A stretch of 41,130 bases of DNA from a bacterium ADurb.Bin236. GTDB lineage: Bacteria; UBP15; UBA6099. Positions 1-41,130 of this stretch are shown one piece after another. Numbering within the stretch: position 1 is the stretch's first letter; each line of letters starts with the position of its first letter. A program made the translations under genes and the position numbers. The stretch is from positions 1-41,130 of the forward strand of contig MWCD01000034.1 in NCBI GenBank assembly GCA_002069885.1, read 5' to 3'. Below the pieces are notes generated by a model. That model was not told the origin of the DNA. It was given only the letters and a program-made list of their open reading frames with translations, and did not search any database.

Positions 1-2
1 CG

Positions 3-425
3 GTGGAGAGCGCGGAAATCGTGGCGGAGCCTCGCGGAATGAAAACCGCCGCGCTTGACTGGCTCAACGAGATAGACCACGGAGCTCTCGAAGGATTGAA
101 CAGAGCGGAGGCGGACGCGGCGCATCCCGGCTTGATGAACGTTTGGTTGGAGCGGCCGCACGAAGCGGTTTTTCCCGGCGGCGAGACGCTCGCGGACGTG
201 GAGCGGCGGGCGCTGGATGGATTGCTGGGGTTGATAAACTCCGCCGAGGGAAACGTCGCCCTCGTCACTCATCAAGTGATGAGCGGCGTCGCCCGGTGCG
301 CTTTTCTCGGACTGCCGCTGTCGTCGATGTGGGAAGACAAGCTTGTGAACGGAGACTGGTTCGAGTTCGCGCTCGACGAGGAAACGAAAACAAGGATCAT
401 GTCCCGGAGGCGACCGGGTTTTTAA
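3..425 (+). CDS. Histidine phosphatase family protein, 3' part
   Basis: This is the C-terminal portion of a phosphoglycerate-mutase-like histidine phosphatase; the gene runs off the left edge. The frame is open from the first bases, and the GTG at 3 is unlikely to be the true start because the N-terminal RHG motif with the phospho-accepting histidine is absent. What remains fits the family: an EIDHGALEGL segment matches the usual acidic-G-x-x-E-G block, and VTHQVMSGVARCAFLG carries the second catalytic histidine before a helix and a small-residue turn. Substrates in this family range from phosphosugars to alpha-ribazole phosphate and cannot be told from this fragment. purH follows 34 bases after the stop on the same strand, so the two may be cotranscribed. 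Confidence 0.8.
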   Translation: MESAEIVAEPRGMKTAALDWLNEIDHGALEGLNRAEADAAHPGLMNVWLERPHEAVFPGGETLADVERRALDGLLGLINSAEGNVALVTHQVMSGVARCAFLGLPLSSMWEDKLVNGDWFEFALDEETKTRIMSRRRPGF

Positions 426-459
426 TCAACGCCGTGGCGGGATGCCGCCGGAGGAAAAG

Positions 460-2028
460 ATGGGCACAATCTCTCGCGCTCTAATCAGTGTGTACGACAA
501 GACAGGCATTATTGAACTGGCCGCGCTTCTTGCGAAAAAAGGGGTGTCGGCTATATGCACGACCGGCACGCAGAAGTTGCTTGACAAGAACGGAATAAAG
601 ACGGCTGACATCGGCTCGGCGGGCGGAGCCGGAGACCTCTTCGCGGGCGCGATAAGGACGATGCACCCGGCGATACTCGCGTCGCTGATGGTCAAACCGG
701 GTGACGCGGCAGCTCTCGAACAATTGAAGAATATGGGCGGCGAGCCTATTAGCCTTCTGGTGGTCAATCCGCTTCCGATCGAGTCGCCGGAAAACGCCCC
801 GCGCGGCAAGGGAGCCAAAGCGTTCGATTCTATGGACATCGGCGCTCTGAATCTAATCAGGGCCGCGCTTCGCAACGCCGACAATGTCGTCATCCTGAGC
901 AACCCTGCGCAGTATGAGGGGTTTATGGCGGCTTTCGCAGACGGCAACGGCTCGATAACGGAGAGCCTGCGCAACAAACTGGCGCTTCAGGCCGCCGAAC
1001 TTCTGGCTGAATACGACATCGGCATCTATCAGCATTTCAACAACCTCGCCGGAGGCGGCGAATTCTTGGCTGACACGCTTTTCCTGAGATATAAGAAACA
1101 ACTGCCGCTCAAATACGGGGAAAACCCGCATCAGAAGGCGGCTTTCTTCCGAAGGCCGGAATTCGAAGGCGTCTCTCTGTGCGACCTCGAACAGATCAAC
1201 GGCCCCGAATTGTCATATAACAACCTGAACGACCTGAACACGGCGCTTGAAATAGCGCTCGAATTCGACCATGACATGGCGGTAATCGTCAAACATGGCA
1301 ACCCCGTGAGCGTCGCAATGGAGAAGGACGCGCACACTTCGTTCGTCAAGGCGAAGGAGTCGGACAGGATATCGTCGTTCGGCGCGGTGGTGGCGTTCAA
1401 CTGTCAAGTCGACAAGAAGACGGCAAAAGAGATAGAGACGGCGTACACCGAGGTTCTGATGGCGGTGAAGTTCACGGACGGGGCGCTGGATGTGCTGCGC
1501 TCGTCCAAGAAGACTGCCAACATGAAAATACTAAAGATAAACAGCAAAAAATGGGCGAAACCCGCCAAGACGATATGCGTCAAAAGCGTGCTCGGCGGCG
1601 TAATCGTTCAGGAGAACGACAACCTGCTGGTGCCCGAAGACGGACAGATAAAAATGGCGTCGAAGAGAAAACCTACACGCAAGCAGTTGGCGGATCTGGT
1701 GCTGGCGTGGAAGGTGTGCAAGTACGTAAGGTCGAACGCGATAGTGATAGTGAAAGACGGCAGGACGCTGGGGATAGGCGCGGGCCAGATGAGCAGACTG
1801 GACGCGATGAAGATAGCCATCGAGAAGGCCGGAGAGGAAGTAGTGGGGTCGGTTATGGCGTCGGACGCTTATTTCCCGTTCAGGAACGTGATAGACGAGG
1901 CGGCGCAGTCCGGGATATCGGCGATAATCCAGCCGGGCGGCGCGCGCAGGGACGACGAAATCGTTATGGCCTGCGACGAGCACAACGTGGCGCTGTGCCT
2001 GACCGGAATGAGGCATTTTAAGCATTGA
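460..2028 (+). CDS. purH: Bifunctional purine biosynthesis protein PurH with a divergent IMP cyclohydrolase domain
   Basis: PurH makes the last two steps of IMP synthesis: AICAR formyltransferase (C-terminal domain) and IMP cyclohydrolase (N-terminal MGS-like domain). The ATG at 460 is chosen over an upstream ATG at 442 because GGAGG at 450-454 sits five bases before it; this gives 522 residues, the normal length. The formyltransferase part is clear, with the catalytic Lys-His pair at about 278-279 (VKHGNP), and GSVMASDAYFPF and IIQPGGARRDDE near the end. The N-terminal domain starts as expected (ALISVYDKTG), but the KTLHP motif reads RTMHP (Arg66), NLYPFE reads NPLPIE (Leu where Tyr is expected, near 105) and the AAKNH lysine is Arg138. 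The catalytic Asp in MDIG (126) is kept. So formyltransferase activity is likely, cyclohydrolase activity doubtful. Confidence 0.93.
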   Translation: MGTISRALISVYDKTGIIELAALLAKKGVSAICTTGTQKLLDKNGIKTADIGSAGGAGDLFAGAIRTMHPAILASLMVKPGDAAALEQLKNMGGEPISLLVVNPLPIESPENAPRGKGAKAFDSMDIGALNLIRAALRNADNVVILSNPAQYEGFMAAFADGNGSITESLRNKLALQAAELLAEYDIGIYQHFNNLAGGGEFLADTLFLRYKKQLPLKYGENPHQKAAFFRRPEFEGVSLCDLEQINGPELSYNNLNDLNTALEIALEFDHDMAVIVKHGNPVSVAMEKDAHTSFVKAKESDRISSFGAVVAFNCQVDKKTAKEIETAYTEVLMAVKFTDGALDVLRSSKKTANMKILKINSKKWAKPAKTICVKSVLGGVIVQENDNLLVPEDGQIKMASKRKPTRKQLADLVLAWKVCKYVRSNAIVIVKDGRTLGIGAGQMSRLDAMKIAIEKAGEEVVGSVMASDAYFPFRNVIDEAAQSGISAIIQPGGARRDDEIVMACDEHNVALCLTGMRHFKH

Positions 2029-2386
2029 TTTTTGTTCAGGATGCCGCGATATCGAGAGATTTCAAGGAAAAAGCGCTTCGTGGCGGAAAACAAAGGGCTA
2101 TTCGACGGCGGAAACGGATAATTGTCAATTAAGCGTTTTTTTAGCCGGTAGAAGTTGACAATTATTTTTTTAAATGTAAAGATACTATGAACAGCGGCAT
2201 TGTATTGTATTTATTATTGGTGTGATGATGGAAGAAAGGAGGTGAAATCTCTGGAATCATCATCGCATCGAATGCAATAAGCAAGGAAAGGGACAGAAGG
2301 GAAACCGATGGCAAGGAAACGTGGAAACTTGTCTGGAAGGCGACCTGAAAGTTCCGAAAAACAGGAAATTTCCAGGGAGGTTGTAA
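2029..2386 (+). promoter_or_regulatory. Promoter region and long purine-rich leader of the SLH-porin gene
   Basis: This 358-base gap has no gene. A 9-bp inverted repeat, AATTGTCAA at 2120-2128 and TTGACAATT at 2155-2163, brackets the most AT-rich part. Its right arm contains a perfect -35 hexamer TTGACA (2155-2160), with GATACT at 2181-2186 a possible -10 at a long 20-base spacing. About 200 bases of purine-rich leader follow. It contains an isolated, near-perfect Shine-Dalgarno stretch AAAGGAGGTGA (2235-2245) with no long reading frame behind it, flanked by GATGATG (2224-2230) and CATCATC (2258-2264). The real ribosome site of the porin is GGGAGG at 2375-2380. Long structured leaders often stabilise mRNAs of abundant surface proteins; that role is inferred. 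Confidence 0.4.
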
Positions 2387-4051
2387 ATGAAGAAACTAGT
2401 ACTAGCAGCATTGGCATTAACACTCACGGTTGGAATCTCCGTGAAGTCGTATTCCGCGACGCTTGTGGACGTTCATAGCGGCCACTGGGCTGCGGACGCG
2501 GTGCAGAAGCTCGTCGACAGCGGCCTGATCGAAGGCTACCCCGACGGGACGTTCAAGGGGGACAGGCCCCTCACGAGGTACGAGTACGCCATGGTTATTG
2601 CCAGAATGATGGATATTCTGGACAAGACGTACTGCCTGAAGAGCGAATGCAAGGCAGCCCCTGCGGCTCCGGGAGCCCCTTCGGCTCCGGGAATCAGCCC
2701 GGCTCAGCTCGATGAGATTCGCGACATAGTGAAAAAGCTTGCCGCGGAATTCAAAGACGAACTGGCTGCCCTGAAAGTGAAAGTTGACGAGAACTCCAGC
2801 CGCATCGACAAGTTGGAGAAGAAAGTCGACAACGCTTTCCTTGGCAAACTGCAGGTCGGCGGAAGCGTCCGCCAGAGGATCGACGCTCCCGGCACGGATC
2901 TGGCTGACGCGACATTCGTGTCGACGTACAACAGCCTGTACGGGACGGCTATCGCCAACGGTGATCTGAACGCCGGATACGAAATGCTCGCCAACCTGAC
3001 GTTCGACGGCGAAGCCGGCAAGAACGTCACGTTCTCGTTGGGCCTTCAAAAGACACTGTTGAATCGCGCAACGATAGGCGAAAACTCAACAGCTCCGCAG
3101 GATGACGATCTAAAGCTCGTGCACGCTTTCGTAGATTTGAACTTCTCGAACGACGTGGCTGAACTTGATGTTCTCAAGTTGCGCTCAGGTTATCAGGACC
3201 TAGCGTTCGGCCCGTATGGGATGATGGTTGACACGACAGGCGCGGACTCGATGGCCGCAATGAAACTTGATGTGGCCAAGAGCGTTGTGGCCCTGACGGG
3301 ATTTGCCGGCGCGCTCGATATGGACCAGTTGGGCGTCGGGATGCCGGAAGGCCTCGGCGGAGGAGAAAGAGACCTCTACGCCGCCGCCCGCCTCGGACTC
3401 GACCTGCCGTTCGTCGACCTCGGCGTCAACTACCTCGCCTCCGGCTTCGACAAAGAGAAGGCGTGGGGCGTGGATATGGTCGCTCCGCTCCTGAAGGACT
3501 CGATGTTCCTGAAGGAACTGCGCGGCGAGTACATGAAGGTTGTGGACCTGACCACGGGCGCCAGCCCGGCGGCCGGGGACACGGATTACAGCTTCGTGGT
3601 CGGCCTCGACCTTTACAAGAGCAAAAAGGCCGGCATCAGCGTCACATACGGGGACATCCCCGCCGTGACAGGTCTCACGAGCGCTGTCTCCAACCCGTTC
3701 ACCGAGTATGACACCGTCTGCCCGAGAGGGCTTGACGTTTCGGCCGCCAACTGCATTTCCTACAACTCCGGCAACCTGATTCTTCCCGCCGGTTTTGAAG
3801 GCTTCGGCGTCGAAGGCACATACACGGTTCTAGGCGATGTTGAACTCGGCGGAAAGGCCGTCATGGGCAACTATGCCGGCGGAGCCCTCGGAGCCATCGA
3901 TCTCGACGGCAAGAAGTATCCGGGCTTCGGCGCTGTTTCCGTGACAAAGCCGATCAACAAAGACTCGCAGTTCAAAGTCGAGTACATGCAGCAGGGAGCT
4001 TCCGACTATATCCTCAATCGCGTCAGAGGCGAGCTGCTCATCAACTTCTAA
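2387..4051 (+). CDS. SLH-domain outer-membrane porin
   Basis: This exported protein has 554 residues. A signal peptide is cut near SYSA (about residue 24). One S-layer-homology domain follows (25-75, with HWAADAVQKL, GYPDGTF and the TRYEYA block). SLH domains bind secondary cell-wall polymers or peptidoglycan, so it should tether the outer membrane to the wall. A linker rich in Ala, Pro and Gly (89-104) and a predicted coiled coil (105-150) lead to a beta-barrel rich in alternating hydrophobic strands, ending in Asn-Phe, the usual barrel-assembly signal. Two cysteines at 83 and 88 sit between SLH and linker. The ATG at 2387 has GGGAGG six bases upstream. The gene stands alone, with a long leader and a strong terminator, as expected for a highly expressed major surface protein. 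Pore activity is inferred from architecture. Confidence 0.9.
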   Translation: MKKLVLAALALTLTVGISVKSYSATLVDVHSGHWAADAVQKLVDSGLIEGYPDGTFKGDRPLTRYEYAMVIARMMDILDKTYCLKSECKAAPAAPGAPSAPGISPAQLDEIRDIVKKLAAEFKDELAALKVKVDENSSRIDKLEKKVDNAFLGKLQVGGSVRQRIDAPGTDLADATFVSTYNSLYGTAIANGDLNAGYEMLANLTFDGEAGKNVTFSLGLQKTLLNRATIGENSTAPQDDDLKLVHAFVDLNFSNDVAELDVLKLRSGYQDLAFGPYGMMVDTTGADSMAAMKLDVAKSVVALTGFAGALDMDQLGVGMPEGLGGGERDLYAAARLGLDLPFVDLGVNYLASGFDKEKAWGVDMVAPLLKDSMFLKELRGEYMKVVDLTTGASPAAGDTDYSFVVGLDLYKSKKAGISVTYGDIPAVTGLTSAVSNPFTEYDTVCPRGLDVSAANCISYNSGNLILPAGFEGFGVEGTYTVLGDVELGGKAVMGNYAGGALGAIDLDGKKYPGFGAVSVTKPINKDSQFKVEYMQQGASDYILNRVRGELLINF

Positions 4052-4073
4052 TTTTTTCACTCTGTGACACCTA

Positions 4074-4109
4074 CCCCCGGAGGACAGATGTTCTCCGGGG
4101 GTTTTTTTT
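4074..4109 (+). terminator. Rho-independent terminator of the SLH-porin gene
   Basis: A perfect 9-bp stem, CCCCCGGAG (4074-4082) with CTCCGGGGG (4093-4101), has a 10-base loop and is followed by eight T residues (4102-4109). It lies 23 bases after the porin stop codon and isolates that gene from the downstream operon. Confidence 0.95.
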
Positions 4110-4161
4110 CATCCGGTTTCATTCTAAAATCAGGCGTGCGCCCTGAAACGGAGAGACAACA

Positions 4162-5631
4162 GTGAACAAAGCATCCGACAAAGAAAAACGCGCCGGGAGA
4201 GCCGCGCGGATATGCTCATTGGCGCTTATTGCGACGGCGCTTGCCGTGTCAGGCGTCCCGACGGCGGCTCAGGAAAAAGCGATCGCCGAGCGCCTGCTCA
4301 ACATATCGGCGGACAACTTCGAGGGCGACGCCGAACAGGGCGCAATGTCGCTTCGCGGCAACGTGAAGATCGAGTACGGTGGGATGTTGATGGAATCCGG
4401 CGCGATGGAACTGGACAACGAGACTGGCGAGGTCTCCGCCGAAGGAGACATCTCGGTTACGCGGGAAGGGCTGGAGTTCAAAGGATGCGGATTCAAATAC
4501 AACTACAAGACGGGGGAAGGCTCGCTGAAGGCGGCGTCCGCTCGTATGGAGGGCATGTATTTTTTCAGCGGAAACGTGGCTATCGCCAATGAAAGCGTGG
4601 CGATGAGCGACGTGTCCGCGTCCACCTGCCCTCTGGACGCGAGCGATTATACCATAAAGGCGAAGAGGGTGGAGCTTTCGCAGGACGGGCGGGCGAAGTT
4701 CAACAAAATATCGTTTCATTTCAAAGACAGGCGGGTGATGAGCTGGCCGTCGTACACGATGAGGCCGGGAGGCCGCAGGGACGCGGGCGCGGGTTCGGGC
4801 GTTCAGTACGGCAGTTGGATTTTCTCTCCGCCTTCTCTCGGATACTCGGATGTCGGGGGCGCGGAAATCAGGTCCGGAGTGGCTCGCGCGCGCGCTAAAG
4901 GCGACACGGTGGGCCTTTACACCAACTATTATTTCAGGGAAGGGTTTTTCACAGAGGCAAGATGGCAAAAGCCGATAGGGGACTTTAACGCGACCCTGCG
5001 CTTCGGCAAACAATTTAAAGAAAACAGAGGATATTTCAAATATTATAGTCCTGAGACGGTGTGGAACTCGCCGACGGCGGAGTTGAAGATGCCGCAGAAG
5101 GCGTATCGCGGGGCGCGGTTGCTGGTGGACGGCGGCTTGGAGGCGGGCATGCTCAAGGAAGACCATCTCGACAAGGCCCAAGGCCGAGCGCACGCGAACG
5201 TCAACGCCAAATATATCCTCAACCCCAAGAAAAAGATTCAGCACGCTTTAATCTCGGACTTGAGGCTGGGGCTTTATAAAGGATGGGAGAGATACCGCGT
5301 GATAGGCTCCGGGCTAGAGACGTCATTCGCGTTCGGAGAGAGGCGGAACTTAAGGGTTCAATATCTGATGTTCAACCATAACGGAGACACGCCGTTCGAC
5401 ACCGACAGGGTGAACACGAACAACAAGCTTTTCGTGTACGCGGACCACAAGATAAGCAAGAGGACGAGCTTGATGGTCGACATGCAGTACGACGACGATC
5501 TGAAAAAGTTCGACGAGGTCGTGCTGGGAGGATTCAGGCAGTACAAGTGCGTCGAGTTTGAACTGGCGTGGCGAGCGAAGAGAAAAATGATAAACATGAG
5601 CATGAGCATAAGAGGGCCGGAGGGCAGATGA
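4162..5631 (+). CDS. LptD/OstA-like outer-membrane protein, short form
   Basis: The 489-residue protein begins with a basic stretch and a signal peptide (to about 37), followed by an OstA/LptA-type beta-jellyroll (about 45-190) with the repeating pattern ISADNFEGD, LRGNVKIEYGG, MELDNETGEVSAEGD. Next comes the LptD-type junction: STCPLDASDYTIKAKRVEL, then a GYSDVGG segment that matches the start of the LptD barrel. LptD inserts lipopolysaccharide into the outer leaflet. This one is much shorter than classical LptD (about 780 residues), so the barrel from about 210 onward should have fewer strands. The GTG start at 4162 has GGAGAG at 4150-4155. Its TGA overlaps the next ATG, making it the first gene of a five-gene coupled operon. 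It may be a dedicated paralogue for another glycolipid rather than the housekeeping LptD. Confidence 0.8.
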   Translation: MNKASDKEKRAGRAARICSLALIATALAVSGVPTAAQEKAIAERLLNISADNFEGDAEQGAMSLRGNVKIEYGGMLMESGAMELDNETGEVSAEGDISVTREGLEFKGCGFKYNYKTGEGSLKAASARMEGMYFFSGNVAIANESVAMSDVSASTCPLDASDYTIKAKRVELSQDGRAKFNKISFHFKDRRVMSWPSYTMRPGGRRDAGAGSGVQYGSWIFSPPSLGYSDVGGAEIRSGVARARAKGDTVGLYTNYYFREGFFTEARWQKPIGDFNATLRFGKQFKENRGYFKYYSPETVWNSPTAELKMPQKAYRGARLLVDGGLEAGMLKEDHLDKAQGRAHANVNAKYILNPKKKIQHALISDLRLGLYKGWERYRVIGSGLETSFAFGERRNLRVQYLMFNHNGDTPFDTDRVNTNNKLFVYADHKISKRTSLMVDMQYDDDLKKFDEVVLGGFRQYKCVEFELAWRAKRKMINMSMSIRGPEGR

Positions 5632-6326
5632 TTCTGAAGGCTGCTAAGGCGTTGACGGTTGCGGTTCTGGCGGCTGCGGTTCTGGCGGCGTCGGCGCCCA
5701 GCGCGTCGGCGACCGCTCGCAATATGACGGAAAGCAACAAGATGGCGCTCGCGCGGCGGACGCGCGAGGTCCAGCGCGCCGAGCTTTTTAGAGTGAGCCG
5801 GGGCAGAATGCGTCCCAACCCGGTCGTGTTTTCCCGGCATGGGATTTATCAGCACGTTCTGCAGAATCACGACCTGATAATAAGAGAGCACACGGATTAT
5901 TTCGGCAACGCGATGGCGAGGATGGGGAAGTTTTACGCGGAGAGAGGGCCGGAGGCTCGGCGGGCGGGCGGCTCCGCGTCCATGGAATCTCGCATGAAGG
6001 AGTTGCTGAGGATTTACGATCTGGAGCCTGCGCTTGAGAAATGTGAGACGCTGTATGAGATATGGCAGGCTGTGGAGGAGTCAAGGGGCGCGATGGAGGC
6101 GCTGCCCGCGAGGGCGGCGATGGCGGCGAACGCGGCTATCTGGGCTTCCGAGGCGTTCGGCGGCGACCCGCCTGAGAGCGTGTCTGCCAAGCTGGAAGAG
6201 CTTGCGGGCCGATGGCCGCCCGCGCGCGATGTTTTCGAGATTGAAAAAAATCTAAAAGAGTTGGCGGAAGCGTATGCGGAGCTTTTCGCAGGGATAGCGG
6301 CGGAGCGCGGGGAGGGCGGGAGATGA
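5628..6326 (+). CDS. Secreted helical protein of unknown function
   Basis: No family is recognised. The start is placed at ATG 5628, overlapping the upstream stop as ATGA, because GGAGGG (5619-5624) precedes it and the product then begins with a clean signal peptide (MILKAAKALTVAV to ASA, about residues 1-28); a longer reading frame upstream would bury this. The mature part of about 200 residues is rich in Ala, Glu and Arg and looks helical, with an aromatic/His segment in its first third (NPVVFSRHGIYQHVLQNHD) and amphipathic helices later. It is likely periplasmic. Its stop overlaps the next start (ATGA at 6323). Position between an LptD-like protein and another exported protein suggests a periplasmic partner; this is inference from order only. 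Confidence 0.75.
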   Translation: MILKAAKALTVAVLAAAVLAASAPSASATARNMTESNKMALARRTREVQRAELFRVSRGRMRPNPVVFSRHGIYQHVLQNHDLIIREHTDYFGNAMARMGKFYAERGPEARRAGGSASMESRMKELLRIYDLEPALEKCETLYEIWQAVEESRGAMEALPARAAMAANAAIWASEAFGGDPPESVSAKLEELAGRWPPARDVFEIEKNLKELAEAYAELFAGIAAERGEGGR

Positions 6327-6886
6327 GGAAGGCGCTCGCGTTTTTTGTTGTCGCGGCGGCGTTGTGCCTGTCCGCGCTAGCCGAGACTCCCGCGCCGGAA
6401 AAGGCCACTATAGAGTTTGACGACCGGGCGGTGGTAGTGTCGGCAGACCGAGCGCTACTGGAAAAGATAAGCCGGTGGGCGGCGGAACTGGAGCCTGACG
6501 CGGCGCGTGGCCGGGTCGAGGATCTGATACGGGCCGAGTTCGGGGACGGGGTCGATGTGGAAGTATTCGAGACGGGCCGGGCGGCGGATGCTGTCGGCGT
6601 GAAGACGATTAGAACCACGTTGAGGGCGGGCGCGATGGACGGGCTGATACCTCCCCTTGAGGGGCTTTCGGCGGAACGTGCAAAGTCCGTACTGGGCATG
6701 TTCGGGTTCACGTCGGTGACAGTCGAAGAGTTCGAATCTCTGACGGAGCAGGGCAGGATAAGGCTGCTGGCCGGAGCGCGTAGCGGCCGGGTGGCGGTCA
6801 TCCACGGGGCGGACGCGTTCGACGCGGTAGTCATCCATCTCATGCGGGAGGCTGACGGGGAGAAAGCCGGCAAAGTTGTCGAATAG
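6323..6886 (+). CDS. Small secreted protein of unknown function
   Basis: A 187-residue protein starts at the ATG of an ATGA overlap. It has a signal peptide (MRKALAFFVVAAALCLSALA, cut near residue 20) and a mature part of mixed alpha/beta character without transmembrane segments or cysteines. Short beta-strand-like stretches (KATIEFDDRAVVVSA, GRVAVIHG) alternate with acidic helices. No enzyme motif or known domain was recognised. The coupling to both neighbours and the shared export signal make a periplasmic component of the same assembly plausible. Confidence 0.72.
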   Translation: MRKALAFFVVAAALCLSALAETPAPEKATIEFDDRAVVVSADRALLEKISRWAAELEPDAARGRVEDLIRAEFGDGVDVEVFETGRAADAVGVKTIRTTLRAGAMDGLIPPLEGLSAERAKSVLGMFGFTSVTVEEFESLTEQGRIRLLAGARSGRVAVIHGADAFDAVVIHLMREADGEKAGKVVE

Positions 6887-6892
6887 ATAAAC

Positions 6893-8524
6893 ATGAAAAA
6901 AACAATATTGGCATTGAAGGCCTTCGCGGCGCTCGCCGCCGTTCTGGCGTGTCTGGCGTGCGCGCCGCGCGCGTTCGCCGACGGCGAGCCTGAACTTGAC
7001 GTGTTCGTGGCGATGGCGACTACGGAACAATTGGAGGCCGGGTTCGTGATCGAGGCGGGCGGGATGCCAGTCTATGTGAAGGCCGAACGGAAGCCGCCCT
7101 CGTGGGAATCCCTTGTCGTGCCTGTGCCCGGCGGCGGGCAGAAACTGAAAGTGGTTCAGGTCCCGCCGAGAGCGGCGACCGGTGAAGAGAGGGAGGAGGC
7201 GCGAGCGATTATCCTTCCTATCCTCATTGAGGACAAGGCCCTCGCGCGAGGCGTCACTCTCCATCTGACAACTCCCGAAGGCGGCTCGGCTTCGATACCC
7301 ATCCCGCCGAGAAAGGTTTTTATTTCCATTCCTTTTATCATTCCCGTCACCGAGGCTGTGCATCCTGATTTCGGCGACAGGGACAGGAACATCATCCTTC
7401 AGATAGTTCCGAAGATAACCAAGAAGGCTCAGGTGGACGTGGACAACACCGCCGCAGATGGGATAGTGGCGGACATCAAGTACGAGGGAATAGCGTACCT
7501 GAAGCTCAAAGACATTCTCAACCGCACCAACAGGCGGGACATGGACGGCACGTTCTTTGTCGGCAAGGAGCGCGACAACAGGTGGACTTTCATCACGGAG
7601 AACCTTTTCGAGAGGTTCGACGAAAGGAACGTGGGGGTGCAGAAAAACCAGATCATCGGCTCGGGATTGAAGAGCTTGTGGCGCGTGGACCAACTGAACA
7701 ATATGAACAAAACGAAATATGGCGCGAACATCAGGCGGGAGGGCCGTTTCGGGTACGCGCAGATCGGCAACGTGGACAGGAAGGTGAAGGACAGGGCTCA
7801 CTTCGAGATGGGATACGGGGACGAGCGACTGATGCTGGTTGGCAGGCTGGAGGGGCTTGAGGTGGTGAATCCTTCCTCGCGGCTGGGCGTGGCGATGAAG
7901 GTTGAGAAAGAGGGGTTCCAGTTGAGGACAAGCGGGGGGGACGACCGCAGGTTTTTCGAGGGAAGGTTCGGCACGCTCAAGGTGCAGGACTTCGACGACG
8001 AAGGGGAGATAGACGATTATTTTAATTTTGACTTCACATACACTACGGCGCTCGGCGGGGACGCGAAGAGATGGCGTCCGCGCAAGAAATGGCTTGTGTC
8101 CGGAGACGCCTCGATGAGGTTCTGGGGGCGTGGCAGTTCCTCTTGGCTCGAAGGGGAGTTCAGAGTGGACGCCACCTACAAAAGGGACTGGGCGGCAATT
8201 TTGCGGTTCAACAACGACTTTGCCCGCATAACGGGCCGCGCGGAGAATCCCCTCTGGGAATCTCTCTTTATTTCTTTCATGCGCAACAGAGACTATTTCA
8301 ACCGCGACGACAGGCTGGCCAAGTTCGGACTAGACTCGATTTTCGTGGATCTGGATTACTCGCGGCAGGGAAAAGGGGCAAATTACGGCAGGCGCATCAG
8401 ATACGGATTTTCAAGAAACGTAATCATATACAAATACGATTTTCCGATGGAGTTTTATTTCGAGACGGTGAAGAGCCGGGTGTACAGGCCGGGCGCGGGC
8501 ATAAGCATAAGGAGGTATCTGTGA
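6893..8524 (+). CDS. Predicted outer-membrane beta-barrel protein
   Basis: The 543-residue exported protein has a signal peptide ending near AFA (about 29); a cysteine in the signal region lacks a convincing lipobox. Residues 30-170 look like beta-rich soluble domains (proline-rich stretches, EGGSASIPIPPRKVF). From about 190 to the end the sequence has amphipathic strand patterns with many aromatic and charged residues (YGANIRREGRFGYAQIG, HFEMGYGDERLMLVGRLEG, EGEFRVDATYKRDWAAILRF), typical of a barrel, although it ends in Arg-Arg-Tyr-Leu rather than Phe. No named family was recognised. The last part faintly recalls the translocation-assembly style seen in LptD-like barrels, but this was not established. 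Its stop overlaps the next GTG (GTGA at 8521). Confidence 0.72.
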   Translation: MKKTILALKAFAALAAVLACLACAPRAFADGEPELDVFVAMATTEQLEAGFVIEAGGMPVYVKAERKPPSWESLVVPVPGGGQKLKVVQVPPRAATGEEREEARAIILPILIEDKALARGVTLHLTTPEGGSASIPIPPRKVFISIPFIIPVTEAVHPDFGDRDRNIILQIVPKITKKAQVDVDNTAADGIVADIKYEGIAYLKLKDILNRTNRRDMDGTFFVGKERDNRWTFITENLFERFDERNVGVQKNQIIGSGLKSLWRVDQLNNMNKTKYGANIRREGRFGYAQIGNVDRKVKDRAHFEMGYGDERLMLVGRLEGLEVVNPSSRLGVAMKVEKEGFQLRTSGGDDRRFFEGRFGTLKVQDFDDEGEIDDYFNFDFTYTTALGGDAKRWRPRKKWLVSGDASMRFWGRGSSSWLEGEFRVDATYKRDWAAILRFNNDFARITGRAENPLWESLFISFMRNRDYFNRDDRLAKFGLDSIFVDLDYSRQGKGANYGRRIRYGFSRNVIIYKYDFPMEFYFETVKSRVYRPGAGISIRRYL

Positions 8525-9543
8525 GGCTGAAGGCGGCTCTTTTAACGCTTGTCTTGTCTGCGGCCTTCGCGGCTTGCGCCGCGCTTGCGGACGATACCAC
8601 TTCCTTCGAAGTCGCGGACAGCGAACTTGCGACTCTGACCCTGCGGACATCCGACGGGCTTGCGCTGGTGGACGGCTCCCCGGAGCTGGTGGAAGAACTC
8701 CGGTCGCTGCTCGGGATGGAAGCCATTCCGCCATTTGCTAATAGGCAACTATTTGCATGGCTCACGGCGCATGGCGCGGCGGCTGAAAACATCAGGCTGT
8801 TCGCGCGCGGAGGGGCGGCGGACAGTTCGCCCTCGGCGATCAGGTGGCGCAAGACGACCGTGCGAAAAGCGATCCTCTCGGGCGACGCGCCATACATACT
8901 CGGCAGGCCGCTTCATGAAGCGTACATGGCTATAAGAGCATCGGGCGCTAGGATGCTCCTCCTCGATTCGACCGCCGAACTCGATTCAATATCCGATTTT
9001 CCCCGCACCGTCTTCATATTTTCTTCGGCGTACGGCGCCGGGATGGACGGCATATATGTGGATGGAGCGGACAGGTCTCCGGGGTTGCCGGGATATAACA
9101 TAGTGGCGTTCGACGGCAAAAGCGGAAAGGTGACGGCGTCAGGCGGTTTCAACATGTTCATCGGGCCGGAGGAAAGCGAGAGGATGGAAGGGTTCCTGCG
9201 GGCGCTGCCGGAGGGTTCCTACGCGGCGGCTTCCATCAGGTGGGGGTCGGGGCCGTTCATGTCGCCGGGAGCGGCGGACGCCCTGAGCGAGTTCGGCTCG
9301 CGGCAGAGTCTCGACCCGGAGATGCTGATATCGCACGCGATGTTCGGCGGCAAGGCCGCAGGGGCTGTCGCGGCGGAGGCGGCGGCGGTGAACCTCGGTT
9401 CGAAAGTCGTTCTTTTCGGCTCAGGAGACAGGGTGTCCGAGGCGCGCATCGCGGCGGGCGAGGTTCCTTGCCCCGGCCGCGTATTGGCCCTCGCTGGAAC
9501 CCGGCCCGACGACGCTCTTTTCATCCTCGAAGAAATCAGATAA
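8521..9543 (+). CDS. Secreted ILEI/FAM3-like domain protein
   Basis: The start is set at GTG 8521, overlapping the upstream TGA, with AAGGAGGT at 8509-8516; the frame continues upstream, but only this start gives a signal peptide (RLKAALLTLVLSAAFAACA, to about residue 22). Length is 340 residues. An N-terminal unknown region (23-130) precedes a block resembling the ILEI/FAM3 domain: a strand with DGIYVDGADRS (177-186), then PGYNIVAFDGKSGKV (190-204), GGFNMFIGPEESERMEGFL (208-226), LPEGSYAAASIRW (229-241) and ADALSEFGS (252-260). This order matches the fold known from FAM3 proteins and bacterial proteins where it is thought to bind carbohydrate. It closes the five-gene operon. Binding or recognising the exported glycan is a reasonable guess. 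Confidence 0.7.
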   Translation: MRLKAALLTLVLSAAFAACAALADDTTSFEVADSELATLTLRTSDGLALVDGSPELVEELRSLLGMEAIPPFANRQLFAWLTAHGAAAENIRLFARGGAADSSPSAIRWRKTTVRKAILSGDAPYILGRPLHEAYMAIRASGARMLLLDSTAELDSISDFPRTVFIFSSAYGAGMDGIYVDGADRSPGLPGYNIVAFDGKSGKVTASGGFNMFIGPEESERMEGFLRALPEGSYAAASIRWGSGPFMSPGAADALSEFGSRQSLDPEMLISHAMFGGKAAGAVAAEAAAVNLGSKVVLFGSGDRVSEARIAAGEVPCPGRVLALAGTRPDDALFILEEIR

Positions 9544-9564
9544 TCACTCTCTTCTGCATTTGAT

Positions 9565-9595
9565 TTTTCATCTCCTCAATAATAGAATATATAAT
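9565..9595 (+). promoter_or_regulatory. Candidate promoter of the glycan locus
   Basis: A perfect TATAAT lies at 9590-9595 in an AT-rich gap after the ILEI gene. The best -35 is TTTTCA at 9565-9570 (4 of 6, 19-base spacing). Predicted transcription would start about ten to fifteen bases before the ATG at 9617, which fits the absence of a Shine-Dalgarno site there. Confidence 0.5.
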
Positions 9596-9616
9596 CGAAA
9601 TTGAGTTATTCATGTT

Positions 9617-10720
9617 ATGGAAGAATTGACCGGAAAAGGGAAGAAAAAAAGGCGCGTGCTGATAATCAGCGACGGCAAGCGCGGCCACGTCCATCAGACG
9701 GAGGGCGTAGCGCGCAAGCTCAAAGGAATTATCGGCAAAAAGCTCGAAATAAAGATGAGCAAGCCTTACTATCTTTTCCTCGTGGCGATGTCTTTTATGG
9801 CGAGGCGTTTCAAATTTTCGTCTCCTCTGATTCTCTTCTGGATACAGAAAGTCACGAATGTGTCGATTGAAAGCTTGGTGAAGTTTGCGCCCGACCTGAT
9901 AATATCCGCCGGCTCGTTCACCCATCCGGTGACGTTCCTGCTTGGTAAGATATGGAACGCCAAGACGGTGGTGTGCATGAGGCCGTCGCTGTTGTCGGCG
10001 TCGGATTTCAATCTGGTAGTGGCTCCGAGGCACGATCAGGAGAAATGCAAGGGCGAGAACGTGATATACACGATGGGGGCCGCGAGCCACATATCCGAGG
10101 GGTTCATATTTGCCGAATCTGTCGCGCTGCACCAGAAGATAAAGGGAGACCTTCATCGCCCGGTCGGGTTGCTCATCGGAGGGGAAAGCGCGCACGCGCG
10201 CCTCGACGCGGAGATGGCCGGGGAACTGATGAACGAGGTTTTGTTAGCCTGCGAGGAGTACGACCTGTCTCTGTTGACCACCACGTCGCGGCGCACGTCC
10301 CCGGCGGCCGAGGCCGTTGTCAGGGACGAACTCAAGGAGCATCCCCGCAACGCTTATCTGCTTTTGGCTTCAGAAAGCCCGGACAACCCGGTTCCCGGAA
10401 TAATCGGCCTCTGCGAGGCGGTCATAGTTACCGAAGACAGCGTGTCGATGGTGTCCGAGATAATCACCGGCGGCAAGTACGCGGTGGTGGTGAAGATAGG
10501 AAGAAAGAAGAAAAGAAACAAGTTCGACAAGATGCTGCAGGACCTTACGGACGAGCAGTACATAACATACACCTCGATAGACGGAATCAACCGCGCGATA
10601 GGCGACGTGCTGAACCGCAAGAGGCAGGGATTCAGGCCGCTGGACGAATCGAAGCGGGTGGCGCAGGAGATCGAGCGCAGGTTTTTCGGGGGCGGGTCGA
10701 GCATGGGCGCGATGAGATGA
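9617..10720 (+). CDS. ELM1-family putative glycosyltransferase
   Basis: This 367-residue protein resembles the bacterial ELM1/GtrOC1 family (the Mito_fiss_Elm1 fold, GT-B-like). Diagnostic parts are ISDGKRGHVHQTEGVA near the N terminus (about 19-34), RPSLLSASDFNLVVAPRHD in the middle and ITEDSVSMVSEIITGGKYAVVV near the C terminus, matching the nucleotide-sugar-binding TEDS-x-S-M-x-SEA-x-x-TG pattern of the family. Bacterial members are thought to transfer sugars during lipooligosaccharide or surface-glycan synthesis. The ATG at 9617 has no good ribosome site, but a TATAAT box just upstream suggests a very short leader. It opens a run of same-strand glycosyltransferase genes. The acceptor cannot be deduced. 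Confidence 0.85.
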   Translation: MEELTGKGKKKRRVLIISDGKRGHVHQTEGVARKLKGIIGKKLEIKMSKPYYLFLVAMSFMARRFKFSSPLILFWIQKVTNVSIESLVKFAPDLIISAGSFTHPVTFLLGKIWNAKTVVCMRPSLLSASDFNLVVAPRHDQEKCKGENVIYTMGAASHISEGFIFAESVALHQKIKGDLHRPVGLLIGGESAHARLDAEMAGELMNEVLLACEEYDLSLLTTTSRRTSPAAEAVVRDELKEHPRNAYLLLASESPDNPVPGIIGLCEAVIVTEDSVSMVSEIITGGKYAVVVKIGRKKKRNKFDKMLQDLTDEQYITYTSIDGINRAIGDVLNRKRQGFRPLDESKRVAQEIERRFFGGGSSMGAMR

Positions 10721-10753
10721 CATCCGGGCGCGGCGCGGCTGAAGCGAGGCGAG

Positions 10754-11722
10754 ATGAGGTTTGACATATCGAAAGCGGCGGCGGCTTCAGTTGCGGCGCT
10801 GATAATTTTCTCAGGCGCGGCGCGCGCGGTTTCAGACAGAGCGATAGATTACCTCAGCAAAGCCGCGCCGAGGCCGGCGGGCATGGGCGGCGCTTTCACC
10901 GCAGTCGGCGGAGACCCCATCGGGCTGGTATGGAACCCATCGGCGGCGCTGCGTTCGGACCGTTTCTCTTTCTCCCGCAACCATAGCCTCAGGCATTTTC
11001 CCGGCGACAAGCGCAATTTGGACCAGTTTGATTCCGACACTGTCGGAGTGGTGATCCCCGTTCAGGGCGAAGGCGCGGTCGGGCTGTCATTTACCATCCC
11101 CGGCGAGTGGGGGATAGACCATGCGGACACGAACGGGCTATTGCCGGACAGAGAAAAACTGCGGGGCCGCGAGCGGCGAATCTCGTACAGCGAATTTGGC
11201 GGCTCGCGCGGCTCCTCGGCGTATTCGGCGGATTCCAACTGGTTCAGATACGAAGACATAGACGACGCCTCAACCGCAAACAGGAGCTTTGAGACGGGCG
11301 GCATGTTCTCCTTCTACTATGAAGCGGACAACGGGATGAGGTACGGCGTGTCCCTGCGCGGGATTGTCGAGAGGATAAAAGGCAAAGACGAGGGCCGCAA
11401 AAACAATACTACGGCGACGTTCGGAGTCGCGTACCGGCCAGACGAAAAGGCGTCCACGCTGTTAGCGGCCGACTTTGAGTTGTGCTGGAAAAATAATTTG
11501 CGGACAAGATGGTTCGCGGGCGCCGAACGCGAGTTCGACGGAAGATATTTCATAAGGGCGGGGTCTATGAACGGTCTGCCTACATACGGAGCGGGAGCGG
11601 AGGCGGGTTCGTTAAGGCTCGACTTCGCGACTGTTAAAAACCTGCTGCCGAAAGTAACCGGCAACGAGGACGTAAAAGAGTTTCAGGACGGACATTTCAT
11701 ATCCTATACGGTAAACATGTGA
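10754..11722 (+). CDS. PorV/UPF0164-like outer-membrane protein
   Basis: A 322-residue protein with a signal peptide (to about residue 25, AARA) and the hallmark start of PorV/FadL-like barrels: RPAGMGGAFTAVGGDP followed by VWNPSAAL. The remainder consists of amphipathic strands typical of a mid-size barrel. PorV-type proteins shuttle type IX secretion cargo in Bacteroidota, while other UPF0164 members have unknown roles; no other type IX parts are visible here, so only a general outer-membrane role is assigned. The ATG at 10754 has GAGGCGAG upstream. Its TGA overlaps the next GTG. Confidence 0.78.
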   Translation: MRFDISKAAAASVAALIIFSGAARAVSDRAIDYLSKAAPRPAGMGGAFTAVGGDPIGLVWNPSAALRSDRFSFSRNHSLRHFPGDKRNLDQFDSDTVGVVIPVQGEGAVGLSFTIPGEWGIDHADTNGLLPDREKLRGRERRISYSEFGGSRGSSAYSADSNWFRYEDIDDASTANRSFETGGMFSFYYEADNGMRYGVSLRGIVERIKGKDEGRKNNTTATFGVAYRPDEKASTLLAADFELCWKNNLRTRWFAGAEREFDGRYFIRAGSMNGLPTYGAGAEAGSLRLDFATVKNLLPKVTGNEDVKEFQDGHFISYTVNM

Positions 11723-12288
11723 ATCTGGAAAAGACGACGATATTTCTTCAGAAGTGGCGGGTGCGGCTGGGGCACGTATTCGGGTTGCTGATAATCATCT
11801 TTGCGCGGCCCGAACTCAAATGGCTGATAGCGGGCTCGGCGGTGACGCTGGCGGGCGAGGCATTGAGGGTGGTTTCAGCCGGCAGCATCATGAAAGACCG
11901 GAAGCTTTCCATATCCGGGCCGTACGCGCGAACGCGCAATCCGCTGTACGTCGGCAGTTTCCTGATGTACCTCGGGTTGTGTCTGGCCGCGAACAACATC
12001 TGGGTCACCGCCGCGTATTTCCCGTTCTTTTTCGCGGTCTATTACGCGACGATATACAGAGAAGAGAAGTTCCTCTCCGAGAAGTTTGGCGCCGAGTACG
12101 AGGCGTTCAAAGCGGCGGTTCCGAGGTTCTTGCCGAGGCTGATGCCGGCGAAGGGCGCGGAGGCGGGCGGCGGGTTCAGCTTCTCGCTTGCGATGAAGAA
12201 CAAAGAGTACGAGGCGCTGGTCGCCGTGATTGTGACGCTCGGCGCTCTGTGGGCTATGGGCCTGACCGGCTGGATTTTCAAGTTCTGA
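11719..12288 (+). CDS. ICMT/PEMT-like integral membrane methyltransferase
   Basis: This 189-residue membrane protein has the isoprenylcysteine carboxyl methyltransferase/phospholipid methyltransferase signature: GPYARTRNPLYVGSFLMYLG (about 75-94) for SAM binding and REEKFLSEKFGAEYEAF with a following Pro-Arg (about 113-140). Four to five hydrophobic segments are visible. Start is GTG 11719 in a GTGA overlap. Bacterial members methylate lipids, isoprenoids or small molecules; the substrate is unknown. Lying between a barrel protein and a glycosyltransferase series, it may modify a lipid-linked glycan or membrane lipid (inference). Confidence 0.82.
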   Translation: MNLEKTTIFLQKWRVRLGHVFGLLIIIFARPELKWLIAGSAVTLAGEALRVVSAGSIMKDRKLSISGPYARTRNPLYVGSFLMYLGLCLAANNIWVTAAYFPFFFAVYYATIYREEKFLSEKFGAEYEAFKAAVPRFLPRLMPAKGAEAGGGFSFSLAMKNKEYEALVAVIVTLGALWAMGLTGWIFKF

Positions 12289-12317
12289 GCCGCCCGGCCT
12301 TCCCCGGAGATTGAACG

Positions 12318-14582
12318 ATGCGAGATAACGCGCGCTTCCTGAAAATAATGTATCTACTGCCTGAGTTGAACGTCGGCGGAGTGGAGACGCATGTGCTGGC
12401 GATGTCCGAGGGCATGCGCAAGGCCGGACACGAAGCTATTGTGGTGTCCAACGGCGGCGCGTTGCTGCCCCGGCTCGAAGCGTCCTGCGTCAGGCATATA
12501 ACGCTTCCGATTCACAAAAAATCCCCTGCGGCGGTCAGAAAGATGGCAGGCGCGGTGCGGGCGATAGCGCTCGAAGAGGGCGTTGACATAGTGCACGCGC
12601 ATTCCCGCGTCCCGGCATGGGTGGCGCATTTTGCCTCGAAAGGCCTCCGCTCCGCTTTCATCATTACCGCCCACGGACAGTACGCGCCCCACCTCGGCAG
12701 CTCGGTGATGACGAAAGGCGACAGGATAATATGCGTCAGCGAAGTCATCCGCGAGCACATGAGGGAAAGGCTCGGCGCCGACTCCGCCAAAATGCGGGTG
12801 GTGTACAACGGGATAGACATTGAGGCGGCGGAGAGCAGCGTGATGAACCGCCGTCCCGGTTCCGAAGTGCGCGCCGAATTGGGAATCCCCGAATCTGCTC
12901 CCGTCATCGGCTCTGTCGGCAGACTCACTGTCGCAAAAGGCTTCAAGTTTCTGCTCGAAGCTTTCAGGCGGCTGAGGGAGAGAATGCCGGAGGCGCGCGC
13001 CCTCATAGTCGGAGACGGCCCCATGAACAAGGAACTGTCACAACTAGCCGCCGAGCTTGGCGTGGCAGACAGGGTTATTTTCACTGGAGTCAGAACGGAC
13101 ATCTACGACCTGCTAGGCGCGATGGACGCTTACGTGGTATCCTCGGTTTTCGAAGGGTTTCCGATGGGATGTCTTGAAGCGATGGCGGCGAGGGTTCCCA
13201 TAGCCGCAACCAACGTGGGCGGGATACCTGAGATGCTGGAAGACGGCCGCGCCGCGCTGTTGGTCGAGCCGAAAAACCCGGAAGCTCTGGCGGAAGCCGC
13301 GCGCAGGCTGCTTGAAGACAGACGCTTCGCGGACGGCGTCGCCTCGGAAGCCCGCGAGGATCTCGAAAACAAATTTTCCCAGCGGAAGATGCTCGATGAC
13401 GCGCTAGGAATATACTGCGATGCGCTGCGGGAGAAGCGCGGCTATGTCGGCCCTGTGGCAGGAGCGCCGACTGCGGAAAAACCGCGAGTTCTGCTCACAC
13501 TGCCCGAACTGCGCGTCGGCGGAGTCGAGACTCACGTTATCGATCTTGCCGTCGGCCTCAAGGAAAAAGGATACATCCCGCTCGTCGTTTCATTCGGCGG
13601 AAAACTCGTGGAAAAACTGGAGGCCGCCGGAATCGAGCATGTCAAAATGCCGGTGCACGTGAAATCGCCCATCCCAATCTTCAAGATGGTCGGTCCGATG
13701 CGGCAGATAATCGAGGACAGGCGGATAGAACTGGTTCATGCGCATTCCCGCGTTCCCGCGTGGATATGCAGCTTGGCGCTGCGCGGAAGCGGCAGCCGCC
13801 GAATCCCCTTCGTCACCACATGCCACAGCACTTACAGCGTTCACGCCGGAAGCCGCGTCATGGTCGGCTCGGACGCAATGCTTGCCGTCAGCGAGTATGT
13901 GCGCAGACACATGCTCGAGCATTTCGGCCCGAACCCTGACGACATCCGGACGGTGCACAATGGCGTCTCTCCAGATATTTACGACGAAAGCCGGGAGGAG
14001 GAGATAAGGAACCGCTACCGCGCAGAACTTGGGATTTCCCCGTCTTCGAAAGTGGTCGGCATGGTAGCCTCGCTCACCCCTCGGAAAGGATACCACCACC
14101 TCGTGAGCGCGTCTGCGGCGGTTCTCAGGGAGAACCCGGACACCGTCTTCCTCGGAGTCGGCGGCGGCCCTCAGCTCGAAGAACTCGAAAAACAGGCGCG
14201 CGAACTCGGCGTCTCCGAACGCTTCAGGTTCCTCGGCGTCCGCAACGACGTCCGCGACCTGTTGTGCCTGTTCGATATATTTACGCTGGCGTCCGCTAGC
14301 GAAGGGTTGCCGTATGTCATCCTCGAAGCCATGTGCATGAAGAGGGCGATAGTGACCACCGACGTGGGGGGGATACCGGAAGCGCTCGAACACGGGAACA
14401 ATGGACTGCTCGTGAAACCCGGCGACGTATCCCAGCTTGCGGATGGAATAAACAGGTTGCTCGCCGACGAGGCGCTGGCGCGCCGCATCGCCGCCGCCGC
14501 CCGACAGACTGTCATTAATTTCTTCACCGTTAACCGCATGGTGGATAAAACGGAGGAGACGTACCGGAAACTCCTTGCGTGA
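12318..14582 (+). CDS. Double GT4 glycosyltransferase (two complete GT-B enzymes in one chain)
   Basis: At 754 residues this is twice the usual GT4 length. Both halves (about 1-375 and 388-754) carry every GT4 landmark: an N-terminal LPEL-x-VGGVETHV glycine-rich loop, VHAHSRVPAW, an SVGRLT or MVASLT-x-x-KG donor-domain start, and the E-x7-E motif (EGFPMGCLE and EGLPYVILE). The halves resemble each other more than most GT4 pairs do, sharing even a 14-base identical stretch (12597-12610 and 13740-13753), so an internal duplication is likely. Two similar transferases in one chain could add consecutive or identical sugars, as in polymerising or disaccharide-adding enzymes. ATG 12318 has GGAG at 12306-12309. 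Donor and acceptor are unknown. Confidence 0.9.
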   Translation: MRDNARFLKIMYLLPELNVGGVETHVLAMSEGMRKAGHEAIVVSNGGALLPRLEASCVRHITLPIHKKSPAAVRKMAGAVRAIALEEGVDIVHAHSRVPAWVAHFASKGLRSAFIITAHGQYAPHLGSSVMTKGDRIICVSEVIREHMRERLGADSAKMRVVYNGIDIEAAESSVMNRRPGSEVRAELGIPESAPVIGSVGRLTVAKGFKFLLEAFRRLRERMPEARALIVGDGPMNKELSQLAAELGVADRVIFTGVRTDIYDLLGAMDAYVVSSVFEGFPMGCLEAMAARVPIAATNVGGIPEMLEDGRAALLVEPKNPEALAEAARRLLEDRRFADGVASEAREDLENKFSQRKMLDDALGIYCDALREKRGYVGPVAGAPTAEKPRVLLTLPELRVGGVETHVIDLAVGLKEKGYIPLVVSFGGKLVEKLEAAGIEHVKMPVHVKSPIPIFKMVGPMRQIIEDRRIELVHAHSRVPAWICSLALRGSGSRRIPFVTTCHSTYSVHAGSRVMVGSDAMLAVSEYVRRHMLEHFGPNPDDIRTVHNGVSPDIYDESREEEIRNRYRAELGISPSSKVVGMVASLTPRKGYHHLVSASAAVLRENPDTVFLGVGGGPQLEELEKQARELGVSERFRFLGVRNDVRDLLCLFDIFTLASASEGLPYVILEAMCMKRAIVTTDVGGIPEALEHGNNGLLVKPGDVSQLADGINRLLADEALARRIAAAARQTVINFFTVNRMVDKTEETYRKLLA

Positions 14583-14583
14583 T

Positions 14584-15675
14584 ATGAGAATACTTCACTT
14601 CATCAACAACATAGACCTGAGCTGGCACAAGATGCTGATGGATACGTTGAACGCGCAGGAGAGGCGCGGGCACGAGACATGGGTGGTTTTTCCGCCCGGC
14701 GGCGTCAATTTCAAAAGGATAAACGCGCTCAGGCCCCGTTGCGTGCCGCTCCCGGTCAGAAGCAGCAAGTTCGACTATTTCGCCGCGTGGAAGCTCGCCG
14801 GAATCCTCCGGGAGAAAAAAATAGACATCCTCCACACCCACCTTACAAGCAGCGCGCTGCTCGGCTCGGCGGCGGCAGTTTGGGCTGGCGTTCCGTGCGT
14901 CGCCTCCGTGCTAAAGATGACCAAGAAACGCCGGTATATGAAGTGCGACGCGCTTTTGCCATGCTCGGACGCAGTGCGTGACAGCCTCCTTGAACAAGGC
15001 GTCCCGCCCGAAATGATGCGGCGAGTTTACACCGGCATCGACCTGTCCCGCTACGATGATTCCGCCCCCGGCGGCGATGACGCGAGAGCAGAATTCGGGT
15101 TCGCTCCGGGAGACGCCGTGATAGGCTCCGTCGCAAGGCTGGCCCCGATGAAGGGCCACAGAACTTTGATAGACGCTTTCGCGCTGGTGTCCCGCGAGCA
15201 GCCATCCGCGCGACTTCTGATTGTCGGCGACGGCGAGCTTCGCCCCGGACTGCAACAGCAGGCCGCCGAACTGGGCATCGCGGCCAAGACGGTCTTCGCG
15301 GGCGTTCGCGAAGACTTGCCGCGCATCCTTCGCGCGCTGGATATTTCCGTCCTCGCCTCTATCGAAAAAGAAGGCTTGCCCGTAATACTCGTCGAATCGG
15401 CGCTTATGGGCGTCCCGTCGGTGATGACTGACGTCGCGGGAATCCGGGAAGTGATTAGGCATGGAGAAACTGGGCTGCTTGCTCCTCCGGGAGACGCATC
15501 CGCGCTAGCGGCGGCTCTTCTGGACGCGCTCCGCGACACTTCCGCAGCGCGCTCACGCGCCGCGTCAGCCCGCGAGTTCGTCCGCCGCGAGTTCGACGTG
15601 AACAACACCGCCGCCCAGATGGACGAAGTTTATCTCGCAGTGAGTTCAGCGCGCGGCAAGGCGGCAGCCAGATGA
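14584..15675 (+). CDS. GT4-family glycosyltransferase
   Basis: A 363-residue single GT4 enzyme. ATG 14584, one base after the preceding stop, is preferred to an earlier TTG at 14575 since the protein then begins directly with the first Rossmann strand (MRILHFINNID). Landmarks: HTHLTSSALLG in the acceptor domain, SVARLAPMKGH starting the donor domain, LIVGDGELR, and E-x7-E (EGLPVILVE). It differs from the double GT4 in lacking the VGGVETH loop. It is coupled to the next gene by an ATGA overlap at 15672. Specificity is not predictable. Confidence 0.9.
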   Translation: MRILHFINNIDLSWHKMLMDTLNAQERRGHETWVVFPPGGVNFKRINALRPRCVPLPVRSSKFDYFAAWKLAGILREKKIDILHTHLTSSALLGSAAAVWAGVPCVASVLKMTKKRRYMKCDALLPCSDAVRDSLLEQGVPPEMMRRVYTGIDLSRYDDSAPGGDDARAEFGFAPGDAVIGSVARLAPMKGHRTLIDAFALVSREQPSARLLIVGDGELRPGLQQQAAELGIAAKTVFAGVREDLPRILRALDISVLASIEKEGLPVILVESALMGVPSVMTDVAGIREVIRHGETGLLAPPGDASALAAALLDALRDTSAARSRAASAREFVRREFDVNNTAAQMDEVYLAVSSARGKAAAR

Positions 15676-16667
15676 GCATATCTCACGACCACAGCGTCTC
15701 TTCCGTCCTCCTGATTTCTCTGTCTTGCATCGGAGACGTCGTGTTGACCACGCCTGTGATGCGCGTGCTGAAGGAGACATATCCGGCTGCGAAACTTACG
15801 GTGGCGGCAGGCCCGACGGCGGCTCCTATCCTCAGAAGGCACGAGTGGGTCGACAGGCTGGTTATCTTTGAAAACAAAGGAAAACACAAAGGCGCGAAAG
15901 GGGCCGCTCTCCTAGCCCTCGAACTGCGCGCCCATAAATACGACATCGTCGTCGACCTGCGCAACTCGATGATTCCTTACTTCGTGCGCGCGCGACGCCG
16001 GATAACTTCACACAAGGCACATCTGAAAAACCAGAACAACCTGTCCCGGCACGCCATAGACAGGCATCTCGACGTGCTCGAATCGGCGGGCATGATAGTG
16101 ACCGGACGCGACATGAAAATCACTATTCCCGAAGATGTGGATTTAAAAGTGGCCGCGTTTATGAAAGAACGGAACCTGTCCGGCCCCGGACTGATAGCGG
16201 TCAGCCCCGGCGCGGGCAGCGCCTACAAATTGTATCCGGTGGAAAAATACGCCGCCGCCCTTGAGATATTAAATAACGGAGGAGACTACAGATTCGTCGC
16301 AATCGGCTCCGAAGCGGATTCCATGTTCTGCGATCCGTTGGTCAAGGCGGTCGGGCCGCGCGCCACAAGCGTCGCAGGTCAACTCGACATCCTAGAACTC
16401 GCCGCGTTTCTTCGGCGTTGCGACGCCCTTATCGCGAACGACAGTGGCCCGATGCACATAGGCGCCGCCGTCGGCGTTCCCACAGTGGCCGTGTTCGGTC
16501 CGACCAACGCGGAGCGATACGGCCCGCGCGGCCCGCTCCACCGCATTGTGTGGCATCGCGAAAAGTGCAATCCCTGCAAATCGCCCGAATGCGGGCCCAA
16601 TTCTTGCATCGGCGACATCCCTCCAGAAAGCGTCGCGGATGCGGCAAAGGATGTTTTAAACAGATAA
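15672..16667 (+). CDS. GT9 heptosyltransferase-family protein
   Basis: The 331-residue protein fits the ADP-heptose:LPS heptosyltransferase family (WaaC/WaaF/WaaQ). The N-terminal GDVVLTTPVMRVLKETYP (about 18-35) is the family's acceptor-domain motif; SPGAGSAYKLYPVEKYA begins the donor domain; ANDSGPMHIGAAVGVPTVAVFGPTN is the highly conserved ADP-sugar-binding block. A cysteine cluster near the end (NPCKSPECGPNSC) is common in the family. Start is the ATG of an ATGA overlap. It suggests transfer of a heptose or related ADP-sugar to a lipid-A-core-like or other glycan acceptor. Confidence 0.92.
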   Translation: MSISHDHSVSSVLLISLSCIGDVVLTTPVMRVLKETYPAAKLTVAAGPTAAPILRRHEWVDRLVIFENKGKHKGAKGAALLALELRAHKYDIVVDLRNSMIPYFVRARRRITSHKAHLKNQNNLSRHAIDRHLDVLESAGMIVTGRDMKITIPEDVDLKVAAFMKERNLSGPGLIAVSPGAGSAYKLYPVEKYAAALEILNNGGDYRFVAIGSEADSMFCDPLVKAVGPRATSVAGQLDILELAAFLRRCDALIANDSGPMHIGAAVGVPTVAVFGPTNAERYGPRGPLHRIVWHREKCNPCKSPECGPNSCIGDIPPESVADAAKDVLNR

Positions 16668-16668
16668 A

Positions 16669-17616
16669 ATGTATGACCTTGCCATAATAATCGTAAGCTA
16701 TAAAACGCGCGAGCTTCTCGACAAATGCTTGGCGTCCGTCTTTTCCGCCGACTACCCTTTCTCGTACAGGGTGGTGGTGGTGGACAACGCGTCTGACGAC
16801 GGCTCCGCCGAGATGGTCATCGCCAAATATCCTGACGCTTTGATAGTAAAGAACAGCGAAAACGTAGGCTTCTCCGCCGCTAACAACCAAGGCATCCGTA
16901 AAACGGAGTCGCGCCACATACTGTTGCTCAATCCGGACACCGAGCTGATGCCGGGCGCGCTTGAGGCGATGGTCGATTTCATGGACGCCCACCCGAAAGT
17001 TGGGATCGCGGGATGCCAGTTGCTTAATAGCGATATGACCCCGCAGGAGTCTTGGTTCAGTTTTCCCCTCCCGTTCTCAAGATACATTGAGAAGAAGCCG
17101 TTCTATCCCAAGCTCGCCCGCGCGCTGCTCGGCCACCGCGACGCGGGCCCGGAGATATCCCGCGAAGGCGTCCTGCGGGTGGACATCGTCAAAGGCGCTT
17201 GCCTGATGATTCGCCGCGAAACCGTCAACCGCATCGGACTGCTCGACGAAAACTCTTTCCTCTACGCAGACGACATTGATTGGTGCATCCGCGCCAGCCG
17301 CGCGGGCTGGGAGAACTACGCGCTCACTTGTCACAACGTTATCCATCACGGCTGCGCGAGCACAGACCAAGAGCCTTACATCACCATAACCAGTTCCCGC
17401 AGAAGCGCGCTATACCTCTACCGCAAGCACTACGCCGCGCCTCTTGTGGCTGTATGGTCTCTGCTGATTTACTCGGAAATATTGTACAAATGGGTTCTCA
17501 ACGAAGCGCGCGTGCGCATGGGAAGGCGGGACGACAAAACGGTTTCGCGGCGGAGAGCTTACCGAGAACTAGCGGCGGAAATATTTAAACCGAATAAAAA
17601 ATCCAAGCGCAACTGA
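16669..17616 (+). CDS. GT2 rhamnosyltransferase-like enzyme
   Basis: A 315-residue GT-A enzyme of family 2, closest by eye to dTDP-rhamnosyltransferases. It has AIIIVSYKTRELLDKCLAS at the start, VVVVDNASDDGS, the NVGFSAANNQGI block, a LLNPDTEL DxD-type metal site (about 83-90) and a YADDIDWCIRASRAGW acceptor segment. A hydrophobic C-terminal stretch (VAVWSLLIYSEILY) may touch the membrane. It follows the previous gene after one base, so is part of the same operon. Confidence 0.88.
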   Translation: MYDLAIIIVSYKTRELLDKCLASVFSADYPFSYRVVVVDNASDDGSAEMVIAKYPDALIVKNSENVGFSAANNQGIRKTESRHILLLNPDTELMPGALEAMVDFMDAHPKVGIAGCQLLNSDMTPQESWFSFPLPFSRYIEKKPFYPKLARALLGHRDAGPEISREGVLRVDIVKGACLMIRRETVNRIGLLDENSFLYADDIDWCIRASRAGWENYALTCHNVIHHGCASTDQEPYITITSSRRSALYLYRKHYAAPLVAVWSLLIYSEILYKWVLNEARVRMGRRDDKTVSRRRAYRELAAEIFKPNKKSKRN

Positions 17617-17623
17617 TACGAGT

Positions 17624-18622
17624 ATGGCGATAGACAAAAGCGAAATAAAAAAAATTCTGATAATAAAGATAAGCGCCATCGGCGACATCGTCCGCGTGTT
17701 CCCGGCGATCGTGTCCGTCGCCAAGATGTTTCCCGAGGCCCGGATTTCATTCATGACATCCGAACAGTACGTCAGCCTCGTTGAGCCTTGCCCTTATATC
17801 AGCGAAATAATACCTTACAAAAAACGGCGCAACCTCGAAGGTCTGCCGGAATTCCTGAAGTTTGCAATGGGCATCCGCGCGCGCGGCTTCGACATGGTTC
17901 TCAACCTCCAGAACACGAAAAGATATGACATCATCGCCAAGCTGTCCGGCGCTAGCCATACCACGAAAATCGTCAACCTCGATCGCCCGGTAGACGGAGT
18001 GGAAGGCGTTTTTAAAGTCCTCGCCACCGCAGGCATCGAGCCGAAAAGACGGCATTACGAGTTCTGGTTCACCGACGAGGATCGCGAGCGCGCCGGAGAA
18101 TTTCTGGCCCGCAACGGGCTGTCTGAAACGGATAAAATCGCGGGGGTCAACCCCGGCGCCGGATGGAAATCCAAACAGTGGCCGGTAGAAAAATACGCGG
18201 AACTTTCAAAACGTCTCGTTGAAAAGGACGGAATGAAAGTCGTGGTGTTCGGCTCTGCGGAAGAAAGGAGCCGCGCCGAACGTATAAAACTGCTCGCGGG
18301 CGAGGGCGTGTTCGTCGATTCCGGCGAATCCTCAATCAGGGAGGCGGCGTTCGTCATATCCAAATGCTCCACCTTCATCAGCAACGACAGCGGGCTTATG
18401 CACATAGCGGCGATTCAGGACGTCCCGACCGTGGGCATCTTCGGCAGCACCAACCCGGCATACCACCGCCCGTGCCGCGAGGGCAACATCGCCATTTTTC
18501 GTGCGGTGGACTGTTCGCCGTGCTCTTCCCCGGAATGCAAACTCGACTTCGAGAAATATTACTGCCTTACGTCGATATCCGTCGACGAAGTGTATAAAGC
18601 CGTCAGAAGCATAAAACGCTGA
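17624..18622 (+). CDS. GT9 heptosyltransferase-family protein, second copy
   Basis: A 332-residue enzyme of the same family as the gene at 15672. It shows SAIGDIVRVFPAIVSVAKMFP in the acceptor domain, NPGAGWKSKQWPVEKYAEL opening the donor domain, and SNDSGLMHIAAIQDVPTVGIFGSTNP as the ADP-sugar site. The cysteine cluster (CSPCSSPEC) recurs near the C terminus. The two GT9 genes are separated by a GT2 gene and are clearly diverged, so they probably add different heptose residues or use different acceptors. Confidence 0.92.
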   Translation: MAIDKSEIKKILIIKISAIGDIVRVFPAIVSVAKMFPEARISFMTSEQYVSLVEPCPYISEIIPYKKRRNLEGLPEFLKFAMGIRARGFDMVLNLQNTKRYDIIAKLSGASHTTKIVNLDRPVDGVEGVFKVLATAGIEPKRRHYEFWFTDEDRERAGEFLARNGLSETDKIAGVNPGAGWKSKQWPVEKYAELSKRLVEKDGMKVVVFGSAEERSRAERIKLLAGEGVFVDSGESSIREAAFVISKCSTFISNDSGLMHIAAIQDVPTVGIFGSTNPAYHRPCREGNIAIFRAVDCSPCSSPECKLDFEKYYCLTSISVDEVYKAVRSIKR

Positions 18623-18650
18623 CGCGCGCGGAGGGGGCCGACGCAGCGCT

Positions 18651-19538
18651 ATGAGCGCGACCGACGCAAACGAACTGGTTTCCATAGCGTTGCCGGCACG
18701 CAACCGCGAAAGCTCGATAGGCGAAGCCATACGAAGCGCGCTCGGCCAGACATATCCCCATTTCGAACTGATTGTCGTCGACGACGGCTCGACGGACTCC
18801 ACCGCCGATGTCGCGCGAAGCTTCAGCGACGAGCGGATCACGGTCGTCCGCACGGAAAGCGGCGGCGTTTCCCGAGCGCGCAACGTCGCGCTCGGACTCA
18901 TGAAGGGCCGCTACGTGGCCTTCCTCGACTCGGACGACATCTATCTTCCCAAGAAACTGGAATCGCAGGTCGCCCTACTGCGATCCCGGCCCGATATTAT
19001 GTGCGCTTACTCTCCCTATATCGAAATCCACAAAGGCGTCGAGAAATATCACCCCTGCGGCATGGGGGAGGGCGACCTTTTCATAAAGATGTTCAAAGGC
19101 AGCTTTGTGAACGTGAACACTATCCTGATAAGAAAGGAATGCGCTGACGCAGTGGGTGGATTTCCCGACGGTTTCACAACTCTCGAAGACTACGATTATT
19201 TCCTGCGCCTCGCCGAAAGATATACATTCGGTCGGGTCGCAGAGACCAGTTCGGTTTACAGGATGAGCGAGCGGGACGAAGCCGACGACACCTCCAACTA
19301 TCTGCACTACCTGAAATACATCGACGGTTGCCCGGAGCGTTTTGAAAAGTTGCGCCGGAACATGAAAGCATACAATTGGAAGCGCGGCAAGGTGCTGTAC
19401 GGCCTCGGCAAATCCCACTTCCGCGCGGGGCGCATGCATGAGGCGGAGAAAACCATCCGCGAGGCCCTAAAATACAGGTGGCAACCGGACGTCGCTTTCT
19501 TCCTGATAAAACACAAGAGAAAACTGAGGAGCGGATGA
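18651..19538 (+). CDS. GT2 glycosyltransferase with a helical C-terminal extension
   Basis: A 295-residue family 2 enzyme of the common GT-A type: VSIALPARNRESSIGEAI at the start, LIVVDDGSTDST, a FLDSDDIYLPKKLE metal site (about 87-99) and TLEDYDYFLRLAERY for the catalytic base region. After the catalytic domain (about 230) a helical tail rich in basic residues (FRAGRMHEAEKTIREALKY) resembles one tetratricopeptide-like repeat, which could mediate contact with neighbouring enzymes. It overlaps the next gene by four bases. Confidence 0.88.
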   Translation: MSATDANELVSIALPARNRESSIGEAIRSALGQTYPHFELIVVDDGSTDSTADVARSFSDERITVVRTESGGVSRARNVALGLMKGRYVAFLDSDDIYLPKKLESQVALLRSRPDIMCAYSPYIEIHKGVEKYHPCGMGEGDLFIKMFKGSFVNVNTILIRKECADAVGGFPDGFTTLEDYDYFLRLAERYTFGRVAETSSVYRMSERDEADDTSNYLHYLKYIDGCPERFEKLRRNMKAYNWKRGKVLYGLGKSHFRAGRMHEAEKTIREALKYRWQPDVAFFLIKHKRKLRSG

Positions 19539-20485
19539 TAGCCGACGAGAGCGCCCTCGCATGGAGTTTCGTCGTCCCGAACTATAACGGCGAGGCCGTG
19601 ATTGCCGCGTGCGTGGACGCAATGCTCGCCGCCGCCGCCCGTTCCCGCTTCCCCGGCGAAATCATCATTGTCGATGACGCAAGCTCCGACCGCAGCGCGG
19701 ATATAATCGCTCAGTATTCGGATCGCGCCAAACTCATCAGGCTGGAAAAGAACTGCGGGTTTTCAACCGCATGCAACGCGGGCATTTCCGCCGCGCGCGG
19801 CAGCGCCGTTATCCTCATAAACAACGACGTCAGCGTATATCCGGACATCATCGACATAGCGCTTGCGAGCCTTCAACCCCCCGACGTTTTCGCCGTAAGC
19901 TTCAGGGCGTTGGACGAAAACGGCAACCTGCGGATTGGCCGGACGCTGCCGTCTTTCAAAAAGGGATTCCTCAAAGGAGCGCCCGACGAGCGCGAGACCA
20001 TGCCGGACGCGGACACTAGACCTGCGTTCTTTGCCTCCGGCGGCGGAGCCGCATTCGGCGCAGATAAACTTCGCGCCCTCGGCGGCTTCGACGAAAACAT
20101 GAATCCTTTCTACTGGGAGGACGTCGATCTTTCGTTCCGCGCGCTCAGGCGCGGATGGAATATTGTCTACGACCCGGCCTGCGTCGTTCTTCATCCTTCT
20201 CACGGCGTAATATCATCCTCGCGCCGCGCACGCGAGGTGAACGTAATATCCCGCAGGAACCAACTTATATTTTTCTGGAAGAACGCGGATTGCCCAAGGA
20301 TGTGGGCGGGACATATTTTCTTCGTTGCGCTGAAAGCCCTCTCCGGATGCCTGACCTTCAGGTTCGACTATCTCAAATCATTGGCGGGAGCCGCGCGCCT
20401 TGCCGGCCCTATCGCAGCGTTCAGGCGCAAAGAGAAGAAACTGTCCGTCCGCTCCTCGCGCGATATTATTCAACTTTTCCGTTAG
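19535..20485 (+). CDS. GT2 glycosyltransferase
   Basis: The start is placed at ATG 19535 (ATGA overlap, GAGGA at 19526-19530), not at an upstream in-frame start that would overlap the previous gene by about 60 bases. The 316-residue product begins with SFVVPNYNGEAVIAACVD, followed by IIVDDASSDRSADII, NCGFSTACNAGI, INNDVSVYPD and FYWEDVDLSFRALRRGW, all typical of family 2. The C-terminal part is basic and partly hydrophobic, consistent with membrane association. It is the last gene of the glycan locus; its 3' end overlaps the convergent methyltransferase gene by 20 bases. Confidence 0.88.
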   Translation: MIADESALAWSFVVPNYNGEAVIAACVDAMLAAAARSRFPGEIIIVDDASSDRSADIIAQYSDRAKLIRLEKNCGFSTACNAGISAARGSAVILINNDVSVYPDIIDIALASLQPPDVFAVSFRALDENGNLRIGRTLPSFKKGFLKGAPDERETMPDADTRPAFFASGGGAAFGADKLRALGGFDENMNPFYWEDVDLSFRALRRGWNIVYDPACVVLHPSHGVISSSRRAREVNVISRRNQLIFFWKNADCPRMWAGHIFFVALKALSGCLTFRFDYLKSLAGAARLAGPIAAFRRKEKKLSVRSSRDIIQLFR

Positions 20486-21254
20486 AAGTTTTTCTAAGCA
20501 CGATAATCATTTCCTGTCCGTTCGCGCCGAAATGCTCCACGTCAAATGGGAATTTCAGTTCGACGTTCAGCTTGTGAAGAAGCCCCATCATGTCCACGGG
20601 CCTCCAGCAGTGGAAATGGAAGTGGACTCCGTGCTCGTTGTCCATCAGTTCCCGGGCGCGCCTTCGGATTTCTTCATCGCCGGACACGCCCTCGACCCTC
20701 TCTACGAAATCCAGAAAATGAGCTTCGACGTCAGCCGCGTCCCCGGCGGCGAAATCGCTTGCTAGATGCTCCGCGGGCGTCGGCGTCCGTCGGCTGTCGA
20801 ACGTTTTCCTCATGTCAGGAACGGCGCAGAACAATATGCCGCCCGGTTTCAAAACCCTCAGCATGTTTTCGAGCGCCCCGATCGGGTTGACCGTGTGTTC
20901 GATAAAATGGTTTGCTATCACGAAATCCTGAGTTCCGTCGCCGATTGTCCTCAGCTTTTCGCCGTCGTCCACTATGTCGATATTTGCCAGTTCGACGTCT
21001 TTCATTTCCGGGTACAGCGCCCGCAATTCCGGCAAAGTCATCCTGTCCACATATTTCACATTCGCAAGCCCGTATGTCTCCAGCGGGTTCGCGAACGGCC
21101 CTATCTCTATCCCGTCCCCCTTGACGTACAGGCAGGCGATTATTTCCCGCCTCAGCGATCTGTGCTTCAGCAGCGTCGAGACCATTTTATATTTCGGCAT
21201 AATCCCGGCGGAACTGAGGATTCTTCCGGTTATTTTTCTTATTGTTTTTTTCAT
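20466..21254 (-). CDS. Class I SAM-dependent methyltransferase
   Basis: This 262-residue protein has a methyltransferase type 11 core: GDGIEIGPFANPL (about 47-59) as SAM loop, NIDIVDDGE as second acidic site and DFVIANHFIEHTVNPIGALENMLRVL then KPGGILFCAVPD. The family methylates many small molecules and sugars. It starts three bases after the D-aminoacyl-tRNA deacylase gene on the same strand, and its end runs into the 3' end of the glycosyltransferase cluster from the opposite side. A role in O-methylating a surface glycan is possible but rests on proximity alone. Confidence 0.85.
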   Translation of the reverse strand: MKKTIRKITGRILSSAGIMPKYKMVSTLLKHRSLRREIIACLYVKGDGIEIGPFANPLETYGLANVKYVDRMTLPELRALYPEMKDVELANIDIVDDGEKLRTIGDGTQDFVIANHFIEHTVNPIGALENMLRVLKPGGILFCAVPDMRKTFDSRRTPTPAEHLASDFAAGDAADVEAHFLDFVERVEGVSGDEEIRRRARELMDNEHGVHFHFHCWRPVDMMGLLHKLNVELKFPFDVEHFGANGQEMIIVLRKTSNGKVE

Positions 21255-21257
21255 TGT

Positions 21258-21719
21258 TCAGCCGCCGTCCGGCCCCGCGCTCTTGGGGCTTTCGATTATT
21301 ATCGTCACCGGCCCGTGGTTCATCGCCTCTATCTCCATCATCGCCCCGAACACGCCGCAGGCTACTTGGAGATGTTCCGCCGCTTTCTTCTTGAAAAGCT
21401 CGTACAGCTTTTCGGCTTCTTCCGGCGGCGCCGCCCCGGTGAAATTCGGCCTGTTCCCCTTCCGGCAGTCGCCTAGCAGCGTGAACTGTGAGATAGCCAG
21501 CAGCCCATAGTTCAAATCCAGAGCGGACAAATTCATCTTGCCCGCTTCGTCCTCGAACACGCGCAGGTTCACTATTTTGCGAACCATGAAATCGACATCC
21601 GCCTCGGTGTCTCCGTGGCTGACTCCGAGAAAAACCACCAACCCCGGCCCGATCCGCCCGGTTTCCACTCCATCAACGGACACCGACGCGCTCTTCACTC
21701 TCTGCGCGACCGCTTTCAT
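21258..21719 (-). CDS. dtd: D-aminoacyl-tRNA deacylase
   Basis: Dtd hydrolyses D-amino acids and glycine from mischarged tRNAs. The start is set at ATG 21719, giving 153 residues, close to the family norm (about 145-150); a longer open frame upstream overlaps the SPOR gene and is not homologous. Both signature motifs are intact: SQFT (77-80) and the Gly-cisPro motif NHGPVT (134-139). The N terminus MKAVAQRVKSASVSVDG is also typical. GGAAGAAG lies just upstream of the ATG. Confidence 0.95.
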   Translation of the reverse strand: MKAVAQRVKSASVSVDGVETGRIGPGLVVFLGVSHGDTEADVDFMVRKIVNLRVFEDEAGKMNLSALDLNYGLLAISQFTLLGDCRKGNRPNFTGAAPPEEAEKLYELFKKKAAEHLQVACGVFGAMMEIEAMNHGPVTIIIESPKSAGPDGG

Positions 21720-21733
21720 ATCTTCTTCCGCCT

Positions 21734-22870
21734 TCAGGGTTTTGACATATTCAACAGCGCCTCGACTCCGGGGTTCAGCGGCGGAGAGAAAGCGTCGCTC
21801 GCCCTGTATGGGTCTGTCGCCTCCGGCGTCACAATCATCATATCCGTCGCCGCGCTCTCCGGGTCGGCGTATACGTAGTACATGTCTTTCAGTCCGGTTT
21901 CCATGATTATGTTCACCGCGTAGCCGTACTCCTGAAGTTCTCTGCCGAGTTCCGCGGCTTCGCTCTGCCTGTCGAACATGCCCACCAGCACGCCTTCCGG
22001 CCCTTTGAAACTTTCGTCTTCGAGATAAACGTCCATGCCTTCCGCGCGCATGGACCACGCTATCTTGCGCAGTTTTTCGGAGACCGGTTCGGGGGATGGC
22101 GTGCGGGATATCCTAGAATCCGCCGTCGCCGCGCGCGGGCCTGAGCGCGCAAGGGCCGGGCTGTCATCCGCGCCGCGCGCGGAGCTTCCGCGCGGTATAG
22201 CCGCAGCCGCAAAGGACGGCTCAGCCGCCCCTCCCGGCGCCGTTCCCATATCTCCGGGTTTTATCATCCGTCGAACAACGATTTTTTCCACGCCGTCGGC
22301 GGACGTTTTAACCGCAACCGAGCCTGTCTTAGGCCCTGCCGCCTGCGCCAAAAGAAGACTCAAAGAATCCTCTGCGGAACCCGACGAAAGAACCGCACGC
22401 GCTCGCCCGGCTCCCGGAAATATATGCTCCATCTCATCCAGTAGCCCGCCTGTGGCAGACCGAGTAGACTGTGTGCCGACAACATAGAAGTCCGAATCTA
22501 TTTGCTTGATTCTCATCAGCAGATCCGTTGCCGCCGTCATCTCGGAGAACGTTCCCATTTCGATGGTGAAATACTTGTCTCCGTTTGACGCTGTTTCCTC
22601 GCGCTTGAAAGGATGGTATCCCTCTATGGAAAGAAGAGCCGCGCGCCGCTCGTATTCTTTGTCCGTGATAATCGGAGAAGAGCGGACGATAAACAGCTTC
22701 CGTGTCGCCGCAGCCTCGGCGGCGATTTGGGGAGCGGGGATTTCAGACGCTCCGCCGGGGACAGGCTCCTCTTCGGCAAAAGCCGCCATCGCGGATATCG
22801 CCACAGCAATCACAATCGCCGCCGCGCGCCGCGCGCTTCTCAATGCTGATATTCTATTCAACCTAGACAT
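21734..22870 (-). CDS. Secreted protein with two SPOR-like domains
   Basis: A 378-residue exported protein. After a signal peptide (cut near AFA, about 32) a first SPOR-like repeat is visible at about 58-135 (KLFIVRSSPIITDKEYERR, YFTIEMGTFSEMTAATDLL). A low-complexity linker rich in Ala, Ser, Gly and Pro (about 140-265) follows, then a second SPOR-like repeat at about 270-350 (DVYLEDESF, GVLVGMFDRQSEAAELGRELQEYGYAV). SPOR domains bind denuded peptidoglycan glycan strands, often at the division septum. An extended -10 promoter lies about 45 bases upstream. Its relation to the downstream dtd gene is probably only cotranscription. Confidence 0.75.
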   Translation of the reverse strand: MSRLNRISALRSARRAAAIVIAVAISAMAAFAEEEPVPGGASEIPAPQIAAEAAATRKLFIVRSSPIITDKEYERRAALLSIEGYHPFKREETASNGDKYFTIEMGTFSEMTAATDLLMRIKQIDSDFYVVGTQSTRSATGGLLDEMEHIFPGAGRARAVLSSGSAEDSLSLLLAQAAGPKTGSVAVKTSADGVEKIVVRRMIKPGDMGTAPGGAAEPSFAAAAIPRGSSARGADDSPALARSGPRAATADSRISRTPSPEPVSEKLRKIAWSMRAEGMDVYLEDESFKGPEGVLVGMFDRQSEAAELGRELQEYGYAVNIIMETGLKDMYYVYADPESAATDMMIVTPEATDPYRASDAFSPPLNPGVEALLNMSKP

Positions 22871-22915
22871 CGCTCATTTCGGCGCATGTGTAAACTTCCC
22901 GCGCCGCCGCAACAT

Positions 22916-22924
22916 ATTATAGCA
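22916..22924 (-). promoter_or_regulatory. Extended -10 promoter of the SPOR gene
   Basis: On the minus strand TGCTATAAT reads from 22924 down to 22916: a perfect TATAAT with the TGn extension. No good -35 is visible, which extended -10 promoters can tolerate. Predicted start lies about 40 bases before the SPOR gene. Confidence 0.55.
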
Positions 22925-23076
22925 GACAAAATAAAAAAGTCCGCCGCGCCGAAACAGGCGGAACAGCCACGCGCGGCTCCCGGCGCGCCGCCTTCGTTCC
23001 CGCTTGAACCCGGCGGCGGCTCCGCATACAATGTAAGGCCGTGAACTATGCGGCTTAAGGAAGGCGGACACTCGCG

Positions 23077-24018
23077 ATGACAACATTTGCAAAAACAACG
23101 GCGGCGGCAACAAAACTCGCGGCGGCTATCGTTCTGGCCGCGCTCGCGGCGCTGTTTCCTGTCCCGGCGTCGGCTGTTGCTTTCAACGTGGTCGAGCACA
23201 GAGACATCGTGTTCGCTGAAGTCGACGGCCTGAAGCTGGCGGGAGACATCTATGTGCCGGAAGGCGAGGGGCCTTTCCCCGGCATCCTCTCCATCCACGG
23301 CGGCGGGTTCGTCGGCGGCTCCAAAAACTGGTCGAGCCTGCCTCCCTTCATGAGATTCTACGCTTCGCTAGGCTATGTTGTGTTCAACGTGGATTACAGG
23401 CTGCTGGGCGAAGGCGGAATTTTCCCAAACAACATCAAAGACGTCAAATGCGCGCTGGCGTGGATGCGCGCCCACGCAGCCGATTACAACATCGACCCGG
23501 CTAGAATCGCCGCGCTAGGCGAGTCCGCCGGAGCTTATCTTGCCGCAATGGTCGCCCTCACCGCAAACATGCCGGAATTCCAGCCTTACATCCCCGAATA
23601 CGCGGACGCCGACACTTCCGTCGTCGCCGCCGTCCTGTACTACGCGCCTCTGAATTTCGTAAACTTCGAGAACCCGTTTTCGCGTCTGCTCGAAGCCGAG
23701 ATGCAGCGGTTGGCGAAAATCAAATCAAAGAAAGAACTGATGGTATTCAAGAGAAAATATTCGCCGATAAACTACGTGAAGAACGCGCCCCCGCTGTTCA
23801 TCAGCTACAGCGACCCCGACCGCACAGTTCCGCCCGACCAGTCGCGGGAGATGGCCGCCGCGCTAAAAGCCGCCGGAAAAATTGTCGATGTCCTCGAAGT
23901 CACCGGAGAAGGCATGGACCACGGCTTCGTCATCATGTCGCCAGACAGCGAACAAGCCGCCGAAGCCCGCTCCCGCTCCGCCGCCTTCTTGGAAAAATAT
24001 CTGGCAAAAAAGGATTGA
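23077..24018 (+). CDS. Secreted alpha/beta hydrolase (BD-FAE/carboxylesterase type)
   Basis: The 313-residue protein has a signal peptide (cut near ASA, about 33) and the alpha/beta-hydrolase core of the carboxylesterase/HSL-like group: oxyanion-hole HGGG (74-77), nucleophile elbow GESAG with Ser150, probable acid Asp248 in DPDRTVP, and His282 in MDHGF. Such enzymes deacetylate or de-esterify carbohydrates or small esters. AGGAAGG at 23058-23064 precedes the ATG. It stands alone between the divergent SPOR gene and the convergent nagA, with only 19 bases to the latter's stop. An activity on an acylated extracellular polysaccharide is a guess from the signal peptide and family. Confidence 0.9.
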   Translation: MTTFAKTTAAATKLAAAIVLAALAALFPVPASAVAFNVVEHRDIVFAEVDGLKLAGDIYVPEGEGPFPGILSIHGGGFVGGSKNWSSLPPFMRFYASLGYVVFNVDYRLLGEGGIFPNNIKDVKCALAWMRAHAADYNIDPARIAALGESAGAYLAAMVALTANMPEFQPYIPEYADADTSVVAAVLYYAPLNFVNFENPFSRLLEAEMQRLAKIKSKKELMVFKRKYSPINYVKNAPPLFISYSDPDRTVPPDQSREMAAALKAAGKIVDVLEVTGEGMDHGFVIMSPDSEQAAEARSRSAAFLEKYLAKKD

Positions 24019-24037
24019 TGGAATCCCGCGAACGGCT

Positions 24038-25213
24038 CTAAGCCCGGTAAACGATGCGGCCGGAGATGATGGTTGCGGCGCAGTTGAATGCTTCGTCGAA
24101 GACTGCGATATCCGCCGCTTTGCCGGGTTCGAGGGAGCCGAGCGCGCCTGCTCGCCCGATTATGCGCGCGGGTGTCTGGGACGCCATGCGGAATGCTTCT
24201 TCGGGCGTCGCGCCGAGCAGTTCAACGGCGTTTTTCACCGCCACATCCAGCGTCAGCACGCTGCCCGCCATCGTTCCGTTCGGGATGGCACAAACGCCGT
24301 CTTTCACATTCACTTTGAATCCCCAGACGTCGTATTCCCCGTCAGGCATGCCTGCGGCGTGAATGGAGTCGGTGACGAGGGCCATGCGGTCTGCGGATTT
24401 AAGGGCGAACGCTATTTTCGCCGCATCGATGTGGACGTGTTTGCCGTCGAGTATCAGTTCGACAGTCATTGCCGGGTCGGCGAGAGCGGCGAACGCGCAG
24501 CCGGGTTCGCGCTGGTGGAACGCGCGGACGGCGTTGAATAGGTGCGTGAAATGGGTCGCGCCGCGCCGGGCGGCCTCGTGGGTTTGCTCTGCGGTGGCGT
24601 CGCTGTGGCCGACTACGGGGAGGACTCCTGCGGCGACAAGCTTGTCTATCAGTTCCATTCCGCCGGCAATCTCCGGGGCGAGAGTCATCATCAGAAGCGC
24701 CGGGCCGGCCTCGCTCAATATCTCTTCCACTTCCTTTGCGGGGGCAGTCCGGATGGCGCTGGGGATATGCGCGCCGCCTTTTGCCGGGTTGATGTAAGGG
24801 CCTTCGATATTGACGCCGAGGACGCGCGCTCCGGCGGGCGCTTCCGGCGCGTTTTCCGCCTGACTTGCCATCGCGCTTTTGACCGCTTTGACCGCGCCGA
24901 GCACTGCGGGGTGGGGCAGGGACACGGTGGTCGGAACGAATGCGGTCACTCCCCGCGCTGGCAGCGCGCGCGCCATGTCCAGCAGTTCGCTCGCCTTAAA
25001 GAACCCCCAGTGTCCGCCGAACCCATGCGTGTGTATATCGACGAGACCGGGCGCTATCCAGCCGCCGCGCGCGTCTATTATTTCCGCTCCGGGCGTCTCC
25101 GGCGGCGCTCCTGTCCCGACCTTCTCAATTATCCCGTCCGCCGCCGCGACATATCCCGTCTCCGGCGCGGTTCCGGGAGCTATCACCCTGCCGTTGTAAA
25201 CTATAGTTTTCAA
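24038..25213 (-). CDS. nagA: N-acetylglucosamine-6-phosphate deacetylase
   Basis: NagA removes acetate from GlcNAc-6-phosphate. The 391-residue protein has the amidohydrolase metal-site and catalytic residues of the family: HTH (61-63), Glu137 in NIEGPY, His203 in VGHSDA, His224 in THLFNA and catalytic Asp282 in VTDS. Length is standard. The start is TTG 25213, with GGAG about seven bases upstream and the protein then opening with the usual KTIVYNGRVIAP. It is the last gene of a three-gene minus-strand operon with a tandem-SIS protein (15 bases upstream) and a kinase-like gene. Confidence 0.95.
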   Translation of the reverse strand: MKTIVYNGRVIAPGTAPETGYVAAADGIIEKVGTGAPPETPGAEIIDARGGWIAPGLVDIHTHGFGGHWGFFKASELLDMARALPARGVTAFVPTTVSLPHPAVLGAVKAVKSAMASQAENAPEAPAGARVLGVNIEGPYINPAKGGAHIPSAIRTAPAKEVEEILSEAGPALLMMTLAPEIAGGMELIDKLVAAGVLPVVGHSDATAEQTHEAARRGATHFTHLFNAVRAFHQREPGCAFAALADPAMTVELILDGKHVHIDAAKIAFALKSADRMALVTDSIHAAGMPDGEYDVWGFKVNVKDGVCAIPNGTMAGSVLTLDVAVKNAVELLGATPEEAFRMASQTPARIIGRAGALGSLEPGKAADIAVFDEAFNCAATIISGRIVYRA

Positions 25214-25228
25214 GTTGTCTCTCCAGTG

Positions 25229-26266
25229 TCAGAGCGTTTTTGTCACCTTCTTGAGGAACCTCGGATTATCGGGGTCAAGCCCTCTTGCGACCGAAAGGAA
25301 GTTTGCGAAAAACTGGAAGGGAACGATATAGAGAATGGGGCTGACAAGCTCGCCGCAGTCGACGGGCATGCGAATCGCTTTCGAGGCGAGTTTGAGAGTG
25401 GCCGGGTTGCTCGACGCAATGACAGTTTCGAGTTGTTTGTCCCGCAGTTCGCCGCAGAGTTTGCGGATGGGAGCGGCCATGCGGCCCGACGGCGCGCAGA
25501 CGAACGCCGGGAACCCTGCTCCCGTCATCGCAATCGGGCCGTGCATGAAGTCGGCGGTGGAGAACGGTTGCGCCACCACGTAGCTCGTCTCCATCAGTTT
25601 CAGCGCCGCCTCTTTGACTGTCGCGTAATTGAACCCGCGCCCGATTATGACGCACCTTTCCATGTATCTGTAGCGCTCGGTTATCTCGCGCACGCGGCTC
25701 TCCACCGCGAGGGTTTCGTTTACGGCGTCCGGGACGCCGTCGAGCGCTGCCAGCAGGGCGCGGTCTCCGGCGAGAGACGCCGAAAGCATCATCATAGCCA
25801 TAAGCTGGCAGGTGTAGGTCTTCGTCGCCGCCAGCCCTTTTTCCACGCCCGCCCGCAGCAGTATCACGTCGTCCGCGACCGCCGCCATAGCGGAGCCGGG
25901 GGTGTTGGTGATTCCGACGGTGTACGCTCCGGAGGCCCGCGCGAGCCTCAGAGTCTCGTTTATGTCGTCGCCCTCGCCGGACTGAGAGACGCCGATGACG
26001 ACTCCGCGCCGCATGTCTATCTTTTTCTTATAGACGGTGTGCACCGAGGGGGCGGCCAGCGAGCATGTCAGGCCGTTCTCGCACTCGATGAGGTACTTGC
26101 CGAATGTCGCCGCGTTGTCGGAGCTGCCCCGCGCAGCCAGCGACAGGAAGGCCGGGTCCAGCTTCCGTATCCTGTCCGCTATCCCGGCTATGTTGCGGCG
26201 TTCGCCTTTCAGCAACCTCTCCAGCGCGGCGGGCTGCTCTTTGATCTCGGATATCATTTTTCCCAT
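25229..26266 (-). CDS. Tandem-SIS protein, probable glucosamine-6-phosphate deaminase (NagB-II/AgaS type)
   Basis: The start is placed at ATG 26266 (GAGG upstream); the frame continues further but would run inside the preceding gene. The 345-residue product equals the isomerase half of GlmS without the glutaminase domain. SIS1 has ARGSSDNAATFGKYL (46-60) and GVSQSGEGDDINETL (92-106); SIS2 has IIGRGFNYATVKEAALKLMETSY with the GlmS-type Glu, then FMHGPIA with the conserved His. Without glutaminase such proteins act as deaminases rather than synthases. Its place directly before nagA supports conversion of GlcN-6-phosphate to fructose-6-phosphate and ammonia. No classical nagB is seen here. Confidence 0.88.
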   Translation of the reverse strand: MGKMISEIKEQPAALERLLKGERRNIAGIADRIRKLDPAFLSLAARGSSDNAATFGKYLIECENGLTCSLAAPSVHTVYKKKIDMRRGVVIGVSQSGEGDDINETLRLARASGAYTVGITNTPGSAMAAVADDVILLRAGVEKGLAATKTYTCQLMAMMMLSASLAGDRALLAALDGVPDAVNETLAVESRVREITERYRYMERCVIIGRGFNYATVKEAALKLMETSYVVAQPFSTADFMHGPIAMTGAGFPAFVCAPSGRMAAPIRKLCGELRDKQLETVIASSNPATLKLASKAIRMPVDCGELVSPILYIVPFQFFANFLSVARGLDPDNPRFLKKVTKTL

Positions 26267-26271
26267 GTCTT

Positions 26272-27129
26272 CTACCTCGACTGTCTGGATGGAGCCAGTA
26301 TTTGAGTTATCTCGCGGTGTCCGGGCGGAGTCGCATCGGGGGGCGCCCCGGCTGCGGCTGCCGCCGCCGCTATCGCGTACGTCGCCGCGTCGGGCAGCGG
26401 CCGCCTGAGCGTCAACGCGCAGCAGAGCGCCGCCGCGAACATGTCTTCCGACTGCTCCCCGAACTGCCCTTCGCGCACAGGCGCGGGATAGTGGGCCGCT
26501 TCTCGGATTTCGCATCCGGCGGTCGCCCCCCGCGCCCCGTGATATATCACAGAGGCTCCCGCTCCCTTTTTCAAAAAGTAGTCGGCGGCTTCCTCGGCTG
26601 TTTCCATGTCCGATGGCCGTATGCGCGACAACTCAAGCGCCGCGTCGTCCCCGGCCACCAGCACGTCCAACATCCTCATGCGCGACCCGATGTAATCGCA
26701 GCCGGGAGCCGCCGCGCAGAGAACAGGCACGCCGAAATGACGCGCTACTCTCAACGCGAAATCAAATGTCTCTTCAGGAATATCCGGGACTACCGCCATC
26801 AGGTGGCAGGAAGAAATCATCGCGCGGGCGGCGAGCAGGGCGGTGTTGGTCATCACCGGGCGGGAACCGGGAGCCGCCGGTTCGGCCCTTTCCATGAAGT
26901 CCACGTTTACGCCGCGCCGCGCCAGTTCGTTGATAAGCCCCGCGCCCTCAGAGTCCAGTCCGGCGCACGAAAGGTGAAACACACGGCAGCCGAGGCCCGT
27001 CAGGCAGACGGACAGCCGCGCCGCGCGCGCCGCCCCGCCGGGATACCCCGGTTCGCCCGCCGCCGCTTCCGCGCCGTGCGTCGCTCCGACCACCGCGACA
27101 TGAAGTCTTTCCGTGGATTTCAGTTTCAT
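26272..27129 (-). CDS. Divergent PfkB-like sugar kinase
   Basis: A 285-residue protein with the outline of the ribokinase/PfkB fold: GYPGGAARAARLSVCLTGLG (28-47) for sugar binding, then helix-strand pairs and a C-terminal EDMFAAALCCALTL segment at the place of the GAGD active-site motif. The aspartate (229) remains, but the Gly-Ala-Gly anion hole is replaced by Gln-Ser-Glu. It is the first gene of the nag operon, five bases before the SIS gene, so phosphorylating GlcNAc or another amino sugar would make sense. Because of the lost glycines it might be inactive, or bind the sugar in a regulatory role. Confidence 0.7.
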   Translation of the reverse strand: MKLKSTERLHVAVVGATHGAEAAAGEPGYPGGAARAARLSVCLTGLGCRVFHLSCAGLDSEGAGLINELARRGVNVDFMERAEPAAPGSRPVMTNTALLAARAMISSCHLMAVVPDIPEETFDFALRVARHFGVPVLCAAAPGCDYIGSRMRMLDVLVAGDDAALELSRIRPSDMETAEEAADYFLKKGAGASVIYHGARGATAGCEIREAAHYPAPVREGQFGEQSEDMFAAALCCALTLRRPLPDAATYAIAAAAAAAGAPPDATPPGHREITQILAPSRQSR

Positions 27130-27254
27130 TCCGTTCCGCTGGCGCGCTTGCGCCGCTTCTCTCCCCGATAGATTTTATATTAAACGAGAAAAAACCGATA
27201 GAGACGCCGCGCCGCGCCGCCGGCGCGCGCTGCCCCGTGTTTCTGAAAAACATG

Positions 27255-27284
27255 TTGGCGGCGCGCATGCCCGCTCCATATAAT
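27255..27284 (+). promoter_or_regulatory. Sigma-70-type promoter of the zinc-PLC-like gene
   Basis: TTGGCG (27255-27260, 4 of 6) and a perfect TATAAT (27279-27284) are separated by 18 bases. A short hairpin, GCGGGC 27302-27307 with GCCCGC 27316-27321, lies in the leader just before the ribosome site GGGAG (27324-27328). Confidence 0.6.
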
Positions 27285-27337
27285 CAATGAAATAAGACAT
27301 CGCGGGCGAACACCGGCCCGCCCGGGAGTTAGCGAAT

Positions 27338-28444
27338 ATGAGGAAATTAATCTGCGCTATAGCCGTCGCCGCTGCGGCCCTCGCGGCAGGCTCCGCCGCT
27401 CTGGCCGCCGGCGGAACTCTCCACATGTTCATGTCCGAGAAAGCCGTCTCGAACGTCTCAGACCCGGAACTGAAAAGGTTGCTGGAAAGAAACAGAGATA
27501 TCGTTCTCTGGGCTTCTTGGTATCCGGACAGCGGATACGCGGGCGGCAACAAGTACGGCGAATACTCCCACTGGTCAGAGTTTCACAACGGATACATTGA
27601 TTACATCAGAAACGATATCGGGCCGTCGCATCCTGAATACGAGAGGCTGATCGCGCATCTGCTCGGAGCGATGGCGCACGGGTTCGAGGATCAGGTGTTC
27701 GACTACCTTTTAATAGAGAAAGTGACGGAGGCCGACGGCGGGACGCAGGACGACGTAGACCGGGGGCTGGACATGGTGTGCATGGGAGAACACGGCAGGA
27801 ACGAGTTGTCCGCCGCCGCGCGTCTCAAGGGCAACCCCGCGCGCCTTACCCCCGTATCGCATCTTGAAAAAGTTTACGAAAAACTAGGCGCTCCGTGGCC
27901 GGACATCCGCCGCCAGATGATTTCAGGTCTCAGGTTCCTCTATCTGGCTTATGAGGGCACAAAGATACTTCACAAGAACGAATCGGAAATAGTCAGGCAG
28001 AAGATACCGTGGGGCGCGGCCAACTATATGCAGGCCCCCGGCGGAGTGGAACATCTCGGACGCCTCACCGCCCTTTATTGGGAGGCGCGATGGAAAAAAC
28101 TAAACGATATTCCGGTTGGTCTAGTGTTCGCGACATATCCCGAAAACGGCGCGACCCTCATATCCCGCCGCGCCGGGACAGTCGATTCGTCAATCAATAT
28201 TTTCTTCTCCGAGAAATACGACCAGAGTTCAATAACTCCGGAAACGGTGTTCGTCGCCGGGCCGGACGGCGCGCGCATTGATGGCGCGTTTCACTGGTCG
28301 TACGGGCACAACATGTTGCAGTTTCGCCCCTCCGCCGACCTTCCTCCCGGCTCGCGCCTCGATGTGACCGTCAAAGCAGCAGTCCGCGACATGTTCGGCG
28401 TCCCCATGGCGAACGATTACACATTCCACGTTCTCGCGCCCTGA
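27338..28444 (+). CDS. Secreted zinc-dependent phospholipase C-like protein with an Ig-like tail
   Basis: The 368-residue protein has a signal peptide (cut near ALA, about 23). Residues 24-250 resemble the zinc-dependent phospholipase C/nuclease fold: HMFMSEKAV near the mature N terminus, HWSEFHNGYIDY and LIAHLLGAMAHGFEDQVFDYLLIEK, in which His and Asp/Glu residues are spaced as in the zinc-binding helices. A Big_5/SbsA-type immunoglobulin-like domain follows (about 262-368): YPENGATL, INIFFSEKYDQSSITPETV, RPSADLPPGSRLDVTV and DMFGVPMANDYTFHV. The gene is monocistronic with its own promoter. Lipid or phosphoester hydrolysis outside the cytoplasm is likely; the substrate is unknown. Confidence 0.75.
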   Translation: MRKLICAIAVAAAALAAGSAALAAGGTLHMFMSEKAVSNVSDPELKRLLERNRDIVLWASWYPDSGYAGGNKYGEYSHWSEFHNGYIDYIRNDIGPSHPEYERLIAHLLGAMAHGFEDQVFDYLLIEKVTEADGGTQDDVDRGLDMVCMGEHGRNELSAAARLKGNPARLTPVSHLEKVYEKLGAPWPDIRRQMISGLRFLYLAYEGTKILHKNESEIVRQKIPWGAANYMQAPGGVEHLGRLTALYWEARWKKLNDIPVGLVFATYPENGATLISRRAGTVDSSINIFFSEKYDQSSITPETVFVAGPDGARIDGAFHWSYGHNMLQFRPSADLPPGSRLDVTVKAAVRDMFGVPMANDYTFHVLAP

Positions 28445-28526
28445 CCCCCGGATTGATAGTCAGCGTTGATTGCGCATTCGCAACCGCGTTTCGTTCAATC
28501 GAACTGATGGTATGATATTTGCGCGT

Positions 28527-28543
28527 CGGCGGGCGACCCGCCG
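28527..28543. other. GC-rich hairpin between convergent genes
   Basis: CGGCGGG (28527-28533) and CCCGCCG (28537-28543) form a 7-bp stem with a three-base loop between the ends of the convergent genes at 28444 and 28555. There is no clear T-run on either side, so it is only a weak terminator candidate. The rest of this 110-base gap holds a second small hairpin, TTGCG/CGCAA, at 28470-28483. Confidence 0.4.
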
Positions 28544-28554
28544 GGCCGCTGTTT

Positions 28555-29577
28555 CTACCGGATGTTTTTGCTGACTTCGGCCCAGACGTCCCGCACGTCG
28601 AGCGGCTCGAACTTGGGCTTGGCGAACTCGGCTTTGCACATCTTGAACACCGCCCGGTTGTATGGGATGTCCACGCCGAATTGATCCGCCAACTCGATTA
28701 TTCGCCCGTTTATCGTGTCCAGTTCGGAATCTCCGCCGCCGCGCTGGATGATGTCCTGCGCCATGCTGCTGACGACCATCTTCTTGACGTTCTTGTCGAA
28801 GATTGGTTTTGAGATGAACGGCGGAAGCTTAGTGGCCATCTCCATTACCATCCATGAGGGCATGCCGCCTAGCTTGCATTCGCCGTATCCGGCGGCTTTC
28901 ACCACGCGCACGCCTTCATACGTCAGGTTGGTCAGCAGCTTCTGGAAAAGGGCGGGGTCGGATATCTCGCGGAACTTATGTCCGACGAGGGTGGTCAGCG
29001 AGTTGGTCAGGTTGATGATAATCTTCGAGTGGGCGGCGTCCTGAATGTGCGGCGTGACAATCGTCTCGACACCCTTGTTGAAGACCCGCGCGACCATTTT
29101 CGCCTCGAATTTCATCTCATCGTCGAGCGCGCCCAGCACTATCGGCCCGCGCTTCTGGAAGCCCACGGTCCCCGGCTTGTCCAGCCACGCGTTGTAACAT
29201 ATCACTCCGTATAGAACGCGCGAAAAATATTTAGGAAGAATCTTCTGGTTCTCAACGCCGTTCTGGAGCGCGACGATTATCGGCAGGTCTCCGACCTTGT
29301 CCTTCAACATGCGCGCGACGGGGTCGAGGCTGTAGTTCTTTACCGACACCACAACGACGTCCGGGTCTTCGATTTCCGAGATGTCGCATGCTGCTTTCAC
29401 CTTCACGTTCACGGCCCGCTTCTCTTCCCCCTGCTGGTAGAATGTGACGCCGTCCTCGCGGAGCCTGTCGACAATCTCCGGCTTGTCCACAAAATACACT
29501 TCTTCATGTTTTTCAGCGATCCAGCCGCCGACAGACGCCCCGACGGCTCCCGCTCCGAAAAATACCAGCTTCATCAT
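28555..29577 (-). CDS. Ketopantoate reductase family protein (PanE/ApbA-like)
   Basis: The 340-residue protein matches the 2-dehydropantoate 2-reductase family: GAGAVG (8-13) for NADP(H), VVVVSVKNYSLD, ALQNGVEN and HSKIIINLTNSLT with the conserved lysine and asparagine. Family members reduce ketopantoate for pantothenate synthesis, but many homologues act on other 2-ketoacids. Length is slightly above PanE (about 300). GGAGGAAA precedes tandem ATG codons at 29577 and 29574. It follows an acetoacetate-decarboxylase-like gene by 22 bases and no pan genes are nearby, so a non-pantothenate role is possible. Confidence 0.88.
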   Translation of the reverse strand: MMKLVFFGAGAVGASVGGWIAEKHEEVYFVDKPEIVDRLREDGVTFYQQGEEKRAVNVKVKAACDISEIEDPDVVVVSVKNYSLDPVARMLKDKVGDLPIIVALQNGVENQKILPKYFSRVLYGVICYNAWLDKPGTVGFQKRGPIVLGALDDEMKFEAKMVARVFNKGVETIVTPHIQDAAHSKIIINLTNSLTTLVGHKFREISDPALFQKLLTNLTYEGVRVVKAAGYGECKLGGMPSWMVMEMATKLPPFISKPIFDKNVKKMVVSSMAQDIIQRGGGDSELDTINGRIIELADQFGVDIPYNRAVFKMCKAEFAKPKFEPLDVRDVWAEVSKNIR

Positions 29578-29599
29578 TGTCGTTTTCCTCCGGTTTAGT

Positions 29600-30484
29600 T
29601 TAAAACTGAATCGGCGATTTATATTTCGGATTGGGCAGATCGAAACAACTGTTCATGCCTCTGGCGAACCTCAACTGGAACGGCTGCCGTTCGATGTCCA
29701 GTTCATTGAGAATCCGCGCCGACGGGCTGTTTCCAAACCACAGATATTCCCTGTCTGGCTCCGCGTCCTTTTTCAGCAGAAGTCCCATGTTCTTGTTCAC
29801 CCTGAAGGTCGCCTTGAAGTTCGTCTCGCTTTGCAGGAATCTGTCCCCCAGCCGAGTGTACAGGTTTGACTTCACGTCGAAACTCTCCGCGTTTCCTTCC
29901 ATCGGAACGCGAACCCGCAGGTATTCCTCGCCCGATTCCTCCTTGGCGACCGTCACGCAGTCGCCGTCCTCTTCGTATATCTCGATATCCTGCGTCACCT
30001 TCGGAAGCCCCCAGATATTGTTGCCCCTCAACTGGTTTTCGTATGATGTCACCGGCATCGAGAACACATAGTAGCCGAACTCCTTGAACAGGTTGGACAT
30101 CACCATCGGCAGCACCGGGATGTCTGCCTGCGGATCGACCAGAACGGGGATGGTCATTGCGATTTCGTTGTAGGGCGGCACTCCCATCACGTTCTTGTAT
30201 TCGTAGCATGAGAACGCGACAATCGAGCGGCCTAGTGTCATCTTGACCGGCTTGACCTTCGGGTGCGGCATAATATCTTTCGCTTTTTCGTAGTCGCACA
30301 TGAAGATTGCCATTGCGCAAGTCACGTCGCTGTAGAATGTGGGGAACCTGTAGTTCTTCCTGATGCCGTCTTTGAGCAGAATCGGCTCCGGCGCGTGGCG
30401 CAGTTTGAAGCGCTTGAAAAACTTGTCCGCGAACTTGTCGTCGTTGTTCAGAATAGATTCGTCGAACGTGAATGTCGGTTTCAT
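29600..30484 (-). CDS. Acetoacetate decarboxylase family protein
   Basis: Start is set at ATG 30484 (GAGG upstream), giving 294 residues; an earlier in-frame start would extend into the radical SAM gene. The fold is recognisable by FYSDVTCAMAIFMCDYEKAKDIMP, YNEIAMTIPVLVD, and NNIWGLPKVTQDIEI, where the lysine of LPK falls at the Schiff-base position of acetoacetate decarboxylase. The neighbouring Lys of the classical KK pair is Val here. Family members with altered pockets act as aldolase-dehydratases or cyclases rather than decarboxylases, so the reaction is open. It probably has its own promoter and is followed by the ketopantoate-reductase-like gene. Confidence 0.85.
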   Translation of the reverse strand: MKPTFTFDESILNNDDKFADKFFKRFKLRHAPEPILLKDGIRKNYRFPTFYSDVTCAMAIFMCDYEKAKDIMPHPKVKPVKMTLGRSIVAFSCYEYKNVMGVPPYNEIAMTIPVLVDPQADIPVLPMVMSNLFKEFGYYVFSMPVTSYENQLRGNNIWGLPKVTQDIEIYEEDGDCVTVAKEESGEEYLRVRVPMEGNAESFDVKSNLYTRLGDRFLQSETNFKATFRVNKNMGLLLKKDAEPDREYLWFGNSPSARILNELDIERQPFQLRFARGMNSCFDLPNPKYKSPIQF

Positions 30485-30514
30485 AAAAAACCTCGCAAAA
30501 TAAATGTTGGGAAG

Positions 30515-30543
30515 ATTATAGAGAAAGGAGGCGCTCCGCACAA
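30515..30543 (-). promoter_or_regulatory. Candidate internal promoter for the ADC-like/PanE-like pair
   Basis: On the minus strand TTGTGC (30543-30538) and a perfect TATAAT (30520-30515) are 17 bases apart, in a 92-base gap between the radical SAM and ADC-like genes. It would let the last two genes be expressed separately. Confidence 0.5.
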
Positions 30544-30576
30544 GAAGGCGGCGGTAGGCCCGCCGAACCTGTCCCG

Positions 30577-31587
30577 TCACGCGTTCAACGCCGCGGCGCA
30601 CAGTTCGCAACGGTGGGTATATTTTTTTTCTAGCAGGCCGGTCAGGCCGGTTTCGGCGGCGAGCGCGACCGGGCCTCCTTCCGCCAGCAAGCTTATCACG
30701 GGGTCGCGGCGCGCGCGTTCCACAATGGCGGCTAGAGGCTCGGCATGTATGTTGCCGATAATCAATTTATCAGAGAACAAGTTGGCGTTGCCGCAGCAGG
30801 CTCTGGCGTTGCCGTCGGGGTCGATCCAGACGTAGCCGACGCCGAGCGGGCCGAGGCATCCGAAACGCGTTATCGGAGCCGGAGAGCCGCGCCCCGGAGC
30901 TTCGGAGGCGCCCGCCCCGGCGTTGACCTCCCTGAATACGAACTCGGAGTCAGGCAACGGCTTCCACGTCGGCCTTGTGGGAGCCCAGAAGCCGAGTTTG
31001 ATGTCCCCGCGCGCGGTTTCCATTTTCGCCGCTCCGACGCGGGACTCCAGCCCCATTTCGGACATCGCCCGGGCGACGCGTTCGAGCCGCCCTCGCGAAC
31101 GCTCCTCATTCTTGTCGCAACAGCCTATCGCGAATCTCGTCAGGTCGAAATAATCCGCAGCGTTCACTATGAACGCAGCGACGCTCTCCGGCGGCACACG
31201 GCCGTGAAACTCGTCGCAACTGACGCGGAATCCGGCGGTGAACCCTGCCTGCTTCAATCTCGCAAACAGGGCTCTCAGATACTCCGGGCGCGCGGCGGTC
31301 GCGCAGTTCGTAGGCGGCCTGTGCGGTTTCATGCTCAGCCGCCTGCCTTCCGCGACAACTTCCACCATGAAGTCCCCGCGCAGCGTCGGCTCTCCGCCCA
31401 CAAACTGGAACGAATGAAGCCCCATCGCCTTCGCCTCGCGCAACGCCCGCGCCGCAGACCCCGCGTCCAGTTCCGCCTTCGCGTCTATTCTATCGAACGG
31501 GATGTTGCAATGAAGGCAGCCCCCGGGACACTCGTAACTCGGCGCGAACGCTATTCCTTTAGGCGTGTATTCAGCTCGGTTGTCCAA
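30577..31587 (-). CDS. Radical SAM protein with a SPASM-like C-terminal cysteine region
   Basis: The 4Fe-4S motif CPGGCLHC (C-x3-C-x2-C, residues 20-27) is followed by the radical SAM core with FVGGEPTLRGDF. C-terminal cysteines (FGCLGP, DGNARACCGNAN, CELC at the end) around a YVWIDPDGNARACCG strand are typical of SPASM/twitch proteins that bind extra iron-sulfur clusters. The start is uncertain: TTG 31587 has GAGG six bases upstream; another TTG at 31599 overlaps the upstream stop; the longest frame starts at 31713 but overlaps the SRPBCC gene by 118 bases. Length with the chosen start is 336. The substrate (peptide or small molecule) is unknown; no precursor peptide is evident next to it. 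Confidence 0.85.
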   Translation of the reverse strand: MDNRAEYTPKGIAFAPSYECPGGCLHCNIPFDRIDAKAELDAGSAARALREAKAMGLHSFQFVGGEPTLRGDFMVEVVAEGRRLSMKPHRPPTNCATAARPEYLRALFARLKQAGFTAGFRVSCDEFHGRVPPESVAAFIVNAADYFDLTRFAIGCCDKNEERSRGRLERVARAMSEMGLESRVGAAKMETARGDIKLGFWAPTRPTWKPLPDSEFVFREVNAGAGASEAPGRGSPAPITRFGCLGPLGVGYVWIDPDGNARACCGNANLFSDKLIIGNIHAEPLAAIVERARRDPVISLLAEGGPVALAAETGLTGLLEKKYTHRCELCAAALNA

Positions 31588-31595
31588 TCCGTTCC

Positions 31596-32150
31596 TCAAG
31601 TCCGCTTTCGCTTTTTCTCCGCTTCTTTCTCCATCGCCTGCCGCACCGCCCCGAAATATTTTTTCAAATTCAGTGTCACCATGTTTCCGATAAAAGGTTC
31701 GAGCATCCCGCACACCGCGCGCGCCACCGCAGGCGGTATCCCCCGGACTCCGTCTATGTTAATTTTCATAGAGCCGGTGACTCGCAATTCGCAGCCGCCC
31801 GCCGACTCCGTCACGGACGATGTTCCCCCGCAGTCCACATGCTCGGTGAACACCGGCGTTTCAACCCGCCAGTCGACGGTCATGTTCGCCACGTCGGCGG
31901 TGTAATACTCCTTCCAACTCATCTCCGGCGACATGTTGAAGACCGCCCGTATCGGCGCGGGAATCGCCGCCCGCGCAAATATCTGCGCGGTGATAAATTC
32001 CCTGCCGTCCGCCATCGGCTCCCGCGATATCACTTCCACGCGGGTCACGTTCGGCGCGTATTTCTCATACTCGTCGAAATTGTGCAGCGTGCGCTCGAAC
32101 AGTTCGCCCGGCTGACATGGAAATCTTTCTGATAGTCGGAAGTCGTACAA
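31596..32150 (-). CDS. SRPBCC (START-like) family protein
   Basis: A 184-residue protein with the helix-grip pattern of polyketide-cyclase/START-like proteins: RLSERFPCQPGELFERTLHNFDEYEKYAPNV at the start (split here by the motif positions 5-35), TRVEVISREPMADGREF and TVDWRVETPVFTEHVDCGG strands, and a long C-terminal helix with EPFIGNMVTLNLKKYFGAV. Such proteins bind hydrophobic small molecules or catalyse cyclisation. The start appears to be TTG 32150, preceded by AGGAA. It ends eight bases before the radical SAM gene. Ligand unknown. Confidence 0.75.
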   Translation of the reverse strand: MYDFRLSERFPCQPGELFERTLHNFDEYEKYAPNVTRVEVISREPMADGREFITAQIFARAAIPAPIRAVFNMSPEMSWKEYYTADVANMTVDWRVETPVFTEHVDCGGTSSVTESAGGCELRVTGSMKINIDGVRGIPPAVARAVCGMLEPFIGNMVTLNLKKYFGAVRQAMEKEAEKKRKRT

Positions 32151-32191
32151 GTCCGCAGTTCCTGATAGCTCGCCGGCTCAGCAGTTTCGGC

Positions 32192-33283
32192 TCATTGCGG
32201 CGGTTGAGATTTTTCAGTATCAGTCTGGGGCGCGTCGTCCGCAGTCTGTTCCGGAGCGGGGGAGGGCGGCGGCTGAACCGCAGGGTCGGCGCAACACCTT
32301 GCCCCGGAGTAACTTCTGGAAGTTCCCGGCAGCCCCCACCCGCTGTTTTCACAAGTCGGGGCCGGGTCGGCGCTTCCGGAACCGCCTCTGAGCGTCTTAT
32401 ATCTATCCTTATAGTTCTCGTTTGTCCATTCCCACGCGTTCCCGAATATATCCGCCACACCTTCGGGAGACACGCATTCAGGGCGCGAGCCGGATGGATA
32501 GACTCCAACTGCGGGAGTCATATTCAGGGCGGCGTTGCAGGCGGACGCGTTGAAGTCCGGCATGTTGATTCTGTTCGGAGCGCAGGCAGGCCCGGCGCAT
32601 GCGCGCGCCCATTCCCCGCCTTCGCACAGCCTTTTCCCGGCTTCCTCGCAGAACTTCGCCGCGGCAACCCAACTCAGCCCCGTCGCCGGGCGCTCTCCCT
32701 CTTTGTTCGGCGCCTCATGCGCGTCCACGCAGAACGTCCCGTCGATGAATACCATCCCTTTGGGACAGCTTATTCCTTTGTGCCTGTCGAAAAGCGCGAT
32801 GAAACGCGACAGCGACTCCGGAAGAATCTCCGCCGCCATCGCGTCCGCGTCGGAAATCCTCGCGTCGATATTCTCAAGTCTCAGTTTCAGTCGGAAGGCG
32901 TAGTCGGTCTGCAACTTGCTTTCAGCCTCTGCGAGCAGAAGCGCGATCCTGTCGCGCTCCGGGAGGAGCTTTTTGAGTTCTTCCATAGCGGCGGAAACTT
33001 CGGACGCCGTGACGTCCAGAGAGTCTACAAGCGCCGCAAAATCCACCGGACACACTGAGCCGGGGCCGTCGAGCGCGGCGCGGATTTTCTCCCTGAACAT
33101 CGGTGCCGCCGCCTTGGAAACCTCTATTTCAGACAAAAACGCCGCCGCCTCGTCTCTAAGCTGTTCCGCCGCCGACCGATATTCCCGCTCCTCAATTTCC
33201 GCGCATTCGCCGAAAAAGGGCAAAAAAACAAGCGTCAGGGCGGATAGTAAAATAGACAGAGAGAAGTGCGAGAGGAGCTTCAT
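32192..33283 (-). CDS. Secreted formylglycine-generating-enzyme (SUMF1) family protein
   Basis: This 363-residue protein has a signal peptide (cut near residue 27-28), a helical coiled-coil domain (about 30-165) and a SUMF1/FGE-sulfatase domain (about 170-335). Landmarks of the latter: CPKGMVFIDGTFCVDAHEAPN, ATGLSWVAAAKFCEEAGKRLC, GGEWARACAG, GVADIFGNAWEWTNENY and TLRGGSG. Many prokaryotic SUMF1 homologues are not sulfatase-activating and serve as binding or regulatory domains; no sulfatase gene is in the window. The tail (335-363) is rich in Pro, Asp and Gln and likely disordered. An extended -10 promoter precedes the gene. Confidence 0.88.
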   Translation of the reverse strand: MKLLSHFSLSILLSALTLVFLPFFGECAEIEEREYRSAAEQLRDEAAAFLSEIEVSKAAAPMFREKIRAALDGPGSVCPVDFAALVDSLDVTASEVSAAMEELKKLLPERDRIALLLAEAESKLQTDYAFRLKLRLENIDARISDADAMAAEILPESLSRFIALFDRHKGISCPKGMVFIDGTFCVDAHEAPNKEGERPATGLSWVAAAKFCEEAGKRLCEGGEWARACAGPACAPNRINMPDFNASACNAALNMTPAVGVYPSGSRPECVSPEGVADIFGNAWEWTNENYKDRYKTLRGGSGSADPAPTCENSGWGLPGTSRSYSGARCCADPAVQPPPSPAPEQTADDAPQTDTEKSQPPQ

Positions 33284-33369
33284 GTGTCGTTCCTTTCAGC
33301 AGAGCGGGGCGGCACGGTTCAAGCGTGTTTTGAATGTGGCCCGGCGCGCGGCGCAATGAAATCCGCGTC

Positions 33370-33398
33370 ATTATATCAGATGTTTTTTCTTTTTTCTA
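33370..33398 (-). promoter_or_regulatory. Promoter of the SUMF1-family gene and its operon
   Basis: On the minus strand TAGAAA (33398-33393, 4 of 6) and TATAAT (33375-33370) are 17 bases apart, and TGA precedes TATAAT, giving an extended -10. The predicted start is about 80 bases before the gene. Confidence 0.55.
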
Positions 33399-33417
33399 TT
33401 GTGCGCCGTCTGCCGTC

Positions 33418-33463
33418 ATGATATCATAACCCGCTCTGGACGTCCGGGAAACATTTTTTCCCG
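33418..33463. promoter_or_regulatory. Two palindromes between the divergent SUMF1 and rpoD promoters
   Basis: A perfect 10-bp palindrome ATGATATCAT (33418-33427) and a 7-bp inverted repeat CGGGAAA (33445-33451)/TTTCCCG (33457-33463) lie just upstream of the rpoD -35. They could be operators for one or both divergent units. No named regulator consensus was matched. Confidence 0.35.
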
Positions 33464-33468
33464 AAATG

Positions 33469-33496
33469 CGGACACTTTTTTTAAGAACATTATAAT
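33469..33496 (+). promoter_or_regulatory. Promoter of the primary sigma factor gene
   Basis: CGGACA (33469-33474, 4 of 6) and a perfect TATAAT (33491-33496) are 16 bases apart. The -10 continues as TATAATAGCGGCGAC, a 15-base string that recurs at the promoter at 36098. Confidence 0.65.
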
Positions 33497-33533
33497 AGCG
33501 GCGACGGACGCGGCGCGCGTCCGGTGGAGAACG

Positions 33534-34643
33534 ATGGAAAGAACCACTAAAGTTGTAGGAAAAGAACTCGAAAGACTTCTCAAAGAGTCCGAGTTGAAAG
33601 GCTCGGTCCTTTATGACGATATCATAGACGTCCTTTGCCTCGATGAGGAACTTGAGGAAAAAGACATCGAAGAGGTCATGGAGCGCTTCAACGCTCGAGG
33701 CGTCACCATAGTCGATGAGCACGGCGACCCGATTGTGCAGGGCGAGGATTTCGATAGTCGGGACATATTTGAAGACGAGGCTCGTCCGGCAAGCGAAGGC
33801 GACGCTCCCATAGATGACTCTATACAGCTTTACATGAAAGACGTCGGGCGCGTCCCGCTTCTGACGCACGAAGAAGAAATCGAGCTTGCAAAACGCATTG
33901 AAGTCGGCGACGAAGAAGCTCAGGCAAAACTAATCGAAGCCAACCTCCGCTTGGTCGTTTCCATCGCTAAAAAATACGTCGGCCACGTCGATATGTCCTT
34001 CCTCGACTTGATTCAGGAAGGAAACCTCGGACTCATGCGCGCGGTCGAAAAGTTCGACTACCGCAAAGGAACCCGCTTCAGCACTTACGCCACATGGTGG
34101 ATCCGCCAGAGCATCATCCGGGGCATCGCAGACCAAGGCGCCACAATCCGCAAACCCATCCACATGGCGGACGCCATTCGTCGCCTTATCAAGACTTCCC
34201 GCCAACTCAGCCAAGAGCTTGGACGCGAAGCCACCGGCGCGGAACTCTCCGAAAAAGTTTCCATGTCCGAGAGCAAAATCCGCGAGATGATAAAAATCTC
34301 CAAAGTTCCCATCTCCCTAGACACCTCCGTCGGGGACGACGACGACAGCCACCTGATAGACTTCATAGAAGACAAGCGCAACCCGCGCACCGAGGAAACC
34401 GCCTCATACACCGCGCTCCGCGAGGAAATCAAGGACATGCTCAGCAACATCGGGTTCCGCGAGCGCCGCGTGCTGGAGCTTCGCTTCGGCCTTATCGACG
34501 GACACCCCCGCACCCTTGAAGTCGTCGGCAACGAGTTCGGCGTCACCCGCGAGCGTATCCGCCAGATCGAGGCCAAAGCCCTGCGCAAACTCAAACAGTT
34601 CTGCCACGCCAAAAACCTCGAACGCTTCCTCGAAGAAGAATAA
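33534..34643 (+). CDS. rpoD: Primary RNA polymerase sigma factor (sigma-70/RpoD type)
   Basis: Start is ATG 33534 with GGTGGAGA at 33523-33530; the frame is open further upstream through the promoter and is not coding there. The 369-residue protein has a short region 1.1 (about 1-80), region 1.2 from [18 protein letters not shown], region 2 with [35 protein letters not shown] and [17 protein letters not shown], region 3 with IRKPIHM onward, and region 4 with [12 protein letters not shown] and [19 protein letters not shown]. These full group 1/2 motifs, plus region 1.1, favour the housekeeping factor. The large non-conserved insert of enterobacterial RpoD is absent, as in many other phyla. It is the likely user of the many TATAAT promoters seen here. 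Confidence 0.93.
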
Positions 34644-34956
34644 CTCCGTCCGGTTTTCGCTGTTTTTAGCAGCATTTGGGAACAGACGATAATAGTTATC
34701 AATTTTGTCTTGCAGGGAATTCAATCCCGGCGTCTGTGTAGAGCGAGAAAGCCGATTCACGCAGCCAATTGCGAAAAGAGAGGCCTTGCACGCGCGTCTC
34801 TGCGATGCCTTTGCCCGTTTTTTGCCAATATTCAAAAGTTTGGGAAATGGGGTTTGGGGAAACAACCCTTTTCAAAGGGTTTTTCCCCAATCGCCGAGGG
34901 CGAAACCCTCATTCACTATTTTCCGGTTTTATTCCGACATTAAGGGCCAGCGGGCG
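34644..34956. repeat. Non-coding gap with a long hairpin, possible dispersed repeat
   Basis: No gene was found between the convergent sigma factor and lipocalin-like genes. At 34854-34890 a nearly perfect hairpin has outer arms TTGGGGAAA and TTTCCCCAA, one bulged C, inner arms AACCCTTT and AAAGGGTT, and a tiny loop. A second hairpin GAGGG/CCCTC follows at 34896-34910. The first could end transcription from either side, but no T-run follows outside the stem. The preceding 150 bases are structured (AGAGA with TCTCT around 34780-34802) and look unlike coding DNA, consistent with a dispersed repeat or remnant. Only a whole-genome self-search could show this. Confidence 0.4.
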
Positions 34957-35988
34957 TCAGGAGATATCCTGAATGACGTTTTTCACTTTTGGGTCGGCGG
35001 CGCGGCCCGCGAACTCCACATGCGCGGCGTTCCCACTCTCTATCGTGTCCATTTCAGACCATCCGTCGAAGATGTGTTTGCGTTTATAGAAAGTGAGCCG
35101 CGCGCGGGCGACTTCGGTGTTGTGGCAGTAGCTAGGTTCCCCGTCCGGGTCGGAGTAGTCCGCCCTTATCATATCTGCGTCCCCGCAGGTTATCTCGCCT
35201 TTCACCATCCGCGTCGCGTCCTTCGCAGAGAACGTCCAACGCCCGGTCTCGAATTCGCCTTTGCATCCGAGAATCGCCGTCGCCAGTTCGGTAAACCGGT
35301 ACTCTTCGCCCGCGTGTTTGAAATACAGCACGGAGATGGGAGGCAGGGAGACGCCCGCCTTTTTCAGATGCACGGTCAGCCCCTCGAACACGCTGTCCGG
35401 ATGGCCGTCGAACGCGTTGCAGTGTCCCCACGCCCAGCGCCGCGCGTGCTTTCGGCCCCAAAGATGCGTCTGGCATCCGGGGTCGCCTTTGAACTCGAAC
35501 CGCCTGCCGTTTACTGTGATTGTCCCGTTGAATTTTGCCGCCACCGCCGGGCTTAGCACCGTCGTGTCCGCGATATCTTTTTTGTAGAACATTTCAGGAA
35601 GATGAAGGTGCGGTTTGGCTCCGACGGAGTATTCGAGGTCCCAAGCCGCCTCGCGCCCGCCCCCTGAGAGCCTGCCTTTCAGCCTTCCGTTCTCAAGATA
35701 TGAATCGCCGATTGACAACCTGAACGGCGCGTCCCGCTTCTCCATCTCCGCGGTCGCGAACTTCTTTTTTATCCCGAAGCTCTTTCCGGGGTCCGAGGGG
35801 TCGAAGCAGGAGAACCACATCTGAAAATAAGCGTCCCGCCCGTCAAGAGGCGCGTTCATCGTGTGCCGTATCCAGAACCCGCATCCGCTCTCAAGATGGT
35901 TGAACGTCAGGTAATAAACCTCGTAGTGGCCTTTGCCGCCGTCCCACCTCATCCTGTTGGCCCTGTCCATTTCGGTTCCCTGCGACAT
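34957..35988 (-). CDS. Lipocalin-like protein of the AttH/CrtC type
   Basis: Start ATG 35988 is preferred to an upstream frame start at 36042 because GGAGGAG lies five to six bases before it; length 343. No signal peptide is visible. The sequence is beta-rich with motifs seen in AttH/hydroxyneurosporene-synthase-like lipocalins: KGHYEVYYLTFNHLESGCGFWIR (spread over about 18-40), AYFQMWFSCFD, and GDPGCQTHLWGRKHARRWAWGHCNAF, plus DGWSEMDTIESGN near the end. Related proteins hydrate carotenoids or bind lipophilic molecules. The family assignment is by pattern only. An extended -10 promoter lies just upstream, diverging from the lyxose isomerase gene. Confidence 0.6.
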   Translation of the reverse strand: MSQGTEMDRANRMRWDGGKGHYEVYYLTFNHLESGCGFWIRHTMNAPLDGRDAYFQMWFSCFDPSDPGKSFGIKKKFATAEMEKRDAPFRLSIGDSYLENGRLKGRLSGGGREAAWDLEYSVGAKPHLHLPEMFYKKDIADTTVLSPAVAAKFNGTITVNGRRFEFKGDPGCQTHLWGRKHARRWAWGHCNAFDGHPDSVFEGLTVHLKKAGVSLPPISVLYFKHAGEEYRFTELATAILGCKGEFETGRWTFSAKDATRMVKGEITCGDADMIRADYSDPDGEPSYCHNTEVARARLTFYKRKHIFDGWSEMDTIESGNAAHVEFAGRAADPKVKNVIQDIS

Positions 35989-36046
35989 GACGGCTCCTCC
36001 CGAAAGAAATTTGCGGCCACCGGCGCTCCGGTTCCGCGTCATGCCT

Positions 36047-36055
36047 ATTATAACA
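36047..36055 (-). promoter_or_regulatory. Extended -10 promoter of the lipocalin-like gene
   Basis: On the minus strand TGTTATAAT ends at 36047, a perfect TATAAT with TGn in front. The predicted start is about 50 bases before ATG 35988. Confidence 0.55.
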
Positions 36056-36094
36056 TGCCGAACCGCCGCGCGCGCGCCCGCCTCCGCGGCAGTG

Positions 36095-36112
36095 TGATAT
36101 AATAGCGGCGAC
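36095..36112 (+). promoter_or_regulatory. Extended -10 promoter of the lyxose isomerase/kinase pair
   Basis: TGATATAAT (36095-36103) is followed by AGCGGCGAC, so TATAATAGCGGCGAC (36098-36112) is identical to the rpoD promoter string at 33491-33505. A -35 is not obvious in the GC-rich upstream DNA. Confidence 0.6.
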
Positions 36113-36149
36113 TTGCGGCGTTTATACTAGCGCCCGCGCGGAGACGCAC

Positions 36150-36827
36150 ATGAAAAGATCTCATATCAACAGGATTATCGCCGAATCGGAGAAGTTTCTG
36201 GAAGAGAAGATGTTCGCGCTGCCCCCGTTTTTCCGGTGGACGCCCGCTGATTGGGCGAGGGCGGGACGCGAGGCGGACGAGATTCGCGCCGCCCAACTCG
36301 GATGGGACGTTACGGACTTCGCGCGGGGAGATTTCGACGCGTTCGGGCTAGTCCTGTTCACCTTGCGGAACGGCAACGCATCTGACCCCGGCGGCAAACC
36401 GTACGCGGAGAAAATACTCATCCTCCAAGAGGGCCAGATGACCCCCATGCACTTCCACCGCTCGAAGATGGAGGACATCATCAACAGGAGCGGGGGCGCT
36501 CTTATGATGGAAGTCCGCAACTGCGCGCTGGACGGAACCCCGGCGGACACTGATGTGACGGTCAGCCTCGACGGCGTCAGACGGACCGTGCCCGCCGGAA
36601 CCGCCCTCCGCATTGTCCCCGGCGAAAGCGTCACCATCCATCGCGGCCTCTATCACAGGTTCTATTGTGAAAAAGGCGCGGGCAAGATCCTTATCGGAGA
36701 GGTTTCATCGGTGAACGACGACCACGCGGATAACGTGTTTGCCGAGCCGATAGGGCGGTTTCCGGCGATAGAGGAAGACGAGCCGCCTCTGCGTCTGCTG
36801 GCGACGGAATACCCGGAAGTAAAATAG
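36150..36827 (+). CDS. D-lyxose isomerase family protein
   Basis: A 225-residue cupin that fits the D-lyxose ketol-isomerase family (EC 5.3.1.15). The metal site is visible as MHFHRSKMEDIINRSGG with His101, His103 and Glu108, and a later His169 in IHRGLYHRF. ILQEGQMTPMH before it and VPGESVTIHRGLYHRF after it are characteristic. The enzyme interconverts D-lyxose with D-xylulose and D-mannose with D-fructose. A PfkB-type kinase follows after 36 bases, suggesting isomerisation followed by phosphorylation of the ketose. Confidence 0.88.
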   Translation: MKRSHINRIIAESEKFLEEKMFALPPFFRWTPADWARAGREADEIRAAQLGWDVTDFARGDFDAFGLVLFTLRNGNASDPGGKPYAEKILILQEGQMTPMHFHRSKMEDIINRSGGALMMEVRNCALDGTPADTDVTVSLDGVRRTVPAGTALRIVPGESVTIHRGLYHRFYCEKGAGKILIGEVSSVNDDHADNVFAEPIGRFPAIEEDEPPLRLLATEYPEVK

Positions 36828-36863
36828 CAGGGGAGGGCGGGCGCTGACGCGCCTTGCGCCAAT

Positions 36864-37772
36864 ATGAGAAAACGGTTGGCGGGAATAGGTCTGGCGACAG
36901 TTGATATGATAGGAGAGGTTGACTCGATTCCACGCGAAGACGAAATGGTCTATATGTTGTCCCATGAGAAACAGGCGGGAGGCGTGGTGTCCAACGCTCT
37001 GGCAGCCGCCTCCCGGCTAGGTCTGGGCTCCTCTTGGATAGGCAAAGTCGGCGACGACGAGCGCGGCGCTTTCATCATAGAAGAGATGCGGCGCGACGGC
37101 GTGGACGTGTCGCTCGCCTCAGTCGAGCCGGGGGCCTCCACGCCTTTCAGCTTCATACTTGTCGACCGCAAGACACGAGGCAGAAGCATTGTCTTTAATC
37201 CCGGATGTTCCTACTCTTTCGGCGAGGAAATCCCTTCTGAGACAATCTCACGGTTCGACGCGCTGCACCTAGACGGTTTTTTCCCCGACGCCGCGCTGTC
37301 CGCCGCGCGCCACGCTCGCGCTATAGGCGTAGAAGTCTTCCTCGATGCCGGTTTCATATTTCCGGCGCTCGAATCCTTGCTTGAACTGACTGACGTTTTT
37401 ATCCCGACCCTTGCCATAGCGTCAGAACTGACAGGCGAAGAGGACGCCGAGCGGGCTTTGGAAAAGCTTTCGGCAAGAGGGTTCAGGATGGCGGCGGTGA
37501 CGATGGGCGCGCGGGGCAGCGCGGGGATATGCGACGGCGAGATTGTTTTCGCCCCGGCCTTCGAAGTCGAGACAGTGGACACCACGGCGGCGGGCGACAC
37601 TTTTCACGGCGCGTTCATATACGCGCGCCTCATGGGTTGGCCTCTAGAAAAGATTCTTCTTTTCGCAAACGCCGCCGCCGCCGTCAAATGCTCTCGCCCC
37701 GGCGCTCGCAAAGGCATCCCCAGATTGGACGAAGTCGTCGCTTTTTTGAAATACAGAAATATCGAATTATGA
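36864..37772 (+). CDS. PfkB-family carbohydrate kinase
   Basis: A 302-residue canonical ribokinase-like kinase. QAGGVVSNALAAASRLG (about 35-51) is the sugar-side PfkB signature and DTTAAGDTFHGAF carries catalytic Asp245 with the anion hole. Length is standard. A Shine-Dalgarno site is not evident before ATG 36864. Its substrate may be the ketose made by the preceding isomerase (D-xylulose or D-fructose), which is inferred. The last 98 bases of the gene (37676-37773) have a diverged second copy at 39846-39944, on the far side of the GH98-like gene. Confidence 0.9.
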   Translation: MRKRLAGIGLATVDMIGEVDSIPREDEMVYMLSHEKQAGGVVSNALAAASRLGLGSSWIGKVGDDERGAFIIEEMRRDGVDVSLASVEPGASTPFSFILVDRKTRGRSIVFNPGCSYSFGEEIPSETISRFDALHLDGFFPDAALSAARHARAIGVEVFLDAGFIFPALESLLELTDVFIPTLAIASELTGEEDAERALEKLSARGFRMAAVTMGARGSAGICDGEIVFAPAFEVETVDTTAAGDTFHGAFIYARLMGWPLEKILLFANAAAAVKCSRPGARKGIPRLDEVVAFLKYRNIEL

Positions 37773-37773
37773 A

Positions 37774-38010
37774 ACTAGAGCGTTAAATAAACATTAGAAA
37801 CAGTTTTTCCATATGTCCTTTGAATATGATTTCCGCCGGTGAAATGACGCCGCTTCGCTAGCGCCATCAGAGCGCGTTAGGAAAACCTAGTCGAATTTAT
37901 GCGCTATGTAGAATGTCGGATAAAATGTAGAACGAGAGCCGATCGCGCTAAAACAGCTTGCGAATATACGCTTATTCCGCGCGCGCAATGAGGCCTTGAA
38001 GGGAGTTGAA
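37774..38010 (+). promoter_or_regulatory. AT-richer gap upstream of the GH98-like gene
   Basis: No gene is seen in these 237 bases. Base composition drops relative to the pfkB side. An 8-base direct repeat ATGTAGAA occurs at 37906-37913 and 37925-37932, 19 bases apart, around GATAAAAT, which may be a weak -10; the repeats could be a regulator site. GGGAG at 38001-38005 is the ribosome site of the next gene. Confidence 0.3.
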
Positions 38011-39837
38011 ATGAAAGTCATTTTGGATCGATTCGATAAGAGGGGGCTTAGATGTTTCAGGGTTTTCGCTTGGGCGTTCGGGGTGGCAATGTTATTGGCG
38101 CGAATGAGCGCTCCAGCTTCAGCTCAGAATGCGACATCTACGTTGAGGCGCCTTATAAATAATGAAAACCCGCTCTTCGTGTACAGCAGCGTGTACCATG
38201 GCGCTGACCAGTCCCAGTTAGAGAATTTCTGGGCGGCGCTTCCTGACGATGTGAAACCTTATTTCGGTGTTCACATCAATCCGAAAAAAACTGATTCTAA
38301 AGATAACCGAGAATGGATTGAATCTATCCTTGAGACTGCGCGGAGGATTGGCGCGCCAGCGATTATTGAGACTGAGGGGTTTAACAGCCAAAACGACACG
38401 CCCATGGAATACTGGGAGGAGCTTTTTGACAAATATCCTAATCTTATAGGGCTTAATATCTCGGAAATCAGCGCCACAGGCGGCCTCTCCGGCGCAAATC
38501 TGAATGATGAATTTATGAGAAAAATAGCGCGATATATAGAAGTGGCCGCTTCGCGGGGAGGATATTTCATCTGGCAGGACATGAGCTGGGACGCGCCTTT
38601 TCCAAAGTCACCGCACGTGTTCGTCAAGGCCGGGACGGAGCCGGTTCTTTTCAACGCGATTAAGGATAGAGGCGCGCATGTGATTCTCACCCACAAACAC
38701 AACGGAAACGGGAGGCGTTTCACGTCGGACGCCGCGGCCATGGGTTTTTGGGCGTCAGGCATCACGGCTGCGTGGGGAACTCACAGCGAGGGCTGGCTTT
38801 GGTGGGAAGGCGGATTCGAGAAGCTGTACGAGCCTTCAAAGGCTCCGCACCGCAGCGCCACGCCGTGGAAATCCGTTTTTTCATATCCTGACGCGCTCTA
38901 CGGCATAGAGTGGATGATCGCCGCTTCCGGCGGAGCTTCTCTATTTTCTCTGGAAGCGTATTTCCAAGGCTATTCCTCTTGCGACGGCAAAAAGCTAACG
39001 CCAGCCTTCGAAAACGTGATTCTACCGCTCATTCGGCAAATAATAAAACACAGGTTTATCCCTGACCGCGACTCAGCGCTCGCAAAAATCAAGACAGCTT
39101 ACCGTCCGTCGCAAGCCGCCCCACGCGCTCTTCGCGAGGACCATCTTTTCAAAAGCCTTTATGGACCCGAATATAGCTCGCATTACGAATGGCTGCCCTC
39201 AACTGGACGTTACTATTTTATTCCCATTATTCCTATGCTTGCGGAAGCCTCCACTGACGCCTTGTTTCAGAACGTTATTGACGACGGGATCTATAAAGAC
39301 AATCTTGTATCTCCCGTCGGAAAAAAGAAATACTTTGACGCGCTCTATCCTGCCGAGGGCGAGGGCGACGCTTGGTTTGTGAATGTTGGCGGAAACTGGC
39401 TTGTAGCAAATCCGAATGAAAATCTCGACATCCCGGTCTCTTTCGACCTGCCATTATCAATAAACGCGGGCGCGCGCGTTTCAGGAGTCTTGTCTCCGCA
39501 TACTTTTGCCATCATTCACGAAGGGCCGGGCAGGGTATTTCTACACCTCAGCAACTATAGGGTAGACAGTTCTGTCGATGTGTGGAACAACGATTATCTG
39601 AATCAGAAACAACCGTGCGATTATGTGGCGGACAAATATATCTCAAATCCCACGGACAACGTCGCTCGCAGGACAATGATCGCTTTATCCGGCTTTACCG
39701 GAGGAATACCTGACGCGATTGTAAACATCGGACAATACGGCGAATACAAGATAGAACATGGCGAAGGCGCGCTACACATTAAGCTCGATCACAACGGAAC
39801 GATGGATGTTGAAATCGTATTGGGTTCGAAACGATGA
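38011..39837 (+). CDS. Secreted glycoside hydrolase, GH98-like
   Basis: The start is ATG 38011, five bases after GGGAG, rather than a TTG at 37996. The 608-residue product has a signal peptide (cut near ASA, about 38). The region from about 50 to 310 resembles the GH98 catalytic domain: FVYSSVYHGADQ, ENFWAALPDDVKPYFGVHI, WEELFDKYPNLIGLNISEIS, YFIWQDMSWD and HSEGWLWWEGGFEKL. A beta-rich C-terminal part (about 430-608) ends in a jellyroll-like strand set. Characterised GH98 enzymes are endo-beta-galactosidases acting on blood-group or xylan-type glycans; this substrate is unknown. GC content is visibly lower than in neighbours (three 60-base lines counted by eye gave 23, 24 and 31 G+C), and the gene lies between duplicated pfkB ends, so it was probably acquired by transfer. 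Confidence 0.78.
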   Translation: MKVILDRFDKRGLRCFRVFAWAFGVAMLLARMSAPASAQNATSTLRRLINNENPLFVYSSVYHGADQSQLENFWAALPDDVKPYFGVHINPKKTDSKDNREWIESILETARRIGAPAIIETEGFNSQNDTPMEYWEELFDKYPNLIGLNISEISATGGLSGANLNDEFMRKIARYIEVAASRGGYFIWQDMSWDAPFPKSPHVFVKAGTEPVLFNAIKDRGAHVILTHKHNGNGRRFTSDAAAMGFWASGITAAWGTHSEGWLWWEGGFEKLYEPSKAPHRSATPWKSVFSYPDALYGIEWMIAASGGASLFSLEAYFQGYSSCDGKKLTPAFENVILPLIRQIIKHRFIPDRDSALAKIKTAYRPSQAAPRALREDHLFKSLYGPEYSSHYEWLPSTGRYYFIPIIPMLAEASTDALFQNVIDDGIYKDNLVSPVGKKKYFDALYPAEGEGDAWFVNVGGNWLVANPNENLDIPVSFDLPLSINAGARVSGVLSPHTFAIIHEGPGRVFLHLSNYRVDSSVDVWNNDYLNQKQPCDYVADKYISNPTDNVARRTMIALSGFTGGIPDAIVNIGQYGEYKIEHGEGALHIKLDHNGTMDVEIVLGSKR

Positions 39838-39845
39838 CTGTTTGT

Positions 39846-39944
39846 CGCCGCCGTCAAACGCTCTATTCCCGGCGCGCGCAAAGACAACTCCCGATTAGGC
39901 GAAGTCGCCTCATTTCCTAGAAATCGGAAGCATCGAATAGTGAA
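39846..39944 (+). pseudogene. Diverged second copy of the pfkB 3' end
   Basis: Eight bases after the GH98-like stop codon the sequence repeats the end of the pfkB gene. Positions 39846-39915 match 37676-37745 at 56 of 70 bases without gaps (hand count), and the remaining part aligns with one single-base shift up to the stop region. In the same frame it reads AAVKRSIPGARK against AAVKCSRPGARK in the intact gene, and stays open to a TGA near 39955. No other part of a kinase precedes it. It is a gene remnant or a duplication boundary. Confidence 0.85.
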
Positions 39945-40057
39945 TCGTGTATGATGAAATAAATGGAACCATCCACAAAAAAAAACTAACAAAACAATGT
40001 CAGCTAGAGAGATGATTTGCATGGCGCTCGAGCGAATAAGCGGAAAAGGCAAAAGTG
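39945..40057. other. Gap downstream of the pfkB remnant
   Basis: These 113 bases are AT-rich for this window, with a run of nine A residues near 39980 and a palindrome CGCTCGAGCG near 40026. No gene or clear terminator was found. Confidence 0.3.
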
Positions 40058-40591
40058 TTACCGTTCGAAGCCTTCGACGTTTAGGATGAGGTCTACTTCT
40101 CCGCGGCCCATCTGGACTTCCTGAGCGATCTGGGTGGATGAAAATCCTTTTCTGTGAAGCTGGATGATGCGGGAGCGTTTGTCGACGCCGCCGGATTGTG
40201 AGTCGTCTCTGGAAGCGGGGCCGCGCCGCGCCGCGCCGCGTCTGCCGGAGGCGTCGAGGTCCGCCGCGTCATCCCTTGAACGGGTCGCGGCGGGAAGCTC
40301 TCTTGCCGCTCCGCCCATTGTGGCTATCCGGGAGTCCGCCTGCCTGATGAGTTCTTTTAGCACATCTATCTTTCTGTCTATTCTGTCCAGCAATTGTTCT
40401 GCGATTTCGCGCACCTCGACATCTGTGGCGGCGGGTTCGTTGGAGGAGAAGAATTCATTGATGGGCTTTTCGCGGCCTCGAAGTTGTTTGGGGCGCGGCT
40501 CGGCGGCGGGGGCGTTGTCGATCCATTTTTTTACAAGAACGGAAGCCAGTATCACATTGAAAGCGATGAGGACAACGAGGATTGCGGCCAT
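40058..40591 (-). CDS. Membrane-anchored coiled-coil protein with a C-terminal HTH-like motif
   Basis: A 177-residue protein. An N-terminal transmembrane helix (about 2-20, AAILVVLIAFNVILASVLV) anchors it, followed by a charged region with a predicted coiled coil (about 58-90, VREIAEQLLDRIDRKIDVLKEL), a disordered Arg/Ala/Asp-rich linker (95-140) and a C-terminal segment IIQLHRKGFSSTQIAQEVQM then GRGEVDLILN (about 143-172), which resembles a helix-turn-helix as found at the end of DUF6115-like proteins often encoded near flagellar genes. The function is unknown. It starts a few bases after the stop of the partial upstream gene, so the two are probably coexpressed. Confidence 0.72.
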   Translation of the reverse strand: MAAILVVLIAFNVILASVLVKKWIDNAPAAEPRPKQLRGREKPINEFFSSNEPAATDVEVREIAEQLLDRIDRKIDVLKELIRQADSRIATMGGAARELPAATRSRDDAADLDASGRRGAARRGPASRDDSQSGGVDKRSRIIQLHRKGFSSTQIAQEVQMGRGEVDLILNVEGFER

Positions 40592-40593
40592 AT

Positions 40594-41130
40594 TTATGTC
40601 ACCGGGAAAAGGGCGGAGATGATTTCGTGGTTGTCGCGCCGGCGTCCGTAGACGACGCGGGCGAAACGCCTTTCTCCCCGAGGCTCCTTCCTGACATAGA
40701 ATTTCAGAACGCCCATCACGGTGTCAAGGGTGAGTTTTTCCGCCAGATGGGTCGGCACGGGATCAAACGCCCCGATGAAAACTATATTAGTGTACGCTGT
40801 TCCGTTCTTTTTCGCCAGTTCGCTCATGAATTCGGAAAGGACGGGGAAGGGGATGCGTTTCATGTTGAGCATCTCGCGGCTCTGCGGCGCGTTGTCCAGA
40901 TATGGGCTGGGGAAGGTCTTTATGCCGTCCGGGGGGACGCACGGGATGCTGTGCGTCTTTTCTGACACGCGTGGCAGATCGACTTTCAGCGGTTTGGTTT
41001 TGATGAGAGTCGCTGCGATGAAGGCGACGTCTTTGGAGGCGATTTTTTTGACGACGCCGGAGAGCAGGTCGATGTCTCGGGAGGGGACGGCGTCGGGGAA
41101 TTCGAGGGAGGCGGTGGCGGCGCGGGAGGG
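40594..41130 (-). CDS. Unknown protein, 5' end beyond the window
   Basis: The minus-strand frame stays open from the stop at 40594 to the right edge, so the gene continues outside the window; an internal GTG at 40968 is unlikely to be the true start. The visible 178 residues show a segment with FIAATLIKTKPLKVDLP, a Pro-rich stretch (IPCVPPDGIKTFPSPYLD), and a segment with GTAYTNIVFIGAFDPVPTH. No transmembrane helix or known domain was recognised. Only two bases separate it from the next gene's start. Confidence 0.65.
   Translation of the reverse strand, partial: PSRAATASLEFPDAVPSRDIDLLSGVVKKIASKDVAFIAATLIKTKPLKVDLPRVSEKTHSIPCVPPDGIKTFPSPYLDNAPQSREMLNMKRIPFPVLSEFMSELAKKNGTAYTNIVFIGAFDPVPTHLAEKLTLDTVMGVLKFYVRKEPRGERRFARVVYGRRRDNHEIISALFPVT

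Follow-up and report, generated by a model that had tools for sequence, protein, structure and literature searches.

A mini-LptD and four coupled exported proteins in the phylum UBP15: a possible second delivery system of the outer membrane

The routes by which non-LPS lipids arrive at the outer membrane are for the most part an open question. In E. coli, LptD contains the disulfides C31-C724 and C173-C725, and the disulfides joining its jellyroll to its barrel are required (PMC8423444). A second LptD-family protein, plastid LPTD1, is devoted to glycerolipids and provides a precedent for lipid cargo (PMC9888252). The ILEI/FAM3 domains of POMGnT1 and FAM3C are GlcNAc binders, the fold of POMGnT1 contacting the sugar through R129, D179, and R207 (PMC9802357). 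Here, an operon that encodes relatives of LptD and of the ILEI/FAM3 proteins was analyzed in a window of 41,130 nucleotides, the whole stretch of DNA under study. No description of this gene set was found in the literature.

Layout of the operon and the LptD-like protein g1

The earlier note had described five coupled genes for exported proteins at 4162-9543 of the forward strand, and their reading frames, junctions, and hydrophobic N-termini are all borne out. The first, g1 (4162-5631, GTG start), encodes the mini-LptD of 489 aa, and is followed by g2 (5628-6326, 232 aa), g3 (6323-6886, 187 aa), g4 (6893-8524, 543 aa), and g5 (8521-9543, GTG start, 340 aa), all on the + strand. The g1/g2 and g2/g3 junctions are 4-bp ATGA overlaps, a 6-bp gap separates g3 from g4, and g4/g5 is a GTGA overlap. 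A strong intrinsic terminator at 4073-4102 (+), with a 13-pair stem containing 9 GC pairs followed by T7, closes the upstream gene for an SLH porin, and the operon is therefore taken to start at ~4110-4162. All five products display an N-terminal hydrophobic segment that begins at residues 5-17 (Kyte-Doolittle mean of 2.3-2.9 over 12 residues), with no second strong segment on the same scale, in keeping with Sec signal peptides. The operon is coupled to no ABC transporter or flippase of the inner membrane, and g2, g3, and g5 did not match the LptE families of Pfam and NCBIfam.

The product of g1 comprises a signal peptide, an OstA/LptA-type jellyroll (residues ~45-200), an LptD-type junction, and a barrel of ~14 strands (248-483). 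The jellyroll matched the Pfam family LptC (PF06835, 22.1 bits vs. a cut-off of 21, 1.2e-4) and also the LptD_N jellyroll family, while the g1 profile matched LptD of N. gonorrhoeae (7omm) at 2.5e-7 over profile positions 32-190. Alignment with the genome's own LptD (hhalign, 98.3%, 1.3e-14) covered the jellyroll and the junction; the two barrels were not significantly similar by sequence (E 0.09-0.29). Neither g1 nor the genome's own full-length LptD matched the LptD C-terminal domain of Pfam (PF04453), and no relationship between g1 and g4 was detectable. The AF2 model of g1, built from six sequences (pLDDT 67, pTM 0.51), displayed the jellyroll and 14 barrel strands between residues 248 and 483. 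Since residues 200-245 fall below pLDDT 50, the barrel perhaps has 16 strands. Across residues 40-489 the best matches of the model in both Foldseek and VIA were LptD entries, which ranked first in Foldseek at E 1e-14; in VIA, the thirteen top-ranked LptD chains covered both domains with Z of 14.5-19.4 and a large rmsd of 6.9-11 Å. Residues 40-157 matched LptA (2r1a) with Z 12.6, and the barrel by itself also matched BamA, TamA, and FhaC (Z 13-14). Only two cysteines of g1, Cys156 and Cys463, are invariant in the six sequences, C109 being variable. In the hhalign alignment, Cys156 is opposite Cys165 of the full-length LptD that the genome encodes, and Cys463 falls on the LptD CysCys pair 714-715 in a single, non-significant hit of a free barrel-only alignment. 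A cysteine is present at both LptD-type sites, in the jellyroll and at the barrel end, the barrel-side alignment being weak. The LptD relationship that the earlier note had proposed for this short protein is upheld by the jellyroll, the junction, and LptD as the best structural match. Because the jellyroll, the structural matches, and the cysteine sites fit but the 14 modelled strands fall short of the 26 of an LptD barrel, g1 is LptD-related and “LptD-like” is the fitting name.

A full-length lptD elsewhere in the genome, for which a search had been recommended, was found: on contig C8, a gene directly after an LptF/G gene encodes an LptD-type protein of 771 aa. Contig C6 carries a second LptF/G gene as well as an LptA/C-like one, and an LpxC gene lies on contig C27. 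Therefore, g1 is an additional protein and not the housekeeping LptD of the genome, nor is it the only one, which is what the earlier note would have taken as a refutation. The remark that no Lpt partners are visible holds within the window but not genome-wide, given two LptF/G genes and an LptA/C-like gene elsewhere.

Proteins g2 to g5 and their distribution

For g2, g3, and g4, no Pfam or NCBIfam family was matched above cut-off, and PDB sequence profiles gave no relevant match; g3 reached NF3 at E 0.003 over 42 positions only. Matches of g3 to PASTA or Secretin_N domains stayed at E 0.08-0.2, that to PASTA being found in one of eight members at E 0.22, and neither domain is claimed. The N-terminus of g5 aligned with g3 (hhalign, probability 96.8%, 2e-10), and the g3 and g5 profiles cross-matched in two further UBP15 genomes (G004 and G005) and in a second genus outside the phylum. 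At the level of sequence profiles, g3 thus shares a domain with g5 residues 35-147; no relationship between g2 and g3 was detectable. The product of g4 probably forms a barrel in the outer membrane, preceded by ~230 N-terminal residues in the periplasm, judging by its signal peptide and its barrel-type C-terminus (PGAGISIRRYL, vs. FGATLSIMSF in the second genus). These two features favor the earlier description of g4 as a second barrel; its AF2 model, from six sequences, reached pLDDT 35, adds nothing to it, and was left out of fold searches. In g5, the ILEI domain that had been suggested is confirmed above the curated cut-off (PF15711, 6e-10, 39.9 bits vs. 27), and residues 191-276 matched the POMGnT1 stem and FAM3A/B chains in the PDB profile search. 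Among 386 genomes, full-length homologues of g5 are confined to UBP15 and the second genus. With ILEI proteins from elsewhere, the match lies chiefly in the ILEI half of g5, and the one that was checked (L120) has a different architecture.

Within the candidate phylum UBP15, to which the genome belongs and which is represented by seven genomes, the five genes travel as a unit, as the earlier note had suggested should be looked for. The order g1-g5, followed by the ELM1-like and PorV-like genes described below, recurs in three more members of the genus and in G005, which belongs to a different family and in which identity to the window is 39% for g1, 35% for g2, 33% for g3, 53% for g4, and 36% for g5 (tblastn). 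G004 contains g1-g4 up to a contig end, while G006 (78% complete) contains a g5 fragment only, at a contig start and with no ELM1 gene behind it; g4 is present in six of the seven genomes. Gene order and overlaps are retained across families. Because order and near-identical overlaps recur in another family at 33-53% identity, the grouping of g1-g5, on comparative sequence grounds, is not due to chance. The g2 gene of G005 contains one in-frame internal stop (L030, 11500-12270), possibly a sequencing or assembly error, or else a true interruption.

Profile searches covered ~386 genomes over 327 genera, and absence elsewhere refers to this sample. Outside UBP15, g3 and g4 profiles matched in one genus only (G119, G256, G383, and G386), presumably Thermodesulfobium. 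A scan of genome contigs with exact peptide patterns of g4 returned only records corresponding to UBP15 genomes. In the second genus, g2-g3-g4 are coupled in the same order as in UBP15, with 4-bp overlaps at both junctions in G383; in G256, the g3/g4 overlap is 4 bp and that of g2/g3 is 1 bp with the starts chosen here. Similarity to the UBP15 proteins is strong for g4 (hhalign, 99.0%, 6.5e-18) and g3 (96.7%, 3.6e-10) and weak for g2 (E 3e-4, probability 39.7%), for which synteny provides backing. A full-length g5 homologue stands at a separate locus, between hemC-like and topA-like genes. Neither g1 nor LptD was matched in the second genus at E<0.1 with the g1 and UBP15 LptD profiles, which divergence may explain; LpxC, one LptF/G gene, and an LptA-like gene are present, and the genus may have a very divergent LptD. 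At L091 (7489-9200), its LptF/G gene is coupled to the LptA-like gene. g1 was found in UBP15 only, and the genes common to both lineages, g2-g3-g4 with g5, therefore form the conserved core, which does not need g1. It looks as though g1 is a UBP15 addition, or was lost in the second genus.

This distribution bears on a reading in which g1 is a decaying LptD copy beside an unrelated conserved operon of the other four genes. Such decay could account for a protein without much of the LptD barrel that is missing in the second genus, where g2-g4 stay together. Nevertheless, the g1 frame is open, with 37-39% identity in another genus and in another family; ~120 of its residues are invariant, and it overlaps g2 in the same way. 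Decay is accordingly considered very improbable.

Genomic neighborhood and envelope context

Directly downstream of g5 lies an ELM1-like gene (9617-10720, +; PF06258, 3.7e-56), which adjoins g5 in G001-G003 and G005, from two UBP15 families. Beside it in the same genomes is a gene for a PorV-like outer-membrane protein (10754-11722, +; NCBIfam PorV_fam, 2.7e-6, below cut-off). Many glycosyltransferase-like genes follow in the window. One protein of 754 aa (12318-14582) consists of two tandem GT4-like halves, ~41-43% identical to each other in relatives, and the product encoded at 32192-33283 is exported and FGE-sulfatase-like, with an N-terminal part that is helical as judged by eye. Such neighbors could suggest that the operon exports a polysaccharide that the downstream glycosyltransferases synthesize, g4 being its outer-membrane channel and g5 binding sugar through a domain whose relatives bind GlcNAc; AlgE and BcsC were also among the Foldseek matches of the g1 model, at ~1e-4 to 1e-3. 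However, G005 retains only the ELM1-like and PorV-like genes before nuo-type genes, no such linkage is found in G006, and no glycosyltransferase stands beside g2-g3-g4 in the second genus. Moreover, the GlcNAc contacts R129, D179, and R207 of POMGnT1 are replaced in g5 by P190, W241, and L269 (HMMER alignment, with a numbering offset of 86 that was deduced), so that sugar binding by the known ILEI site is unsupported, and the operon contains no Wza/OPX, Wzc, Wzx, TPR, or BcsC-like component. A polysaccharide exporter is thus held to be improbable, and the tie to a glycan of the downstream genes, proposed in the earlier note, is weakened beyond the ELM1-like gene.

Upstream of the operon, at 2387-4051, an OmpM/SlpA-type porin is encoded, with an SLH domain (2.3e-11) and a typical outer-membrane-protein C-terminus, which fits the envelope of a deep-branching diderm. 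Weakly matching ExbB/ExbD-like genes stand ahead of g2-g3-g4 in the second genus (PF01618, E 0.069, and PF02472, E 0.024, both below cut-off). At L061 (7258-8077), the ExbB-like gene is unusually short (~140 aa), the ExbD-like gene encodes a coiled coil, and a gene with a Cu_amine_oxidN1 domain precedes them. The main rival to a delivery function starts from this setting. It holds that g2-g5 contribute to assembling, spacing, or tethering the outer membrane, with the abundant SLH porin or the PorV-like protein as possible sites, and that g1 is an LptD duplicate turned structural or assembly part instead of exporting lipid. In both genera of family f1 the gene just before the operon encodes the SLH porin, the PorV-like gene is downstream, the ExbB/ExbD-like genes recall envelope systems driven by the PMF such as Tol-Pal, and the gene set persists without nearby glycosyltransferases. 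Against it, the porin gene is not adjacent to the operon in G005, g1 still has its jellyroll, with cysteines at the two LptD-type sites, and g2-g5 revealed no domain for binding peptidoglycan, the PASTA resemblance of g3 standing at E 0.22. Envelope maintenance of this kind is a serious alternative, although on balance we doubt it.

Proposed function and comparison with known systems

The preferred reading, to which we give a probability of roughly 0.4, is that these genes specify a second machine for delivery to the outer membrane, beside the normal Lpt system. A delivery function is suggested because g1 is LptD-related, all parts are exported, and g4 is barrel-like. We infer the outer-membrane site of g4, complex formation, transport activity, and cargo. 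The g4 barrel would lie in the outer membrane with g2, g3, and g5 as periplasmic partners, the domain common to g3 and g5 being a possible shared docking part. This older module of a barrel and periplasmic proteins would have gained g1, a shrunken LptD, in UBP15. An OstA-type bridge in the periplasm, which might be a shared LptA, would hand an amphiphilic cargo to the jellyroll of g1, and the small barrel of g1 would then pass it into the outer membrane. A glycolipid or another lipid distinct from bulk LPS would be the likeliest candidate for this cargo. Counting against such a machine, no LptE-like plug was recognized in the operon and a barrel of ~14 strands is less roomy than one of 26 for either a plug or the passage of LPS; furthermore, no inner-membrane transporter is coupled, and homology of the g1 barrel to that of LptD is not significant by sequence. 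Of the dedicated export or assembly machine that the earlier note envisaged, the LptD-like g1, the barrel-like g4, and the conserved unit stand, while a cargo made by the glycosyltransferases has become less likely. A bolder version, unlikely as we judge it, would place g2-g3-g4-g5 at the heart of a not yet described machine with which deep-branching diderms export or assemble material across the envelope, energized in one lineage by ExbB/ExbD-type proteins and joined in UBP15 by a captured mini-LptD, with an Lpt-style bridge feeding a non-LPS system of the outer membrane.

A short second relative beside a full LptD provides named genes with which to ask whether bacterial LptD-type proteins carry other cargo. 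In addition, the locus contributes g4, a probable family of outer-membrane barrels that Pfam lacks, and a paired g3/g5 domain found in two lineages among the genomes searched.

Among known systems, Tol-Pal and Ton-type machines driven by the PMF come to mind because the second genus has weak ExbB/ExbD-like genes ahead of g2-g3-g4, whereas the UBP15 operon has no such genes and no TolA/B, Pal, or TonB relative was recognized there. To the ILEI/FAM3 proteins (FAM3A/B/C and the POMGnT1 stem) the likeness is that of g5 191-276, by family and PDB profile; g5 differs in the loss of the three GlcNAc contacts and in its fusion to a g3-like domain. Plastid LPTD1, likened by description alone, is a second LptD-family protein as g1 is, but belongs to a eukaryotic organelle, and we know of no relatives of g2-g5 accompanying it. 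The closest comparison is LptD itself. g1 differs from it in length (489 aa), in its ~14 modelled strands against 26, in a single cysteine at the barrel end where LptD has two, and in being coupled to four non-Lpt genes in a genome that encodes a full-length LptD elsewhere. It nonetheless shares with LptD the signal peptide, OstA jellyroll, LptD-type junction, and C-terminal barrel, with one cysteine at each position of the interdomain disulfide, and LptD chains are its best structural matches.
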